A DNA stretch of 64,000 bases, from NCBI GenBank assembly GCA_015057555.1, contig SVEC01000001.1, positions 124,001 through 188,000 of the forward strand, in the 5' to 3' direction. The position numbers were made by a program, and so were the translations under genes. Positions 1 to 64,000 of the stretch are shown here, in pieces. The notes under the pieces are model-generated. The model was not told the origin of the DNA. It made no database searches and worked only from the letters and a program-made list of their open reading frames with translations. The stretch is from Lachnospiraceae bacterium. Lineage in GTDB: Bacteria > Bacillota > Clostridia > Lachnospirales > Lachnospiraceae. Positions within the stretch are counted from its first letter, which is position 1; every line of letters starts with the position of its first letter.

Positions 1-2
1 AT

Positions 3-461
3 AATAATTATTCTATGGCGTATTCATCAGAAAACTGGATAATGGCATATAATGACCTTGAAGGAAATGTAATGTTTTTTGAGGAATTTCCTGTAGAAAA
101 ATTTGAGAATACAGAGTGTATAAGAGTATATGTAGATAGCCAGGGAATCTGTGAGATGAAAATATACAATCCTATGGAGGAGGTTGGCCCTCTTAATGAG
201 GAGATAGTATTCCTACCATATGAAAAGGTGGATAGTATAGCTCAGGATGAACTGCAGGCTTATGCAGATGCAAATAGTGGAAAGCTTAAGATTGAATCAA
301 TTCAGCTTGCATATGGTATGGTGGATGAGGATGGTAAGAAGGCGTTGGTTCCTGTATGGTATTATTTTGGTAAGGATGCTTTGAATAATCAGAGCTTTTA
401 TCAGCAGAATGCAATTGTAATGATTAACGCCTTAGACGGAACAGTTATCACATACGAGTAA
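3..461 (+). CDS. Lipoprotein paralog 1, C-terminal part (cut by window start)
   Basis: The open frame is already running at the first bases, and upstream residues (NNYS) align with YNDYFMVYSS of the next gene. The first in-frame ATG is therefore internal and the gene begins before the window. What remains is the C-terminal ~150 residues of a family repeated four more times downstream, with IRVYVDSQGI, an LAYG/LGYG strand, PVWYYF and the closing INALDGTVITYE. Its sequence is closest to the next gene, suggesting recent duplication. Function is unknown. By analogy with the full-length copies it is probably an extracytoplasmic lipoprotein. The next gene follows after about 60 bp without a visible terminator, so co-transcription is likely. 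Confidence 0.75.
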   Translation, partial: NNYSMAYSSENWIMAYNDLEGNVMFFEEFPVEKFENTECIRVYVDSQGICEMKIYNPMEEVGPLNEEIVFLPYEKVDSIAQDELQAYADANSGKLKIESIQLAYGMVDEDGKKALVPVWYYFGKDALNNQSFYQQNAIVMINALDGTVITYE

Positions 462-520
462 ATTATGAGTGCTATTATATAAGGTAGTGAGAATATGATT
501 ATTTGTTTCGGAGGATAATT

Positions 521-1879
521 ATGAGAAAGAAAAGTGCTGTAGGTTTAGTAATATTAATGCTTTGTTCCCTTATAGGCTGTGGCAAAAAAGATGTGGACTA
601 CTCAGGTGCTACTGAAAGTGCAAATGGAGAGGTGCATGTGGAGAGTCAAACTACTGTAGCCCAGTCCATTGAGATTCCTGAGAACATAGAGTACACCATC
701 ACAGGCTCTAAGGGAACCATCGAAGTTGTGGCAGAGATTAAGGTGCCGGAGGAATATGAGAAATGTACTGTTATGGAGCTTTCAAGAGTTGTCTATGAGG
801 ATGAGGACATTAAGACTATGGCGGACAAAATCTTCGATGAGGGAAGCTATTTTCTCTATATGCCTTATAACGAGGAAGCCAGAGCCAATCTTCGTGACAA
901 GCTGACAACAGCTTCTGAAAATGCTGCAAATGAGGATGAAACTAAAATTTTCGAAGCCAAATTAACTAGCTTTAATGATGAAGAAAACCTTGTAGAGATA
1001 GATGAAACCTACGAGGAACTTAAATTCTATCCAGACCATAGAAAAGAGGATATAGAATACTTTTGTCAGGTGTTTGGTACTATAGATGGCAGAGGTTATC
1101 TTATGACCTTTGAAAAGGATAATAAAAATTCAAGCTTGAATTTAAGAAGATGGGACAGCTCGGTAGAGTTTCAGCTTGCTGATACCCCTGCTGATGGTGT
1201 TGATATGAATCTTGCAGGAGGAAATAGTTGCACATATTCTCAGGAGGAGTGTGAAGAGCTGGCTAGGGAATTTGTTAAAAAATTAGGGTACGATAAGTAT
1301 GATGTTGCACAGACAAATAATGCACATTTTGCTAAGGGACTTAAAGGCAATCCATACTATGAAGGGGAGTTTGTACTTGATCCTGTTCAAGAAATTGACG
1401 GATATAATGTATACCTTGGCCGTAGCTATAATGATTATTTTATGGTATATTCATCGGAAAATTGGATTTCTATTGTGATGGACGAGAAGCATCATAATGA
1501 TGAATATCATGCTGAAGAATTTGAAAACACAGAATGTGTAAGAGTATATGTAGATAGTCAGGGAATCTGTGATATGAAGATATATAATCCGCTAAAGGAG
1601 GAAGGTCCACTGAGTGAAGAGGTGGGATTCCTTCCATTTGACAAGGTGGATAGCATAGCTCAGGACGAGATGAAGACTTATACAGATGCAAACAGCGGTA
1701 GATTAAAGGTTGTTGGAGTGGAGCTTGGCTATGGAATCGTAGAGGATGAAGGAAAGAAGGCATTAATACCTGTGTGGTATTATTTTGCAAACGATCCTAC
1801 AGCAAGTAGCACCTTCTATCAGAGAAATGCATTATTTATGATTAACGCCTTAGACGGAACAGTTATCACTTATGAATAA
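521..1879 (+). CDS. Lipoprotein paralog 2, unknown function
   Basis: A 452-residue protein with a lipoprotein signal: basic N-terminus, hydrophobic stretch and lipobox ending LIGC at Cys20. Lipidation by Lgt (encoded at 60.1 kb) and anchoring to the outer face of the membrane are expected. ATG 521 is chosen over an upstream TTG at 503 because GGAGG lies 6 bp before it. After the Cys comes a family tag GKK-VDYSGATE. Later blocks include EGSYFLYMPY, FGTIDG, a CxYxxEExxxLA helix, YLGRSY, RVYVDSQGI and the terminal INALDGT strand. The array arrangement suggests duplication and diversification. No catalytic motif was recognised; a ligand-binding or surface role is only a guess. Confidence 0.85.
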   Translation: MRKKSAVGLVILMLCSLIGCGKKDVDYSGATESANGEVHVESQTTVAQSIEIPENIEYTITGSKGTIEVVAEIKVPEEYEKCTVMELSRVVYEDEDIKTMADKIFDEGSYFLYMPYNEEARANLRDKLTTASENAANEDETKIFEAKLTSFNDEENLVEIDETYEELKFYPDHRKEDIEYFCQVFGTIDGRGYLMTFEKDNKNSSLNLRRWDSSVEFQLADTPADGVDMNLAGGNSCTYSQEECEELAREFVKKLGYDKYDVAQTNNAHFAKGLKGNPYYEGEFVLDPVQEIDGYNVYLGRSYNDYFMVYSSENWISIVMDEKHHNDEYHAEEFENTECVRVYVDSQGICDMKIYNPLKEEGPLSEEVGFLPFDKVDSIAQDEMKTYTDANSGRLKVVGVELGYGIVEDEGKKALIPVWYYFANDPTASSTFYQRNALFMINALDGTVITYE

Positions 1880-1959
1880 AAGCAATTTATATTTACTATT
1901 ACTTGGGGATAAATTAAAATGGGGATAAACAAATTTAAGACATGATTAGGAGAAATGTA

Positions 1960-3351
1960 ATGATTAATAATAAAATAAACTATAAGAAAATAGCCATAGC
2001 ACTAGCAATTGTAATGCTTTGCCCATTATCAGGCTGTGGTAAAAAGCAGGTGGTGGATTATTCAGATGCTACCGAGGGACAGGCAGAGGTTGCGGAGGAT
2101 GGCATACCACAGCATTTGGAATACACTATTACAGGAGAAGTGACAGATGTTGTGGTAAATGCAGATGTGGTAGTTCCTGACGCTTATAGAAGCTGCACTG
2201 TTATGGAGCTAACCAAGAAAACATTTGAGACATCGGATATAGAGTACTATGTGGATTATTTATTTGATGAGGGCACAGACTTTTTGTATATGCCATACAA
2301 CAAGGAAGAGATGGCCGAGATAAAGGGAAATATGGAGCCACTTTTAAAGCAGGCAACAGACCCAAAAGTGATAGATGCATTTGAGTGTGCTATGGAAGAG
2401 CCGGAAAGCTATCCTGAGACAGAAGAGGAAATGTTTGACGAGTATAGATTTTATAATATGATTACTGATGAGAGATGTCAGATATTTGGCGCTATAGATG
2501 GGGAATATTATGTACTATCCTTTTACAAGGATGAAACTAATTGTGTTATGATGCTGGAGCGCTTTGATAATACTTCACCAAACCTATGGCTAGAGGATAT
2601 AGAAGAAGATGATTACTATCTTAGAACAAGTGGTAATATCTGTACATACACCCAGGAGGAAGCCGAGAAGCTTGCCTTGGATTATGTGGGAGTGCTTGGT
2701 TATGATGATTTCAGTGTTATTCAGACAAATAACACCCAAAGTGAATATTGGTTTAAGGATAATGACAAGGAAGTTGCTGTAGATGGATATAGTATTTATT
2801 TAGGACGAACCTATGATAATTACTCTTATTTATATTCGACAAGCTACTGTCCTGATTACAGCATTGATGGGCATATTGTGTTCGGGGAAAACGGTTCTTA
2901 CAAAGAAGCAGTACATGAGTATATTAGAGTCTATGTTGACAGCAAGGGAATTAGACATATGTATTACTTCAATCCTATGGAAGAGGTAGGTGCTCTGTCC
3001 GATGAAGTTGCGTTTCTTGATTTTAGTAAGGTTCAAGCTGTGGCTGATGAAAGATTTAAAATCATAGCAGATGAGGATATATACGGATATCATTTAGAGA
3101 AAAATATATCTGAGATAAGATTAGGCTATGGTTATGTCAGCGATGGAGACAACAGGACTTTAATTCCTATGTGGTATTTCTTTAGTGAAATCGCAGGTTT
3201 TTCTGGTGGGAATAATGTTGAGCTTAGAATAAATGCCATTGATGGTAGCATAGTGTTGGATGCTGATAATGTGATGTATATAGAAGATATAGAAAGTTTA
3301 GAAGAGCTGGAGAATCTAGAAGATGTGGAAGTTATTATAGATGAGGAGTAA
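1960..3351 (+). CDS. Lipoprotein paralog 3, unknown function
   Basis: A 463-residue member of the same array. ATG 1960 is preferred to ATG 1942 because AGGAG at about 1948 is spaced for it and the signal peptide is then normal. The lipobox LSGC places the lipidated Cys at residue 26, followed by GKK-VVDYSDATE. It keeps the family blocks (LYMPYN, FGAIDGEYY, CTYTQEEAEKLA, YLGRTYDNY, IRVYVDSKGI, LGYGYV, PMWYFF, INAIDGS). It differs from its sisters in a C-terminal extension after INAIDGS of about 30 acidic residues rich in Glu, Asp and Leu. No enzymatic motif was seen. It sits 80 bp after paralog 2 with no terminator between them. Confidence 0.85.
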   Translation: MINNKINYKKIAIALAIVMLCPLSGCGKKQVVDYSDATEGQAEVAEDGIPQHLEYTITGEVTDVVVNADVVVPDAYRSCTVMELTKKTFETSDIEYYVDYLFDEGTDFLYMPYNKEEMAEIKGNMEPLLKQATDPKVIDAFECAMEEPESYPETEEEMFDEYRFYNMITDERCQIFGAIDGEYYVLSFYKDETNCVMMLERFDNTSPNLWLEDIEEDDYYLRTSGNICTYTQEEAEKLALDYVGVLGYDDFSVIQTNNTQSEYWFKDNDKEVAVDGYSIYLGRTYDNYSYLYSTSYCPDYSIDGHIVFGENGSYKEAVHEYIRVYVDSKGIRHMYYFNPMEEVGALSDEVAFLDFSKVQAVADERFKIIADEDIYGYHLEKNISEIRLGYGYVSDGDNRTLIPMWYFFSEIAGFSGGNNVELRINAIDGSIVLDADNVMYIEDIESLEELENLEDVEVIIDEE

Positions 3352-3361
3352 TAGCTAGCTG

Positions 3362-4738
3362 GTGTTTGAATTGAAATTGAAATCAACAATTGCATATAGC
3401 GTACTAGCCTTGTCTTTGGTTCTGGGATTAACAGGTTGTGGCAAGAAGCAGGTGGATTATTCGGATGCAACAGAGGCTGTTCAAAGTGGATTAGGTAGTG
3501 CAAGTGCAACAGACACTGCTTTTGACAATGAAGAAATCCCTACCCATCTGGATATGACCATAGAAGGTGCTTATTCAAGAACAATTATAGATGCAGATAT
3601 TATCGTTCCAAATGGATACAAAAACTGTACTGTAATAGAATGCACTGACAGAGATTTCACAGACGAGGATGTGCAAAATTTTGCCCAGCAGATATTTGAT
3701 AAGGACAGCTACTTTGTGTATATGCCATATAGCGAAGAGGAAAAAGTGGCTTTGTCCGGAAAACTTAGTGAACTGAGATTACTTGCTACAGATGATGCGG
3801 AGCAATTTGCCTTTGACAATGAGCTGTCAAAGTTAGAAGAAGGTTACACCCAATACCAAGGGGATTATGATGACTTTCAGGATATAAAATATTATGAGCT
3901 TTATGATACATATTATGACAGAAGTATATGGAAATGTGACTTGCTTGGAACCATAGATGGACAGTACTATTTCCTAAGCTTTACCAAGGACAAATGTAAT
4001 AGCTATATGAAGCTAAATCGCTTTAAGCAGTCAACTAACTTTAAGATGCAGGATGTTGGCTCACAGTCCTTGGATGTTTTGATGGATGGAAATGTATGTA
4101 CCTATGACAAAGAAGAAGCAGAGACCATAGCAAGAGACTATGTTAAGCAACTTGGTTTTGAATCCATGGATATAGTGTGGACTAGTGATGTGAGAGCAGA
4201 ATACTGGGACGAAGACTATTGGGCTAGTAGCGCAACCATGTTAGAGAGACAGGTGGATGGTTACAATTTTTACTTTGGAAGATTCTACGAGAATTATTCC
4301 TTGGTTTATTTCTCATATAGATTTAATCAGGAATTAGAATATCCTACAGATATGGCCCCTGGAAATGTGCCAATTTTCGAAGAGGGAAGCGAATACATAC
4401 GAGTGTACGTTGATAGTCGTGGAATCAGTGAAGTAGAGGTATATAATCCTTTGGAATTTAATCAGGTTCTATCTGATAAGCCAGTTATGATTTCCTACTG
4501 TGATGTGGAAAATATAATAGTAGAAAATGGCAAGGAACATGCCCAGAGTAATGGTGACGACCTTAATATTTATGAGATAAGACTAGGCTACGATATGGTT
4601 ATAGATGGTGATAAGAATGCCTTGGTGCCTATGTGGTATGTGTTTTATGATGACAGTAGTCATGAGTCTAATTTTTCGAAAACTCCTTACATAAGGATTA
4701 ATGCCTTGGATGGCACAGTAGAATATTATTTGCATTAA
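3362..4738 (+). CDS. Lipoprotein paralog 4, unknown function
   Basis: A 458-residue family member beginning with GTG 3362, only 10 bp after the preceding stop. Its ribosome site (GAGGAG) lies in the end of the previous gene, which suggests translational coupling. The signal peptide ends LTGC with Cys26 as lipidation site, then GKK-VDYSDATEAV. It is diverged in the middle but keeps YFVYMPYSEEE, LLGTIDGQYYFLSF, CTYDKEEAE, the FYFGRFY block, IRVYVDSRGI, RLGYDMV, PMWYVF and INALDGTV. It is the last gene of the first transcription unit; a good promoter precedes the fifth copy. Function unknown; cell-surface location inferred from the lipobox. Confidence 0.85.
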   Translation: MFELKLKSTIAYSVLALSLVLGLTGCGKKQVDYSDATEAVQSGLGSASATDTAFDNEEIPTHLDMTIEGAYSRTIIDADIIVPNGYKNCTVIECTDRDFTDEDVQNFAQQIFDKDSYFVYMPYSEEEKVALSGKLSELRLLATDDAEQFAFDNELSKLEEGYTQYQGDYDDFQDIKYYELYDTYYDRSIWKCDLLGTIDGQYYFLSFTKDKCNSYMKLNRFKQSTNFKMQDVGSQSLDVLMDGNVCTYDKEEAETIARDYVKQLGFESMDIVWTSDVRAEYWDEDYWASSATMLERQVDGYNFYFGRFYENYSLVYFSYRFNQELEYPTDMAPGNVPIFEEGSEYIRVYVDSRGISEVEVYNPLEFNQVLSDKPVMISYCDVENIIVENGKEHAQSNGDDLNIYEIRLGYDMVIDGDKNALVPMWYVFYDDSSHESNFSKTPYIRINALDGTVEYYLH

Positions 4739-4752
4739 TTTTATTGATATGC

Positions 4753-4781
4753 TTGATACATTTTAGATACATTTCTATAAT
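4753..4781 (+). promoter_or_regulatory. Sigma-A promoter for lipoprotein paralog 5
   Basis: TTGATA (4753-4758), a 17-bp spacer, and a perfect TATAAT (4776-4781). It lies about 125 bp before the start codon of paralog 5. The leader between also carries an AAAGGAGG (about 4829-4836) with no start codon nearby. Confidence 0.65.
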
Positions 4782-4904
4782 ATAATACAAAATGTGGGAA
4801 ACACCTAAAGTGAATACTTAATTACAAAGGAGGCGAAACGGGAGATTCTATATTTATACAATTGGGGAAATTAAAATACAAATTATAAAATAAGGAGAAA
4901 TAAT

Positions 4905-6332
4905 ATGAAGAAAAATGGAATAAAAGCATTGGCTTGCTTAATGGTTATGGTTACAACTCTTACCGCCTGTGGGGAGAAGAAGGAGGTAGATTATGTAGAT
5001 AACCAAAATGTTAGCGAAAGCGTAGCATCTATGGAGGAGGTTTCAGGAGGAGCTTCTAGTGAAGCTACTGGGGAGGTAGTGTACGAAGAGGCGCCTGAAC
5101 ACATAACCTATGATGTGGTTTGCGATAGAGTTACTGTAACAGTGGATGCGGATGTAAGCCTGCCACAGAAGTATGAGCAGTGTAAGGTGGTTGAACTAGA
5201 AAAGTCTGTTATGTCAGATGAGGAGCTAAAAAGCTATGTAGAGAGCACATTTGACGAGGGTAGCTACTTCTTGTATATGCCTTACAGTGAGGACGAAATT
5301 GCAAATGCAAAGGACAAGCTGATTAGCATTGCAGCCCAAACCTCAGATGAAAGGCTTAGTAGTGTAATAAATGATGTGATAATACCACAGCTTGATGCAA
5401 GTGTTGATACATATGCTGATAGTGATAATACTATTACTGACGAGATGAAATTCCAAAGTTTAAATGTGATAGCAGGAATGGGTAATGAACTATTGCCATG
5501 TGAAATGTGTAATGTTATAGGAACCATTGATGGAGAGTATTACATAATAGAGGCATACAGAGATAAGACAAATCAGTTTGTCAGATTAAGCAAGCTAAGC
5601 GATGCCGGTAAAGCTGCTACAGATGTGGGACCTGGTTACGCTGAGATGACAGGCGAGGCTAATTCCTGCGAATACAGTAGGGAAGAGGCTCAGCAGCTGG
5701 CTCTTGACTATGTAAATGGACTTGGTATAGAGAATATGTCAGTAGTATATACTGCAGATGTTTTAACTAGTAGCTATGATGCTGGGGAGGAAATCGTTTA
5801 TATAGGAGAGGGCTATGATAACTCATCAAAGCTTGAAGGTTATAATGTATATCTGGCTCGTAGCTATGATGACTACAAAATTGTATTTACTTCAGAACAG
5901 TTTGTGAATTGGTATGATGTGGCTTATGAGGATGCAGCTTCAGGAGAATTAGTAACTATGAGAGGAAGCGAGTTCATAAGAGTATGGGTAACCAGTGATG
6001 GTATAGCAGCCTACGAAAACTGTAATGAATTAACTGAGGTAAATGTTACGGCGGAAGCGGCTAATCTCTTAGATTTCAATTCTGTTAATGAGGTGGCAAA
6101 GGATTACATAATGGATTTTGCCAATACCTATGAAGCAGCATTTGATGTAGATAGAATTACCTTAGGATATGCAATGGTGGAACAGGATGGAAAATATGCA
6201 ATTATTCCGGCATGGTATTACTTTATGTCAGATGGAGATGTTAACAACATCGATGCATATGAATTTCCAGTTGTGGTAATCAATGCATTAGATGGAACTA
6301 TAGTAGAGCTTGTGACAAGCTCGTTACAATAA
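4905..6332 (+). CDS. Lipoprotein paralog 5, unknown function
   Basis: A 475-residue protein, the most diverged copy of the array. ATG 4905 has AAGGAGA just upstream. The signal peptide ends LTAC (Cys22), followed by GEKKEVDYVD and a Ser/Glu-rich linker before the folded part. Family blocks persist: EGSYFLYMPYSEDE, VIGTIDGEYYI, CEYSREEAQQLALDYV, YLARSYDDY, IRVWVTSDGI, LGYAMV, PAWYYF and VINALDGTIVE. It has its own promoter and is followed by a strong terminator, so it can be expressed separately from the other four. A membrane-anchored extracellular role is inferred from the lipobox. No function was recognised. Confidence 0.85.
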   Translation: MKKNGIKALACLMVMVTTLTACGEKKEVDYVDNQNVSESVASMEEVSGGASSEATGEVVYEEAPEHITYDVVCDRVTVTVDADVSLPQKYEQCKVVELEKSVMSDEELKSYVESTFDEGSYFLYMPYSEDEIANAKDKLISIAAQTSDERLSSVINDVIIPQLDASVDTYADSDNTITDEMKFQSLNVIAGMGNELLPCEMCNVIGTIDGEYYIIEAYRDKTNQFVRLSKLSDAGKAATDVGPGYAEMTGEANSCEYSREEAQQLALDYVNGLGIENMSVVYTADVLTSSYDAGEEIVYIGEGYDNSSKLEGYNVYLARSYDDYKIVFTSEQFVNWYDVAYEDAASGELVTMRGSEFIRVWVTSDGIAAYENCNELTEVNVTAEAANLLDFNSVNEVAKDYIMDFANTYEAAFDVDRITLGYAMVEQDGKYAIIPAWYYFMSDGDVNNIDAYEFPVVVINALDGTIVELVTSSLQ

Positions 6333-6363
6333 AACTGAATCCTAGAGATATAGTGTGTGTATT

Positions 6364-6397
6364 AAACAGCAGGAAATATAAATTTCCTGCTGTTTTT
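6364..6397 (+). terminator. Rho-independent terminator after lipoprotein array
   Basis: A perfect 14-bp stem (6364-6377 with 6382-6395), a 4-nt loop and a T run. It ends the transcript of lipoprotein paralog 5. Confidence 0.85.
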
Positions 6398-6402
6398 GTT
6401 GT

Positions 6403-6626
6403 GGGTAGTAGAGCCAGGAAATTAGTCGCTACTACCCACGGGAGGTATGAAAGCAAGCTGGAATGGGTAGTAGACCCAGGAAACTAGTCGCTACTACCCG
6501 CGGGAGGAAAAAAAGCAACCGGGATTGGGTAGTAGACCCAGGAAACTAGTCGCTACTACCCACGGGAGGTATGAAAGCAAGCTGGAATGGGTAGTAGGGG
6601 GTTGGAATAGAATGCTACTACCCACA
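6403..6626. repeat. 62-bp tandem repeat, each unit with an inverted repeat
   Basis: GGGTAGTAG recurs at 6403, 6465, 6527 and 6589, exactly 62 bp apart. Each copy is matched about 26 bp later by the inverted CTACTACCC, so every unit can fold into a 9-bp-stem hairpin. Units 1-3 are nearly identical, including a CGGGAGG segment after the stem; unit 4 keeps the arms but has a different loop and truncated tail. The block lies between the array terminator and the ABC-F promoter and contains no plausible gene. It resembles intergenic palindromic repeats, but I cannot assign it to a named family. Confidence 0.85.
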
Positions 6627-6661
6627 AGCGGATAAAATGTTAGCTACAGGGGGGAATATAA

Positions 6662-6690
6662 TTGAAAAATCATAGCACCTCATATATAAT
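6662..6690 (+). promoter_or_regulatory. Sigma-A promoter for ABC-F gene
   Basis: TTGAAA (6662-6667), 17-bp spacer, TATAAT (6685-6690), 57 bp before the ABC-F start codon. The 62-bp repeats therefore lie upstream of the promoter rather than in the mRNA leader. Confidence 0.65.
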
Positions 6691-6747
6691 AAAACAAGCT
6701 GCATTGGATTAATATGCAAAAGAAAACATAGAAAACAGGAAACAAAC

Positions 6748-8610
6748 ATGAATATATTAACAGTAGACAATATTACAAAAGCATACGGAGTAAGAAAAAT
6801 CTTCGACAACGCATCCTTCTATCTTCAGGAGGGGGAGAAGGCTGGAATTATTGGTATCAATGGAACAGGTAAAACCACACTTCTTAAGATTATTGCAGGC
6901 ATAGAAAGTCCTGATAGTGGAAGTGTTATAATGGCCAATAACCTGACCGTAAGATACCTCCCACAGACTCCAGTATTCAATGACTCAGACACTGTACTTC
7001 AGGCGGTAACAAGAGATAACAAAACTGAGGAGAATCAATGGACCATAGAAAGTGATGCTAAGTCTATGATGACTAAGCTAGGAATAGAGGATTTTGATGA
7101 GCTGTGTGGACATTTATCAGGAGGCCAGAAGAAGAGATTAGCACTTGTATCAGTGTTGCTTGCCAAGCCTGATATGTTACTTTTAGATGAGCCTACAAAC
7201 CACTTGGATAATGAGATGTCTACTTGGCTTGAGGAACAGCTTAAGGGCTACCGTGGTTCCATAATTATGATAACCCATGATAGATATTTTCTGGATAGTG
7301 TTGCAACTAGAATCATAGAGGTTGATAAGGGAAGCATATACTCATATGAGGAGAACTATTCCGGATACTTAAATCTAAAAACGCTTCGCGAAGACATCCT
7401 AGATGCTCAGGAGAGAAAGCGCCAGTCCATTTTAAGGGTTGAGCTAGAGTGGGTAAAGCGAGGTGCCAGAGCACGTTCCACCAAGCAAAAGGCAAGATTG
7501 GAGCGATACGAAGAACTTAAGAATACATCAGCACCTGTTAAGGATGAAAGCGTGGAACTTGGTTCCATGGCAAGTCGTCTGGGTAGGACTACCATAGAGC
7601 TTCAAGGCATAAGTAAGAGCTTTGATGGAAGGACCATAATTAAGGACTTTTCTTACAACTTTCTTAAGAATGACCGCATAGGAATCATCGGTCCAAATGG
7701 TGCCGGAAAGTCTACACTTCTTAAGATGATAATGGGTGAGTACACACCAGATGCTGGTAATATAGAAATTGGTTCAACTGTTAAGATAGGCTACTTTGCT
7801 CAGGAAGTAAAGCTAGGTAAGGACATGGACCCTAACCAGAGAGTTATCGACTACATAAGAGATGTGGCAGAGTATGTGGAAACTGAGGATGGCAAGATTA
7901 CTGCCACCAGACTTTTGGAGAGATTCCTGTTCAAGGGAGAGGACCAGTATGGTCTTATAGGAAAGCTGTCTGGTGGTGAGAGAAGAAGACTATACCTGTG
8001 TAAGGTGCTTATGTCTGCACCTAACGTGCTAATCCTTGACGAGCCAACCAATGATTTAGATATCACAACACTTACAGTATTAGAAGACTACCTTGACCAC
8101 TTCAATGGTATAGTAATCACCGTATCACACGACAGATACTTTCTAGACCGAGTGGTTAGAAGAATATTTGCCATCAATGCTGATGGAACCCTTAGACAAA
8201 GTGAGGGCGGATATACAGATTATGAGATAAGAGTAGCCTTTGAGAAGGGTGAGCTTGCGGATGGTAGCGGTGCTAAGTCTAGTGGTGGTTCATCTAAAAC
8301 ACAGGATAACAGCGTGAATCAAGCTTCTAACTCCTCCAACACTTGGAAGCAAAAGCCTCGTGAGAGGAAGTTGAAATTTTCCTACAACGAGCAGCGAGAG
8401 TATGAAACTATAGAGGACGATATAGCAAAGCTAGAGGAAAAACTTGCCTCAGTTGAAAGCGACATTACCAAGTTTGCCAGAGATTTTACTAAGCTTAATG
8501 AACTAACCAAGGAAAAGGAAAAGCTTGAGGCAGAACTCCTAGAAAAGATGGAACGCTGGGAGTATCTAGAAAAGCTGGCAGTAGCTATTGAAGCTCAGAA
8601 ATCAATTTAA
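6748..8610 (+). CDS. ABC-F family ATPase (Uup/YfmR-like)
   Basis: A 620-residue soluble protein with two ABC ATPase domains in one chain and no membrane segments, which is the ABC-F layout of ribosome-acting translation factors. The first domain (about 1-220) has GINGTGKTTLL and LSGGQKKR with LLLDEPTNHLD. A charged linker (about 225-280, rich in Arg/Lys) fits the P-site tRNA-interaction motif. The second domain (about 285-500) has GPNGAGKSTLL, LSGGERRR and LILDEPTNDLD. A Ser/Asn-rich joint leads to a C-terminal coiled coil (about 550-620), typical of the Uup/YfmR subgroup. A housekeeping role in resolving stalled ribosomes is likely; an antibiotic-resistance role cannot be excluded. Confidence 0.9.
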   Translation: MNILTVDNITKAYGVRKIFDNASFYLQEGEKAGIIGINGTGKTTLLKIIAGIESPDSGSVIMANNLTVRYLPQTPVFNDSDTVLQAVTRDNKTEENQWTIESDAKSMMTKLGIEDFDELCGHLSGGQKKRLALVSVLLAKPDMLLLDEPTNHLDNEMSTWLEEQLKGYRGSIIMITHDRYFLDSVATRIIEVDKGSIYSYEENYSGYLNLKTLREDILDAQERKRQSILRVELEWVKRGARARSTKQKARLERYEELKNTSAPVKDESVELGSMASRLGRTTIELQGISKSFDGRTIIKDFSYNFLKNDRIGIIGPNGAGKSTLLKMIMGEYTPDAGNIEIGSTVKIGYFAQEVKLGKDMDPNQRVIDYIRDVAEYVETEDGKITATRLLERFLFKGEDQYGLIGKLSGGERRRLYLCKVLMSAPNVLILDEPTNDLDITTLTVLEDYLDHFNGIVITVSHDRYFLDRVVRRIFAINADGTLRQSEGGYTDYEIRVAFEKGELADGSGAKSSGGSSKTQDNSVNQASNSSNTWKQKPRERKLKFSYNEQREYETIEDDIAKLEEKLASVESDITKFARDFTKLNELTKEKEKLEAELLEKMERWEYLEKLAVAIEAQKSI

Positions 8611-8624
8611 GAAAGGAAATAATT

Positions 8625-9245
8625 ATGAAAGTAATTTTATTAAATGGCAGTCCACGTGGCAAGAAGTGTACATACACAGCATTAGAGGTAATTGCAAACA
8701 GATTAAATGAGCAAGGTATAGAAACAGAGATAATTGACATCGGTGCAAAGCCTATAGCAGGCTGTATTGGATGTGCATCTTGTGTAAGCAACGGCAAATG
8801 CTTCGTAGATGATGGAGTAAATGAATTTGTAGCAAAAATGAGAGAAGCAGACGGGCTTATAGTAGGTTCACCTGTACATTATGCCAGCGCTAGTGGTCAT
8901 GTGACTTCGTTTCTAGACAGAGCATTCTACTCTGGAAGCTCAGCTATGCAGGGAAAGCCAGGTGCTGCTATAGTTAGCTGTAGAAGAGGTGGTGCATCAG
9001 CAGCCTTTGACCAGATCAACAAATATTTCACTATATCAAATATGCCAATAGTATCATCAAATTACTGGAATCAGGTTCATGGAAACACTCCAGAGGATGT
9101 GCTCAAGGACGGAGAGGGAATCCAGACTATGGAGATATTGGCAGATAACATGGCATGGTTATTAAAATGTATCGAAGCTGGAAAAAATGCAGGCATCAAC
9201 CTGCCTGAAAGAGCACCAAAGGTTAGAACAAATTTTATAAGATAA
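8625..9245 (+). CDS. Flavodoxin-family NAD(P)H-dependent FMN oxidoreductase
   Basis: A 206-residue protein with the flavodoxin-like FMN site near the N-terminus (LLNGSPRGKKCTYTAL), a Cys cluster GCIGCASC...GKC at about residues 46-60, and the second flavin loop VGSPVHYASASGHVTSFLDR. The pattern matches the iron-sulfur-flavoprotein/NADPH-dependent FMN reductase family. Whether the Cys cluster actually holds a 4Fe-4S cluster is not certain from sequence. It starts 14 bp after the ABC-F gene with GAAAGGAAA as ribosome site, so co-transcription is likely. It is convergent with the AraC regulator gene, the two sharing one terminator. Electron donor and acceptor are unknown. Confidence 0.85.
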   Translation: MKVILLNGSPRGKKCTYTALEVIANRLNEQGIETEIIDIGAKPIAGCIGCASCVSNGKCFVDDGVNEFVAKMREADGLIVGSPVHYASASGHVTSFLDRAFYSGSSAMQGKPGAAIVSCRRGGASAAFDQINKYFTISNMPIVSSNYWNQVHGNTPEDVLKDGEGIQTMEILADNMAWLLKCIEAGKNAGINLPERAPKVRTNFIR

Positions 9246-9292
9246 AAAACAGGGCTGTGCCAATAAACTATATTACGCACAGTCCTGTTTTT
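9245..9292. terminator. Bidirectional terminator between reductase and AraC gene
   Basis: A 16-bp stem with one G-T pair (9245-9260 with 9277-9292), A-rich on the left arm and T-rich on the right. It can stop transcripts from both convergent genes. Confidence 0.85.
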
Positions 9293-9293
9293 A

Positions 9294-10052
9294 TTATGAA
9301 AATATTTTCTTGTTGTTTTTGTCTCTATATTTCTTTGGAGTAGTGCCGTGGTACTCTGTAAAGGAAGCAGTAAAGTGACTCTGAGATGAAAAATGATAAT
9401 ATTCTGATATTTCAGTTATGCTGATATCACTATACTGGAGCATATTCGCAGCCGCCTTAAGCTTTTCTTTTTTGATATAAGCAGAAATTGACTCACCAGT
9501 TTCTTTGGTGAAAAGCTTTGAAAGGTAGGAAGGTGTTACCTCCAACGCCTCTGCTATGTCGGAAAGGGTAAGTCTGGTATTTAAATGATTAGATATAAAA
9601 TCTATTGCCTTGGAGGTCTGTCTAGAGTATGACTGGTTCTTTTTGATATTTTGCATAGTGGAGGTATAATCATTAACCATTTTTTCTCTAAGCTCAAATA
9701 CCTGTGCTACGGTTGTTAAAACATCTACCTTCTGAATGTACAAATCACTCATACCATATGCTACCTCTCGGTCTAAGCCTTCTTCCAAACAAAGCCTGGC
9801 TATAAGGGATGCAAGTATTGCAAAATGATACTTTTGGCTTTGAACAGGATCCTGTGAAAGCATACCCTGAAGATTTTCATTTTCATCAAAATTCTTTCTT
9901 TGTCCAAATAGCTTTTTGTATTCATCTACCATAGCTTTGTTACCTGTAGCAATTGCTCTATAAAAGCCAAATTCGTGGTCTAGCTCTGGATGCTTAATAT
10001 TTTCTTCTCTATTTTTAAATATACTTACATTTAAATCCTTGTTAATGCTCAT
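9294..10052 (-). CDS. AraC/XylS-family transcriptional regulator
   Basis: A 252-residue protein whose last ~100 residues form the two-helix-turn-helix AraC domain: a first HTH around TLSDIAEALEVTPSYLSKLF and a second around DISITEISEYYHFSSQSHFT, ending TPKKYR. The N-terminal ~145 residues have no recognisable cupin core, so the effector is unknown. The gene lies alone on the minus strand, convergent with the flavoprotein gene and divergent from the structured element at 10.2 kb. That element could share its control region. No target operon can be named from the window. Confidence 0.9.
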   Translation of the reverse strand: MSINKDLNVSIFKNREENIKHPELDHEFGFYRAIATGNKAMVDEYKKLFGQRKNFDENENLQGMLSQDPVQSQKYHFAILASLIARLCLEEGLDREVAYGMSDLYIQKVDVLTTVAQVFELREKMVNDYTSTMQNIKKNQSYSRQTSKAIDFISNHLNTRLTLSDIAEALEVTPSYLSKLFTKETGESISAYIKKEKLKAAANMLQYSDISITEISEYYHFSSQSHFTASFTEYHGTTPKKYRDKNNKKIFS

Positions 10053-10204
10053 ATGTTTGACGAATCCTATCTTTTTTGTACAATAATTGTGTATGAAATA
10101 TTAATTTACTGCACATTATATCATAATTTTTACATAAAACAACAAAAAAATGAAAAAAATGATATAAAATTGATATAAAAACTATGTATTATTTTGTAAA
10201 ATAA

Positions 10205-10377
10205 AAACGAATTAAGGGATAACCTTAATGAACAACAAGCGTATCGCAGGGTAAAACCTGTGTATATAAATATGGAATCCCCCCAAGATTCATATTAGTG
10301 TCTATTAAGACACACATTTCTCCTTCGCGTTATATAATAACGCAGAAAAATCCGCTCTCCCCAAGCGGATTTTTTAC
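10205..10377 (+). ncRNA. Candidate regulatory small RNA with C-rich loops
   Basis: No convincing coding frame is present, but six local hairpins follow one another. They are 10211-10229 (perfect 7-bp stem), 10245-10262, 10270-10295 (stem with one bulge, loop CCCCCAA), 10298-10313 (GTGTC/GACAC), 10327-10343 (7-bp stem) and a terminator at 10346-10376 with loop CUCCCCA. A linker at 10320-10325 reads CUCCUU, the complement of the Shine-Dalgarno core AAGGAG. C-rich loops and anti-SD linkers are established features of Firmicute trans-acting sRNAs such as RsaE/RoxS and S. aureus RsaA. A clear promoter was not resolved (candidate -10 around 10187-10202). It could alternatively be a leader RNA, but no gene follows on this strand. 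Confidence 0.55.
10346..10376 (+). terminator. Terminator of the candidate small RNA
   Basis: TCCGCT (10351-10356) pairs with AGCGGA (10364-10369), flanked by five A and at least six T residues. The loop is CTCCCCA. Because no gene on this strand precedes it, it implies a non-coding transcript. Confidence 0.75.
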
Positions 10378-10412
10378 TTTATACTAATGATAAGGTTTAA
10401 GACACCAAAGAT

Positions 10413-10448
10413 GAAAATGGAGCCAGGATAATACCTGACTTCATTTTT
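10413..10448. terminator. Terminator at the end of the TetR gene
   Basis: AAAATG...CAGG at 10414-10427 pairs with CCTG...CATTTT at 10434-10447 with one mismatch and one wobble. A run on one arm and T run on the other suit termination in either direction. Confidence 0.6.
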
Positions 10449-10449
10449 C

Positions 10450-10986
10450 TTAATCATTATAGGAATTGTTTATTATATTTGTTATGTCTGTAATAATCTT
10501 TACAACCCTCTCCTGATCAATGGTTTTGTACTGCTGATACGCATTGTAGCAGCCATGAACAAGATATGTGATGTAAACATTAGTTTTTAAATCTGCACGA
10601 AGCTCTGGATGCTGCTTATATATAACGGACTTTACACCATTTTCGATACCCTTAGTAAGTATACCTGTTCTAGTGCCACTAAATAGGGTCTTAAATGGTT
10701 GACCTAAGGCCAAAGCTCTATTAAAGATATTAAATGCTATCTGGCTTAAGTTATCTAATGCATTCTCAGGATATTCTACATCCTTCATAATGTCTGCTAT
10801 AAGCTCCTGCTCAATCTGATCTGTTAAATCATAGATGTCCTTATAGTGAAGGTAGAAGGTCTGCTTGCTAATCTGAGCCTTGTCTGTAAGCTCCTTTACA
10901 GTAATCTTTTCGATAGGCTTTTTTTCACGAAGCTCAATGTATGCATTGAATATATTGCTTTTAGTTTTTTGAATTCTTAAATCCAT
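10450..10986 (-). CDS. TetR/AcrR-family transcriptional regulator
   Basis: A 178-residue protein with an N-terminal TetR helix-turn-helix (about residues 6-52; core ITVKELTDKAQISKQTFYLHYKD). The all-helical C-terminal part has no recognised ligand motif; the length is slightly under the usual 190-200. The start is fixed by GGAGGG 8 bp upstream of the ATG. A perfect 8-bp inverted repeat lies just upstream of its own start, so autorepression is likely. It stands alone with no adjacent efflux or enzyme gene on its strand, and the neighbouring + strand gene is a hydrolase 200 bp away. Its regulon is unknown. Confidence 0.88.
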   Translation of the reverse strand: MDLRIQKTKSNIFNAYIELREKKPIEKITVKELTDKAQISKQTFYLHYKDIYDLTDQIEQELIADIMKDVEYPENALDNLSQIAFNIFNRALALGQPFKTLFSGTRTGILTKGIENGVKSVIYKQHPELRADLKTNVYITYLVHGCYNAYQQYKTIDQERVVKIITDITNIINNSYND

Positions 10987-11004
10987 TGACTAAACCCTCC
11001 AAAT

Positions 11005-11027
11005 TATCAAATAATTGTCATTTGATA
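11005..11027. promoter_or_regulatory. Palindromic operator candidate for the TetR regulator
   Basis: TATCAAAT (11005-11012), 7-bp spacer, ATTTGATA (11020-11027) form a perfect inverted repeat. It lies 19-41 bp upstream of the tetR-like start codon, where an autoregulatory TetR operator would be expected. Confidence 0.5.
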
Positions 11028-11197
11028 TGATATAGTTAATAAAATGACTATGGTATAAATATAGTCCATTATATTACATGTTTAAAAAAAAGTCAAAAAA
11101 ACTGTAGTAAACATTAAAAATAATTAATTTATTAATTACTTTTATGCGTATTTCTGTTAATATGGTTATAGTAAAAACGGGAAATGGAGAAAAAAAT

Positions 11198-11629
11198 ATG
11201 CTATATACTGAGCTTACAATTAAAGCTATGAGGCTTGCTTACGAAGCACATAAGGAGCAGTATGACAAGGGTGGAGTGCCATATATTTTCCATCCATATC
11301 ATATAGCAGAGCAGCTTTCAGAGGAGTATGATATTTGTGTGGCTTTGCTTCATGATGTGGTGGAGGATACAGATATTACACTTTCGGATTTGGAGAATGC
11401 TGGTTTCCCTAAAGAGGTTGTTGAGGCAGTAGGGATACTTACTAAGACCAAGGGTGAAGATTATATGGAATATGTTAGAAGAATTAAGGTTAATCCTATA
11501 GCAAAAAAGGTTAAACTTAGAGATTTGGAACATAATTCAGACCCCACTAGATTAGTTGATGGTAGAGAGAAAAGTGCGGCCCAGTTAGAGAAATATGCAA
11601 AAGCAAGAAAATTACTTTTAGAGGAATAG
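11198..11629 (+). CDS. HD-domain (SpoT/MESH1-type) hydrolase
   Basis: A 143-residue stand-alone HD domain resembling the ppGpp-hydrolase half of RelA/SpoT. It has the metal ligands H...HD...D in order (IFHPYHIAEQL, ALLHDVVEDTD, KLRDLEHNSD) and lacks synthetase, TGS and ACT domains. ATG 11198 is preferred over an ATG at 11144 because GGAGA precedes it by 7 bp and family members start at this point. Small alarmone hydrolases of this type degrade (p)ppGpp, but related proteins have other nucleotide substrates, so that activity is inferred. It is followed after 7 bp by nth and probably heads that operon. Confidence 0.8.
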   Translation: MLYTELTIKAMRLAYEAHKEQYDKGGVPYIFHPYHIAEQLSEEYDICVALLHDVVEDTDITLSDLENAGFPKEVVEAVGILTKTKGEDYMEYVRRIKVNPIAKKVKLRDLEHNSDPTRLVDGREKSAAQLEKYAKARKLLLEE

Positions 11630-11636
11630 GACATAT

Positions 11637-12272
11637 ATGACTAAAAAACAGCGTGCTCTAGAGGTTATTGAGCGACTTAAAATAGAATATCCTATAGCAG
11701 AGTGTTCCTTGGAATACGATGAGGCGTGGAAGCTTCTAGTGGAGGTTCGTCTTGCGGCGCAGTGTACAGATGCTAGGGTAAATGAAGTGGTAAAGGGTCT
11801 TTATGCTAAATATCCATCTGTTGAAGCATTGGCAGGTGCCACTCCAGAGGAGATTGAGGAAATAGTTAGACCTTGTGGATTAGGTAAAAGTAAGGCTAGG
11901 GATATAAGTGCATGTATGAAGATACTCCATGAACAATATAATGATGTAGTACCTTCAGATTTTAATGAGCTTTTAAAACTTCCAGGGGTTGGCAGAAAAA
12001 GCGCCAATCTTATAGTGGGAGATGTATATGGTCAGCCTGCAGTGGTTACGGATACCCATTGTATAAGAATAACTAATAGAATTGGGTTAGTGGATGGCAC
12101 CAAGGATCCGAAAAAGGTTGAGATGCAACTGTGGAAAATATTGCCACATGAGGAGGCCAATGATTTCTGTCACAGAATAGTTTATCATGGCAGAGCAGTA
12201 TGTACAGCAAGGACAAAGCCTTACTGTGATAAATGCTGCCTAAAGGATGTATGCAAAAAGGTTGGAGTGTAG
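11637..12272 (+). CDS. nth: Endonuclease III, base-excision repair glycosylase/AP lyase
   Basis: A 211-residue protein with the helix-hairpin-helix LPGVGRKSAN that carries the catalytic Lys (about 120), the catalytic Asp in VVTDTHC (about 138), and a C-terminal 4Fe-4S loop. It removes oxidised pyrimidines from DNA and nicks the abasic site. The cluster Cys spacing here is C-x7-C-x2-C-x5-C, one residue longer in the first gap than the usual C-x6-C. The DNA reads cleanly and the frame is intact. ATG 11637 follows the HD hydrolase by 7 bp, with GAGG in the end of that gene. The HAD gene follows closely. Confidence 0.95.
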   Translation: MTKKQRALEVIERLKIEYPIAECSLEYDEAWKLLVEVRLAAQCTDARVNEVVKGLYAKYPSVEALAGATPEEIEEIVRPCGLGKSKARDISACMKILHEQYNDVVPSDFNELLKLPGVGRKSANLIVGDVYGQPAVVTDTHCIRITNRIGLVDGTKDPKKVEMQLWKILPHEEANDFCHRIVYHGRAVCTARTKPYCDKCCLKDVCKKVGV

Positions 12273-12280
12273 TTAGTGCT

Positions 12281-12979
12281 ATGAGTGATTTTAAGATAGA
12301 GGATATAATAGGAGTAATATTTGATTTTAATGGAACTATGTTCTATGACTCTGATAAGCATATTAAGGCATGGACTATGTATATAGAGGAGCTTGTTGGA
12401 GAAGAATTAAGTGATGAGGCAGTGGAAAAATACGTTAAAACTATGCCGGGCAGACAGCTGATAGAGCATTATCTAGGTTATGAGATATCCGACGATATGT
12501 ATGAGCAGCTTTCTGAGGAAAAGGAAAACATTTATCGTAGACTTTGTATGGAGGATAAGGATAACCTAAAGCTAGCACCAGGGTTGGAGAAGTTCTTAGA
12601 TTATCTAACCCAGTTTAATATACCTAGAACCATAGCAACCACAGCGACTATGTCAAATGTTATGTTTTACTTTGAAACCTTTGACTTATACAGATGGTTT
12701 GATACAGACAAGCTGGTATTTCATGACAAGCGACTAAGGGACAAGCCATTTCCGGATCAGTATCTGGTGGCCTGCAAGATGATTAACAAGGAACCTGGGA
12801 AATGCATGGTTTTTGAAGATTCCAAGGCAGGTATAGAGTCTGCCACCGCTGCAGGAATCAAATATATTATAGCTGTAAATGGCGATAATCCTAAGCTGGA
12901 TGCTACAGGATATGATAGTGTAAAGGTTACTATAAGGGACTACAATGAGCTGGGAGAAGACTTTGAATTACCTAGCTAG
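12281..12979 (+). CDS. HAD-superfamily hydrolase, beta-phosphoglucomutase-like
   Basis: A 232-residue HAD protein with an alpha-helical cap after motif I. Motif I is FDFNGTM: nucleophile Asp15 is present but the usual second Asp of DxD is Asn17. Motif II is likely TIATTATM (about 120), motif III the DKPFPDQYL Lys, motif IV FEDSKAGIESA, so the fold should be intact. An upstream in-frame ATG would overlap nth deeply, so ATG 12281, 9 bp after the nth stop, is chosen. Sugar-phosphate phosphatase or mutase activity is the family norm. The Asp-to-Asn change makes the reaction uncertain. Confidence 0.82.
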   Translation: MSDFKIEDIIGVIFDFNGTMFYDSDKHIKAWTMYIEELVGEELSDEAVEKYVKTMPGRQLIEHYLGYEISDDMYEQLSEEKENIYRRLCMEDKDNLKLAPGLEKFLDYLTQFNIPRTIATTATMSNVMFYFETFDLYRWFDTDKLVFHDKRLRDKPFPDQYLVACKMINKEPGKCMVFEDSKAGIESATAAGIKYIIAVNGDNPKLDATGYDSVKVTIRDYNELGEDFELPS

Positions 12980-13004
12980 TCAGATATAAATAAGGGGGAG
13001 AATT

Positions 13005-13925
13005 ATGACCTACAGATATCAAAAGTTTAAATTTTTTTCTACTAAGGACCATCTACAGTTGGATGCCGTAGCCTGTATACCTGAAAAGATTGAGGGTGTA
13101 ATCCAAATTGCCCATGGAATGTGTGAGGTAAAGGAACGATATATGCTATTTATGGGATATATGGCTAACAAAGGATATCTTTGTGTGATTCACGACCACA
13201 GAGGTCATGGGGAGAGTATAAAGTTTGATGAGGATTTGGGATATTTTTACGATGGTGGGTACAAGGCCATAGTTGAGGATATCTATACAGTTATGGATAT
13301 AGTAAAGGCTAAGGTAAAGGAAGGTACACCATATATATTGCTAGGTCATAGTATGGGCGCCTTGGCTGCCAGAGTATTTTTGAAAAAGTATGATAAGCAC
13401 ATAGATAAGCTTATATTGCTGGGAAATCCATCAAAGCCGGCACTGACAGATATTGGAATATATATTGCTAGAGCTATAGGTATGCTTAAGGGCAAGAAGG
13501 AGCACTCTAAGCTCTTGAATTGGATTACTGTGGATTCTCCTTATGAGAGTAAGTTTAAGGAGGGTATAAAGTTTGCCTGGATGACCTCTGATTTAGAGGA
13601 GGTTAGAAGGTTTAATGCTCATCCAAAGTGTGGAGTTCCGTTTACCATATCTGGTTATGAGGAGCTGGCAAAGCTCACTAGGAGTGCATATACCAAGAAG
13701 GGGTGGGAACTTAATAATCCGGAGCTTCCTATATTGATTGCATCCGGAAGAGAAGATCCTTGCCATTTAGGACCTGAAAATTTTGGTAAGAGTGTTCGAC
13801 ACCTGAAAAATGTGGGCTACCATAATATTAAAGCACGACTTTATGGTAAAAAACGCCACGAATTATTGAATGAAAAAGGCAAAACCAGGGTATATAAAGA
13901 TATATATGATTTTATTAAGGAATAA
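13005..13925 (+). CDS. Alpha/beta hydrolase, lysophospholipase/monoacylglycerol lipase-like
   Basis: A 306-residue serine hydrolase of the Hydrolase_4 type. The oxyanion loop AHGMCE is at about residue 36, the nucleophile elbow LGHSMGA places Ser116, the acid is in ASGREDPC (about 250) and the His is in KRHELLNE (about 286). No signal peptide, so cytoplasmic. Proteins of this group hydrolyse monoacylglycerols or lysophospholipids; glycerol kinase downstream at 14.6 kb could then use released glycerol, which is inference from context. GGGGGAG precedes the start by 6 bp. It is packed between the HAD gene and a small unknown protein in one apparent operon. Confidence 0.87.
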   Translation: MTYRYQKFKFFSTKDHLQLDAVACIPEKIEGVIQIAHGMCEVKERYMLFMGYMANKGYLCVIHDHRGHGESIKFDEDLGYFYDGGYKAIVEDIYTVMDIVKAKVKEGTPYILLGHSMGALAARVFLKKYDKHIDKLILLGNPSKPALTDIGIYIARAIGMLKGKKEHSKLLNWITVDSPYESKFKEGIKFAWMTSDLEEVRRFNAHPKCGVPFTISGYEELAKLTRSAYTKKGWELNNPELPILIASGREDPCHLGPENFGKSVRHLKNVGYHNIKARLYGKKRHELLNEKGKTRVYKDIYDFIKE

Positions 13926-13934
13926 GGTGGAGCC

Positions 13935-16119
<2,185 letters not shown>

Positions 16120-16171
16120 TGATAAGTGAGTAGGAATGCATTAAAAGTAAAGAGCTAAGGAGGCTTAGATT

Positions 16172-16882
16172 ATGAGCAATAATGGAAGAAATAAAGCGAC
16201 GGATGCAGTAATATCTATAGTATTTTTACTATGGTTTGTAGCATCTATAGGCTTGCTAATATATTTTGCAAAGACGGGTAAGACAGCCCTTGCCTTATCA
16301 GTGTTTGGACAATACTTTTTAGTATTTGGGATAATTGGATTGGTGAGTTCGATATCTGATGGTGGATTTAAGCTAAAATCCCTCCCTATTCTTTTATTTC
16401 CACTAGTAGGAATTGGCGCCATAGCAGGGGGAATTATAATACAGTATGGTTCTGAAGAGCTTAAGAAAAAGTGCATAGATGCTTTACCTATGATATTTAT
16501 CATATTGTTTATAATAATTGGTGTAGGCTTAATCATAGGTGGATTATATAGCGCAATATATCTTAAGCTTACTTGCACAGAATATGTAAATGCTGAGTGT
16601 GTAGAGGTTAAGAAACAATATAATAGAAATCATAATGAGGTTTACTGTCCGGTATATAGTTTTAGCTATAATGGCCAGAATTATAAAGTATGTAATGATA
16701 TATACACAAACACATATATCCCAGCAGTGGGTCAGTGTTATGAATTATACATAAATCCTAATAATCCTATGAAAATATATGAACCTCTTAGAGTGAAAGG
16801 AACAGGAGTGTTTATGATAATTTTGGGCGTGGTTATAGTATGCTTTATGGGATTTGTTTTACATATGATGAACAATGCGTAA
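16172..16882 (+). CDS. Membrane protein with DUF3592-like domain
   Basis: A 236-residue membrane protein with about four transmembrane helices: three in the N-terminal half (about 10-30, 42-62, 105-130) and one at the C-terminus. Between the last two is a soluble domain containing CPVYSFSYNGQNYKV and the VGQCYELYINPNNP signature, which fits DUF3592-type proteins. Their function is not established. ATG 16172 has AAGGAGG 9 bp upstream. It follows glpK by about 50 bp with no terminator evident between them. Confidence 0.75.
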   Translation: MSNNGRNKATDAVISIVFLLWFVASIGLLIYFAKTGKTALALSVFGQYFLVFGIIGLVSSISDGGFKLKSLPILLFPLVGIGAIAGGIIIQYGSEELKKKCIDALPMIFIILFIIIGVGLIIGGLYSAIYLKLTCTEYVNAECVEVKKQYNRNHNEVYCPVYSFSYNGQNYKVCNDIYTNTYIPAVGQCYELYINPNNPMKIYEPLRVKGTGVFMIILGVVIVCFMGFVLHMMNNA

Positions 16883-16952
16883 AAAGCTAATGTATTTTGA
16901 ATATGGACCTTACAAACTGGAACTAGATAATAGTATTAGGAGAAATATATAA

Positions 16953-16979
16953 ATGTATAAACAATTTGAACTAAGATAA
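16953..16979 (+). other. Possible 8-codon micro-ORF
   Basis: ATG 16953 opens an eight-codon frame (MYKQFELR) with AGGAG 11 bp upstream, ending 12 bp before the next gene. The ribosome site looks real, but so short a frame may be chance. It could be a leader peptide or a decayed start. Confidence 0.2.
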
Positions 16980-16991
16980 GGAGAATGATTT

Positions 16992-17213
16992 ATGAACCCG
17001 ATGACCTTAATGAAGATAAAAGGATTAATGGATAAGTTTAAGGCTAACCATCCCAAGGTGCCACTCTTTTTTAATGATGCTGCTAGAAGCATCGGCGAGG
17101 GCAGTATTATAGAGATTAGCATTACTACTGCAGAGGGTAGAAACCTTTGTACCAATATGAAGGTGACCAAGGAAGATTTGGAACTGGTAGAGCAGCTTAA
17201 GAATATGAAATAA
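16992..17213 (+). CDS. Small conserved-looking protein of unknown function (73 aa)
   Basis: A 73-residue soluble protein with AAGGAG 9 bp before ATG 16992. An N-terminal basic helix (MTLMKIKGLMDKFKANHP) is followed by a short beta-rich segment (IIEISITTAEGR) and a C-terminal helix. No Cys pair, DNA-binding motif or membrane segment was identified. It ends 13 bp before the NusG-domain-II gene, so it probably belongs to the NusG-II/Gx transporter transcription unit. Codon use matches its neighbours, supporting a real gene. Confidence 0.7.
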   Translation: MNPMTLMKIKGLMDKFKANHPKVPLFFNDAARSIGEGSIIEISITTAEGRNLCTNMKVTKEDLELVEQLKNMK

Positions 17214-17226
17214 CTAGGGGAATAAA

Positions 17227-17691
17227 ATGTCTAATATAAAACAGGGAAATACAGAAAAATCTATAGATAATTCTGTAGGAAAAGCTAGAGAAAATTTTAT
17301 GAAAAATTCTGTGGGGGATTGTTTGAAAAAATCCAACAGTGGTGGTGAAAAGGGTAAGCTGATTAAGAAGTCGGATATTATACTTTTTGTATCTGTTATT
17401 TTGATTGCGGTATTAGCTCTGTTATATATTATGTCAACTAGAAATCCTGGGGCAAGAGTTGAAATTTCCTTTGATGGTGAAGTGGTTGAAACCTTTGAGC
17501 TTTCGGAAGATAGAGAGCATAAAGTTACCACAGAAAAGGGAAATAATCTAATTTTGATTAAGAATGGAACTGTGGATGTAATAGAGGCAGATTGTCCTGA
17601 TAAGATATGTGTAAAGCATACAAATATAAAAAATGCAGGAGAAACTATTATTTGCCTGCCGCATAAGTTAGTGATAGAGATAGTAGAGTGA
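17227..17691 (+). CDS. NusG domain II-containing membrane-anchored protein
   Basis: A 154-residue protein with a basic cytoplasmic N-terminus of about 50 residues, one transmembrane helix (about 54-72) and an extracytoplasmic ~80-residue domain. That domain includes VEISFDGEVVETF and the block EADCPDKICV...ICLPHKLVIEI typical of NusG_II proteins. In Clostridia these are usually encoded with a Gx transporter and Rnf or ApbE genes, exactly as here. The exact role is unknown; the two conserved Cys in CPDKIC are a plausible redox or ligand site. It is followed by a 1-bp gap to the next gene. Confidence 0.85.
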   Translation: MSNIKQGNTEKSIDNSVGKARENFMKNSVGDCLKKSNSGGEKGKLIKKSDIILFVSVILIAVLALLYIMSTRNPGARVEISFDGEVVETFELSEDREHKVTTEKGNNLILIKNGTVDVIEADCPDKICVKHTNIKNAGETIICLPHKLVIEIVE

Positions 17692-17692
17692 T

Positions 17693-18214
17693 ATGAGTGA
17701 TAACAAGAATACAAAGCAAACTAAAAAACGAACCAATAAAGACATCGCCCTAGCTGGAGTATTCATAGCACTCGCTATGATTCTTTCCTACTTAGAAAGT
17801 CTTGTGCCTATAGGCTTTGCAGTGCCGGGTATAAAGCTTGGACTGGCTAATCTGGTAACTATAGTTGCCCTATACAAGCTAGGACTGAAGGACACCATAA
17901 TAATTAGTGTAGGCAGAATCCTTCTATCAGGAGTACTCTTTGGAAATATGATGATTATAATCTATAGCTTGGCAGGAGCATTTCTTAGTATTTTGGTTAT
18001 GGTTTTGGTCAAGAAACTTAAAATATTCTCCGCCACTGGAGTAAGCATCTGCGGTGCCATCTCACATAACCTAGGACAAATAATAGTGGCAGTTATAACC
18101 TTAGAAAATATGAATATAATGTACTATATGATAGTCCTAGCCATAGCTGGAGCAGTGGCAGGAACAGTTATTGGAATACTTTCTGGGATGATAATTAGAA
18201 ATATTAAGATATAG
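17693..18214 (+). CDS. Gx transporter family membrane protein
   Basis: A 173-residue hydrophobic protein with about five transmembrane helices and the PGIKLGLANLVTIVALY signature of the family annotated as Gx transporter or heptaprenyl diphosphate synthase component I. It resembles ECF-type substrate-binding (S) components in size and topology. The substrate is not known. Its start lies 1 bp after the NusG-II stop, so the two are translationally linked. Association with Rnf genes 270 bp downstream suggests a link to flavin or electron-transport physiology, which is inference. Confidence 0.85.
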   Translation: MSDNKNTKQTKKRTNKDIALAGVFIALAMILSYLESLVPIGFAVPGIKLGLANLVTIVALYKLGLKDTIIISVGRILLSGVLFGNMMIIIYSLAGAFLSILVMVLVKKLKIFSATGVSICGAISHNLGQIIVAVITLENMNIMYYMIVLAIAGAVAGTVIGILSGMIIRNIKI

Positions 18215-18285
18215 TAAGTTAATTTGGGTATATTGATACTATTTAGGAAGTCTATGCCCAATAATTAAATGAAATTTAAGTGTGA

Positions 18286-18321
18286 CGGGTATATAGGATA
18301 CAAAGCATTCCTGTATACCCG
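18286..18321 (+). other. Hairpin in the Gx transporter/rnfC intergenic region
   Basis: CGGGTATA (18286-18293) pairs with TATACCCG (18314-18321) and the stem continues inward for 5 more pairs including one wobble. No T run follows, so this is a weak terminator at best or another structured element. Confidence 0.4.
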
Positions 18322-18421
18322 CTATGCATATAAAAAACATAGAAAATCGCACATTTAGTAAAAAAATAGCAAAAATTCCACAAAAAAACACTAAATATAG
18401 TTAGTAACCTACTTAATTTTG

Positions 18422-18450
18422 TTGTAAAAAAGCGCATTATGTATTAAAAT
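18422..18450 (+). promoter_or_regulatory. Sigma-A promoter for the rnf operon
   Basis: TTGTAA (18422-18427), 17-bp spacer, TAAAAT (18445-18450), 38 bp before the rnfC start. No other gene lies between it and rnfC. Confidence 0.55.
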
Positions 18451-18487
18451 TAATTGATATTATTTTATTAATAGCGGGGTCGATAAA

Positions 18488-19810
18488 ATGAAGTTTACAT
18501 TTAAAGGTGGAATCCATCCTTATGAGGGCAAGGAGCTCACAGAGGATAAGGAAGTAAAGGAGTATCTTCCTAAGGGAGATATGGTTTATCCACTAAGTCA
18601 GCATATTGGTGCTCCTGCAAAGCCTGTGGTTAAAAAGGGCGACAGAGTTTTGGTGGGACAGTTAATAGCTGAGGCAGGTGGATTTGTATCGGCGAATATT
18701 CATTCGTCAGTTTCAGGTACTGTTAAGGTAATTGAGAATCGATTAACTTCTTCAGGTTCAAAGGTTAACTCCATTGTAATTGAAAATGATGGTCAGTTTG
18801 AATCAGTTGATTTTGCAGCTAATGCCATAGATAAGCCCCTTGAGGAGCTTACCAAGGAAGAAATATTAGATGCAATTAAGGCAGCTGGTGTAGTTGGTAT
18901 GGGCGGAGCTGGTTTCCCAACTCACGTTAAGCTTAGTCCCAAGGAGCCGGATAAGATTGACACTATTATTGTAAATGCATCTGAGTGTGAGCCTTATCTT
19001 ACATCAGACTACAGAAGAATAATGGATGAGGCTGATAAGGTAATAGGTGGTCTTGAGATAGTGCTTACTATGTTCCCGGGCGCTAAGGGAATCATCGGTA
19101 TAGAGGATAATAAGCCTAAGGCTATTAAGCTTCTTAAGGAAAAGCTTGCAGATAAGGAAAATATTGTTGTTAATGCTCTTAAGACTAAGTACCCAGAGGG
19201 TGCAGAGCGTCAGCTTATCTATGCTAACACCGGCAGATACATTAATTCTAAGATGCTTCCGGCAGACGCAGGCTGTATCGTACATAATGTGGATACAGTA
19301 TATGCAATTTATGAGGCAGTTAGAGAGGGTAGACCTCTTATAGATAGACTTGTGACAGTATCAGGAGATGCTATAGAGGAGCCTACTAACTTTGTGGTTA
19401 AAACAGGTACCTCTTATAAAGAACTTATAGAGGCAGCAGGTGGCTTTAAGGGTACGCCAGAGAAGATTATTGCCGGAGGACCTATGATGGGTAAGGCAAT
19501 TTACGAGCTTGATCTTCCAGCAACTAAGTCCTCATCTGCAATACTCCTAATGTCTAAGGATGAGGTGGCAGAGTATGAGGAGAGTCCATGTATTAGGTGT
19601 GGTAGATGTGTGGATGTATGTCCTGGAAGAGTTATGCCTAACGCTCTTGCAAATGCAGTGGAAAGAGATGATATAGATACATTTATGTCTTTAAATGGTA
19701 TGGAATGCTGTGAGTGCGGATGCTGCTCATATGTATGTCCTGCCAAGAGACATTTGACACAGACAATAGCTGGTGCAAGAAAGCTGGTTCTTGCAAGCCG
19801 TAAGAAATAG
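18488..19810 (+). CDS. rnfC: Rnf complex subunit C, NADH-side flavin/Fe-S subunit
   Basis: A 440-residue peripheral subunit of the Rnf ferredoxin:NAD+ oxidoreductase, which couples electron transfer from reduced ferredoxin to Na+ or H+ export. It has an N-terminal RnfC barrel-sandwich domain (to about 120), a Gly-rich nucleotide/flavin-binding region (GVVGMGGAGFPTHVKL) and two 4Fe-4S motifs near the C-terminus (CIRCGRCVDVCP and CCECGCCSYVCP). The N-terminus starts directly at the conserved FKGGIHP. A promoter precedes it, so it heads the rnf operon in order C-(D-G)-E-A-B. Confidence 0.95.
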   Translation: MKFTFKGGIHPYEGKELTEDKEVKEYLPKGDMVYPLSQHIGAPAKPVVKKGDRVLVGQLIAEAGGFVSANIHSSVSGTVKVIENRLTSSGSKVNSIVIENDGQFESVDFAANAIDKPLEELTKEEILDAIKAAGVVGMGGAGFPTHVKLSPKEPDKIDTIIVNASECEPYLTSDYRRIMDEADKVIGGLEIVLTMFPGAKGIIGIEDNKPKAIKLLKEKLADKENIVVNALKTKYPEGAERQLIYANTGRYINSKMLPADAGCIVHNVDTVYAIYEAVREGRPLIDRLVTVSGDAIEEPTNFVVKTGTSYKELIEAAGGFKGTPEKIIAGGPMMGKAIYELDLPATKSSSAILLMSKDEVAEYEESPCIRCGRCVDVCPGRVMPNALANAVERDDIDTFMSLNGMECCECGCCSYVCPAKRHLTQTIAGARKLVLASRKK

Positions 19811-19822
19811 GAGGAACTTGTA

Positions 19823-21496
19823 ATGGAAGAGATGAATTTAAAAATATCCGCTTCTCCTCATGTGAGAAGTAAGGCAACTACATCTGACATTATGTTTGAT
19901 GTAATACTTGCTTTGGTTCCTGCTACAGCATTTGGTATATACCAGTTTGGTTTTTCAGCAGGGGTATTAGTTGCAGTTTGTATATTAACTGCAGTTTTGG
20001 CCGAGATGATATATCAGAAGGCTATGCATAAAAAGGTTACTATAGGTGATTATTCAGCAGTAGTAACAGGCTTACTGCTTGCTCTTAATCTGCCACCTAC
20101 ACTTCCTTGGTGGATGGCTATGGTGGGTACTATATTTGCCATAATCGTAGTTAAGCAGCTTTTCGGAGGATTGGGACAGAACTTTATGAACCCGGCACTT
20201 GCAGGTAGATGCTTCCTGGTGCTTTCATTTGGTTCATATATGACCAGATTCGTATTAGACGGTGTTACACAGGCTACACCACTTGCAAACCTTAGAAATG
20301 GGTTGCCTATAAACATTAAGGATATGTTCCTTGGATATACTGCAGGTACTATCGGAGAGACATCAGCCTTAGCACTTTTGGTTGGTGCAGCGTATTTGCT
20401 TATAAAGAGAGTTATTAGTCCAAAGATTCCGCTTATCTACATCGGAACACTTGCAATCTGTGTAGCAATCTACGCAGCAACTAAGGATTATAATGTGGTG
20501 GATTACACACTTGCTCACCTTTGCGGTGGCGGTCTTATGCTTGGTGCTTGGTTTATGGCAACTGACTATGTTACCTCACCAATTACTGCATGGGGCAAGG
20601 TTATATTTGGTGTAACTCTTGGACTACTTACATTTGTACTTCGAATATTCGGTGGAACACCAGAGGGTGTATCCTATGCAATTATTATTTCAAATCTTCT
20701 TGTTCCACTTATAGAGAAGGTTACAGCTCCTAAGTCCTTTGGATATGGTGCGGAAGTCTCTAAGGAGGAGAAGAAGGCGGCAAAGGCGGAGGCTAAGGCT
20801 GCTAAGGAGGCAGAAAACGCAGAGGCTGATGAAAAGTCAGCACAGATTGCTGAAGCAGAGAATAATGATGAAAAGCCTGTTAAGAAATTCGATGCTAAGA
20901 GCTTTGTAAATGCTATTGTAGTATTATTTGCTATAACACTTGTTATGGGTGCAGCTCTTGGAGTAGTAAATAACGTAACTAAGGAACCAATTGCTAAGAC
21001 TAAGCAGGAGGCTAAGGAAACAGCTTATAAGAATGTATTCCCAACAGCTGCTAAGGTAGCTACAAGCGATACAGTGGATTATGCAAGTATTAATGATGTT
21101 GTTCATCAATTAGGTTATCCAAGTGTAGATATAGATGAGCTTGCCGTGGCTCTTGATTCTTCAGGTGCCCTTGCTGGTTATGTTGTAACAGCAACCACAT
21201 CAGAAGGATATGGTGGAGATATTCAGGTAATAGTTGGTGTCAGCGTAGATGGTACAGTACAGGGGGTTGACTTCCTTACTATCAATGAAACAGTAGGCTT
21301 CGGTCTCAATGCTAAGGAGCCTGAATTTAAGGATCAGTTTGTTGGTAAGAAGGTACTTACCTTTGAGTACACTAAGACAGGTGCTACAAAAGATAGTCAA
21401 ATAGACGCAATCTCAGGTGCTACAATTACTACATCAGCAGTTGTTGATGCAATCAATGCAGCAGTAATGATTGTTAACTTGTTAGGAGGTGTGTAG
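19823..21496 (+). CDS. rnfD-rnfG: RnfD-RnfG fusion, two flavin-bearing Rnf subunits in one chain
   Basis: A 557-residue protein combining two normally separate subunits. Residues 1 to about 305 are RnfD, with about eight to ten membrane helices and the covalent-flavin site DGVTQAT (Thr152). Residues about 306-350 are a charged Ala/Glu/Lys linker. Residues about 350-557 are RnfG: one membrane helix, then an FMN-binding domain ending SGAT with Thr534 as the flavin-bearing residue. The frame is open through the joint, with no stop or internal ribosome site evident. The ApbE flavin transferase that would load both FMNs is not in the window. GGAGG precedes the start by 8 bp. Confidence 0.93.
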   Translation: MEEMNLKISASPHVRSKATTSDIMFDVILALVPATAFGIYQFGFSAGVLVAVCILTAVLAEMIYQKAMHKKVTIGDYSAVVTGLLLALNLPPTLPWWMAMVGTIFAIIVVKQLFGGLGQNFMNPALAGRCFLVLSFGSYMTRFVLDGVTQATPLANLRNGLPINIKDMFLGYTAGTIGETSALALLVGAAYLLIKRVISPKIPLIYIGTLAICVAIYAATKDYNVVDYTLAHLCGGGLMLGAWFMATDYVTSPITAWGKVIFGVTLGLLTFVLRIFGGTPEGVSYAIIISNLLVPLIEKVTAPKSFGYGAEVSKEEKKAAKAEAKAAKEAENAEADEKSAQIAEAENNDEKPVKKFDAKSFVNAIVVLFAITLVMGAALGVVNNVTKEPIAKTKQEAKETAYKNVFPTAAKVATSDTVDYASINDVVHQLGYPSVDIDELAVALDSSGALAGYVVTATTSEGYGGDIQVIVGVSVDGTVQGVDFLTINETVGFGLNAKEPEFKDQFVGKKVLTFEYTKTGATKDSQIDAISGATITTSAVVDAINAAVMIVNLLGGV

Positions 21497-21498
21497 TA

Positions 21499-22260
21499 AT
21501 GGGTAAATTATCAGAGAGATTATACAATGGTATAGTCAAGGAAAATCCAACCTTTGTACAGATGCTTGGTATGTGTCCAACACTTGCGGTTACTACTACA
21601 GCCATTAACGGTATAGGAATGGGTCTTGCCACTACAGTAATCCTTACTCTTAGTAATCTGCTTATAGCGATGCTTAGAAAGGTTATACCTGATAAGGTAA
21701 GAATACCGGCGTTTATAGTAATTATTGCATCATTTGTTACAATAGTTCAGTTTATTATGGAGGCCTTTGTGCCAAGCCTTTACGCTAGCCTTGGTCTATT
21801 TATACCACTTATAGTTGTTAACTGTATTATTCTTGGTAGAGCAGAGTCCTATGCATCAAAGAATAAGCCACTTCCATCAGTATTTGACGGAATTGGTATG
21901 GGACTTGGGTTTACTATAGGACTTACCTGTATAGCAATGGTAAGAGAGTTCTTTGGAACAGGTTGTTTGTTTGGATTTGATATTCTTACACCTGTAAGAG
22001 AATTCTTTGTAAATACAATTGGTGGAATTGAAAATGATAAGCTTTCATATCTGGTTAATCCGGAAAGCTTAAATCCTATTTCAATATTTATAAATCCACC
22101 AGGAGCATTCTTCGTGCTTGCCTTCCTTATAGCATTTCTTAACTACAGAAATATTAAGAAGGCAAAGAAAACCGGAGAGAAGCCTGAGCTTTGTAAGCTG
22201 GCTGACTGTGCAAGCTGTCAGAATCATGCCTGTGCAGGCAAGAAGGGAAAGGAGGACTAA
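21499..22260 (+). CDS. rnfE: Rnf complex subunit E, with a Cys-rich tail
   Basis: A 253-residue membrane subunit with six helices, homologous to RnfA and forming with it the inner-membrane redox core that holds an Fe-S cluster between the two. Conserved NPTFVQMLGMCPTLAV and NCIILGRAE are present. The C-terminus continues about 40 residues beyond the last helix and ends C-KLAD-C-AS-C-QNHA-C, a Cys pattern not part of the core family. That tail could bind metal or simply be a variable extension. The ATG follows the RnfD-RnfG stop by 2 bp, with AGGAGG in the end of the previous gene. Confidence 0.95.
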   Translation: MGKLSERLYNGIVKENPTFVQMLGMCPTLAVTTTAINGIGMGLATTVILTLSNLLIAMLRKVIPDKVRIPAFIVIIASFVTIVQFIMEAFVPSLYASLGLFIPLIVVNCIILGRAESYASKNKPLPSVFDGIGMGLGFTIGLTCIAMVREFFGTGCLFGFDILTPVREFFVNTIGGIENDKLSYLVNPESLNPISIFINPPGAFFVLAFLIAFLNYRNIKKAKKTGEKPELCKLADCASCQNHACAGKKGKED

Positions 22261-22263
22261 GCT

Positions 22264-22836
22264 ATGAATGTTATATTATTTGCCATATCAGCAGCACTTC
22301 TTAGTAACGTAGTACTTAGTCAGTTCTTAGGAATATGTCCTTTCCTTGGAGTATCTAAGAAGGTAGGTACTGCAGCAGGTATGGGAGCAGCGGTTATATT
22401 TGTTATGACCATTGCTTCAGCTGTTACAAGTCTTATATATTACTATGTTTTGGTACCATTTGAGTTAGAGTACCTTAATACAATTGTATTTATATTAGTT
22501 ATTGCGGCCTTGGTTCAGTTTGTTGAGATGCTGCTTAAGAAGATGATGCCAAGTCTTTATCAGGCACTTGGTGTATATCTTCCGCTCATTACAACAAACT
22601 GTGCAGTGCTTGGTATTGCACTTACTAATGTTCAGAAGGAATACAGCATTTTAATGAGTACCTTAAATGGATTATTCTCAGCAGTGGGCTTTGCCATTGC
22701 AATTATAATTCTTGCAGGTATCAGAGAGAAGATTGATAACAATGATGTTCCGGAAAGCTTTAAGGGAGCCCCTGTGGTTCTTTTAACAGCAGGACTTATG
22801 GCTATGGCTTTTATGGGCTTAGCAGGCTTGATTTAA
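22264..22836 (+). CDS. rnfA: Rnf complex subunit A
   Basis: A 190-residue six-helix membrane protein of normal family length. It carries NVVLSQFLGICPFLGVSKK near the N-terminus and TTNCAVLGIAL in the middle, each with one Cys that contributes to the Fe-S site shared with RnfE. It starts 3 bp after the rnfE stop with AAAGGAGG immediately upstream and ends 12 bp before rnfB, so the operon is tightly packed. Its role is intramembrane electron transfer tied to cation export. Confidence 0.96.
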   Translation: MNVILFAISAALLSNVVLSQFLGICPFLGVSKKVGTAAGMGAAVIFVMTIASAVTSLIYYYVLVPFELEYLNTIVFILVIAALVQFVEMLLKKMMPSLYQALGVYLPLITTNCAVLGIALTNVQKEYSILMSTLNGLFSAVGFAIAIIILAGIREKIDNNDVPESFKGAPVVLLTAGLMAMAFMGLAGLI

Positions 22837-22848
22837 GGAGGAAGTAAG

Positions 22849-23637
22849 ATGGATGTAATGTCAATTGTAATTGCAGCAGTTGTAATTGGTGCGGTTGGTA
22901 TTCTTGCAGCTGTTCTCCTTGGAATAGCCAGCGAGAAGTTTAAGGTTGAGGTAGATGAGAAGGAAATTGCCGTTAGAGAGGTGCTTCCTGGCAATAACTG
23001 TGGTGGCTGTGGATTCCCTGGCTGTGATGGCCTTGCTGCAGCTATCGCTAAGGGTGAGGCAAGTGCAAATGCCTGTCCTGTAGGTGGAGAAGAGGTTGCA
23101 AGCAAGATTGCAGCCATCGTAGGTGGCGAGGTTTCAAGCGTAAAGCAGGTTGCATATGTAAAGTGTGCAGGTAACTGTGAGAAGGCTAAGGATGCTTACG
23201 AGTATGTAGGACCGCAGGATTGTAAGATAGCTTCAAATTCACCAGGTGCAGGACCTAAGGCTTGTTCCTATGGATGTATGGGCTATGGCTCTTGTGTTAA
23301 GGCTTGTCAGTTTGGTGCCATTAGCATCGAAGATGGAATTGCAGTGGTAGACAAGGACAAATGTAAATCCTGTGGTATGTGTGTTGCTGCCTGCCCAAGA
23401 AATATTATCGAGATGATTCCTTATGATTCAGGTGCTAAAGTACAGTGTAACTCTAAGGACTTTGGTAAGGATGTAAAGGCTGCTTGTTCAGTTGGATGCA
23501 TAGGTTGTGGAATCTGTGCTAAGAACTGTCCTGAGGGAGCAATTGCAGTAGAAGGCTTCCTTGCCAAGGTGGATTACGCAAAATGTACCGGCTGTGGAAC
23601 CTGTAAGGAAAAATGTCCAGTTAAGATAATAGAGTAA
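22849..23637 (+). CDS. rnfB: Rnf complex subunit B, ferredoxin-side Fe-S protein
   Basis: A 262-residue protein with one N-terminal membrane helix (about 5-27) and a cytoplasmic part that accepts electrons from ferredoxin. Clusters in order: the Fe-S motif CGGCGFPGC (about 48), a second Cys group in CAGNC...C, C...CSYGCMGYGSCVKAC, then CKSCGMCVAACP, CIGCGICAKNCP and CTGCGTCKEKCP. This multi-cluster layout matches clostridial RnfB. AAGGAGGAAG precedes the start. It is the last rnf gene; degV follows after about 35 bp, possibly by read-through. Confidence 0.95.
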   Translation: MDVMSIVIAAVVIGAVGILAAVLLGIASEKFKVEVDEKEIAVREVLPGNNCGGCGFPGCDGLAAAIAKGEASANACPVGGEEVASKIAAIVGGEVSSVKQVAYVKCAGNCEKAKDAYEYVGPQDCKIASNSPGAGPKACSYGCMGYGSCVKACQFGAISIEDGIAVVDKDKCKSCGMCVAACPRNIIEMIPYDSGAKVQCNSKDFGKDVKAACSVGCIGCGICAKNCPEGAIAVEGFLAKVDYAKCTGCGTCKEKCPVKIIE

Positions 23638-23671
23638 AGAATAAATTGGCATTTAAATGGGAGAGAAAATG

Positions 23672-24541
23672 ATGAGAGAATATGTGATAATAGCTGATTC
23701 GACTAATGATATGCCACCGGAGTTTGCGATGGAAAATAATGTAGATATTGTAAAGATTATCTACCAGCTTGATGACGAGGTATATGGTATTGATAAGCAC
23801 CTTTCCATGAAGGAATTCTATGATGAGATGCGAGCTGGAAGGATGACTAAGACAGCAGCACCTAATATTCATCAGATAAAGGAGCATTTTGAAAAGTGGG
23901 CAAAGGAAGGAAAGGATATATTATTTATGTGTCTTTCTTCTGGAATAAGCAGTACTGTAAATAATGCATTTATAGCAAGGGATGAGGTTGCAGAGGAGTA
24001 TCCTGATGTGGATATCTGTGTTATGGATTCCATTTGTTGCGCCGGTGGTCAGGGAATGCTTCTGTACCATGCAGTTAATAACAAGAAAAACGGTATGTCA
24101 GCCCGTGAAAATATGGAAAGCCTAGAGGAGATTAAGCATCATATCATTCAGAAGTTTACTGTGGATGATTTAACATATCTTCAGAGGGGCGGAAGGATAT
24201 CTAAGGCAGCAGCTGCCATAGGTACTGTAATTAATTTAAAGCCACTTCTTCATGTGGATGCAGAGGGTAAGCTTGGAGCTGAGCAAAAAATCAGAGGCAG
24301 AAAGAAAGCTTTAAATCAGCTGATTGAGAATATGGGTCCTGCTATGGGAAGCTATATAGACAAGCAGGAGATGATTCTCGTATGTCACGGAGATTGTGAT
24401 GAGGATGCAGATTATTGTATAAAGCTTATAGAAGAAAAGTATAAGCCAAAGGAGATAATTAAAAGCTATATATCACCAACTATTGGAGCCCATACAGGCC
24501 CGGGAGGATTGGCAATATTTTTTATGGGTGACAATAGATAA
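23672..24541 (+). CDS. DegV-family fatty-acid-binding protein
   Basis: A 289-residue DegV protein. Typical motifs are IIADSTNDMPPE at the N-terminus, TKTAAPNIHQ and LSSGISSTVNNA, which line the fatty-acid pocket, and SYISPTIGAHTGPG at the C-terminus. Family members bind fatty acids and some (FakB) present them to the FakA kinase; no fakA is seen here. GGGAG at 23659 favours ATG 23672 over the adjacent ATG 23669 and the earlier ATG 23657. It is cytoplasmic, without signal or membrane helix. Confidence 0.9.
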   Translation: MREYVIIADSTNDMPPEFAMENNVDIVKIIYQLDDEVYGIDKHLSMKEFYDEMRAGRMTKTAAPNIHQIKEHFEKWAKEGKDILFMCLSSGISSTVNNAFIARDEVAEEYPDVDICVMDSICCAGGQGMLLYHAVNNKKNGMSARENMESLEEIKHHIIQKFTVDDLTYLQRGGRISKAAAAIGTVINLKPLLHVDAEGKLGAEQKIRGRKKALNQLIENMGPAMGSYIDKQEMILVCHGDCDEDADYCIKLIEEKYKPKEIIKSYISPTIGAHTGPGGLAIFFMGDNR

Positions 24542-24582
24542 GCTAGCTGAATATAATGTGTAATAAAAAGTAAGGTAGTCAT

Positions 24583-24849
24583 ATGCGTTTTTTGGAGTTA
24601 AGAGAGAAGGAAGTAATTAACTGTAAAGATTGCAAAAGGCTAGGTTGTGTAGCGGATATAGAGTTTGACCCATGTACGGGGAAGCTGGTAGCTATAGTAG
24701 TGCCAAGTCCGGGAAAATTTTTTTCCTGCTTTGGCGCATGTACAGAGTATTATATACGTTTTTCTAATATTGTAAGGATAGGACCGGATATTGTACTAGT
24801 TGACATAGATGCCTGTGATATTAGAAAGGTAGAGGATAGAAAAAAATAA
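24583..24849 (+). CDS. YlmC/YmxH-family sporulation-associated protein
   Basis: An 88-residue PRC-barrel protein. The opening RFLELREKEVINCKDCKRLG and the GCVADIEFDPCTGKLVAIVVP block are characteristic of the YlmC/YmxH family found in endospore-forming Firmicutes and their relatives. In those it is linked to sporulation genes; the precise function is not established. The presence of several Cys (CKDC, FSCFGAC) is a family feature. It lies 24 bp ahead of nrdR. Confidence 0.88.
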   Translation: MRFLELREKEVINCKDCKRLGCVADIEFDPCTGKLVAIVVPSPGKFFSCFGACTEYYIRFSNIVRIGPDIVLVDIDACDIRKVEDRKK

Positions 24850-24873
24850 CAAACTAGGAAGAGGAGAAAGTAT

Positions 24874-25329
24874 ATGAAGTGTCCATTTTGTGGTGATGAT
24901 AACACCAGAGTAATTGATTCAAGACCTGCTGATGATAATTCTGCTATAAGAAGAAGACGTCAGTGTGATGAGTGTGGTAAGAGATTTACAACCTATGAGA
25001 AGGTTGAGACCATACCTCTCATCGTTATCAAGAAGGATAAGAACAGAGAAACCTATGACAGAGCAAAGATTGAGTCGGGTGTTGTTCGCTCCTGTCACAA
25101 GCGTCCTGTATCTGTAACTCAGATAGAGGACTGTATCGATAATATTGAGAACAAGATTTTTACCTTAGAGGTTAAGGAAATCGAGAGCAAGAAGATTGGT
25201 GAGATTGTTATGGATGAGATAAAGAATCTTGACCAGGTTGCATATGTAAGATTTGCATCTGTATATAGAGAGTTTAAGGATGCAAATACATTTATGAGTG
25301 AGCTTAAGGAATTACTAAACAGCAAGTAG
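24874..25329 (+). CDS. nrdR: Ribonucleotide reductase regulator NrdR
   Basis: A 151-residue repressor of ribonucleotide reductase genes. The N-terminal zinc ribbon is CPFC...CDEC (Cys 3, 6, 31, 34) with the RRRR stretch between, followed by an ATP-cone domain (about 49-139, starting LIVIKKDKNRETYDRAKI) that senses ATP/dATP. Length is typical. It binds NrdR boxes near nrd operons; none was seen in this window. AGAGGAGA precedes the ATG. It appears co-transcribed with yigZ 10 bp downstream. Confidence 0.96.
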   Translation: MKCPFCGDDNTRVIDSRPADDNSAIRRRRQCDECGKRFTTYEKVETIPLIVIKKDKNRETYDRAKIESGVVRSCHKRPVSVTQIEDCIDNIENKIFTLEVKEIESKKIGEIVMDEIKNLDQVAYVRFASVYREFKDANTFMSELKELLNSK

Positions 25330-25338
25330 GAGAAAAAT

Positions 25339-25959
25339 ATGTTAGAGAGCTACATTAATCTTATAAAGGGTGGAGAGGGAGAAATCGTAGAGAAAAAGTC
25401 CCGCTTTATAGGTCAAATAGAGGTTGTTAAAACTGAAGAGGAGGCTTATGCCTTTATAGAAAAGATTAAGAAAAAGCACTACGATGCCAGACATAATTGT
25501 TTTGCTTTTTCTATAGGTGAGGATATGCCCCTTCAACGTTTCTCTGATGACGGAGAGCCCCAGGGAACTGCGGGAAAGCCTATGCTTGAGGTTATAAATG
25601 GCTCTGGAATTCATAATATTTGCATAGTTGTTACCAGATATTTTGGAGGAACCTTGCTTGGTACAGGTGGATTGGTTAGAGCCTATACTGATGCCAGTAA
25701 GGAAGCACTTAAATACTGCGAGACCAAGCTTATGCAAAGGCTTATACCGGTGGATATAGCTACAAACTATACTGATATGGGTAAGATTCAATATATTTTA
25801 AATACTGCTGGAGTAAATGTTGTGGACACTTTGTTTACTGATGAGGTTATGATAAAAGTAGAGCTCCCATATGACACACACAGTAAAATCATAGGTGATA
25901 TTACCGAAGCGACGGGAGCCAGAGCGAAGCTAACCATATATGATGAAATATTTGGCTAG
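25339..25959 (+). CDS. yigZ: YigZ/IMPACT-family protein
   Basis: A 206-residue protein of the UPF0029/IMPACT family. It shows KSRFIGQIE, the HNCFAFSIGED segment, and the strongly conserved RFSDDGEPQGTAGKPMLEV followed by VVTRYFGGTLLGTGGLVRAY. Bacterial YigZ has a two-domain fold resembling translation-factor domains; its role is undetermined. TTG/ATG choice is simple: ATG 25339 with AGGAG 9 bp upstream. Its stop overlaps the stop of the opposing ABC permease gene (shared CTAG), so the two are convergent. Confidence 0.93.
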   Translation: MLESYINLIKGGEGEIVEKKSRFIGQIEVVKTEEEAYAFIEKIKKKHYDARHNCFAFSIGEDMPLQRFSDDGEPQGTAGKPMLEVINGSGIHNICIVVTRYFGGTLLGTGGLVRAYTDASKEALKYCETKLMQRLIPVDIATNYTDMGKIQYILNTAGVNVVDTLFTDEVMIKVELPYDTHSKIIGDITEATGARAKLTIYDEIFG

Positions 25960-26903
25960 ATTATAGTTTTTAAAAATACTGCGATTAGTGCAGTTAACAT
26001 TATAAGAGGAAGCACCTTTTCGAGAAGGGTGCTTTTTCTTATGATAATTCCAAGTAACATAGCTATTACAAAGCTTATTACAGCAGCAACAAGAGAGAAT
26101 ATTACGTACAAGCCAAAACCGAAGGTTACATACAGGCAAATGATTCCAATAATTGCTACTGGTATAATAGAAGTAAGAATAGATAGTGTTCTTACCTGCA
26201 ATATTTCACTGTTAGGAAGTGCAACATATATATTTTTTTCTGAATCATGAAGAAATAGAAGTAAGCCAAGTAAACCAGAAAAAAGTAATAATACGCTGAC
26301 AATTTCAACCATAGGTAAATCTATATGATACATCATATTTTCAAATGTAAATTCACCAGATGTGGTATCAGCGATAGTAAACACCTCAGGACTATTTCTG
26401 TAGAAATCAAGACCATCCTTTAGCTCTTGGTTCCAAGTAGGATTATCCACTGCGTAAAGAAGAATATCCTCAGCACATACGCTGACCATAGCACTAAAGA
26501 AGGTTTCATTGATTACTGCATGAAATGTGGAGGCGGGTGTAACGTATAGGGAAACAGGATTATCCCAGGCTGTTCCTGCTACATATGCTTGGAAAAACCC
26601 ATCTGGAATAAGATATCCGCACTCTGCGTAGCCGGATTTAACATCCTTAAGGAGCTGTTCTTCAGTATCTACTGTATAGAAGGTGTATATGGAATTAATA
26701 TCTCCCAGATAGGATACTAAGCTGTCATAGTATCCTGTGGAATCCTCACTAAACATAGCAACCTTAATATCAGCACTTTGACTTTTGGCTGGTAGTAGCT
26801 TATATATTCCAGTTAGAAGTACCATAGTAAGCAGGATAGATATATACATCTTCCTACACAATATTCTCTTTGTTAAAGCTATAAATCTGTTAGCTGTTTT
26901 CAT
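25956..26903 (-). CDS. ABC-2-type transporter membrane subunit (second permease)
   Basis: A 315-residue protein with one N-terminal membrane helix (about 17-35), a ~150-residue extracytoplasmic region and about five C-terminal helices. This is the ABC-2 exporter layout. The extracellular part has DIKVAMFSEDSTGYYDSLVSYL, a pattern often seen in such permeases. It is the last gene of a three-gene minus-strand unit: ATPase, permease 1, permease 2, with 9-38 bp gaps. It probably forms a heterodimer with the product of the preceding gene. Substrate unknown. The stop codon overlaps that of yigZ. Confidence 0.8.
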   Translation of the reverse strand: MKTANRFIALTKRILCRKMYISILLTMVLLTGIYKLLPAKSQSADIKVAMFSEDSTGYYDSLVSYLGDINSIYTFYTVDTEEQLLKDVKSGYAECGYLIPDGFFQAYVAGTAWDNPVSLYVTPASTFHAVINETFFSAMVSVCAEDILLYAVDNPTWNQELKDGLDFYRNSPEVFTIADTTSGEFTFENMMYHIDLPMVEIVSVLLLFSGLLGLLLFLHDSEKNIYVALPNSEILQVRTLSILTSIIPVAIIGIICLYVTFGFGLYVIFSLVAAVISFVIAMLLGIIIRKSTLLEKVLPLIMLTALIAVFLKTII

Positions 26904-26912
26904 AGTTACCTC

Positions 26913-28034
26913 TTAAATGCCGAACAATGAAGCGGCTATATTTGATATTAAATATTTACCTGGCATAAGGTCAGAAAGCTTCTGAACTATGTTAGGTAGC
27001 ATGGCGCTAGGGATAATTCCTCCACCAACATAAGCTATAAATATTCCAAGTATCAGCATAGTCATATTTGCTGAAAAAATACTTTTTGATAGATTTGATA
27101 CTGCGGATACAATACCACCTATAATCAATATGGCAGGAAGTACTGTAATTAATCCTATGGGGTTAAAGACTTTAGCTATAAGACTTATACCTATAAAGCA
27201 AGGAATAAAGCTTAGATAAAGTCCTGCCACAGAGCTTATCCATCCGCTTATGAAAATCTGAAACTGTCCTATGCCTACAGTGTTAAGCTTGGTTTGCATA
27301 GATCTATTGTAGCCCTGAAGATGAGGCATAAACACAAAACTCATAAACATAAGGCTCAGCATAACAGCAGAAGCAAGGTAGTGCTGTAGGAGATTTGCTT
27401 TGCCCTCACTGGAGCTATCTATAATATCAAAAAACGAGTCCTTGTTAAGGGAACGGTCTAGGAAGGTTAGATTAACCATAGTTCTAATAGAGTTTCTCTC
27501 TTCCTTCGTAAGGTCATGATTATATGCGGCATCAATGGTGCTATAAACTGCTGACTGAGCCAATCCTAGATACTTTGCATAGGAAATAAACATTTCATTT
27601 GCAATATATGATGTAATGGTAGAATTATCCCACACAATAATTTCTAGAGGGGTATTAGTACCATTCATAATGCTTGAGATAAACTTTTCTGGAACAATAA
27701 TGAAATATAAGATATCTTCCCTTTTTAAAAGTTCGTAGCCTTCTTCAATGGTATCCACCTGAATAAGAGTGGCAGTTGTTTTCATGCTTTCCATATTCTG
27801 GAGCATACCAATACCCATATTGTTCATTTCTTCCTTACCGTCCTCAGGCAGATAGTAGCCGATGCCTATAATCTCCTTTGTGCCTTGCTTGTAAATGTTT
27901 TTTGACACAAGATAGCCGGCTATACCACAGATGGTTCCAATAATAATAGTGGCTATAAGAATTGAAGCTATGTAATTTTTAAGTCTTTTTAGGTCTGTGA
28001 TAATTAGTCGACCTAGAAAACGAGATTTGTTCAT
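26913..28034 (-). CDS. ABC-2-type transporter membrane subunit (first permease)
   Basis: A 373-residue ABC-2 permease: first membrane helix at about 20-42, a ~185-residue external region, then about five helices in the last 160 residues ending in the PSAMLPNIVQKLSDLMPGKY motif typical of this class. Charged cytoplasmic N-terminus and gene neighbours identify it as partner of the adjacent ATPase. Such exporters move peptides, lipids or drugs; nothing nearby indicates the cargo. The ATPase gene lies 38 bp upstream. Confidence 0.85.
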   Translation of the reverse strand: MNKSRFLGRLIITDLKRLKNYIASILIATIIIGTICGIAGYLVSKNIYKQGTKEIIGIGYYLPEDGKEEMNNMGIGMLQNMESMKTTATLIQVDTIEEGYELLKREDILYFIIVPEKFISSIMNGTNTPLEIIVWDNSTITSYIANEMFISYAKYLGLAQSAVYSTIDAAYNHDLTKEERNSIRTMVNLTFLDRSLNKDSFFDIIDSSSEGKANLLQHYLASAVMLSLMFMSFVFMPHLQGYNRSMQTKLNTVGIGQFQIFISGWISSVAGLYLSFIPCFIGISLIAKVFNPIGLITVLPAILIIGGIVSAVSNLSKSIFSANMTMLILGIFIAYVGGGIIPSAMLPNIVQKLSDLMPGKYLISNIAASLFGI

Positions 28035-28072
28035 AGGTTGTAAATATAGCTCCTTTTATGTGTAACAGGTAA

Positions 28073-28702
28073 TTAAGCTCTAAGCATATCCATATAGCTG
28101 ATACCCTGAGCAGCTAATTCTTTAGTGTCAATTAGCTTACCGTCCTTTAATAAAAATACTTTGTTGCAGAAATTGAATATTTCTTCTTCGTGGGATGCAA
28201 TTATGATGCTTCCACCAGTTTTGAGGAAGGCCCCCATATAGTTCAGGATATCCTGCTTTGCCAGTAGGTCTAGGGCCGCAAATGGCTCATCTAGTAGTAG
28301 TACCTGTGGAGAGTTAATAAGCACAGATGCAAGACTGACACGCTTTTTCATACCACCGGACATAGCTTTAACAGGGGTGTCTAGGAAACCGGAAATCCCA
28401 AGCTCGCTAAGGGGTGGAAGTGAAAGTGCCATAGCTATCTGTCCACGATTCATATCAGTCCACATTCTAATATTGTCCACTGGCTTAAGCTCATCAAATA
28501 ATGGATTTTCCTGTGGTACATAGCCTAGCTTAAGCTCACTGTCTGAAGGGTGAAGCTTAGCTATACAGCTTAAGAGAGTGGATTTTCCAGAACCGTTAAT
28601 TCCTAGAATTCCTATAGCCTCACCGGAATTAACTTCTATGGAAATATCCTTTAAAATTTCCTTATTGCCATAGCTTTTTGATATATTTTCAAGTCTAAAC
28701 AT
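28073..28702 (-). CDS. ABC transporter ATP-binding protein
   Basis: A 209-residue ATPase with Walker A GINGSGKSTLL, Q-loop VPQENPLF, signature MSGGMKKR, Walker B VLLLDEPFAALD and H-loop ASHEEE. It is a short single-domain ATPase of the ABC-2 exporter class. Its gene heads the operon with the two permeases. Transcription is divergent from the chemoreceptor-like gene at 28.9 kb, and the 173-bp gap holds both promoters. Substrate unknown. Confidence 0.92.
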   Translation of the reverse strand: MFRLENISKSYGNKEILKDISIEVNSGEAIGILGINGSGKSTLLSCIAKLHPSDSELKLGYVPQENPLFDELKPVDNIRMWTDMNRGQIAMALSLPPLSELGISGFLDTPVKAMSGGMKKRVSLASVLINSPQVLLLDEPFAALDLLAKQDILNYMGAFLKTGGSIIIASHEEEIFNFCNKVFLLKDGKLIDTKELAAQGISYMDMLRA

Positions 28703-28807
28703 ACGTATTCACCTCGAATAATAAAACTAAATATTAAGATAACATTTTTTTATACAAAGCACAAGAAAAAACAGGCTATATTTATGTGTCGAAATTTAGA
28801 AAAATAA

Positions 28808-28836
28808 TAGACTTTGAACAAAATATTTGTTATAAT
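28808..28836 (+). promoter_or_regulatory. Promoter for the acidic-tail receptor gene
   Basis: TAGACT (28808-28813), 17-bp spacer, perfect TATAAT (28831-28836), 40 bp before the start codon. The -35 is weak. Confidence 0.45.
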
Positions 28837-28875
28837 TTGTAAGAATATAACTTTACGCCAAAGGAGAGTTTTTGT

Positions 28876-30993
28876 ATGAACGGAGCGAGATTAGCCAAGA
28901 AGAATGCATTGGCCGTTAAGATAATGGTGGCGGTTGCTGTTGCTAAGATTATATCTATGATAATAAATATTAAGAATCAGGAGTGCTTTGTGCTTTTATT
29001 GATTCTATTTATATTGTTTGTGGCAGGTAATATTGTGTTTAATTTTAAGGACGATAGAAGTGAGCTTACTAAGTTTCTTTCTATTTCTTTATTTTCATTA
29101 CTTGGTTCTATAAGTGTAATTATAACTAAGGAGCCTATAGACGCACTTCCGTTATTTGTTTGTATGGGTATGTGTATTCTCTATATGGACGATTTTCATA
29201 CCAAGATCACCTGTGGTGTTTCATTGTTGGGTATATTGGTTAGTATGATTGTAAATATTGCAGGTCATGGCTTTGGCGCATCAGCACTTTGGATAGAGTT
29301 CTTCTTATTAGGCGTTGTATTCACATTAGGACTCATTTTTGCAACTAGCATTACACTTAGGGAGCAGGAGACTGACAAGCAGGAGATTCAGTACCATGTT
29401 ATGTACCAGGAGGAAATAACTGGTAATATGGTTAAGGTTGTGGATAGTGGTAATGCTCATATCGAGCAGCTTCAGTCTATGCTGGACAACTTCCAGTCAG
29501 CGACATCAGAGGTTACAAAATCAGTAGATGCCATATCTTACGGTGTTACAGAGTCAGCTGAAAATATGGAGAATTCAACCTCTATGACACAGCAGATTCA
29601 GGATATTATCGATAACCTTATTGATGTTAAGGATAATACAGTAGAGTCAACTGATAAGGCGGTTGAGGCAGTTGAGACTGGTATGGAGATTATCAGTGGC
29701 CTTAAGGAAAAATCAGAGGATATCAATGTTGCTAACGAAAATGTTACTAGAGTATCCGAAGAACTTTGTGATAAGATTGCATCCGCAGAGGAGATAACTC
29801 GTATCATTTATAACATTTCAACGCAGACAAACCTTCTTGCGTTAAATGCTTCTATAGAGGCAGCTAGAGCTGGTGAAGCAGGTAGAGGCTTTGCAGTAGT
29901 TGCTAATGAGATTAGAAAGCTTGCAGACGACACTAGAAGCTCCATTGACAGTATTACAGAGCTTCTTAAGGGTGTTACAGACCTTGCTAATCACACATCA
30001 GAGCTTGTAGGAAAGAGTGTACAGGCAGTTGAGGAGCAGTCAAAGTATATCGATGCTGCAGATACCTCCTTCCAGAGTATATCAGAGATGGTTAACGCCT
30101 TAGACGGTAATATGAAGCAGCTTGATAAGCTTAGTGGAACCCTGGATGCTTCAAATAACTCAATCATAGATGGTCTTGCTAATCAGCAGGCAGCCAGCGA
30201 GGAAATCGCTGCAAATGCACAGTCATCAGCAGACCTTTGTCAGACAAATCTTGAAGAGCTTACTAACGTTATCGCTGAGCTTGATCAGATAGCTAAGATT
30301 ATTGGAAGTCTTAAGAATGGTAACCTTGATGAGATTAATCAGATGCTTGAGGAAACAAAGCTTGAAAGCGAGGAAGAAGACGGTGATGATACTGACTACT
30401 CAGAGTACTTCTCAGATGAGGAGGATGAAGAAGTAGATGATACTGAAGAAGAGATTGAAGAAGAGTATACTGAGGAAGTAGAGGAAACTGAAGAGGAATA
30501 CGCCGATGAAGTAGGGGAAACTGAAGAGGAATACGCTGAGGAAGTAGAAGAAGCTGAAGAGGAAGCATCATGGGATGATGAGGAACCAGCAGAAGAAGAG
30601 TATTCCGAGGAAGAAGAGATTGAAGAGGAGTATACTGAGGAAGAATACGCCGAGGAAGTAGAGGAAACTGAAGAGGAATACGCTGAGGAAGTAGAAGAAG
30701 CTGAAGAAGAATCATCATGGGATGAGGAAGAAGCTGAAGAAGAATCATCATGGGATGAGGAAGAAGCCGAAGAGGAATCATCATGGGATGATGAGGAACC
30801 AGCAGAGGAAGAGTATTCCGAGGAAGAAGAGATTGAAGAGGAGTATACTGAGGAAGAATACTCCGAGGAAGAAGAAACTGAAGAGGAATCATCGTGGGAT
30901 GATGAAGAAGCCGAAGAAGAATCATCATGGGATGATGAGGAGGCTGAAGAGGAAGAATCATCATGGGATGATGAGGAAGACACAGAAGAATAA
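28876..30993 (+). CDS. Membrane chemoreceptor-like protein with long acidic repeat tail
   Basis: A 705-residue protein in three parts. About 1-165 carries roughly five or six membrane helices with short loops and no periplasmic sensor domain. About 170-490 is a methyl-accepting chemotaxis signalling helix bundle with the conserved hairpin tip [18 protein letters not shown], then [16 protein letters not shown]. From about 498 to the end is a ~205-residue tail almost wholly Glu/Asp with Tyr, Ser, Thr, Ala and seven SWD motifs and no Lys or Arg. Blocks in the tail repeat at the DNA level. The tip should bind CheA/CheW; the tail is not part of any receptor family I know. AAAGGAG precedes the ATG, and a terminator follows. 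Confidence 0.88.
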
Positions 30994-30997
30994 AAGT

Positions 30998-31028
30998 AAG
31001 GACGAGGAGTAAAATCCTCGTCCTTTTT
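30998..31028. terminator. Bidirectional terminator after the receptor gene
   Basis: A perfect 11-bp stem (30998-31008 with 31015-31025), 6-nt loop, T run. It also sits at the 3' end of the opposing small gene. Confidence 0.88.
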
Positions 31029-31299
31029 AGTAGTCCTCTTCTATAACTTGAAAATCTAAATAATCAAACTCAATACTCTCTATAAAGCTATCCTGAGTAA
31101 ACTTAGTTCTGGCATGGCAGATAAACTCCTTTTTGTTAAGGTCTAGCCATATAGGGACGGCAAGGTCAAATTCCTGACACATCTCATCTAGAGCCTGATA
31201 AACCTTTTTGGTTCTGGAGAGAGTGTAGTCCTCTATGCACACCACGTGGTCCTGAAGAATTTTATTCTGTTTTACTAATTTGCCCCATATTCTAAACAT
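31027..31299 (-). CDS. Small conserved protein of unknown function (90 aa)
   Basis: A 90-residue soluble acidic protein. Its layout, MFRIWGK at the start, KVYQALDEMCQEFDLAVPIWLD in the middle and FTQDSFIESIEFDYLDFQVIEED at the end, fits a small family I have seen only in Lachnospiraceae-like genomes, without known function. On its strand AAGGAG lies 7 bp upstream of the ATG, supporting expression. It is convergent with the receptor gene and divergent from tgt. No catalytic residues were recognised. Confidence 0.75.
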   Translation of the reverse strand: MFRIWGKLVKQNKILQDHVVCIEDYTLSRTKKVYQALDEMCQEFDLAVPIWLDLNKKEFICHARTKFTQDSFIESIEFDYLDFQVIEEDY

Positions 31300-31480
31300 A
31301 AGCTACTCCTTGGTAATTTGTAGATTTATTATATGGGCAAAGAGAATAAAATGCAACTTTCATTTAAAGTATTTTTTGTGGCAAAAATTAGTAGAATTAA
31401 AACATTTAATATGATAATATATCCTAAGTGTCTTGTGAAATAATAAGACAAGGATGTTATAGATGAAAAGTGGTGATAAT

Positions 31481-32614
31481 ATGTACAAGCTTATAACTAC
31501 AGATGGAAGAGCAAAAAGAGGTGAGCTACACACACCTCACGGAGTTATACAGACACCGGTATTTATGAATGTAGGAACAGTGGCGGCTATTAAGGGTGCG
31601 GTGTCCACAGCAGATTTAGAGGATATAGGAACCTTGGTACAGCTTTCAAATACCTATCATCTTCATGTAAGACCAGGTGACAAGCTGGTTAAAGAGATGG
31701 GCGGACTTCACAAGTTTATGTCTTGGGACAAGCCTATTCTTACTGATTCAGGTGGATTTCAGGTATTCTCTCTAGCGGGTCTTAGAAAGATAAAGGAAGA
31801 GGGAGTTTATTTTAACTCTCACATAGATGGTCGAAAGATTTTTATGGGACCAGAGGAAAGCATGCAGATACAGTCTAATTTGGCATCTACCATTGCTATG
31901 GCCTTTGACGAGTGCCCACCAGCTACAGCTGACAGAAACTATATTCAGCCGTCAGTGGATAGAACTACTCGCTGGTTACAGCGCTGTAAGGTGGAGATGA
32001 ATAGACTAAACAGCTTGGAGGAAACTATTAATAAAAAGCAGATGCTATTCGGTATCAACCAGGGTGGAATATTCGAGGATATAAGAATAGAGCATGCCAA
32101 GGTTATATCAGAGATGGATTTGGATGGATATGCCATAGGTGGTCTGGCAGTAGGTGAGACCCATGAGGAAATGTATAGGATAATCGAGGCTACAGTCCCT
32201 TACCTTCCACAGAATAAGCCAACCTATCTTATGGGAGTAGGAACTCCTGCTAATATACTTGAGGCAGTGGAAAGAGGCGTGGATTTCTTTGACTGTGTGT
32301 ATCCATCTAGAAATGGTCGTCATGGTCATGTTTACACTAATCAGGGCAAGCTTAATCTTTTTAATGCAAAGTATGAAAAGGATGACAGACCTATAGAAGA
32401 GGGCTGTGGATGTCCTGCATGTAAGAGATATTCCAGAGCATATATCAGACATCTTCTTAAGGCTAAGGAGATGCTGGGTATGAGATTTTGTGTATTGCAT
32501 AATTTGTATTTTTATAATAATATGATGAAAGAGATTAGGGAGGCTATTGAGGAGCATCGCTTTGCAGAGTATAAAAAGGCGAAGCTAGCGGGCTTTAATA
32601 GCGCTAATGTATAA
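31481..32614 (+). CDS. tgt: Queuine tRNA-ribosyltransferase
   Basis: A 377-residue TIM-barrel enzyme that exchanges guanine-34 for the queuosine precursor in tRNAs with GUN anticodons. It shows TPHGVIQTPVFMNVGT, LTDSGGFQVFSL (active-site Asp), GGLAVGE, FFDCVYPSRNGRHG (nucleophilic Asp) and the zinc site CGCPAC...H at the C-terminus. ATG 31481 matches the usual MYKL start; an in-frame ATG 18 bp upstream with AAGGA before it is a possible alternative. yajC follows, a common neighbour pairing. Confidence 0.95.
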   Translation: MYKLITTDGRAKRGELHTPHGVIQTPVFMNVGTVAAIKGAVSTADLEDIGTLVQLSNTYHLHVRPGDKLVKEMGGLHKFMSWDKPILTDSGGFQVFSLAGLRKIKEEGVYFNSHIDGRKIFMGPEESMQIQSNLASTIAMAFDECPPATADRNYIQPSVDRTTRWLQRCKVEMNRLNSLEETINKKQMLFGINQGGIFEDIRIEHAKVISEMDLDGYAIGGLAVGETHEEMYRIIEATVPYLPQNKPTYLMGVGTPANILEAVERGVDFFDCVYPSRNGRHGHVYTNQGKLNLFNAKYEKDDRPIEEGCGCPACKRYSRAYIRHLLKAKEMLGMRFCVLHNLYFYNNMMKEIREAIEEHRFAEYKKAKLAGFNSANV

Positions 32615-32671
32615 AAGCTTATATCGGAATGAAATTATCAAACCGAAGAAAAATATTTAGGAGGACTTATT

Positions 32672-33016
32672 ATGTTTTTAGAGGCAACAGGCGGAGCCGC
32701 AGCTACAACAGGTGGAGGAATACTAAGCTTAGTATTGCTTGTAGGTTTTTGGATACTTCTTTTCTACTTTATGATTATAAAGCCACAGAAGAAGCAGCAG
32801 AAGCAGAAGGAAGCACTTTACAGTGCTATGGAGCCAGGTGATAGCATTATGACTACAAGTGGTTTCTACGGAACAATTCTTGATATTGATGATTCAACTG
32901 TAATTGTTGAGTTTGGAAACAACAAGAACTGTAGAATTCCTATGCACAAGAGCGCAATCGCTGAGGTTGAGAAGGCTGGTTCAGCTATCGTTAAGGACGA
33001 GGAAACTGAAGAGTAG
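32672..33016 (+). CDS. yajC: Preprotein translocase subunit YajC
   Basis: A 114-residue protein with one N-terminal membrane helix (about 15-38) followed by the YajC core FYFMIIKPQKKQQK, the GDSIMTTSGFYGTI motif and an acidic tail. YajC is an accessory of the Sec translocase with SecDF. AGGAGGAC lies 7 bp before the ATG. It follows tgt by 57 bp and is closed by a strong terminator, so tgt-yajC is likely one unit. SecD/SecF genes are not in this window. Confidence 0.95.
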   Translation: MFLEATGGAAATTGGGILSLVLLVGFWILLFYFMIIKPQKKQQKQKEALYSAMEPGDSIMTTSGFYGTILDIDDSTVIVEFGNNKNCRIPMHKSAIAEVEKAGSAIVKDEETEE

Positions 33017-33023
33017 AGCATAG

Positions 33024-33070
33024 AAAAATATAGCGGAGCATATAAAAAGTATATGCACCGCTATATTTTT
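33024..33070 (+). terminator. Terminator after yajC
   Basis: A long stem of 13 bp (33024-33036 with 33058-33070), one A-A mismatch, then 6 more bp inward (GCATAT with ATATGC). The right arm ends in a T run. Confidence 0.85.
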
Positions 33071-33126
33071 TGAAAAAATTTCTCAAAAAAAGGTAGACTA
33101 TTTCGTCGCTTTATGCGAGAATATAG

Positions 33127-33158
33127 GGGATGATGTTCTGGTATTAAAAGAACATCCC
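33127..33158 (+). other. Hairpin in the leader of the NifU-like gene
   Basis: ATGTTCT (33133-33139) pairs with AGAACAT (33149-33155), extended by GGG/CCC across a 3-nt bulge. It lies 36 bp before the start codon of a gene with codon use typical of high expression; it may stabilise the mRNA or be regulatory. Confidence 0.35.
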
Positions 33159-33193
33159 ATAAGATATTATATACATTTGAAAGGAGTCTCAAA

Positions 33194-33886
33194 ATGATTT
33201 ATTCACATGAAGTAGAGAACATGTGCCCAGTTGCTCAGGGTGTTAATCACGGTTGTGCACCAATCCCTGAGGAGGCTAAGTGGGTAAAAGCAAAAGAAGT
33301 AAAAGATATTTCAGGTTTAACACACGGTGTAGGCTGGTGTGCTCCACAGCAGGGAGCTTGTAAGCTTACTCTTAATGTTAAGGAAGGTATTATACAGGAA
33401 GCATTAGTAGAGACTATCGGTTGTTCAGGTATGACTCATTCAGCTGCTATGGCATCTGAAATTCTTCCAGGAAGAACTGTTATGGAAGCTCTTAACACAG
33501 ACCTTGTTTGTGATGCTATTAACACAGCTATGAGAGAGTTATTCTTACAGATCGTTTACGGACGTACTCAGAGTGCATTCTCAGAGGATGGTCTTCCAAT
33601 CGGTGCTGGTCTTGAGGATCTTGGTAAGGGACTTCGTTCACAGGTTGGTACTATGTATGGTACTCTTAAGAAGGGACCACGTTACCTTGAGATGGCTGAG
33701 GGTTATGTTACTGGTATAGCTCTTGATGCTGAGGACCAGATTATTGGTTATCAGTTCGTTAGTCTTGGAAAGATGACTGACTTTATCAAGAAGGGTGACG
33801 ATCCTAACACAGCTTGGGAGAAGGCTAAGGGACAGTATGGTCGTGTTGCAGATGCAGTTAAGATCATCGATCCAAGAGAGCAGTAG
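33194..33886 (+). CDS. NifU-like iron-sulfur scaffold protein, partner of GGGtGRT protein
   Basis: A 230-residue cytoplasmic protein with a NifU/IscU-like fold signature. Candidate cluster Cys are in GWCAPQQGACKLTL and TIGCSGMTHSAAMASEIL, the latter resembling the last Cys segment of NifU_N. An N-terminal segment has two further Cys (ENMC, NHGC), and a C-terminal ~80-residue extension is not in IscU. The pair with the following GGGtGRT gene is conserved in Clostridia, but its function is not established. Codon use (GGT, CGT, CTT, strong bias) suggests a highly expressed gene. AAAGGAG precedes the start by 7 bp. Confidence 0.82.
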   Translation: MIYSHEVENMCPVAQGVNHGCAPIPEEAKWVKAKEVKDISGLTHGVGWCAPQQGACKLTLNVKEGIIQEALVETIGCSGMTHSAAMASEILPGRTVMEALNTDLVCDAINTAMRELFLQIVYGRTQSAFSEDGLPIGAGLEDLGKGLRSQVGTMYGTLKKGPRYLEMAEGYVTGIALDAEDQIIGYQFVSLGKMTDFIKKGDDPNTAWEKAKGQYGRVADAVKIIDPREQ

Positions 33887-33899
33887 GAGGTAAGTGAAG

Positions 33900-34910
33900 A
33901 TGGCATTATTTGAATCATATGAGAGAAGAATTAAGCAGATTGAGGCTAAGCTTGCTGAGTATGGTATTGCTTCTATAGAGGAAGCTGAGAAGATTACTAA
34001 GGACGCAGGTCTTGATGTATATAAGCAGGTTGAAGGTATTCAGCCAATTTGTTTCGAGAACGCAAAGTGGGCTTACGTAGTAGGTGCTGCTATTGCTATT
34101 AAGAAGGGCTGCAGAAAGGCAGCAGACGCTGCAGCAGCTATCGGTGAGGGACTTCAGTCATTCTGTATCCCTGGTTCTGTTGCTGATACAAGAAAGGTTG
34201 GTCTTGGACATGGTAACCTCGGTAAGATGTTACTTGAGGAGGAGACTAAGTGTTTCGCTTTCTTAGCTGGTCACGAATCATTCGCTGCAGCTGAGGGTGC
34301 TATCGGTATCGCAGAGAAGGCTAACAAGGTTCGTAAGGAGCCACTTAGAGTTATCCTTAACGGTCTCGGTAAGGACGCAGCTCAGATCATTGCCCGTATC
34401 AACGGATTCACATTTGTTGAGACTGAGTATGATCCATATACAAACACTGTAAAGGAAGTATTCAGAAAGTCATATTCTGAGGGTCTTCGTGCAAAGGTTA
34501 ACTGCTACGGCGCTAACGACGTTTGCGAAGGTGTTGCAATCATGCACAAGGAGGGTGTTGACGTATCAATCACTGGTAACTCGACTAACCCAACTAGATT
34601 CCAGCATCCAGTAGCTGGTACTTACAAGAAGGAGTGCCTCGAGCAGGGTAAGAAGTATTTCTCAGTTGCATCAGGTGGTGGTACTGGTAGAACACTTCAC
34701 CCAGATAACATGGCAGCAGGTCCTGCTTCATATGGTATGACAGATACTTTAGGACGTATGCACTCAGATGCACAGTTTGCTGGTTCTTCATCAGTTCCTG
34801 CACACGTTGAGATGATGGGTCTTATCGGTGCTGGTAACAACCCTATGGTTGGTATGACTGTTGCAGTTGCAGTTTCTATCGAGGAAGCTGCTAACGCTGG
34901 TAAGTTTTAA
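33900..34910 (+). CDS. GGGtGRT family protein
   Basis: A 336-residue cytoplasmic protein carrying the name-giving SGGGTGRTLHPDN motif at about residue 260. ATG 33900 is taken because AGGAGG ends 8 bp before it; the upstream GTG at 33894 sits too close to that site. Other visible features are an N-terminal helical segment, an Ala-rich stretch (AADAAAAIGEGLQSF) and a Gly/Asn-rich region NCYGANDVC. The biochemical function of the family is unknown; the constant partnership with a NifU-like scaffold suggests Fe-S or related cofactor work (inference). Strong codon bias and a terminator directly after it point to abundant expression. Confidence 0.88.
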   Translation: MALFESYERRIKQIEAKLAEYGIASIEEAEKITKDAGLDVYKQVEGIQPICFENAKWAYVVGAAIAIKKGCRKAADAAAAIGEGLQSFCIPGSVADTRKVGLGHGNLGKMLLEEETKCFAFLAGHESFAAAEGAIGIAEKANKVRKEPLRVILNGLGKDAAQIIARINGFTFVETEYDPYTNTVKEVFRKSYSEGLRAKVNCYGANDVCEGVAIMHKEGVDVSITGNSTNPTRFQHPVAGTYKKECLEQGKKYFSVASGGGTGRTLHPDNMAAGPASYGMTDTLGRMHSDAQFAGSSSVPAHVEMMGLIGAGNNPMVGMTVAVAVSIEEAANAGKF

Positions 34911-34931
34911 TATTTAAAAATAAAATATTCA

Positions 34932-34965
34932 GAACCCTCTGGAGTTGTCCTTCGGAGGGTTTTTA
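34932..34965 (+). terminator. Terminator after the GGGtGRT gene
   Basis: AACCCTC (34933-34939) pairs with GAGGGTT (34955-34961), followed by a T run. Confidence 0.8.
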
Positions 34966-35001
34966 TGTAATAAAAGTATTATTATGAGGGAGGTTAATAT
35001 A

Positions 35002-35181
35002 ATGAATAATCAGTATGGAGCCATGAATCCACAGATGAACGCACCATATATGGATAACAATGCTATGAACCAGGGCTATGCTCCAAATAACCAGATGGGA
35101 AGTAGTTATGGACAGGCGCCACAAATGGATATGTATAATCAAGCTTATAATGGATACGACCAGAATAATGGTGGAAATTAA
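35002..35181 (+). CDS. Small Asn/Gln/Met/Tyr-rich peptide (59 aa)
   Basis: A 59-residue low-complexity peptide composed mostly of Asn, Gln, Met, Tyr, Gly, Pro and Ala, with repeated MN, NQ and YG steps and only a few Asp; no Lys or Arg. GGGAGG lies about 7 bp upstream of ATG 35002, and terminators bracket the gene at 34932 and 35196, so it is a discrete cistron. An earlier in-frame start at 34945 is inside the terminator and is rejected. Composition is that of disordered, prion-like or aggregation-prone sequences. Function unknown. No signal peptide. Confidence 0.65.
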   Translation: MNNQYGAMNPQMNAPYMDNNAMNQGYAPNNQMGSSYGQAPQMDMYNQAYNGYDQNNGGN

Positions 35182-35195
35182 TATGTATAGTTTAT

Positions 35196-35222
35196 GCCCC
35201 TCTGAGAAATCGGAGGGGTTTT
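35196..35222 (+). terminator. Terminator after the small Asn/Gln-rich gene
   Basis: CCCCTC (35197-35202) pairs with GAGGGG (35213-35218) with a short T run (TTTTCC) behind it. Confidence 0.75.
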
Positions 35223-35400
35223 CCTTTGTAAATCCAGTTACTTTAAGAGTGAGCTAAGCCAATTCCACAATTTACATACACTTTTTTTGTATATTTACCA
35301 TATTGAAAAATATGTCAGTCTTGTATATTATTATATATGGGTGGAAACCGTTTACAAATGGGGAATGGTATGTAAATTATAATGTATGGAGGAAATTGGG

Positions 35401-36522
35401 ATGTATGTTTCAACTACTGACAACATAGGCAATAGAGAAATTAGAGAAGTAATTGGCCTTGTTATGAGTACAGAGATTAGCTCTCTTAGGGTTATGTTAG
35501 CTAAAGAGGAAGCAGGTAATGAGTATCTTTATGATGCTTGTTTAAAGAAGGCTCAGAATAAGCTTAAAAATAACGCTAGAAAATTAGGAGCTAATGCAGT
35601 TATCGGAGTAAAGACAAATATTACAACCTCACCAGAGCTAGGTTTAATGCTTACACTTACAGGAACAGCTGTAATGCTGGAGTATTCAGAGGAAGAGAAA
35701 AAGGCTGAGGAGGCAAGACTTGCTGAGGAAGCAAAACGAGCTGAGGAATTAAGAGCAGCGGAGTTAGCAAGAACTGCAGCAGAGGCTAGAGCTCAGGCAA
35801 AGGCTGAAGCAGAGGCAAAGGTTGCAAGTGAGATAAAGGCAGCGGCTCAGGCTAAGGCAGAGGCAGAGGCAAGAGCGGCACAGGAGATAAAAGCAGCTAG
35901 AGAGGCTATGGAATTAGCTCAAGCGAAGGCTGCCGAAGAGATTAAGCTGGCAGAGGCAACAAGAGCAGAGGCCCAAACAAGAGCTATGGCAGAGGCAAGA
36001 GCTATACTTGAGTCAAAGGTTGCTGCAGAGAGAGCTAATGTAGAGGCTAAGGCAGCTAAGGAGATGGCGGCAGAGGAAGCAAAGGTTAAAGCATTAGAGG
36101 ATGAGCTTGAATCTGCACTTGAGATAGCTAACAAGGCATTAGAAGAGAGAAATCAGCTTTTGATGCAGGCCTTAAGTAAGATTGAAAGTCTAGAGAAGGC
36201 AAATGCGGCACTTATGAAGCAGTCAGAGCCGGAGACTAATAAGGAGCCAGAGGAAGAGTACATAGAAGAAAACTTGGCCGGCATAGATGAAATCTTAGAC
36301 GGTAAGCGTAAAAAGTCGGATGAGATTAATGAGATTGATGTAAAAATTGTGGATGTTATATACAGCTATGGAAAACCAGTGTCTGCATCCAACATTCAGG
36401 AAAAGGTGCCGGATATGTCTATGATGGAGGTTCTTACCACTTTGAATAAGCTGGTAGAACAGGGTGTTATAGAAAGAGGCGACGGACTTTATTCTTTGGT
36501 GAATAGAGCTAGTATGGTATAA
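35401..36522 (+). CDS. YbjQ-like domain fused to coiled coil and winged helix
   Basis: A 373-residue protein with three parts. Residues about 1-95 match the YbjQ/PF01906 heavy-metal-binding-like fold: STTDNIGNREIREVIG at the start and NARKLGANAVIGVK near the end. Residues about 100-285 are an Ala/Glu/Lys-rich helix, almost surely a long coiled coil. Residues about 305-373 look like a winged helix (VDVIYSYGKPVSASNIQEKV, then VLTTLNKLVEQGVIERGDGLYSL). ATG 35401 is chosen because GGAGG is 8 bp upstream; ATG 35386 lies on that site. Function unknown; a DNA-tethered assembly or stress-response scaffold is conceivable. No membrane segment. Confidence 0.8.
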   Translation: MYVSTTDNIGNREIREVIGLVMSTEISSLRVMLAKEEAGNEYLYDACLKKAQNKLKNNARKLGANAVIGVKTNITTSPELGLMLTLTGTAVMLEYSEEEKKAEEARLAEEAKRAEELRAAELARTAAEARAQAKAEAEAKVASEIKAAAQAKAEAEARAAQEIKAAREAMELAQAKAAEEIKLAEATRAEAQTRAMAEARAILESKVAAERANVEAKAAKEMAAEEAKVKALEDELESALEIANKALEERNQLLMQALSKIESLEKANAALMKQSEPETNKEPEEEYIEENLAGIDEILDGKRKKSDEINEIDVKIVDVIYSYGKPVSASNIQEKVPDMSMMEVLTTLNKLVEQGVIERGDGLYSLVNRASMV

Positions 36523-36530
36523 GAAATATT

Positions 36531-36572
36531 AAACAGGAGATATAGCTATGGTAGCTTTGTCTCCTGTTTTTT
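36531..36572 (+). terminator. Terminator after the YbjQ-fusion gene
   Basis: AAACAGGAGA (36531-36540) pairs with TCTCCTGTTT (36560-36569), followed by further T residues. Confidence 0.8.
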
Positions 36573-36676
36573 TACTTGTGATACATATTGTAATATGATA
36601 AAATAATATATAGCAAAAGTCGAATTATTTGATGCTTGATATAACATAAGCTTAATTACAAATGAGGGGGTATGTT

Positions 36677-37135
36677 ATGAGTAGAGAAGAAGATTTAAGG
36701 AACCTTCAAAAGCTTGAAGAGCAATTCATATATGCCTATGAAGAGGCTGATAATTGTGATGAGGTTACTGCCCAAATTAAGGCATTAGAACGGGAAAAGG
36801 CAAACCCTAGTGCTGTGACTTATAATAAGCTTAAAACTAACAATTTCGAAACTTTGGAAAAACAGTATAAGGATGAGTGGGTGGCTAAGAATAGAGGTAT
36901 TAGACTTTACAGAATTCTTGCATCTATGGTGCTTGCATTTGTACTTATCGGGCTAACCTTGGTATTTATGAGTGATATGTTTTTAGGTACTGGGTATATA
37001 AATACACCACTTACTTTTAGAAGCTTTGTGTATGCAAATTCATTAGGTCTGTTATTTGTGCTTCTGGTAGTACATATTGTTCTCTCCGTAATACTTGGCA
37101 AGCTTCCTAAATGGATATTTGGAAAGGAGAGATAG
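36677..37135 (+). CDS. Small membrane protein with coiled N-terminus, unknown
   Basis: A 152-residue protein. An acidic helical N-terminus (about 1-70, with LQKLEEQFIYAYEEA) is followed by two membrane helices (about 82-105 and 120-143) and a short basic C-terminus. ATG 36677 fits GAGGGGG six bases upstream; the ATG at 36662 overlaps that site. Two base pairs separate its stop from the next gene's start, so the two are surely co-expressed. No family was recognised. Both proteins probably sit in the membrane together. Confidence 0.75.
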   Translation: MSREEDLRNLQKLEEQFIYAYEEADNCDEVTAQIKALEREKANPSAVTYNKLKTNNFETLEKQYKDEWVAKNRGIRLYRILASMVLAFVLIGLTLVFMSDMFLGTGYINTPLTFRSFVYANSLGLLFVLLVVHIVLSVILGKLPKWIFGKER

Positions 37136-37137
37136 GT

Positions 37138-37890
37138 ATGGTAGCAGATTTATTTACAGTATGGAAGGATTATCTTATATTAGCTGTGGCTGCTACGGGT
37201 GTGGCAGTAATTATCCTGGCAATCGTTAAGGTGGTTAACTCTTACTTCCTAGAGAATCCTATATTAGGAGCAAAGAAACTTCAGGCCTTAGAGGAGGCTA
37301 AGAAGCTTGACGCTGATAATGAGGAGGCTAATAGAGTTAGCAAGGAACAGGCAGAGGCAAAAGCTAAGGCGAGGCGTGAGGAACGTTTGGTTGAGATAGA
37401 GGAAGAGCTAGAGGAGCTTCAGATTGAGCTTAATAGATCAAAGGAAGACCTGGCTGCTCATTGGGAGTTTATAGATAATTCAGATATTTTAGGTCCGGAT
37501 GAAAAATCTCTTCAGACAGTGCAGATGCTTATGTATTTTATTGAAAGTCGTAGAGCAGATTCTATCAAGGAGGCTCTTCATGAGTATGATAAGGCTAAGA
37601 TGAATGAGAAGCTTCTTAAGTATGAGGAGCAACGTAATGAGCTAGAACGCCAGAAGATTGAGAATGAGCGTATTGATAGAGAACAGAGACTTAAGCTGGA
37701 GAGACAGCACGCAAAGGAGATGGAGTATATCGCTAGAGAAAATGCTAGAGGTATAGAGGACTTAGCTCGTAGAGTGGACAATTTCTCACAGCAAAGTTAT
37801 TATGCAAATATGGCAGCTAATGATGCAGCTAGACAAGCTGCTAATAAGGTGGCGGACAAGCTGGATAAGCTGTATTATAGCAATTATTAA
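37138..37890 (+). CDS. Membrane-anchored coiled-coil protein, unknown
   Basis: A 250-residue protein with one N-terminal membrane helix (about 11-32) and a long, charged cytoplasmic coiled coil (about 45-215, rich in Glu, Lys, Arg) interrupted near residue 115 by a less charged segment (DNSDILGPDEKSLQTVQML). The last ~35 residues are Ala/Asn/Tyr-rich. AAGGAG lies 8 bp upstream of ATG 37138. Its partner is the two-helix membrane protein just upstream. The arrangement recalls scaffold proteins, but no family was identified. Confidence 0.75.
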   Translation: MVADLFTVWKDYLILAVAATGVAVIILAIVKVVNSYFLENPILGAKKLQALEEAKKLDADNEEANRVSKEQAEAKAKARREERLVEIEEELEELQIELNRSKEDLAAHWEFIDNSDILGPDEKSLQTVQMLMYFIESRRADSIKEALHEYDKAKMNEKLLKYEEQRNELERQKIENERIDREQRLKLERQHAKEMEYIARENARGIEDLARRVDNFSQQSYYANMAANDAARQAANKVADKLDKLYYSNY

Positions 37891-37922
37891 TATATATTTT
37901 AAGAGTGATATGATAAGATGAT

Positions 37923-37968
37923 AATAACCTGAAAATGTTAGAATATGCTAATGTTTTCAGGTTATTTT
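37923..37968 (+). terminator. Terminator after the coiled-coil membrane gene
   Basis: A 13-bp perfect stem (37923-37935 with 37954-37966) continuing inward, then TTT. Confidence 0.85.
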
Positions 37969-38090
37969 TGTGTCAGAAGTTACCTTGCAAATAAACCAGA
38001 TAAATATACAACAAATTTCGACAAAAAATACTTGCAAAATTCGAAAAAAATAGTAGTAAAATTTAGCATTTTGTTATATATTATTAATCA

Positions 38091-38140
38091 CGGTATCGCT
38101 TTAGCGCACTAACACGAAAAAAGGCACTAAAGCACCCCCG
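38091..38140 (+). promoter_or_regulatory. Structured leader upstream of potA
   Basis: GCTTTAGCGC (38098-38107) pairs with GCACTAAAGC (38124-38133) with one mismatch, and the flanking CGG (38091-38093) can pair with CCG (38138-38140). It lies 30 bp before the potA start, within the probable 5' untranslated leader; a -35-like TTGCAA is at 38032 with an unclear -10. No T run follows, so it is not a terminator. Confidence 0.45.
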
Positions 38141-38170
38141 ATATAAATATACTGGGAGGACATTGAGTAA

Positions 38171-39631
38171 ATGAACGAGACACTTATTGAATTTAAGAAC
38201 GTAAAGAAGGTCTTTGATGACACGGTAGTTGTTGAGGATTTTAACCTAGAGGTAAAGAAGGGTGAATTTGTAACCCTGCTTGGTCCATCGGGTTGTGGTA
38301 AGACCACTATGCTTAGGATATTGGGCGGTTTTGAGTTGCCAACCTCAGGAAGTATTATGATGAATGGTGAAGATATTAGTATGCTTCCACCTAATCAGCG
38401 TCCTGTCAATACGGTGTTTCAGAAATACGCTCTTTTTCCACACTTAAATGTCTATGATAATATAGCATTTGGACTTAAACTTAAGAAGCTTTCTAAGAAG
38501 GAACAGGACGAGAAGGTTAAAAAGGCCTTAGAGCTTGTAGACCTTGAGGGTTTTGAGAAAAGAGCTATACATACACTTTCCGGTGGACAGCAGCAGCGTA
38601 TCGCTATTGCCAGAGCTGTTGTAAATGAACCAGAGGTTTTGCTTCTTGACGAGTCTCTTAGTGCACTTGATTACAAGATGCGTAAGGAGATGCAGATAGA
38701 GCTTAAAAATATGCATAAAAAGCTTGGTATTACCTTTATATTTGTAACTCATGACCAGGAGGAGGCTCTTACTATGTCTGACAAGATTGTTGTTATGGCA
38801 GATGGAGAGATTCAGCAGATAGGCACTCCTGAGGAAATATATAATGAGCCTAAGAATCTGTTTGTTGCGGACTTTATCGGTGAGAGTAATATATTTAAGG
38901 GAACTATGCTTGGGTACCACAAGGTTCGCTTCTGTGGTACTGAGTTTGACTGTGTAGACGACTATGCTAAGGATATGGTTATCGATGCGGTAATTCGTCC
39001 TGAGGATATTGTTATTACTGAGGAAAACAAGGGTCAATTTACAGGTGAGGTTATCTCCTGTGATTTCAAGGGTACATTTTATATAGTTGTAGTTCAGGCT
39101 GGCAAGAATGAGATAGAAATTCATAGCTTAAATAATTATGCCATCGGAACTAAGGTTGGTATGAGTATAGAGCCTGATAATATACACCTGATTCCTTACG
39201 ATACAAGCATCAACCACTACGAAGGTAAGGTTGTGGAGAGCAAGGCCAGCGATAAGATTCACGTGGAGTTCGAGGACTTCCAGGTGGATATCGACCCAGC
39301 TATTCTTATACCTGGTGCAGTTATGGAAGACTGGGAGGTTGTTGATGCTGAGGGCAATAGCATAGACCTTATGGGTACTAGAGTTGAGGCTTCCTTTATT
39401 CCATCTGATGCGGATCTTACAGATGACGCTGAGCAGGGTCTTGTACAGGGTAACATCTTCTCATTTATCTATGTTGATGATCACTACAGATATACTGTTC
39501 GTACTAAGTCTGAGGAGGACTACGTTGTTAATGATGAGGACCTTTGGAACCAAGAGGACTATGTTGGTGTAATTATCCCTATGGATAAGATGACTTATAA
39601 GATAGTAGAGGGCGATGCGGATGAAGAGTAA
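38171..39631 (+). CDS. potA: Spermidine/putrescine ABC importer ATPase, extended
   Basis: A 486-residue ATPase powering polyamine uptake. The ABC domain (1 to about 240) has GPSGCGKTTML, LSGGQQQR and the Walker B form LLLDESLSALDYK, the Ser variant typical of PotA, then VTHDQEEALTMSD. The usual TOBE regulatory part follows, but the protein is about 110-130 residues longer than common PotA. The extra C-terminal segment (from about 350, HYEGKVVESKASDKIHV onward) may be a second TOBE-like barrel plus an acidic end. ATG 38171 has GGGAGGAC about 10 bp upstream. It heads potABCD. Confidence 0.93.
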   Translation: MNETLIEFKNVKKVFDDTVVVEDFNLEVKKGEFVTLLGPSGCGKTTMLRILGGFELPTSGSIMMNGEDISMLPPNQRPVNTVFQKYALFPHLNVYDNIAFGLKLKKLSKKEQDEKVKKALELVDLEGFEKRAIHTLSGGQQQRIAIARAVVNEPEVLLLDESLSALDYKMRKEMQIELKNMHKKLGITFIFVTHDQEEALTMSDKIVVMADGEIQQIGTPEEIYNEPKNLFVADFIGESNIFKGTMLGYHKVRFCGTEFDCVDDYAKDMVIDAVIRPEDIVITEENKGQFTGEVISCDFKGTFYIVVVQAGKNEIEIHSLNNYAIGTKVGMSIEPDNIHLIPYDTSINHYEGKVVESKASDKIHVEFEDFQVDIDPAILIPGAVMEDWEVVDAEGNSIDLMGTRVEASFIPSDADLTDDAEQGLVQGNIFSFIYVDDHYRYTVRTKSEEDYVVNDEDLWNQEDYVGVIIPMDKMTYKIVEGDADEE

Positions 39632-40412
39632 TAATTTGAGAAAGCAGCTGGCTATACCATATGCTATCTTTCTGCTACTTTTCGTGGTATTACCGCTGCT
39701 GGTTGTAATATATTATGGATTTACAAATGGTGACGGACAGCCATCATTTGAGAATTTTATAAATTTCTTTAAAAATGGTAAGACTGTAGGAACCTTAATC
39801 TACAGCTTTGCTATAGCTATTATAACTACTATAGTTTGCTTAGCTTTGGCATATCCTGTGGCGCTTATAATAGCAAAGGGTGCATATAGCAAGAAGGCCA
39901 AATTCCTTATGATATTTGTGCTTCCTATGTGGATTAATTTTACCCTTCGTATAACAGCACTTAAGGAGGTGCTCACCCTTATCGAGGGTAACTTGGCATA
40001 TCACCAGTTTTTAAATACCATCATTTGTATGGTATATGACTTTTTACCATTTATGATGATGCCGCTTTATAATTCCTTAACTAAGCTTGATGATGGACTT
40101 ATAGAGGCCGCACGTGATCTTGGTGCTGGCAAGAGACAGGTGTTCTTCAAGGTAATATTACCGCTATCAATACCTGGTATCGTAAGTGGTGTAACCATGG
40201 TATTTTTACCATCTATGACTAACTACGTTGTGCTTGATATGATTTACAACAGCACATACATTATGGGAAGTCTTATTGGAAGCTATTTTAGTGCCTACGA
40301 TTGGCACAATGGTTCCGTTATATCCATAGTACTTCTTCTCATAATACTTGCGATTACATATTTGTCTAACAAGTATACAGATGAGAAGGGAGAAGCTAAC
40401 AGAGCACGTTAA
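39621..40412 (+). CDS. potB: Spermidine/putrescine ABC permease B
   Basis: A 263-residue permease with six membrane helices and the cytoplasmic EAA loop EAARDLGAGKRQVFFKVILPLSIPG that couples to PotA. ATG 39621 overlaps the end of potA by 11 bp and has GAGGG about 8 bp upstream; ATG 39615 is the alternative. Short, basic N-terminus (MKSNNLRKQ) leads directly into the first helix. Together with PotC it forms the translocation channel. Confidence 0.93.
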   Translation: MKSNNLRKQLAIPYAIFLLLFVVLPLLVVIYYGFTNGDGQPSFENFINFFKNGKTVGTLIYSFAIAIITTIVCLALAYPVALIIAKGAYSKKAKFLMIFVLPMWINFTLRITALKEVLTLIEGNLAYHQFLNTIICMVYDFLPFMMMPLYNSLTKLDDGLIEAARDLGAGKRQVFFKVILPLSIPGIVSGVTMVFLPSMTNYVVLDMIYNSTYIMGSLIGSYFSAYDWHNGSVISIVLLLIILAITYLSNKYTDEKGEANRAR

Positions 40413-40452
40413 TCCACTGCAATATGCAGGACTTTACGATTGGAGATTATAG

Positions 40453-41244
40453 ATGAATAAATTTTTTCAGCATATTATAATATGGCTTGTATTGCTGTTT
40501 TTATATGCACCAATATTAATTCTTATGGTGTACAGCTTTACAGATTCCACTATGATTGGAACCATTAGAAATTTTTCTATGGCCAATTACATAACCTTAT
40601 TCACTACACCAGAATTAGTGGAAATGATTGTGGGTACATTTACTCTTGCCATAGGGGTCGCAGTGCTTTCTACAATTCTTGGAACAACTGGAGCTATAGG
40701 AGCATTTTATTCTAAGAAAAAAACCAGAGGTGTGATAGAGATGGCGAACCAGATTCCTGTTATCAATGCAGATGTAGTGACTGGTTTTTCTATGTGTATT
40801 CTCATGATAGTATTTTTTAAGGTGAGAAAGGAGACATTTTTACCACTTATTATCGGTCAGACTGCCCTTTGTACACCTTTTGTATATCTGTCAGTGCTTC
40901 CTAGGTTAAAGCAGATGGACCATCAGCTTTATGAGGCGGCTTTAGACCTTGGATGCACAGCTTCTGGCGCCCTTAGAAAGGTAGTTTTACCACAAATTGT
41001 GCCAGGCATAATTTCAGGCTTTATGACAGCTATAACTCTTTCTTTAGATGATTATTTCATCACAACCTATACTAAGCCGGCCACCTTTGATACCATAAGC
41101 ACCTACGTGGTAAATGCTACAAAGGGAGCCCAGACGGATATTAAGACGGCTCTTTGGGCCTTGTCTACCGTGATTTTTGTACTGGTGGCTTTATATGTTG
41201 TTGCCCAGAATGTTATTAGCAGGAAAGAGGAGAAAAAAAGTTGA
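40453..41244 (+). CDS. potC: Spermidine/putrescine ABC permease C
   Basis: A 263-residue permease with six membrane helices and an EAA loop EAALDLGCTASGALRKVVLPQIVPG. It is the second channel subunit of the importer. The start follows potB by 40 bp. Its TGA stop is shared with the TTG start of potD (TTGA), so translation of the binding protein is coupled to it. The paired arrangement with potB and potA is the usual potABCD order. Confidence 0.93.
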   Translation: MNKFFQHIIIWLVLLFLYAPILILMVYSFTDSTMIGTIRNFSMANYITLFTTPELVEMIVGTFTLAIGVAVLSTILGTTGAIGAFYSKKKTRGVIEMANQIPVINADVVTGFSMCILMIVFFKVRKETFLPLIIGQTALCTPFVYLSVLPRLKQMDHQLYEAALDLGCTASGALRKVVLPQIVPGIISGFMTAITLSLDDYFITTYTKPATFDTISTYVVNATKGAQTDIKTALWALSTVIFVLVALYVVAQNVISRKEEKKS

Positions 41245-42704
41245 GAAAGATTAATAAAAAGATAATTACATATATCCTATGTCTCGCTATGATTATGGGA
41301 AATATGTTCATTCTTTCCGGTTGTTCAAAGGAGGAAGAGGAGGATGTAATCGTTCTTCGTGTTAGCAACTGGGAGGAATATATTGACGAGGGAGACTGGG
41401 ATCCTGAGGAGGAAACCATTGAGCTTGAGAATGGTACAGTTATCTGCCCAGAGCTTAGCTTGGTGGAGGATTTTGAAGCGTGGTTTTATGAGACCTACGG
41501 TAAGGAGGTTAGAGTGGAATACTCAACCTTTGGTACAAATGAGGAGCTATATAACCAGATGTCTATGGGTGATACCTACGACCTGGTATGTCCGTCTGAG
41601 TATATGATTATGAAGCTTATGACTGAGGATATGGTTGTTCCTTATTCAGAGGAGTTCTTTGATACAAGTGTAGATACAAATTACTATGCAAAGGGGCTGT
41701 CGCCATATATCAAGAGCGTATATGATGAGCTTTCTATAGAAGGAGAGCCACTTTCAAAGTACGCTGCAGGCTATATGTGGGGAACTCTTGGAATAGTGTA
41801 TAATCCAGAGGTGATTAGCGAGGAGGAAGCAGCCCATTGGGATTTGCTATTAGATAAGAAGTATGCTAAGCAGGTTACTATCAAGGATAGTGTAAGAGAT
41901 GCTTACTTTGCAGGAAATAGTATTTACAACAAGGATTTACTTCTCTCAGAGGAATTTATCAACTCAGATGATTATTATGAGAAAATGGAGCAGCTTTTAA
42001 ATGCTACGGACCAGGAAACTGTAGATGCCACAGAGGATATACTTTCTAAGATTAAGGGTAATGTATATTCCTTCGAGACAGATAGTGGTAAGGCAGATAT
42101 GGTATCTGGAAAGGTAGTTGCAAACCAGCAGTGGTCAGGAGATGCAGTATATACCTTAGACCAGGCTGAGGAAGAGGATGTATATCTATGCTACTCAGCA
42201 CCAGAGGAGGCTACAAACCTTTGGTTTGACGGTTGGGTTATGCTTAAGGATGGAATCGGAGAGGATCCAGACAAGCAGATGGCTGCTGAAGCATTTGTAA
42301 ACTTTGTATCTAGACCGGATAATGCTATAAGAAACATGTGGTACATCGGATATACCTCAGTTATCTCAGGTGGTGAGGATGATTCCATATTCCAGTATAT
42401 TGAGTATCTTTACGCAGCAGACCCTGAAGAGGAAGACCCAGAGGATCTTGTTGAGTATCCGGTAAGTCATTTCTTCACAGGTAAGCATGCAGAGGAGCTT
42501 AGTGAAGATGAGATAGCAGAATATACATTGACTACTTGGGAGGAGCAGACTAGAAGACAGCTCTTCGCCCAGTACCCACCAGAGGATGTAACAGATAGAA
42601 GTGTGGTTATGGCATACTTCGATAAGGAAGGTAATGAGAGAATTAATCAGATGTGGTTAAATGTAAGATGCTTTGATGTATATGAATATTTGTGGGGAGA
42701 GTAG
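41241..42704 (+). CDS. potD: Polyamine-binding lipoprotein PotD, TTG start
   Basis: A 487-residue extracellular binding protein of the importer. The signal peptide ends ILSGC (Cys28), so it is membrane-anchored by lipid. Binding-protein features are LRVSNWEEYID at the mature N-terminus, YDLVCPSEYMIMKLM, and AGYMWGTLGIVYNP. It is longer than the usual ~350 residues, with additional acidic segments including a tail region of PEEEDPEDLVEYPVSH. The start is TTG 41241 overlapping the potC stop, with AGGAGAAA upstream; no better ATG exists before the signal peptide. A terminator follows at 42.7 kb. Confidence 0.92.
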   Translation: MRKINKKIITYILCLAMIMGNMFILSGCSKEEEEDVIVLRVSNWEEYIDEGDWDPEEETIELENGTVICPELSLVEDFEAWFYETYGKEVRVEYSTFGTNEELYNQMSMGDTYDLVCPSEYMIMKLMTEDMVVPYSEEFFDTSVDTNYYAKGLSPYIKSVYDELSIEGEPLSKYAAGYMWGTLGIVYNPEVISEEEAAHWDLLLDKKYAKQVTIKDSVRDAYFAGNSIYNKDLLLSEEFINSDDYYEKMEQLLNATDQETVDATEDILSKIKGNVYSFETDSGKADMVSGKVVANQQWSGDAVYTLDQAEEEDVYLCYSAPEEATNLWFDGWVMLKDGIGEDPDKQMAAEAFVNFVSRPDNAIRNMWYIGYTSVISGGEDDSIFQYIEYLYAADPEEEDPEDLVEYPVSHFFTGKHAEELSEDEIAEYTLTTWEEQTRRQLFAQYPPEDVTDRSVVMAYFDKEGNERINQMWLNVRCFDVYEYLWGE

Positions 42705-42726
42705 AGGGAAAAAATAATAGAAAATG

Positions 42727-42769
42727 AAAATAGCCTGTTGTCTCAATAGTTGAGGCAATAGGCTATTTT
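42727..42769. terminator. Terminator after potD, shared with first XRE gene
   Basis: A 9-bp outer stem (AAAATAGCC with GGCTATTTT) and a paired inner part give a long hairpin with T run on the right and A run on the left. It can terminate both convergent genes. Confidence 0.85.
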
Positions 42770-42774
42770 TATAT

Positions 42775-43092
42775 CTATACATTCCAGATTTCTATGGTTT
42801 TCAAAAGCTTTTCTTTGGTTTCTATGTCAAGCTTTAGTATGGCTTGATACAGTTTTCTATCAAGTGCAGTTTCTGTATATTCTGGCTCTAATTCACCCAC
42901 CAGTGAATCTAGGGAGCAGCCTACCAGACGGGCATAGTATGTTAGTATGCGAAGTGACATAGCAGTTCTGTTGTTTTCAACATTGCTGATATATCCTGGT
43001 GTAACTCCCAATGATTCAGCAACCTGATTTTGGGTTAATCCATTTGCTATTCTTAAATTTTTAATCATTAATCCGTAGTTTTCTTCATCCAT
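42775..43092 (-). CDS. XRE-family regulator, copy A
   Basis: A 105-residue protein: helix-turn-helix of the Cro/C1 type (about 9-64; LTQNQVAESLGVTPGYISNVENNR) and a short helical C-terminus (LYQAILKLDIETKEKLL) for dimerisation. It differs from copy B at 50.8 kb at only 11 of 105 positions by my count, and both are on the minus strand. It is divergent from the unknown gene at 43209, with two palindromes in the shared control region. The pairing could be a toxin/antitoxin or a phage-like repressor switch (inference). GGGAGG precedes its start on its strand. Confidence 0.88.
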   Translation of the reverse strand: MDEENYGLMIKNLRIANGLTQNQVAESLGVTPGYISNVENNRTAMSLRILTYYARLVGCSLDSLVGELEPEYTETALDRKLYQAILKLDIETKEKLLKTIEIWNV

Positions 43093-43132
43093 AGAATAGA
43101 CCTCCCAATATATTAATATAAATATAAGTATA

Positions 43133-43190
43133 CAATAAATATTGCTTGTGATAAAGATACTAATAAGATATAATATATACTAAAAGTATA
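43133..43190. promoter_or_regulatory. Control region between XRE copy A and its divergent neighbour
   Basis: A palindrome CAATA-AA-TATTG (43133-43144) is followed by a promoter for the + strand gene, TTGTGA (43146-43151), 17-bp spacer, TATAAT (43169-43174). A second perfect palindrome TATACT-AAA-AGTATA (43176-43190) overlaps the expected transcription start. The first palindrome recurs beside XRE copy B, so it is the better operator candidate for both. Confidence 0.5.
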
Positions 43191-43208
43191 TAAAGGAAGG
43201 ATGGATTT

Positions 43209-43820
43209 ATGAATAATAGAAAATCGTTAACAGCGAGTGAGGAAAAAGTCTATGGTGAAGAAATTTCTTCGAAGAATGAAACAACTAATAATGTGCTTGT
43301 TGCAATTGATAGTAATGGTGACAGGGTAGTTATAATTCCACAGATTATATTCAAGGGGAAAAGGAGTATTTCGTGGAAAGAAGTTGAAAATTACTTAATT
43401 CGTTATGTTGGAAAAATTATTGAAGTATCTGAAACGGAGGATTTGATTTATATAGATAGATTGTTTGTTGATGAATATACTGGCTCAAAGTATACGAATA
43501 AACTGATGGGTGCGCTTCCGAAAGTAAAAGCTAATATGTCCCAAGGGATTTGTGAAATGATAGAAATTGCAACAGGAAAGAGATGGAAGGAGGATTTTGA
43601 AAAGAAACATGGAAAAAAAGCAGGAAAGGGTTGGTTTAGATATAATACGCGTTTTGCTTTACCTGTCACTAGTGAAAATGGTGAAATCTTAGAATACAAT
43701 ATATATCAGGCAGTATTAATTGTTAGATATTCTGAAGATGAGAAATTATATTTGTATGATATACAAAACATAAAAAAAGAAACGAGATACCCATCATGGA
43801 CAAAAGTGTCAGATGGTTAG
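43209..43820 (+). CDS. Unknown protein divergent from XRE regulator (203 aa)
   Basis: A 203-residue soluble protein. Visible blocks are SEEKVYGEEISSKN, VVIIPQIIFKGKRSISWKEVENYLIRYVGK, DEYTGSKYTNKLMG, a Lys/Gly-rich RWKEDFEKKHGKKAGKGWFRYNTRFALPV and YLYDIQNIKKETR near the C-terminus. I recall similar stand-alone proteins in Lachnospiraceae annotated as hypothetical. The late Tyr/Asp/Lys pattern has some flavour of the nuclease-like domains attached to polyvalent phage proteins, but I cannot confirm this. Divergence from an XRE regulator with shared operator is typical of toxin or lysogeny modules. GGAAGGATGG precedes the start. Confidence 0.7.
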   Translation: MNNRKSLTASEEKVYGEEISSKNETTNNVLVAIDSNGDRVVIIPQIIFKGKRSISWKEVENYLIRYVGKIIEVSETEDLIYIDRLFVDEYTGSKYTNKLMGALPKVKANMSQGICEMIEIATGKRWKEDFEKKHGKKAGKGWFRYNTRFALPVTSENGEILEYNIYQAVLIVRYSEDEKLYLYDIQNIKKETRYPSWTKVSDG

Positions 43821-43955
43821 AAACCCGCTTCCTTGTAAGGAATTATATAATAGAATTATTATAAAATCAAGTTATTTTAATTCACTATATTTATAAGGTG
43901 TTCATATGTCTGCTATTTATAATACATACTATGCTTATAAAGGAGGCAGACGATT

Positions 43956-44585
43956 ATGGAATATTATGGATATATAAGAGTATCAGCTAAGGACCAAAAT
44001 CCCGACAGACAATTACTTGCTATGCAGGAAAAAAATATCAAAGAGAGGAATATGTATATAGACAAGATATCAGGGAAAAGCTTCGCCCGTCCCCAGTATC
44101 TTAGATTGCGAAAACGATTAAAGAAAGGTGATGTACTTGTTATTAAAAGCATAGACCGATTGGGGCGAAATTATGAGGAGATATTAGAGCAGTGGAGAAT
44201 AATCACCAAGGAAATAGGGGCCAATATTCAGGTGATAGATATGCCACTATTAAATACTGATACCTCACACGGAGATTTGACGGGTGTATTTATAGCTGAT
44301 TTGGTACTTCAGATACTGGCATATGTGGCAGAGACGGAGCGTTCATTTATAAAACAACGACAAGCAGAGGGGATTGCTGCTGCAAAGCAAAAGGGAATTA
44401 AGTTTGGTTGTAAGAAAAAAGATGTTCCAGATGAATTTGAAAAGTATTATCAACTATGGAGGGAGGATAAGATATCTCTGCGAAAGGCAGCAGAGGAGTT
44501 AGGAATAAATTATTCTACTTTTTATCGGAGATGTGTAGAGAAAAATAAGAGGGAAGAAAAAGTGGAAAATTGTTACAAAATGTAG
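43956..44585 (+). CDS. Serine recombinase (resolvase/invertase family)
   Basis: A 209-residue small serine recombinase. The catalytic domain (1 to about 140) opens MEYYGYIRVSAKDQNPDRQ, with Ser10 the expected nucleophile, and contains SIDRLGRNYEE with the conserved Arg residues and LAYVAETERSFIKQRQAEGI on the E-helix. A C-terminal helix-turn-helix (SLRKAAEELGINYSTFYRR) binds its site. It is of the Tn3-resolvase/invertase size, not a large integrase, so it would resolve or invert rather than integrate. AAAGGAGG precedes the start. A/T-rich palindromic DNA just upstream could be the site. Confidence 0.93.
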   Translation: MEYYGYIRVSAKDQNPDRQLLAMQEKNIKERNMYIDKISGKSFARPQYLRLRKRLKKGDVLVIKSIDRLGRNYEEILEQWRIITKEIGANIQVIDMPLLNTDTSHGDLTGVFIADLVLQILAYVAETERSFIKQRQAEGIAAAKQKGIKFGCKKKDVPDEFEKYYQLWREDKISLRKAAEELGINYSTFYRRCVEKNKREEKVENCYKM

Positions 44586-44658
44586 ACACAATGAAACACC
44601 TGATTAATGTCCGTTTATCATATAGTTTTTATCGAAAAATTACATAAAACCATTCTAT

Positions 44659-44700
44659 CAAAGATGTTTCAAAAAGTCTACTTTTTGAAACATCTTTGTT
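44659..44700 (+). terminator. Terminator after the recombinase gene
   Basis: An 18-bp perfect stem (44659-44676 with 44681-44698), 4-nt loop TCTA, then TTTTG. Unusually long and perfect for a terminator; it might also be a recombination or element end. Confidence 0.75.
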
Positions 44701-44725
44701 TTGTTGGAAGGATTTTTGATTAAAA

Positions 44726-45478
44726 GTGAGCAATGTAGATAGGACAAAAGATAGAAAAAACTACTTGGATAACATTAGAACAATAATAATAGGTCTCTTT
44801 TTGGCACATTCATGTGAGATGTACCACTTAAAAGAGGGCTTTTATATAGAGGGTATTAAAGCCTTGGTTCCAACCCTTATATATAGCTTTCTTACTGGCT
44901 GGTATATGGCTGTTCTATTCTTTATAGCAGGATTAACTACTATGTATAGCTTAAAGAAGCGAACTATAAAGGAGTATTACATTGAAAGATGCAAAAGACT
45001 TTTAGTGCCATTTTTTATTGGGCTATTTTTATGGGTTCCAATCCAATCCTATTACACATTGAGAAATCACTATGACTTTGACGGAAATGCTTTGGATGTG
45101 TACAAGCATTTCTTTACTACATATATGCTTATACCGATGCACGATATGAATGTTTGGTCTATCGACTACGCGTGGAGGAGACTTGTATGGGCTATATCAT
45201 GTACTACTGCTGTATTTGGAACCATAGGATTTGGACAAAGATTTCTTAACAAAACAAATGCGTTAACGAAGTATCTATCATCAAGGTCATTTGCAATCTA
45301 TTACATACATATGACCGTGGTAATCGCTGTGGGATATTATGTGGTGGAATATGTGAACTGTAATATTGCATTACAGATAGGAATGATTATGGGTATATCA
45401 GTAGTGGTTACATTTGCACTGATAGAGATTGCCAAGAGGATTCCTGGAGTGAACGGGATGCTTGGGATGAAGAGGTAA
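44726..45478 (+). CDS. Acyltransferase-3-family membrane protein, internally deleted
   Basis: A 250-residue membrane protein. The N-terminal part (YLDNIRTIIIGLFLAHSC, RCKRLLVPFFIGLFLWVPIQ) and the C-terminal part (YLSSRSFAIYYIHMTVVIAVGYYVV) both match the acyltransferase-3 family of about 350-400 residues. The middle block of several membrane helices between residues ~125 and 140 is missing, with the frame kept open. It may be a functionless in-frame deletion product or a specialised short form. GTG 44726 is the start used, but no strong ribosome site is near it (GGAAGG is 16 bp away). The next acyltransferase gene follows 7 bp later. Confidence 0.7.
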   Translation: MSNVDRTKDRKNYLDNIRTIIIGLFLAHSCEMYHLKEGFYIEGIKALVPTLIYSFLTGWYMAVLFFIAGLTTMYSLKKRTIKEYYIERCKRLLVPFFIGLFLWVPIQSYYTLRNHYDFDGNALDVYKHFFTTYMLIPMHDMNVWSIDYAWRRLVWAISCTTAVFGTIGFGQRFLNKTNALTKYLSSRSFAIYYIHMTVVIAVGYYVVEYVNCNIALQIGMIMGISVVVTFALIEIAKRIPGVNGMLGMKR

Positions 45479-45485
45479 AAGTACT

Positions 45486-46169
45486 ATGTTTAAAAGTTTG
45501 CTTAAGAAGATAGTTAAAGCACAAAGAATACATAAGTTTCAACAACTGAATAAACATCCGGATTTAAATTCTAACTGTATATATGCAGCAAACCACTCCT
45601 GCAAATGGGATGGACAATATCTTATGGAGATAATCCCAGGGGAATTCTCATTTCTAGCGGGAAAGCAACGTATGAAATTCATAGATAAATTCGGACTAAC
45701 TTGGAACGGAATAATATGGGTAGACAGAAAAGATAAGAAGAGCAAACAAGCTTCAAAGATAAAAATGAAAAAGGTATTAGCTAGGGGTAAGTCATTGTGT
45801 ATATTTCCTGAGGGTACATGGAATTTGGAACCGTCCACTCTGGTATTGCCGCTATATTGGGGCGTAATAGAAATTGCTCAACAATCAAATGTGCCTATAG
45901 TTCCTATGTGCTTGGAGTATGTGGGTGATACTTGCTATGTAAAGTATGGTGATGTGATTCATATAGAAGAGAAAGCGGATAAGAAGGAAAGAATCCAAAA
46001 CTTAAGAGATGTACTAGCTACACTTAAATGGGATATATGGGAAATGTTGCCTATTTGTAAGAGATGTGATGTGGAAGAGGATTATTGGGATAAGGAAATA
46101 CAACGACGACTTAAGGAATATGAGTTGCTGGATTATGAGTATGAGATGAGTTGTGTGAGGAAGGGATAA
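45486..46169 (+). CDS. PlsC-like 1-acylglycerol-3-phosphate acyltransferase
   Basis: A 227-residue acyltransferase. The catalytic HxxxxD motif is NHSCKWDGQYL (His, Asp) at about residue 34, the substrate motif is FPEGTWNLEPS, and VPIVPMCLEY matches the late conserved block. It lacks a clear membrane helix in the first residues. It likely transfers an acyl group to lysophosphatidate or another glycerol or sugar acceptor. Lying inside the accessory island beside two adenylate-forming enzymes, it may act on a product of those genes rather than in bulk lipid synthesis (inference). Confidence 0.87.
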   Translation: MFKSLLKKIVKAQRIHKFQQLNKHPDLNSNCIYAANHSCKWDGQYLMEIIPGEFSFLAGKQRMKFIDKFGLTWNGIIWVDRKDKKSKQASKIKMKKVLARGKSLCIFPEGTWNLEPSTLVLPLYWGVIEIAQQSNVPIVPMCLEYVGDTCYVKYGDVIHIEEKADKKERIQNLRDVLATLKWDIWEMLPICKRCDVEEDYWDKEIQRRLKEYELLDYEYEMSCVRKG

Positions 46170-46192
46170 TAGATGCAAGAGAAAGGAGAAAT

Positions 46193-47101
46193 ATGAAAAA
46201 AGCATTAATTGATAATTGGACTATTGAAAACATAATTAATAACTATAATTTAGGAATTTTAAACGAATCTGTTGAGTTTCAAATGTTGATATCTGCCCTT
46301 GTTCTGTGGGATGAAGTTTGTTATTTGGATAATGGATACTGCGAATGGTGGAATGACAAAGTAGAGAATAGTGAGGAATTAAAGGTACTAAAAATGCTTA
46401 CACCTTTAACTGAAACGGGAATGGAACAGGTAAGAAATAGAGCTAATGAAGATTACAATAATATTTATAGAGACAACTATTTAGGGGTTGTTGCAAAAGG
46501 TGCATTAGAGTATTTATATATGGCAGTTGAGAATGATATATGTTACATGCCTTTTGGAAAACGAGCGGAATTCATTTTAGAAAATGATTTGTATAAAAAA
46601 TCACATCAATATTACACACGAATGGATGCAATTTCTGTGTTGGATAAAGAAATTTTTCATCATTACGAGAATTTGAATTCGTGTATCAATAAAGCAAAAT
46701 TTGGAATAAATGCAAATAGCATTTTCAATTATGTAAAGGGAAATGCAAGTTCATTATGCGAGATGGTTGACGTTATAGCGGATTTGAAAAAGAAGAAAAT
46801 GGTTAAAAAATTTAAAAGTTGGGTAGAAAAAATGGAGTGTGTAATAAGCAAAGATACCATACTTGATAATCCTCCATATGTCATTAAGGAATGTATTGAT
46901 GAATTGAAAGAAATTAAAAATATGCAATACAAGGATGTAAGTACAAATTTTTCGGCTGGATTACCGTTTGTAGAGATTGGTGTAAATGTGACTATTCCTA
47001 TAAAAAAATTAATGAAACCCAATTTGGTGTTCCCTGCTTTTTTATATAACCATGCTATTCGAAAAAATAGTGTATTGAATTTTAATATAACAAAGTGTTA
47101 A
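46193..47101 (+). CDS. Unknown protein in the accessory island (302 aa)
   Basis: A 302-residue soluble, mainly helical protein, rich in Asn, Lys and Glu with a few Cys. No catalytic motif or membrane segment was recognised. ATG 46193 fits AAAGGAG 7 bp upstream; an upstream in-frame start at 46151 overlaps the end of the acyltransferase and lacks a site. Base composition looks more A/T-rich than flanking core genes, consistent with acquired DNA. It sits between the PlsC-like gene and the first adenylate-forming enzyme on the same strand with short gaps. Confidence 0.7.
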   Translation: MKKALIDNWTIENIINNYNLGILNESVEFQMLISALVLWDEVCYLDNGYCEWWNDKVENSEELKVLKMLTPLTETGMEQVRNRANEDYNNIYRDNYLGVVAKGALEYLYMAVENDICYMPFGKRAEFILENDLYKKSHQYYTRMDAISVLDKEIFHHYENLNSCINKAKFGINANSIFNYVKGNASSLCEMVDVIADLKKKKMVKKFKSWVEKMECVISKDTILDNPPYVIKECIDELKEIKNMQYKDVSTNFSAGLPFVEIGVNVTIPIKKLMKPNLVFPAFLYNHAIRKNSVLNFNITKC

Positions 47102-47155
47102 TACAAATAAGAAATTAAGATGGCACAATTAAATACAAGGAGAGGAGATTATATT

Positions 47156-48877
47156 ATGAACCACCAATTAACTGGCTATCCATCAATAGACAAGCCATGG
47201 TTGAAATACTATACCGAAGATGCAAAAAATGGAAAGCTTCCAGAGTGTACAATCTATGAGTATATGTATCAAAACAACAAGGAACATTTGGATGATTATG
47301 CCATAGATTATTTCGGAACAAAAATCACATATGGAGAATTGTTTAAAAATATTGAAAAAGTGGCCATTTCATTTCAAGAATTGGGTGTTTGCTCTGGTGA
47401 AGTTGTTACTATAGTTTCACTGTCTTGTGTGACTAGCATCCTTTGTTTTTATGCACTTAATAAAATAGGTGCAGTATCAAATTACATTAATGTTTTATCC
47501 ACAGAGGAAGAATTAAAGGATTATTTAAATGATGCACAGTCTAGGTATGTAGTATCTCTTGATTTATTCGCAGGTAAAATTCTCAAAGTAACAGAAAAAA
47601 CTAAAGTGGAAAAGTGTATTGTTTATTCTTTGAAAGAATGGATGCCAACTGCGACTAAAGTAGGGTTTTCGGTAAAAATGAGGAAGTTTGATACTAAGTT
47701 TTTATCCAACAATAATGTTTTGTTGTGGAAGGAATTTCTTCAATTATCAGATAATAAAACCTTAAAAAAATATAATAAGGATCCTAAAACAGCTGGAGTA
47801 TTAGGTCACACTGGTGGAACTACAGGATTTCCGAAAACCATTTTAATTGATGATTGTGGAATTAATGCAGTTGCGCACCAGTATTATTTGACATTTGAGA
47901 GAGAACGAGGACAGAAATTTTTAAATATAGTTATTCCATTTGTTATATATGGGATATTAACTTGTATGCATATGCCGTTGTCTTTGGGATTATGCTTGGT
48001 TGTTATACCTAAGTTTAATGATAATGAGTGGAGTAAATATATAAAGAAGTATCAACCTGACTTTATTTCTGCTGTCCCATCATTTGTTTTACCGATGTTG
48101 AAGGATACTAAGATGAGTAATGTTGATTTATCATGCCTAAAACTACTTGCAGTAGGTGGTGATGGTATGAATGAAAAATCAGAGATCGAGATGAACAAGT
48201 TTTTAAAAAATCATAATAGTAATATAGAGATATTAAAGGGATATGGAATGTCTGAAGTATGTGCATCTGCGGTAACTGGAATGAATGGAGCAAATAAGGT
48301 AGGAAGTATTGGTGTTCCGTTGGTAAAAAATAATGTAAAGGTAATTGATGAAAATCAAGCTGAATGCAAGTACGGAGAAGTAGGTGAGCTTTGTTTACTG
48401 TGTCCAGCATTAATGATTGGATATAAAGGGGATGAAACGGCAACTAATGAATTAATCCATATCAATGAAAAAGGCGAAAAATGGGTTCATACAGGTGACC
48501 TTGCATATGTAGATGAGGATGGATTTGTTTTTTTGCAAGGAAGAATAAAGAGAATCATATTAACGACTAAAGACGGTATGGGATATAAAGTTTTTCCTAA
48601 CATTGTAGAAGCGAAAATAAAATCTAATGATAATGTATTTGGAGTATGTGTTATAGGTGCTAAGGATGGAGAAAATCAAGTGCTTAGAGCATGTATTGTT
48701 AAAAAACAATCAGTAGATATCTCAAATGAAGTATTAGAGAAACAGCTAAGGGATATGTTCAATAAAGATATGCCAGAGTATCAACGACCTTTATACTATG
48801 AATTTGTTGACAGTTTGCCATTAACACCCGTAGGAAAAGTGGATTATAAGAAATTAGAGGAAATGTATAGTAATTAA
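47156..48877 (+). CDS. Adenylate-forming enzyme (acyl-CoA synthetase-like), tag copy 1
   Basis: A 573-residue AMP-binding enzyme. The N-terminus carries the tag LTGYPSIDKPWLKYY (about residues 4-18). The P-loop is GHTGGTTGFPKTI (about 220), the A5 motif GYGMSEVCA, the A7 motif WVHTGDLAYVDEDGFVFLQGR and the C-terminal catalytic Lys in TPVGKVDYKKLEE, so it should be active. Such enzymes activate acids to acyl-adenylates and load CoA or a carrier protein; the substrate is unknown. ATG 47156 has AGGAGAGGAG upstream; the ATG at 47120 does not. The second tagged enzyme follows 13 bp after its stop. Confidence 0.87.
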   Translation: MNHQLTGYPSIDKPWLKYYTEDAKNGKLPECTIYEYMYQNNKEHLDDYAIDYFGTKITYGELFKNIEKVAISFQELGVCSGEVVTIVSLSCVTSILCFYALNKIGAVSNYINVLSTEEELKDYLNDAQSRYVVSLDLFAGKILKVTEKTKVEKCIVYSLKEWMPTATKVGFSVKMRKFDTKFLSNNNVLLWKEFLQLSDNKTLKKYNKDPKTAGVLGHTGGTTGFPKTILIDDCGINAVAHQYYLTFERERGQKFLNIVIPFVIYGILTCMHMPLSLGLCLVVIPKFNDNEWSKYIKKYQPDFISAVPSFVLPMLKDTKMSNVDLSCLKLLAVGGDGMNEKSEIEMNKFLKNHNSNIEILKGYGMSEVCASAVTGMNGANKVGSIGVPLVKNNVKVIDENQAECKYGEVGELCLLCPALMIGYKGDETATNELIHINEKGEKWVHTGDLAYVDEDGFVFLQGRIKRIILTTKDGMGYKVFPNIVEAKIKSNDNVFGVCVIGAKDGENQVLRACIVKKQSVDISNEVLEKQLRDMFNKDMPEYQRPLYYEFVDSLPLTPVGKVDYKKLEEMYSN

Positions 48878-48890
48878 CTGGAGGATGAAT

Positions 48891-50582
48891 ATGCAAAACC
48901 AACAAGTAACTGCCTACCCATCCATAGATAAACCGTGGGTGAAACATTATGTGAATAACAAACTAGAAGAAGTCAATGCATCAGATTCGCTATACAACAA
49001 CTTTAAGAAAATCACTGATAGGAAACAAAGTGAATTAGCATTTGTAGATTATAATTCAGGATTAAAGATTAGTTATTTGGAATTATATAATCAGATAGAA
49101 GCTTTTGCAAATGCGCTTTCTTCTATAGGAATTACAAATAAGAATAAAATAGGAATTCTTAGCTTTAATTGCGTTGTTGAACCTATAGTGTTGCTAGCAG
49201 CAAATAAAATAGGTGCAACGGTAGTTTTTATTAATCCTGATGGAAATCCAATGGATATGGCAGCTAATATAGAGTATGTAGACTTATTAGTGTTAGAAAG
49301 TGTTTTTTTGGAATTAGAGCCAATAATAAATAAAAACAAGCTTTCGGTTATTGTTTATGGACAATGTACAAATATGTCATCAACGAGATGTATACATTAT
49401 GAGGAGTTTATTAAAAAAGAAATATCACAAATAGAATCACACAAGCCGGATAAAGATACTGCCGCGTTAGTTATATTTAGCAGTGGTTCAACTGGAATTC
49501 CCAAACCTATAGTGCATACAAACTTTACTGTAAATAATGCAATAAATAAAATGTTGAGGTCGGATTTTCCTATAAACGAAAACAATTACTTAATAAAGGT
49601 TATACCATCTCATATAGGATTAGGTGTGATTACAACCATGCTTGTAGGACTATTATCTGGTGTACCATACATTCAATTAAAGGGCTTGCCTGAACCAGTA
49701 ACTGGTCTTCCGAAAGAAACCTTTGATTTGATATTAAATTATAAAAAATGGATTACAAATAATGATTTAGATAAAAACAAGGGCTTAATACTTTTGGCTG
49801 CCCCATATTTTGCTAAATATTTGCTTTCTAGAGCTGATGAATTGAAAGATATGTCTATGATAAATGGTATTCTTTTAGGCGGAGCAAAGATGCACAAAGA
49901 GGAACTAGAACAAATGGATTCCGTGTTTGGTGAAAAAGGATTGAAAGTGCCTGTGTGTAATGGATATGGACAGAATGAAATGGCGGGTGCAGTTGCACTT
50001 AATACAGTTCATAATAATGTAAATGGAAGTGCTGGATATCCTGTGCATGGTGTTGATGTAAAGATTGTTGATAGATACACAAATGAAGAATTGCCATATA
50101 ACACTATAGGAAAAATTATAGAACAAAGTGATAGTAAGTTTCTGTGCTATATGGGAATGCCAGAAAGAACTGATGCCACAAGGGTAATCTTAGCAGACGG
50201 AAGTGAATGGTATGATACTACAGATTTAGGATATATGGATGAAGATGGCTTTTTATTTATTACAGGAAGGACTACCAGAGTAATAATAAAAGCAGATCAC
50301 AAAATATCATTAGATGTTATAGAAGAAAAAATAAAATCCCTAGAATCGATAAAAGAAGTAGCGGTAGTGCCATCTAAAACAGAAGGAGAGATTATTGCTT
50401 TTGTAATTGTTGATAAAATGATTCGTAGCGAACGGATAATAGAATTACTTGAATCAAACAGAATTTTATCTCCTTTCGAAATACCAGATAAAATAGAAAT
50501 AGTTGAATCTTTGCCTAGAATGAATAATGGTAAACTTGATTACCAAAGAGTAATTGTACTAGCGAATGAAATGTGTAATTAA
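48891..50582 (+). CDS. Adenylate-forming enzyme, tag copy 2, altered motifs
   Basis: A 563-residue AMP-binding protein paralogous to the preceding gene, with the same N-terminal tag (VTAYPSIDKPWVKHY, about residues 6-20). The P-loop IFSSGSTGIPKPI is canonical. The A5 motif is GYGQNE (Asn for the usual Thr), and the A7 region reads YDTTDLGYMDEDGF, with Thr in place of the Gly of TGD. The C-terminal Lys is present in MNNGKLDY. It may have shifted specificity or reduced catalysis. GGAGG at 48880-48884 favours ATG 48891 over ATG 48885. AT-rich codon use as in its neighbours. Confidence 0.85.
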   Translation: MQNQQVTAYPSIDKPWVKHYVNNKLEEVNASDSLYNNFKKITDRKQSELAFVDYNSGLKISYLELYNQIEAFANALSSIGITNKNKIGILSFNCVVEPIVLLAANKIGATVVFINPDGNPMDMAANIEYVDLLVLESVFLELEPIINKNKLSVIVYGQCTNMSSTRCIHYEEFIKKEISQIESHKPDKDTAALVIFSSGSTGIPKPIVHTNFTVNNAINKMLRSDFPINENNYLIKVIPSHIGLGVITTMLVGLLSGVPYIQLKGLPEPVTGLPKETFDLILNYKKWITNNDLDKNKGLILLAAPYFAKYLLSRADELKDMSMINGILLGGAKMHKEELEQMDSVFGEKGLKVPVCNGYGQNEMAGAVALNTVHNNVNGSAGYPVHGVDVKIVDRYTNEELPYNTIGKIIEQSDSKFLCYMGMPERTDATRVILADGSEWYDTTDLGYMDEDGFLFITGRTTRVIIKADHKISLDVIEEKIKSLESIKEVAVVPSKTEGEIIAFVIVDKMIRSERIIELLESNRILSPFEIPDKIEIVESLPRMNNGKLDYQRVIVLANEMCN

Positions 50583-50597
50583 AAAGGAGAGGAAAAT

Positions 50598-50786
50598 TGT
50601 AATTCAACAACTAACCAGCTATATAAAATTACAAAATCAATATGCAAAATAATCGTTTTGTAGATTAAAATCATTAATTTATCGTTGATGAAAGAATGAA
50701 AACACGGGAAATTTGAGGAAACTTTCATGGAAGAGAAGAAACTTACGGGGTATCCGTCTATTTATAAGCCTCAATATAAATATTAA
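50598..50786 (+). pseudogene. Remnants of further YPSIDKPW-tagged genes
   Basis: ATG 50727 opens a 19-codon frame MEEKKLTGYPSIYKPQYKY, ending at 50786. It reproduces the N-terminal tag of the two upstream adenylate-forming enzymes and then stops. Just before, in frame without a start, 50602-50625 reads IQQLTSY behind GGAGAGGAA, resembling the QQVTAY start of the second enzyme. These look like truncated starts of a third and possibly fourth tagged gene. The first could also be a free tag peptide, but a decayed gene is simpler. Confidence 0.6.
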
Positions 50787-50832
50787 AGTTAATGCTGTAG
50801 TATATATTTTCGCTGTACTACAGCATTTTTTA

Positions 50833-51150
50833 TTATTCACTCCAAATTTCTATGGTTTTCAAAAGCTTTTCCTTAGCTTCTATATCAAGCTTCAGTATTG
50901 CCTGATACAATTTCCTATCCAGAGCAGTTTCTGTATATTCTGGCTCTAATTCACCCACCAGCGAATCAAGTGAACAGCCCACCAGACTGGCATAGTAGGT
51001 TAAAATGCGTAAGGACATAGCTGTTCTGTTGTTTTCCACATTGCTGATATATCCTGGTGTGACACCCAGTGATTCAGCAACCTGGTTTTGGGTAAGACCA
51101 TGTTTTATTCTTAAGTTTTTAATCAACGTTCCATAATCCTCTGAATTCAT
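50833..51150 (-). CDS. XRE-family regulator, copy B
   Basis: A 105-residue near-duplicate of copy A at 42.8 kb, with the same helix-turn-helix (LTQNQVAESLGVTPGYISNVENNR) and C-terminal helix. Most differences lie in the first 17 residues and last two. ATG at 51150 is chosen to match copy A and because GGAGG lies upstream; an earlier in-frame start at 51192 is not needed. Unlike copy A, no protein gene lies divergent to it; instead a structured non-coding stretch follows. It marks the right edge of the accessory segment. Confidence 0.88.
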   Translation of the reverse strand: MNSEDYGTLIKNLRIKHGLTQNQVAESLGVTPGYISNVENNRTAMSLRILTYYASLVGCSLDSLVGELEPEYTETALDRKLYQAILKLDIEAKEKLLKTIEIWSE

Positions 51151-51189
51151 AAGGGAACCTCCGTGTATATTAAAAGCAATATAATTATA

Positions 51190-51231
51190 CAATAAATATT
51201 GCTTGCAATAAAGATACTAATAGAATATAAT
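51190..51231 (+). promoter_or_regulatory. Control region beside XRE copy B
   Basis: The palindrome CAATA-AA-TATTG (51190-51201) recurs as at copy A. A rightward promoter TTGCAA (51203-51208), 17-bp spacer, TATAAT (51226-51231) follows. The DNA from about 51185 to 51233 matches that at copy A almost base for base, then diverges. Confidence 0.55.
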
Positions 51232-51237
51232 ATATAC

Positions 51238-51416
51238 AAAAGAAATACATATTGCAATAAAAAAGGTGTTGCGGAAATTTTGGCTTCTGTGTATAATGAA
51301 CCTAAAGATGAGTAATCATCGGGTGAGTCCTACCTTATAAGTGGAATCTATAAGAGAGTTTTCCGTTGAGACGGATACTACCAAGAGGCTATGCATTGGC
51401 ATAGCCTCTTGTGTTT
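51238..51416 (+). ncRNA. Candidate non-coding transcript downstream of XRE copy B
   Basis: The rightward promoter at 51203 reads into about 170 bp with no plausible gene but several small hairpins: GATGA-GTAA-TCATC (51307-51320), TCCGT-TGAG-ACGGA (51362-51375) and a strong terminator at 51383-51416. In copy A the same promoter reads a protein gene; here that gene is absent. I did not recognise a known riboswitch or RNA family. It could also be an untranslated leftover of a lost gene. Confidence 0.4.
51383..51416 (+). terminator. Terminator of the candidate transcript
   Basis: A perfect 12-bp stem (51383-51394 with 51399-51410), loop ATTG, followed by GTGTTTTG. Confidence 0.8.
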
Positions 51417-51571
51417 TGCATTTTTAGGCATTTTGGTTCTTGTGAATGAATCGTAATTCTGTATTCCGTTAACATCTAATTCTGCTAAGAAGAATAAAAA
51501 GTATGAATCAATGCAAGTGAATATTACATTACGAATAATTACAGATGGAGTGTAACAAAGCTAAGAAATTA

Positions 51572-51678
51572 TAGTTGGTGTTAGCCAAGTGATATTTTTT
51601 GTAATTTTATCAACCTTGACATATTTCAGAAATCGCATCATAATAAACTTGCATTTGGTTAGAAACCAACACCAACTA
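51572..51678. repeat. 11-bp inverted repeat around the fliB-like promoter
   Basis: TAGTTGGTGTT (51572-51582) is matched by its complement AACACCAACTA (51668-51678), about 85 bp apart. Between them lies a consensus promoter. The repeat could form a large stem in the DNA or bind a regulator; it may also mark ends of a tiny element. The remaining DNA from 51417 to 51571 shows nothing recognisable. Confidence 0.45.
51616..51644 (+). promoter_or_regulatory. Consensus sigma-A promoter for the FliB-like gene
   Basis: TTGACA (51616-51621), 17-bp spacer, CATAAT (51639-51644), 55 bp before the start codon. Best -35 in the window. Confidence 0.75.
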
Positions 51679-51699
51679 ACCTATCAAGGAGTATGAATT

Positions 51700-52869
51700 A
51701 TGAGATTTCGTATGCCATCCTACTATAACAATTTCAAATGTATCGCTGACAAATGCCCAGATACCTGCTGCGCAGGCTGGGCTATTGCTATTGATGAGAA
51801 AACCTTGAAAGGCTACAAGGAAATGTCTGGCGAGGCAGGGGAATATGTAAGGGAAAAGGTTGATTTTGAAGAAGGTATATATAAGAGATGTGGCGAGCGC
51901 TGTGCATTCTTAAATGATTCCAATCTCTGTGATTTGATTATTAATCAGGGAGAGGATAAGCTGTGTAAAACCTGCACCAGATATCCTAGACATTTTGAGG
52001 AGTATGGTGACTTGGTGGAGGCCGCCCTTTCTATGTCCTGTCCTGTGGCAGCAGGGCTTATAATAGATAATCCGGATAGGGATATATTTAAGATAAGAGT
52101 TGATGAAACTAGAAATAAGGGGGAGAAGGTAGATGAGAGACTGCTTAATACACTCCTTAGAATTAGAAAGCGTATATTTGCCATAACAGGTGATAGAAGT
52201 AAGTCTATAGACCAGCGTATGCAGGAGATACTTCTTCTAGTGGATAAAATACAGCCACTTATATTTGATTATGAACGACTTGGGACAAAGCGTAAGCTTA
52301 ATATATTCTCTAAGAATATATTTTCCAATATAGATAGTATATTGATTAGGTTTCAGAAGAAGATGACTAAGCCGAGAAAAAAGGATAATAAGCTGGACTA
52401 TCAGCTTATGAAGGAATATATAGATATGTTCCTTGGCCTGGAAAATATTAATGAGGACTGGCCAAAGAATATGGGAGAGACTATAAGTCTTCTGTATCAC
52501 AGACATACCCAGGAGGAATATATAGAGCTAAAAAAGGAGTTCATATACTCTATTAAGGATAGAGAATATGAGTATGAGCATATCCTGAACTACTTTATAT
52601 ACACTTATTTTCTAGGTGGAATATATGATTACAATATCTTGGGTATGGTTAAGCTAGCAGTAGTCAGCACCCTTATTATAAGGGAGATGGGTATGGCTAG
52701 GTGGTTAGAGAATGATAAGCAGTTAACCATAGAACAGAAACTAAAATGTGCTTATTCCTACTCTAGACAGGTGGAGCATTCGGAGGATAATCAGCTTGCC
52801 TTTGAGGGAATATTGACAGCCCATCCAAAGTTTTCTACTGATAATATTATCTCCGTATTGAATATATAA
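51700..52869 (+). CDS. fliB: Flagellin lysine N-methylase-like protein
   Basis: A 389-residue cytoplasmic protein with the Cys-rich N-terminal signature of the FliB/YkgJ-like family: MPSYYNNFKCIADKCPDTCCAGW, then CGERCAFL..LCDLI and CKTCTRYPRHF, which likely bind an Fe-S or metal centre. FliB methylates lysines of flagellin in Salmonella. No flagellar gene is in this window, so either flagellar genes lie elsewhere or it modifies another protein. The start follows AAGGAG by 7 bp. It follows the island's right edge but its codon use resembles core genes. Confidence 0.82.
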   Translation: MRFRMPSYYNNFKCIADKCPDTCCAGWAIAIDEKTLKGYKEMSGEAGEYVREKVDFEEGIYKRCGERCAFLNDSNLCDLIINQGEDKLCKTCTRYPRHFEEYGDLVEAALSMSCPVAAGLIIDNPDRDIFKIRVDETRNKGEKVDERLLNTLLRIRKRIFAITGDRSKSIDQRMQEILLLVDKIQPLIFDYERLGTKRKLNIFSKNIFSNIDSILIRFQKKMTKPRKKDNKLDYQLMKEYIDMFLGLENINEDWPKNMGETISLLYHRHTQEEYIELKKEFIYSIKDREYEYEHILNYFIYTYFLGGIYDYNILGMVKLAVVSTLIIREMGMARWLENDKQLTIEQKLKCAYSYSRQVEHSEDNQLAFEGILTAHPKFSTDNIISVLNI

Positions 52870-52977
52870 ATCATTAAATATAATGAAAAAAATTGCAGGT
52901 TTAATAAGAATGGTGTAAAATGGTTTCTGCTATAAAATTTATGATTATGTAATTTGTATAAAACAAGAGGTATAAGA

Positions 52978-54114
52978 ATGGATAACGGTAGTAATTCAAT
53001 TTCCACAATTGATAATGGTGAAGCTGCAAGTAATAGATTCACACTGAAATGCCAGGTGATAATGACTATAATAGTTGCTTTGTCGGTTGTACTTAATATT
53101 TTAGACATTTTTATTATTCAGGATAAGCTTATGTATTACAGCTTAATTGGTGGTACTATATGTACTGTAATATCTGCGCTTGTTGTAAAATTCATGGCAG
53201 ACAAACCAATTACAAAATACATACTAATGATAATAATGGTGCTGTTTGTGACTGTTATAGGTTCATTTTTGACCTATCACATAGTACTGGTAAGTGTAAT
53301 ACCTATACTTTGTTCTGCGCAGTATAAGAATAACAAGTTAATTAATTTTTCTTATGTTATATCCGTAATTAGTATTTTTGCTATCGTAATGGCGGGATTT
53401 TACTTTGGGATTTGTGATGCTAATATGCTGGTTCTAACTAATCAGGTAAAGGATAATCATATCGATCCTATTACAGGTCAGTTTGTTTTGACTACTGTAA
53501 ATGCTAATCCATGGGGAACACTACCACTTTATTACGCACTGCCTAGATGCTTGGTGCTATTTGCTACAATTCCTATGATTAAGCACCTGTCAAATGTTAT
53601 TACTCAAAATGCCAGAAGAGAGACAGAGCTTAAAATATTGGGTGAGACAGATATGATGACTCAGCTATACAATAGAAATAAGTATCTTGAGTTGATTCAT
53701 GAGTACTATCCAAATGTTGATAATGTGGGAATTATGTTCTGGGATATTGACGGTTTGAAGAATGTTAACGACACTATGGGACATGATAGTGGAGATTATC
53801 TTATTACCGCAGTTACAAGTTCTATATTAGAGTTTACAAAGGATAGGTGTAAGGCATTTCGTATTGGTGGAGATGAATTTGTAATAATCGGGGAAAATCT
53901 TACCAGAGAAGATATAGGTGAGATGGTGGTTAATATACAAAGCTCTATAGATAAAAAGGATAAACTATCAAAGATTTCTATTTCGGCATCTGTGGGATAC
54001 GCAGTGGGTGCTGGCAAGGATATTGAGAAAATTGTAGCAGAAGCGGATGCGTGTATGTATAAAAACAAGCAGAATCATTATGAACTGCTCAAAAAAGAAG
54101 GAAAGGTTGAATAA
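52978..54114 (+). CDS. Membrane diguanylate cyclase (GGDEF)
   Basis: A 378-residue protein with about six membrane helices in the first ~215 residues and a GGDEF domain (about 220-378) making c-di-GMP from two GTP. The domain has LTELYNRN-like TQLYNRNKYL, FWDIDGLKNVNDTMGHDSGD and FRIGGDEFVII. The allosteric I-site RxxD before GGDEF is missing (Lys and Cys at the key positions), so product inhibition by that site is unlikely. ATG 52978 with AAGAGG before it is preferred over the upstream ATG at 52954. It shares a terminator with the opposing PHP gene. Confidence 0.92.
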   Translation: MDNGSNSISTIDNGEAASNRFTLKCQVIMTIIVALSVVLNILDIFIIQDKLMYYSLIGGTICTVISALVVKFMADKPITKYILMIIMVLFVTVIGSFLTYHIVLVSVIPILCSAQYKNNKLINFSYVISVISIFAIVMAGFYFGICDANMLVLTNQVKDNHIDPITGQFVLTTVNANPWGTLPLYYALPRCLVLFATIPMIKHLSNVITQNARRETELKILGETDMMTQLYNRNKYLELIHEYYPNVDNVGIMFWDIDGLKNVNDTMGHDSGDYLITAVTSSILEFTKDRCKAFRIGGDEFVIIGENLTREDIGEMVVNIQSSIDKKDKLSKISISASVGYAVGAGKDIEKIVAEADACMYKNKQNHYELLKKEGKVE

Positions 54115-54132
54115 TGACCTTTCCTTCTTTTT
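54092..54132. terminator. Bidirectional terminator between GGDEF and PHP genes
   Basis: A perfect 16-bp stem (54092-54107 with 54117-54132), 9-nt loop, A run on one side and T run on the other. The stem includes the end of the GGDEF gene. Confidence 0.88.
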
Positions 54133-54985
54133 ATTGTTCATTGATTTTGATTTGTTCTTTTATATTGTCCAACAGTCTCATAGGAATTCTCATTCCCCCA
54201 CGACCTATGCCCATTTTTATATTTGGCTTTATTACACCATGGAAGTCGGAGCCTCCTGAGTAGCCTAAATCAAGCTTTAATGCCATGGAACGTAGCTTGT
54301 CACTTTCGTAGCTGTTGTTAGATGAATGATAGGCTTCCAGTCCTGTCAGGCCTAATTCCTTAAGATATATTAATAATTCTTCAATTTGAGCATATCCTAA
54401 ATGATATAGTAGGGGATGTGCCAGATAAATAGCTTTAAAGTATTTTCTTAATATACCCATAGCTTTTTCACAGGTAATCTGTGGCTTAGGAAGATAATAT
54501 TTGCAGCCTATACCGATGTATTTTTTGAAGGCTACATCCTTTGTTTTACAGACGCCTTCCTCCACTAAAACTCTGGCAAAATGTGCTCTGGTAATTACAC
54601 TGTCAGGGTTTCCGTGAAGAAGCTTTTCCATGGTTATGTCTATACCGTCGGCTTGCATAAGCTCCACCATTTTTTTATTTCTGCCTTCTCGGGCTTCCTT
54701 AAGCTCATCTAAGTCCTTTTGAAGCTGTGGACTATCATAATCGCCATAGAACCCTAGTATGTGTATTTCCCGATTCTTGTAGTAGCAGGAAAGTTCTATT
54801 CCAGGAACTACTTCAAGGTCCTTGTCCTTAGTATATTCTAAAATCTCTGTCACTCCGTCCACTGTATCATGGTCTGTTAGGGCTATTGCCTTAAGACCCA
54901 TAGCTATAGCTTCGTCTGCAACCTCTCTTGGAGTGAGAGAACCATCAGATGCATTTGAATGTACATGTAAATCTACTAAATCCAT
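54131..54985 (-). CDS. PHP-domain phosphoesterase (TrpH/YciV-like)
   Basis: A 284-residue PHP metalloenzyme. Metal-binding motifs in order: DLHVHSNASDGSLTP, LTDHDTVDG, PGIELSCYY, and late LAHPLLYH and GGSDFHG. Family members hydrolyse 3',5'-nucleoside bisphosphates or trim RNA 5' ends (RNase AM). ATG at 54985 is preferred (GAGGAATT upstream), leaving out ten residues of a longer frame. It is convergent with the GGDEF gene. No partner gene is nearby; the substrate is inferred from family only. Confidence 0.9.
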   Translation of the reverse strand: MDLVDLHVHSNASDGSLTPREVADEAIAMGLKAIALTDHDTVDGVTEILEYTKDKDLEVVPGIELSCYYKNREIHILGFYGDYDSPQLQKDLDELKEAREGRNKKMVELMQADGIDITMEKLLHGNPDSVITRAHFARVLVEEGVCKTKDVAFKKYIGIGCKYYLPKPQITCEKAMGILRKYFKAIYLAHPLLYHLGYAQIEELLIYLKELGLTGLEAYHSSNNSYESDKLRSMALKLDLGYSGGSDFHGVIKPNIKMGIGRGGMRIPMRLLDNIKEQIKINEQ

Positions 54986-55122
54986 AATTAATTCCTCTTT
55001 TCTGGTTATTATCATAACAAATGATTAATTTAAAAACAACAATACTTGTCTATATTTTTTGTTGACTTGGATAGAATAATTCTTGTAAGATAAATATAAA
55101 TTTAATGCAAGGAGATATACTT

Positions 55123-55719
55123 ATGAATGCAATATTAGAGTGGGATGCCAGTGTACTATTGTGGATACAGGAAAATATGAGAACAGACCTTATGACTACT
55201 ATTATGAAGGCTATAACCAGACTGGGAGATGGTGGATGCTTGTGGATAGTTTTAGCTATAGTTTTACTAGTCTTAAATAAAACTAGAAAGGTAGGAGCAG
55301 CGTCAGCCCTTGCCCTTATTATTACCTTTGTAACAGTAAATCTTGGTATAAAAAATGCAGTAGCACGAATTAGACCCTATGAGGTTATAGATGGGCTTAC
55401 AAATCTGGTGGGAAAGCAATCGGATTTTTCCTTCCCTTCAGGTCATTCTGCTCACGCATTTGCAGTTGGTGTAGTTATACTTATTATGATGCCTAAGAAA
55501 ATAGGGGTACCTATATTTGCAATTTCTATACTGATGGCCTTCTCCAGACTCTATGTTGGAGTTCATTATCCTACAGATGTTATTGCAGGCGTTGTGCTTG
55601 GAACAATAATAGCATTCCTAAGTGTGACTATAATTAATAAAATATGCCAGCTCTGGAACAAGAGAAATAAAGCTATTGAGGAAGAGGAAAAGCAAGAGGA
55701 AGCGTTGCAGGATATGTGA
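55123..55719 (+). CDS. PAP2-family membrane phosphatase
   Basis: A 198-residue integral membrane phosphatase with about five helices. The three PAP2 motifs are KNAVARIRPY, FPSGHSAHA and SRLYVGVHYPTDVIAG, with catalytic His residues in the last two. Likely substrates are undecaprenyl pyrophosphate (BcrC-like) or phosphatidate. The acidic cytoplasmic C-tail (EEEEKQEEALQDM) is a local feature. ATG 55123 has AAGGAGA seven bases upstream. A small SCP2 gene and a WYL regulator follow on the same strand. Confidence 0.92.
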   Translation: MNAILEWDASVLLWIQENMRTDLMTTIMKAITRLGDGGCLWIVLAIVLLVLNKTRKVGAASALALIITFVTVNLGIKNAVARIRPYEVIDGLTNLVGKQSDFSFPSGHSAHAFAVGVVILIMMPKKIGVPIFAISILMAFSRLYVGVHYPTDVIAGVVLGTIIAFLSVTIINKICQLWNKRNKAIEEEEKQEEALQDM

Positions 55720-55765
55720 CGTTAAGGTATAATGTTTATATCATAATATGAAAGGGGAATTAATT

Positions 55766-56083
55766 ATGACCTACGAAGAAATCGTTGAAAAGGTAAGAGA
55801 AAGATTAAAAGACGCTGACACTAGTAAGGTGGATGGTTTCCTTGCAATTCAGGTTAATATTACAGAGGAGGGTGCTGGTGCATTTTACGTAGAGGTTAAG
55901 GATGGTAAGCTTTCAGTTGAACCTTACGAGTATTATGACAGACAGGCACTTATTACTATGAAGTCAAAGAACTTTATTAAGCTTATGGAGGGCAAGCTTG
56001 ATCCGGTGGCTGCATTTACACTTGGTAAGCTTAAGATTGATGGAAGTATAGAAAAGGTATTGGAGTTCGGTAAGTTACTATAA
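55766..56083 (+). CDS. SCP2 sterol-binding-domain protein
   Basis: A 105-residue single-domain SCP2 protein that would bind a lipid in a hydrophobic groove. It shows VNITEEGAGAFYVEVKDGKLSVE and the closing block FIKLMEGKLDPVAAFTLGKLKIDGS typical of the family. ATG 55766 has AAAGGGG 8 bp upstream; the earlier ATG at 55748 is not needed. Ligand unknown; PAP2 phosphatase next door makes a lipid-related role plausible (inference). It lies 11 bp ahead of the WYL gene. Confidence 0.9.
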   Translation: MTYEEIVEKVRERLKDADTSKVDGFLAIQVNITEEGAGAFYVEVKDGKLSVEPYEYYDRQALITMKSKNFIKLMEGKLDPVAAFTLGKLKIDGSIEKVLEFGKLL

Positions 56084-56094
56084 GAGGATAGGGT

Positions 56095-57090
56095 ATGGCA
56101 AAATCTGAGAATCAAAAACTAAAGATGATTTATCTTATGGATAAATTTATGAAGGACACCGATGAGGAACATGGTATCACTGTTAAGGAGATGATAGAGT
56201 ACCTAGAGAAGAATAATATAGGTGCAGAGAGAAAATCCATATATGATGATGTGGCCCGTCTTCAGGATTATGGTCTTGATATAATATCAGAAAAGGTAGG
56301 TAGAGAAACCTACTATAAGCTGGTAAGTAGAGAATTTGAGTTGGCGGAGCTAAAGCTTTTGGTGGATTCAGTTCAGTCTTCTAAGTTTATTACAAAAGCT
56401 AAGACCAATGAGCTGATTAAGAAGATAGAAGGGTTAACCAGTAAGTATCAGGCAGGAAGTCTTCAACGTCAGGTATATGTTATTAACAGAGTGAAGAACC
56501 CTAACGAGAAGATATATCACTTTGTGGATGCACTTCATGAGGCTATTCACAATAGAGATATGATTACATTTCAGTATGGTGTTTGGAATACAAAAAAACA
56601 GCTGGTTCCTAAGCATGGAGATGAAAAAACTTATGTTATAAGTCCTTGGGCGCTTAGCTGGTTTGAGGAAAACTATTATCTCATAGGATATGACCATGAT
56701 GCCGGTAAGGAAAAACACTTCAGGGTGGATAAGCTCTTGAAATTAGACAGATGTAAGGATTCCTCTAACTTTGTAGCCAAGCCTTCGGATATGGATATTG
56801 CAAGCTACAATAGTAGAATATTTGGAATGTTTGGTGGAGAGCCGGTGAGTGTCAAATTGAAGGCGGATAACTCTTTGGTGGGTGTTGTTTTAGATCGATT
56901 TGGTAAGAATATTAATGTTATACCGGTTCCAGGAGAGGATGCATTTACTGCAAATGTGGATGTGACCATTAGTCAACAGTTTATAGGCTGGTTAATCGGC
57001 TTAGGAGACAAGGTGCAGGTGGTTTCACCAGATGAAATTCGTCAGAAGGTTAAGGAGTCCTTAGAGGATATATTAAAACTTTACAAATAA
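56095..57090 (+). CDS. WYL-domain transcriptional regulator
   Basis: A 331-residue regulator. N-terminal HTH_11-type winged helix (about 5-75; GITVKEMIEYLEKNNIGAERKSIYDDVARLQ), then a WYL domain (about 140-225; YVISPWALSWFEENYYLIGYD) which binds ligands such as nucleotides or oligonucleotides in characterised members, and a C-terminal WCX-like extension. The target is unknown. It overlaps no neighbour but follows the SCP2 gene by 11 bp. A terminator shared with hslO follows. Confidence 0.92.
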   Translation: MAKSENQKLKMIYLMDKFMKDTDEEHGITVKEMIEYLEKNNIGAERKSIYDDVARLQDYGLDIISEKVGRETYYKLVSREFELAELKLLVDSVQSSKFITKAKTNELIKKIEGLTSKYQAGSLQRQVYVINRVKNPNEKIYHFVDALHEAIHNRDMITFQYGVWNTKKQLVPKHGDEKTYVISPWALSWFEENYYLIGYDHDAGKEKHFRVDKLLKLDRCKDSSNFVAKPSDMDIASYNSRIFGMFGGEPVSVKLKADNSLVGVVLDRFGKNINVIPVPGEDAFTANVDVTISQQFIGWLIGLGDKVQVVSPDEIRQKVKESLEDILKLYK

Positions 57091-57092
57091 AA

Positions 57093-57125
57093 CAAGAGGC
57101 TATTATTAACCATAATAGCCTCTTG
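57093..57125. terminator. Bidirectional terminator between WYL and hslO genes
   Basis: A 14-bp stem (57093-57106 with 57112-57125), 5-nt loop, with A residues to the left and CTTTTA to the right. Confidence 0.85.
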
Positions 57126-57132
57126 CTTTTAT

Positions 57133-57999
57133 TTATTTTGCAAGTCCTGTTTTAAGTAGCTTAAGCAACTCCTCAGGGGAGAATATATATTTTGTACGGC
57201 AGAAATCACATACAACCTCTACTGGTTGATTTTCCTCTATCATATCTGCTATTTCCTTTCTGCCCATACTTATAACTGCTTTTTCTACTCTGTCCTTGCT
57301 ACAGTCGCAGCAGTAGTTACATGGGAGGGTGTCAGTTATTACTGTATCGTAGCCGTCAAATAATTTATTTATGATTTCTTCTACAGAAAGTCCTTTTTCC
57401 ATAAGGTCGGTAAATGAGAAATTCTCTAGACGTTTTTCTAAGTCAGCGATAAGCTTTTCTTCTGCAAATGGCATAAGCTGAACGATAAATCCACCAGCAC
57501 TTGATACGGTTGTGTCAGCGTTTTGTAAAACCCCGAGAGCTACAGATGAAGGGATTTGCTCGCTAGTTACAAAGTAGTATGTCAAATCCATGGCTATTTC
57601 ACTACTAACTAGGTGGGTTTGTCCTACATATGGCTCCTTAAGGCCGATATCCTTAATAACACTCATAACACCAAGGTCAATAGCCTTTGCCACATCCTTG
57701 GCTGGAAGCATAACCTGAGCCTCGCTTACATAGCCTTTTACGTTTCCCTTTGAATCTGCAGATATAAGTAATCCCTGAATAGGTCCCTGGCACTGGATTC
57801 TAATAGTGAGAGTGTCTGTATCATTCTTACACATTGCGCCCATAAGAGCACCGCCCATAAGAAGTCTTCCTAATGCATTGGTTACTACAGGGCTGGTATT
57901 ATGCGTAATTCTAGCCTTTTCTACAGTTTCTGTGGCATTACAGGCAAAGAATCTAACTTGATTATTTGCAGCCATCCCTCTAATTATATAATCTGACAT
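57133..57999 (-). CDS. hslO: Redox-regulated chaperone Hsp33
   Basis: A 288-residue cytoplasmic holdase activated by oxidation. The N-terminal domain shows RFFACNATETVEKAR and GRLLMGGALMGAM; the C-terminal zinc domain has CNYCCDC (about 236-242) and later CDFC (about 271-274), holding Zn when reduced. The extra Cys in CNYCCDC lies beside the usual CxC. Length is normal. On its strand GGAGG precedes the ATG. The methyltransferase gene is 21 bp upstream on the same strand, so the two are probably co-transcribed. Confidence 0.95.
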   Translation of the reverse strand: MSDYIIRGMAANNQVRFFACNATETVEKARITHNTSPVVTNALGRLLMGGALMGAMCKNDTDTLTIRIQCQGPIQGLLISADSKGNVKGYVSEAQVMLPAKDVAKAIDLGVMSVIKDIGLKEPYVGQTHLVSSEIAMDLTYYFVTSEQIPSSVALGVLQNADTTVSSAGGFIVQLMPFAEEKLIADLEKRLENFSFTDLMEKGLSVEEIINKLFDGYDTVITDTLPCNYCCDCSKDRVEKAVISMGRKEIADMIEENQPVEVVCDFCRTKYIFSPEELLKLLKTGLAK

Positions 58000-58020
58000 T
58001 TTGTTTCCTCCGTTATATGG

Positions 58021-58794
58021 TTATTTGCCACATTCTCTGGCAATTATATATATTCTTTCGCATTCTTCGGTTGCTTCGTCTCTTGTAAATGCGTCGTAAG
58101 TTGCTACAAGCTCTAGACCAGACCTTTCGATTAAGCATTTCATTTCATCTAAAGTATATCCACGTTGTAGATGAAGCTCCTCGTATTTTCTAAATAGCCC
58201 AGCGTCATCTCCGCTACCTTCGGATTCTTTTACGAACAAACTAAGGGCAAGTTCGTTAATATTTTCATTATCATCATAGAAATTATCCCAGATAAAGCTA
58301 ATATCATCTCTGTCCTCAGCAATGGTAGCATCTGCCACAATTTCCTTATAGTAATACCTAGGATGGAAGTCGAATATAAATATACCCTTTGGGTCTAGGT
58401 AATTATTCACTAAATTAAACACTTGAAGCAAGTCTTCTGATTCAGTAATATAGTTCACGCTATCGCAAAGACTTACTACAGCTTTAACTGTACCGTATAA
58501 TTCAAACTCCCTCATATCTTGAAGAAGATAAAGTGAGCTAGAACCATTTTCTGCCTTCTTTACGTTGGCGATATCAAGCATGGCATCAGCATTATCAATA
58601 CCAATCATATCATAGCCAGCCTTAGCCATAAGTTCTGTAATATTTCCAGTGCCACAGCCTAGCTCAGCAACTATACCATCTTCTATATTAAATTCCTTAA
58701 GTAAGCCGTGTAGATACTTAAACCACTCCTCGTAAGGAATATTATCCATAAGCTGGTCGTACACGCTGGCAAAATTAGAATAAGCCTCCTGCAT
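58021..58794 (-). CDS. SAM-dependent class I methyltransferase
   Basis: A 257-residue cytoplasmic methyltransferase. SAM-binding motif I is VAELGCGTGNITELMA at about residue 40, motif post-I MIGIDNADAML, and further SLCDSVNYI and FIFDFHPRYY. The ATG at 58794 is preferred because AGGAGG lies 6 bp before it; the frame could start 63 bp earlier without a ribosome site. It resembles proteins annotated as class I methyltransferases in Clostridia; the substrate is not known. It is the first gene of the unit with hslO, divergent from ychF. Confidence 0.87.
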   Translation of the reverse strand: MQEAYSNFASVYDQLMDNIPYEEWFKYLHGLLKEFNIEDGIVAELGCGTGNITELMAKAGYDMIGIDNADAMLDIANVKKAENGSSSLYLLQDMREFELYGTVKAVVSLCDSVNYITESEDLLQVFNLVNNYLDPKGIFIFDFHPRYYYKEIVADATIAEDRDDISFIWDNFYDDNENINELALSLFVKESEGSGDDAGLFRKYEELHLQRGYTLDEMKCLIERSGLELVATYDAFTRDEATEECERIYIIARECGK

Positions 58795-58977
58795 AGGGCA
58801 CCTCCTGATTACTTGGATATTATATGATAAATTACCTTTAAAATCAACATAACTCATTCTTTCAATTTATTATTTTCTGCAGAATTTATTAGTGGAAAAA
58901 TTGCGTACATTGTTGTATAATAATAAAAGTTATGCAGACGCATATGTAAGATTTAGGGAAAAAGAGGTTAACATAAC

Positions 58978-60075
58978 ATGAAATTGGGAATCGTGGGATT
59001 ACCTAACGTAGGTAAAAGTACATTATTTAATTCATTAACAAAGGCAGGTGCAGAGTCAGCTAACTATCCATTCTGTACTATCGATCCAAATGTGGGAATA
59101 GTACCAGTACCGGATAAGAGATTGGACGAGCTTACTAAGATGTATAACTCAGCTAAGACTACACCAGCTGTCATAGAATTTGTTGATATTGCAGGACTTG
59201 TAAAGGGTGCTTCAAAGGGTGAGGGACTTGGTAACCAGTTCTTGTCAAACATTAGAGAAACAGATGCTATCGTTCATGTGGTTAGATGCTTTGAGGATTC
59301 AAATGTTATCCACGTAGATGGTTCTGTGGATCCTATAAGAGATATAGAGACTATTAATATTGAGCTTATCTTTGCAGATATTGAGGTTCTTGAGAGAAGA
59401 ATGGCTAAGACTGCTAAGGGTGCTAATAATAACAAGGCTCTTGCTAAGGAGCTGGAGCTTCAGAAGAAGATAAAGGCTCATCTTGAGGAAAGTAAGCTTG
59501 CTATAACCTATGAGACAGATGATGAGGATGAGATAAAGTGGCTTAAAGAGTATAATCTTCTTACAGGAAAGCCGGTTATATTTGCAGCAAATGTGTCAGA
59601 GGATGAGTTGGCAGATGACGCAGCTACTAATGAATATGTAGCTAAGGTTAAGGCTTACGCTGCAGAGTTTGGTAGTGAGGTGTTCGCTGTTTGTGCTCAG
59701 ATTGAGCAGGAGATATCAGAGCTTGACGATGATGAGAAGCAGATGTTCCTAGAGGATCTTGGAGTAAGCGAGTCAGGCTTGGACAAGCTTATTAAGGCAA
59801 GCTACTCACTTCTTGGACTTATTAGTTATCTTACATCAGGAGAGGATGAGACTAGAGCTTGGACTATTACTAAGGGAACTAAGGCTCCACAGGCAGCAGG
59901 TAAGATTCATACGGATTTCGAGAGAGGCTTTATCAAGGCTGAGGTTGTGGCATATGATGCTCTTATGGAGAGCGGAAGCATGCTTGCGGCTAAGGAGAAG
60001 GGGCTTGTACGACAGGAAGGTAAGGAGTATGTTGTTCAGGATGGGGATGTAATCCTGTTCAAGTTTAATGTATAA
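58978..60075 (+). CDS. ychF: Redox-regulated ATPase YchF/OLA1
   Basis: A 365-residue P-loop NTPase of the OBG family that prefers ATP. Motifs are GLPNVGKSTLF (P-loop), DIAGLVKGASKGEGLGNQFL (G3), the FAANVSE G4 variant (NxxE rather than NKxD, the ATP signature) and a C-terminal TGS domain with GFIKAEVVAYDALM. It is ribosome-associated and linked to stress in studied bacteria. A putative promoter with TATAAT at 58916 precedes it. The lgt gene follows 14 bp later. Confidence 0.96.
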   Translation: MKLGIVGLPNVGKSTLFNSLTKAGAESANYPFCTIDPNVGIVPVPDKRLDELTKMYNSAKTTPAVIEFVDIAGLVKGASKGEGLGNQFLSNIRETDAIVHVVRCFEDSNVIHVDGSVDPIRDIETINIELIFADIEVLERRMAKTAKGANNNKALAKELELQKKIKAHLEESKLAITYETDDEDEIKWLKEYNLLTGKPVIFAANVSEDELADDAATNEYVAKVKAYAAEFGSEVFAVCAQIEQEISELDDDEKQMFLEDLGVSESGLDKLIKASYSLLGLISYLTSGEDETRAWTITKGTKAPQAAGKIHTDFERGFIKAEVVAYDALMESGSMLAAKEKGLVRQEGKEYVVQDGDVILFKFNV

Positions 60076-60089
60076 AAAGAGGTATTATT

Positions 60090-61025
60090 ATGGGTGATAT
60101 AAGATTTCCGGGCTTGGGAATACATTTGAAAGATGTGCCAGAAAGCTTCAATTTATTTGGACTTGAGGTTAAGTTGTATGGATTTGTAATAGCTATAGGA
60201 TTTATATTAGCATATATAGTTGCTACTAAGGAAGCTAAGCGTACAGGACAGGATGATGAGATTTATGTGGACTTTATGCTTTGGATGATAATTCCAGCCA
60301 TTTTAGGAGCAAGATTGTATTATGTGTTATTTAGCTTAGATAGCTATATAGAACCAGGAAAAGGCTTTTGGCAGACTTTTAAAGATATTATAAATATTAG
60401 ACAGGGCGGTCTTGCTATATATGGTGGTATTATAGCTGCGGTTATAGTAGCTATAATATTCTGCAGGAAAAAGAAGGTTAGCATTAAGCTTATGGCTGAT
60501 ACAGCTGCTATGCCTTTACTTATTGGTCAAATAGTTGGACGCTTTGGTAACTTCTTTAACAGAGAGGCTTTTGGCGATTATACAGATTCCTTCTTTAGAA
60601 TGTGCTTGCCTGTTAGCTATTTTAATGGCAATGGAAGCATAAACGGTTTGAGGGAGCAGGGTATTATCAATGAAGCCATGGTTAGCAACCCGGTTTATTT
60701 TGATAACGCAGCGTGGATAAGTGTACATCCCACTTTCTTATACGAGGCTTTATGGAATCTGGGATTGCTCCTTGTAATATTCTTCTACAGAAAGAATAAG
60801 AAATTTGATGGAGAGTTAGGTCTTCTGTATGTATGGGGATATGGCTTGGGAAGAGTATGGATTGAGGCGCTTAGATCGGATTCCCTTATGGTTCCGGGTA
60901 TAAATATGAAGGTATCACAGCTTGTTGCAGCGGTATGTGTGCTAGTGGCATCTGTGATAATAGTAAAAAAGAGATTTGACTATGTTAAAGAAATGGCATC
61001 TGAAAAGGAAACTAAGAAAAAATAA
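60090..61025 (+). CDS. lgt: Prolipoprotein diacylglyceryl transferase
   Basis: A 311-residue membrane enzyme that adds diacylglycerol to the lipobox Cys of prolipoproteins, such as the array at 0-6 kb and PotD. It has about seven helices, the IRQGGLAIYGG segment, and the signature GRFGNFFNREAFG with the essential Arg and Asn. The C-terminus WIEALRSDSLMVPGI also matches. AAAGAGG precedes the start. It follows ychF closely and ends before a repeat-rich gap leading to the dcw cluster. Confidence 0.95.
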   Translation: MGDIRFPGLGIHLKDVPESFNLFGLEVKLYGFVIAIGFILAYIVATKEAKRTGQDDEIYVDFMLWMIIPAILGARLYYVLFSLDSYIEPGKGFWQTFKDIINIRQGGLAIYGGIIAAVIVAIIFCRKKKVSIKLMADTAAMPLLIGQIVGRFGNFFNREAFGDYTDSFFRMCLPVSYFNGNGSINGLREQGIINEAMVSNPVYFDNAAWISVHPTFLYEALWNLGLLLVIFFYRKNKKFDGELGLLYVWGYGLGRVWIEALRSDSLMVPGINMKVSQLVAAVCVLVASVIIVKKRFDYVKEMASEKETKKK

Positions 61026-61040
61026 TGTTTTTAATGCTAG

Positions 61041-61124
61041 GTGAGTGTTGATAAAAGCTGAGTGGATGTTGGTAAAAACTCGGTGGAGGCTGGAAAAAGT
61101 CCAGTGGATGTTGAAAAGCAGTTG
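61041..61124 (+). repeat. 21-bp imperfect tandem repeat after lgt
   Basis: Four 21-bp units start at 61041, 61062, 61083 and 61104, each beginning GTGR and containing a TTGRTAAAA-like or CTGGAAAAA-like core. The TGG steps recur about every two helical turns. There is no plausible gene here. It may be related to the TGGG boxes nearer mraZ. Confidence 0.6.
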
Positions 61125-61200
61125 ACATAATTTCGAAATTGAATAAAAATATACAAAATAGACAAAGAACAAACGGGTGTTTTGTGTATAACATACAAAG

Positions 61201-61230
61201 AGGAAATGCAAAGAAAGTCTTGCATTTCCT
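61201..61230 (+). terminator. Terminator-like hairpin before mraZ
   Basis: An 11-bp perfect stem (61201-61211 with 61220-61230), followed by TTATTTA. It probably ends the ychF-lgt transcript; the right arm overlaps the -35 of the mraZ promoter. Confidence 0.6.
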
Positions 61231-61294
61231 TTATTTATGCTATAAAATGATGTTGAGTGGGTGTCCTGTGGCATTCTGGGGTTGCTCAGTGGGT
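61220..61294 (+). promoter_or_regulatory. mraZ promoter with TGGG boxes (possible MraZ operator)
   Basis: TTGCAT (61220-61225), 17-bp spacer, TAAAAT (61243-61248), then TGG-type boxes at about 61258 (TGGGT), 61269 (TGGC), 61277 (TGGGG) and 61290 (TGGGT). MraZ of E. coli binds direct TGGG repeats upstream of its own operon to repress it. Here spacing is roughly but not exactly 10 bp, so the assignment is tentative. Confidence 0.5.
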
Positions 61295-61342
61295 GCTGAA
61301 TAGGATGTACATTTAAATCTCATGAAAGGATAAAGCTAAAGC

Positions 61343-61792
61343 ATGACTTACTTTTTGCTAGGACAATCAAATCATAGTTTAGATGCTAAGGGCAGACTTA
61401 TTGTACCTATTAGGCTTAGACAGGGCTTAGGTGCGCAGTTTGTTATGTGTAATGGTTATGGCGATTATGTACAGCTTTTTCCTTTGGAACAGTGGGAGAA
61501 ATTTTCAGCTCAGCTTAATGAGCTTGATCCATCAGATGAGGAGAATAGAAGCTATCAAAATTTCTTCTTTGCTTCAGCAAATATTTGTGAGCCAGATGGA
61601 CAGTACAGAATAGTTATTCCACAGCAGATGAGAGAGGATATGGGTATTGATAAAGAGGTTGTTCTTATAGGTAATGGAACCTCAGCTCAGCTTTGGGCTA
61701 AGGAGGCATGGGATGCACATTATAAGAATACTTGTAGTAATATCGGTGCCATATCAAAGAATATATCATTGAAGAAAAAGGCTGAGTCATAG
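61343..61792 (+). CDS. mraZ: Transcriptional regulator MraZ
   Basis: A 149-residue AbrB/SpoVT-fold DNA-binding protein, the first gene of the division and cell-wall cluster. It shows the duplicated fold with DAKGRLIVPIRLRQGL and DGQYRIVIPQQMRED, the two RhVP-type motifs. It represses its own operon in studied bacteria; TGGG boxes upstream fit this. AAAGGATAAAG precedes the ATG. rsmH follows by 15 bp. Confidence 0.95.
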   Translation: MTYFLLGQSNHSLDAKGRLIVPIRLRQGLGAQFVMCNGYGDYVQLFPLEQWEKFSAQLNELDPSDEENRSYQNFFFASANICEPDGQYRIVIPQQMREDMGIDKEVVLIGNGTSAQLWAKEAWDAHYKNTCSNIGAISKNISLKKKAES

Positions 61793-61807
61793 GCCTGGGA
61801 GGTAAAG

Positions 61808-62743
61808 ATGGAATTTAAACATATTTCAGTACTCCTAGATGAAACCATTGACAGCTTAAATATAAAGCCAAATGGAATATACGTGGATGGAACACTGGGT
61901 GGTGGAGGACATTCACTTGAGATTTGCAAAAGGCTTGGAGAAGGTGGAAGACTTGTAGGCATCGACCAAGATATGGATGCCATAAAGGCCGCCACAGAGA
62001 GATTAGAAGAATATAAGGATAAAATTAATATTGTACATAGTAATTATCAGGACATAGAGTCCTGTTTGGGAGAACTTTCTATCTGCGGTGTAGATGGAAT
62101 AGTTCTCGACCTTGGAGTTTCTTCCTATCAGCTTGATAATGTTGATAGAGGATTTACATACAGAGAGGATACACCTCTCGATATGAGAATGGACCAAAGT
62201 CAAACTAGAACAGCAAAGGATATTGTAAATGGATATTCAGAGATGGAGCTGTTTAAGGTGATTAGGGACTACGGTGAGGATGGCTTTGCAAAAAATATAG
62301 CCAAGCACATTGTTAAGGCTAGAGAGGATGGTCCTATAGAGACCACAGGCCAGTTAAATGAAATTATCAAGGCAGCCATTCCTGCTAAGATGAGACAAGG
62401 AACTGGACATCCTTCTAAGAAGACATTTCAGGCAATTAGAATAGAGTTGAATCAGGAGTTAGAGGTTCTTGAGAATTCTGTAGATAAGATGATAGAGCTT
62501 CTTAATCCGGGAGGGAGACTTTCTATTATAACTTTCCACTCCTTAGAGGACAGAATAGTTAAGAACATATTTAGAAAAAATATGAATCCCTGTACATGTC
62601 CACCAAGCTTTCCAGTTTGTACATGTGGACAGGCCCCTAAGGGAAAGATAATTACTAGAAAGCCTATTATCCCTAGTGATGAAGAGATAAATGAGAATAA
62701 GAGAGCAAAAAGCTCAAAGCTAAGGGTATTTGAAAAATTTTGA
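61808..62743 (+). CDS. rsmH: 16S rRNA m4C1402 methyltransferase
   Basis: A 311-residue SAM-dependent methyltransferase (MraW) acting on C1402 of 16S rRNA. Visible motifs are [12 protein letters not shown] (motif I), [10 protein letters not shown]-like [21 protein letters not shown], and the late [11 protein letters not shown] and [13 protein letters not shown] block. Normal length. GGGAGG lies before the ATG. Second gene of the dcw cluster, closely spaced with mraZ and the ftsL gene. Confidence 0.96.
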
Positions 62744-62771
62744 TAGATGATTTTTAAAGGAGAGATAAGTT

Positions 62772-63257
62772 ATGGGTGACAGACCAAGAAGAACTATGTA
62801 CTATGTTGACGGTAGTACAGTCAGAAAAGTGGAGCAAGCTCCAGTAAGAAAATCAAATAATGAGGTACATAAGAAATCTTCTAATAAGAATGTACAGCAA
62901 AAGAGAGTGTCAGAAAAGGCACAGAATGCGCTTGCTTTCAATAAGGGTTACACAGCCTTTGTTGTATCAGCAGTTCTTATAATGGTTTGTGCTTGTATAA
63001 TGCTACTTTATATGGAGTCAAGAATAAGTCTTCAGCAAGCGAATATTAATGACCTTGAGACACAGCTTGAGGTTATTGAGGAGGAGAATGCAGCATACAG
63101 ACTTAATCTTGAAAGCATGTACACTCTGGATGAAATCTATGACGTTGCAAAGAATGAACTTGGCATGGTTTATGCCGAGAAGGGTCAAATAGTATATTAT
63201 GAAAGTGCAGACGAGGATTACGTTAAGCAGTATCAAGATGTTCCTGAGGCGAATTAA
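62772..63257 (+). CDS. ftsL: Cell-division protein FtsL-like
   Basis: A 161-residue bitopic protein: basic cytoplasmic N-terminus (about 1-55, rich in Lys, Asn, Arg), one membrane helix (about 57-80, AFVVSAVLIMVCACIMLLY) and a short extracellular coiled coil (about 85-125, QQANINDLETQLEVIEEEN). The YDVAKNELGMVYAEKGQI segment at the end matches clostridial FtsL. It partners with FtsB and FtsQ to recruit the division synthase. The assignment rests on architecture and position between rsmH and a PBP gene. AAAGGAG precedes the start. Confidence 0.85.
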   Translation: MGDRPRRTMYYVDGSTVRKVEQAPVRKSNNEVHKKSSNKNVQQKRVSEKAQNALAFNKGYTAFVVSAVLIMVCACIMLLYMESRISLQQANINDLETQLEVIEEENAAYRLNLESMYTLDEIYDVAKNELGMVYAEKGQIVYYESADEDYVKQYQDVPEAN

Positions 63258-63268
63258 GGCCTCAGGAA
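63241..63268 (+). other. Hairpin between ftsL and the PBP gene
   Basis: TTCCTGAGGC (63241-63250) pairs perfectly with GCCTCAGGAA (63259-63268). The left arm includes the last ftsL codons. Only GTTTTG follows, so it may act as a partial terminator or processing site adjusting the level of the downstream gene. Confidence 0.5.
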
Positions 63269-63295
63269 GTTTTGCGTTAAAAAGGTGGATATAAA

Positions 63296-64000
63296 ATGGC
63301 AGTTAAAAAGGGTAAGAATGAAAAAAAAGACAAGAAGCTTACGCCTTTGATGAAAAATAAGCTTCTTTTTGCATTTGTGGTCATTATGGCCGTATTTTTA
63401 TTTTTGGTAATTAGCTTGGTGATGATAAATATCAAGTCCGGCAAGGAATATGAGCAGGTGGTGCTTGCTCAACAGGGCTCAAACAGTTCGCCAATTCCTT
63501 ATAGAAGAGGGGATATTTTAGATTCAAATGGAACAACTCTTGCTACAACTAAAAAAATATACAATCTTATTTTAGAACCTAAGAACATATTAGAGAAGGA
63601 TGAAAATAAAGAAGCTACTGTAGCCGCCTTGAAGAAATATTTTGGATTTACTGATACTGAGATAGCTGACCTTCTTGAAAATGAAAACTCTTATTACGAG
63701 ATAGCAAAGAAAAACTTAGAGTATGACCAGGTAAAACCTTTTAAGGATTTTTTAGAAACTGAGGAAGGCTATAAGGTTACAGGTGTACTGTTCGAGGAAA
63801 AGTACGAGAGAGTATATCCTAATAACGAGCTGGCATGTCATCTTATAGGCTATACCATAGGAACCAATGATGGCCAGGGCGGAATAGAGGGTGCCTATGA
63901 TGAGTATTTAAATGGTAGCAATGGCAGGGAATATACTTACATCAATGATGATAATAGTGTGGCTAAGTCCATAGAGGCACCAACCAATGGATACAACTTA
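63296..64000 (+). CDS. Penicillin-binding protein, N-terminal part (cut by window end)
   Basis: The frame opens at ATG 63296 with AAGGTGG 9 bp upstream and stays open to the last base (235 codons so far). The first residues are Lys-rich, followed by one membrane helix (about 24-45), then the PBP dimerisation domain with PYRRGDILDSNGTTLA (about 70) and ACHLIGYTIGTNDGQGGIEGAYDEYL (about 180-205). The transpeptidase domain lies beyond the window. Its position after ftsL fits the division-specific class B PBP (FtsI) or SpoVD. Which of the two cannot be decided from this part. Confidence 0.9.
   Translation, partial: MAVKKGKNEKKDKKLTPLMKNKLLFAFVVIMAVFLFLVISLVMINIKSGKEYEQVVLAQQGSNSSPIPYRRGDILDSNGTTLATTKKIYNLILEPKNILEKDENKEATVAALKKYFGFTDTEIADLLENENSYYEIAKKNLEYDQVKPFKDFLETEEGYKVTGVLFEEKYERVYPNNELACHLIGYTIGTNDGQGGIEGAYDEYLNGSNGREYTYINDDNSVAKSIEAPTNGYNL

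Follow-up and report, generated by a model that had tools for sequence, protein, structure and literature searches.

RsaE/RoxS carries several unpaired C-rich motifs that are able to pair with Shine-Dalgarno sites. Deletion of hfq has no major effect on the down-regulation of ppnKB by RoxS, and RoxS is induced via the ResDE/SrrAB two-component systems, according to the portions of the papers available to us (PMC4409812, PMC6435200). The streptococcal csRNAs of the CiaRH regulon possess an unpaired stretch between stem-loops that complements Shine-Dalgarno and AUG, and CAU is a possible anti-AUG in 53 of 61 csRNAs in the sections of the source at hand (PMC3091779). Excerpts of a further study report that csRNA pairing with comC is backed by compensatory mutations (PMC4507080). 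A literature search, in sources that were accessible in part, found no trans-acting sRNAs of such kind for the Lachnospiraceae, and the trans-acting sRNAs of this abundant gut family seem hardly described in those sources.

The window analysed here is a 64 kb stretch of DNA from a Lachnospiraceae genome (G000), and the coordinates of motifs and loci follow its numbering. It contains a gene for a structured RNA that, in comparison with Rfam, RsaE/RoxS and the csRNAs, is almost certainly real and represents a new sRNA family. Its divergent AraC-type partner gene, its promoter-like element and the conservation of the whole linker CAUUUCUCCUUC go beyond the preliminary description of the locus.

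Occurrence of the RNA

The gene is supported by its fold z-score, by covariance-model matches and by covariation:

10205..10377, plus strand: sRNA gene, with a predicted transcript at about 10208-10375

Of 61 genomes searched by blastn with the RNA region, 17 have it, and all of these belong to the window's own Lachnospiraceae genus (17 of 37). A covariance model, R1, was built from those 17 sequences. Within the genus it recovers the same 17 genomes with one copy each, leaving 20 without the RNA; among the good genomes (≥90% complete, ≤5% contaminated) the count is 8 of 18. Conservation in relatives, for which the preliminary description had proposed a covariance search, is therefore found within the genus. 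The surveys of the family and the order used stricter filters, by which some weak matches were lost. R1 matches the window's own genome alone among 150 family genomes (one per genus), and gives three matches among 392 order genomes: the window's own genome, its congener G026 and, weakly, G373 from another genus. In the 12 stretches upstream of Nth taken from genomes without the RNA (one of just 498 bases) there is no R1 match up to E 10.

Scanned for the exact pattern, a public genome collection yields 16 records, 15 of them titled Lachnospiraceae, Clostridiales, Clostridia, Eubacteriales or Eubacterium; the records include Eubacterium sp. MSJ-21 and MAGs from cecum, rectum and rumen. A Planctomycetota record scores 10.1 bits with R1 and was taken as chance. 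A mobile or viral element was considered and rejected: the exact pattern occurs in no viral contig searched and 10255-10380 has no plasmid match.

Predicted structure and conserved motifs

The RNA is predicted to fold into six hairpins with three exposed motifs. The comparisons below refer to the 17 sequences of the genus.

10211..10229, plus strand: hairpin 1, sequence-variable, directly after the predicted transcription start
10241..10267, plus strand: hairpin 2, sequence-variable
10269..10296, plus strand: hairpin 3, with loop CCCCCAA; six of ten model pairs never vary
10298..10313, plus strand: hairpin 4; all six model pairs changed on both sides in some relatives
10327..10343, plus strand: hairpin 5; five of six model pairs never vary
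10345..10375, plus strand: hairpin 6, intrinsic terminator with U-run, its loop carrying motif C; seven of 12 model pairs changed on both sides
10279..10286, plus strand: motif A, CCCCCCAA, invariant in 17 of 17; mean unpaired probability 0.86
10315..10326, plus strand: motif B, linker CAUUUCUCCUUC, invariant in 17 of 17; mean unpaired probability 0.70, minimum 0.36
10357..10363, plus strand: motif C, loop CUCCCCA, with UCCCCA in all 17 by eye; mean unpaired probability 0.90

The stretch 10205-10377 (plus strand) has a minimum free energy of -51.8 kcal/mol. Dinucleotide shuffles average -26.3 (sd 3.67), which puts z at -6.96, and an equally good fold is reached in none of 200 such shuffles. 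The terminator scan detects hairpin 6 (10345-10375), with three such sites in the 1.3 kb scanned against 0.6 in shuffles, and a terminator-like hairpin closes the folds of all 17 RNAs. The RNA has a predicted length of ~170 nt in G000 and about 130-250 nt in relatives. Runs of CCCCCC or GGGGGG occur at two places in the whole window.

The scan for coding potential began 110 nt ahead of the C-run and extended 25 nt beyond the CCCCA of the terminator loop. This stretch has no closed ORF of at least 18 codons in G000 and no ORF common to all 17 relatives; ORFs of 18-38 codons are found in nine of them, and the other eight, G000 included, have none of at least 18 codons. The architecture of the preliminary description is thereby reproduced: six hairpins in a row at the positions first assigned to them, no coding frame, an independent terminator, CUCCUU at 10320-10325, and the C-rich loops CCCCCAA at 10280-10286 (within the C-run CCCCCCAA, 10279-10286) and CUCCCCA at 10357-10363.

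A match to a known RNA family with another mechanism had been named there as evidence against the reading, and no Rfam family reaches its gathering threshold in the window. Up to E 10 there are 13 weak matches in 9950-10600, no RsaE/RoxS family among them, which look like chance. The best of these, BTnc231, reaches 27.8 bits where its gathering score is 80.4, lies on the minus strand and was rejected.

In the alignment of the 17 genomes hairpin 3 around GAAUCCCCCCAAGAUUC, CAUUUCUCCUUCGCGUU and the terminator-loop UCCCCA are near-invariant, the first G of GAAUCCCCCCAAGAUUC being altered in one genome. Motif B comprises an anti-Shine-Dalgarno sequence and an anti-AUG-like CAU, and lies between hairpins 4 and 5. 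The unpaired probabilities of all three motifs were calculated from folds begun at the predicted transcript start. Motif B is unpaired with a probability of only 0.36 in G025, because it is predicted to pair there with the variable 5′ domain. Partial pairing of this kind (unpaired 0.36-0.58) is predicted in G008, G012, G025, G026, G029, G031 and G035; it might act as an internal gate, or else be an error of prediction. The 5′ domain differs in sequence, yet forms at least one hairpin in all 15 genomes with the promoter-like element described below, its fold z-scores ranging from -1.55 (G030) to -5.39 with 14 of 15 at -3.19 or below. The length of hairpin 4 varies freely among relatives.

Covariation provides the conserved structure expected of a trans-acting base-pairing sRNA. 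In the model-fitted alignment of the 17 sequences 95.8% of 576 cells are paired against 83.7% in shuffles. Both partners have changed in one or more sequences at 15 of the 34 pairs, and the alignment has a covariation score of 0.374 where shuffles give 0.140; the observed values are reached in none of 500 shuffles, which the kinship of the sequences alone can exceed. The consensus structure itself was derived with RNAalifold from the unfitted MAFFT alignment, where the number of pairs changed on both sides is also 15. Hairpin 4 and the terminator are the most variable, while hairpins 3 and 5 are almost fixed, and covariation is hardly informative for the latter two because of this constancy. 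The consensus-pair cells comprise 521 Watson-Crick, 31 G-U, 5 A-C and 19 other combinations, and the balance of G-U over A-C favours the plus strand within a structure that was itself predicted on that strand.

The divergent AraC-type gene and the promoter-like element

An AraC-type regulator gene lies upstream of the RNA on the opposite strand, and the region between them carries a promoter-like element:

9294..10052, minus strand: AraC-type regulator gene, 252 aa, Pfam HTH_18 and HTH_AraC; divergent from the RNA, proposed activator
10171..10175, plus strand: TGATA element within TTGATATAAAA; candidate AraC site over the -35 region
10197..10202, plus strand: -10-like hexamer TAAAAT, 21 nt after TGATA

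The arrangement TGATA-N21-TANNAT is present in 15 of the 17 upstream regions, compared with at most three for any other spacing from 10 to 34 and with a mean of 0.16 (maximum 3) over 300 rounds of shuffling, counts that are only descriptive because the motif had been noticed before counting and the 17 sequences are related. The two loci without it are G002, where the contig is cut, and G020. A normal -35 box with a 17-nt spacer would be closer to the -10-like hexamer than TGATA is, and a second copy, GATATAAAA, is found ~11 bp further upstream in G000. An activator site placed over the -35 region is a familiar pattern for AraC-type proteins, and both the distance of TGATA and the second upstream copy fit such a site.

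A divergent AraC homologue stands beside the RNA in all 16 testable loci (16 of 17 in all), the G002 contig beginning 80 nt before the C-run. Its aligned start is 180-332 nt before the hairpin-3 C-run. Four genomes encode a homologue 71-86% identical to the G000 protein; eleven encode one with 44-51% identity. In G032 and G011 the AraC gene is beside the RNA with Nth ~10 kb off or on another contig, and neither HD nor Nth genes were found in these two RNA loci. The RNA-linked AraC proteins form one clade: in a tree with the best matches of 14 genomes that lack the RNA, the 16 proteins are split off by a branch with support 100/99. The tree left out paralogues from genomes with the RNA as well as six genomes without it (no locus), and four long branches in it, three of them RNA-linked, were flagged. 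The best AraC matches in those six genomes are ≤41% identical, which is no proof by itself, given that the RNA-linked copy in G030 reaches just 44%. In four of the 12 stretches from genomes without the RNA (G009, G033, G004 and G027) ABC-F and/or FMN-reductase genes are still found by eye beside the TetR-like gene, with AraC and RNA both absent from that locus.

No NCBIfam model is above its cutoff for the AraC protein among the best 25 of 30 models. A single structure model is all-helical (mean pLDDT 79.7, pTM 0.47, 12 sequences). It has 15 PDB matches at E ≤0.001 over 95-114 columns, mostly AraC-type DNA-binding domains, and these are confined to its C-terminal, DNA-binding half. We regard control of the RNA by the AraC-type protein as likely; that it binds the element, and activates rather than represses, is our reading of the site.

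In three stretches from genomes without the RNA (L110, L115 and L118) AraC paralogues appear by eye to be divergent from GH16-like sequence, with GATATA-like repeats in between. From these neighbours, as read by eye, the AraC group may serve carbohydrate use.

Potential targets

The linker CAUUUCUCCUUC is complementary to GAAGGAGAAAUG, that is, a Shine-Dalgarno sequence followed by A/U and AUG. Places complementary to the motif-B 13-mer (≤1 mismatch) and to the terminator loop (CTTGGGGAGA) were counted in the 37 genomes, 17 with the RNA and 20 without, after removal of self matches (for motif B in every genome with the RNA, for CTTGGGGAGA in the five having one). There is no excess of either in genomes with the RNA over those without: 8.35 against 8.7 places per genome for motif B (p 0.69) and 2.88 against 3.05 for the terminator loop (p 1.0). 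Relative to a reversed-pattern control, motif-B complements occur at 333 against 262 places, and are above control in 19 of the 37 genomes. For CTTGGGGAGA the corresponding counts are 115 against 25, and it exceeds its control in 33 of the 37 genomes, whether or not they carry the RNA.

Forty places from the matches listed were read (13 motif-B and four motif-C in G000, three in G012, 14 in G030, five in G025 and one in G005), together with 20 further places picked non-randomly, for the sequence variants they share. Among the matches listed, several motif-B places are plausible translation starts, and the RNA gene itself is the sole G000 place with the exact linker complement GAAGGAGAAATGT. 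Complementarity of 11-13 nt to motif B recurs at translation starts in close relatives. These are an ORF beginning MPHIKWLG, with no Pfam match, and the response regulator MYNILICDDEKD (PF00072), both in G000, G008, G012 and G018 (where the contig end cuts the response-regulator ORF); a cation ATPase, MREAYQITKEE (PF00690), in G008 and G012; and an MKKK ORF in G000 and G018. The recurring starts are weak evidence of targeting because the species are close.

Hfq (PF17209) was detected in none of the 37 genus genomes, including the 18 good ones, and in five of 14 control genomes.

A second C-rich RNA

The weak R1 match in G373 led to a second C-rich sRNA, in genus g178. It is present in 25 of 25 g178 genomes, at two places in 24 of them and 49 in all:

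L225-L254 and L021:1501-1629, the L021 copy on the minus strand: g178 C-rich sRNA
L275:2995-3090, at about 55.6 kb of NZ_CP143948.1: Agathobacter rectalis relative of the g178 RNA, beside annotated ftsH

A run of 59 bases is invariant in the 30 g178 copies (28 distinct) that were aligned of the 49. Four loci of the g178 RNA were compared with Rfam and gave no match, and one sequence is predicted to be nearly unstructured except for the terminator. By eye it adjoins FtsH-like or DacB-like ORFs, the FtsH-like ORF preceding the second copy. The A. rectalis relative, on a replicon of 251.7 kb, has 87.9% identity over 59% of the query; there is no gene under the match among the genes listed, and no Rfam match.

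The g178 and A. rectalis RNAs share with the window RNA a CCCCCCAA run, a CCUUCUCC stretch and a terminator, and the g178 RNA has in addition a CCCC terminator loop. Unlike the window RNA, the g178 RNA is predicted to be nearly unstructured, occupies two places in 24 of 25 genomes and has FtsH- or DacB-like neighbours. The R1 score is 32.1 bits for G373 (E 3.5e-4) and 13.8 bits for A. rectalis, and R1 alone is no proof of common ancestry because that E value is for one of 392 genomes. Both RNAs might belong to a Lachnospiraceae superfamily of unnamed, Hfq-independent C-rich sRNAs, in which an AraC-wired six-hairpin branch and an ultra-conserved FtsH-linked g178/A. rectalis branch share a common ancestor and, by masking translation starts, reprogramme central or carbohydrate metabolism; we regard this as a doubtful proposal. 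If it were true, the six-hairpin branch would be wired one-to-one to a dedicated AraC activator with paralogues beside polysaccharide-degradation genes.

Discussion

The preliminary description is upheld in part. The fold, the covariance-model matches, the covariation and the unpaired motifs support a standalone RNA, conserved and structured, that exposes C-rich and anti-Shine-Dalgarno stretches in its Lachnospiraceae host. The RsaE-like mode of regulation suggested in that description is plausible; complements of the linker and of the terminator loop show no excess where the RNA is present. That the RNA acts by masking translation starts is, in our judgement, fairly probable. The fuller account, with somewhat better than even prospects, is of an AraC-activated, Hfq-independent trans-acting sRNA that masks Shine-Dalgarno regions, of which the transcript, the AraC binding and the targets are all predicted. 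The divergent AraC-type protein would bind the GATATA-type repeat over the -35 region and switch the RNA on in response to a signal. The linker CAUUUCUCCUUC and the two C-rich loops would then pair with the Shine-Dalgarno or start regions of several mRNAs, and the pairing would block translation without Hfq.

The RNA could be real and AraC-linked and yet mainly bind a protein or the ribosome as a decoy or sponge, the C-rich stretches and the hairpin-5 stem forming a protein site. The invariance does extend into the stems of hairpins 3 and 5, which is more than seed pairing needs, and the flat complement counts agree with such a role. All three near-invariant unpaired stretches nevertheless complement Shine-Dalgarno-like or G-rich sequence, and the same design occurs in RsaE/RoxS and the csRNAs, where pairing with mRNA has been tested according to the excerpts available; we therefore consider a decoy unlikely. 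Translation into a small protein, or a dual function, accords with the short ORFs of nine relatives but is hard to reconcile with the eight, G000 among them, that have no ORF of at least 18 codons in the scanned stretch and with the free variation in the length of hairpin 4, so that we give it very little weight.

A cis-acting leader or attenuator of a downstream gene is suggested by those relatives in which the next downstream genes are HD then Nth on the same strand. In G000, however, the RNA is followed by a TetR-like gene (10450-10986) on the opposite strand, HD and Nth were not found in the G032 and G011 loci, and the terminator-like hairpin closes every one of the 17 folds, making this reading very improbable; a riboswitch or leader was dismissed, since neither the kind nor the strand of the downstream neighbours is constant. 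The complement, finally, shows GGGGGGA, AAGGAGA and GGGGAGA in loops and linker, as might befit a minus-strand RNA with GGA-rich loops acting as a CsrA-type sponge. Against it are the terminator U-run and the promoter-like element, both of which point to the plus strand, and the 31 G-U against 5 A-C cells, in a structure whose prediction on the plus strand favours G-U; of all the alternatives it is the one we find hardest to credit.

With its strong conservation, its invariable AraC neighbour and a host genus in which Hfq was not detected, the sRNA constitutes a defined and testable module. It raises the questions of which signal it answers, which targets it has and how pairing works without Hfq.

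The module can be set beside the classes with which it has most in common. An Hfq-dependent sRNA would need a host protein that was detected in none of the 37 genus genomes (PF17209). Like RsaE/RoxS, as portrayed in the source material available, the window RNA has several conserved unpaired C-rich motifs. Unlike RsaE/RoxS it is built of six hairpins, two of which carry a C-rich motif in the loop, with a third such motif in a linker, and it has no match at threshold in Rfam, whose library we take to include RsaE, which places it outside that sequence family. It adjoins an AraC gene, in contrast to the control of RoxS by ResDE/SrrAB described there.

The promoters of csRNAs contain two TTTAAG stretches separated by a 5-nt gap. 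With one mismatch allowed per hexamer and that 5-nt gap assumed, this tandem element is missing in 16 of the 17 upstream regions; the remaining pair, in G018, has one mismatch and overlaps hairpin 1 rather than a promoter, and an exact single TTTAAG is found in G016 and G020. The window RNA further differs from the csRNAs in its single copy per genome, its AraC neighbour, its extra C-rich loops and the lack of an Rfam match at threshold. Like the csRNAs, so far as the accessible text describes them, it presents in CAUUUCUCCUUC an unpaired anti-Shine-Dalgarno and anti-AUG linker between two hairpins (4 and 5). Given the design shared with both systems, together with the outcome of the RsaE family search and of the csRNA promoter scan, the RNA may work like RsaE/RoxS and the csRNAs while being a member of neither.
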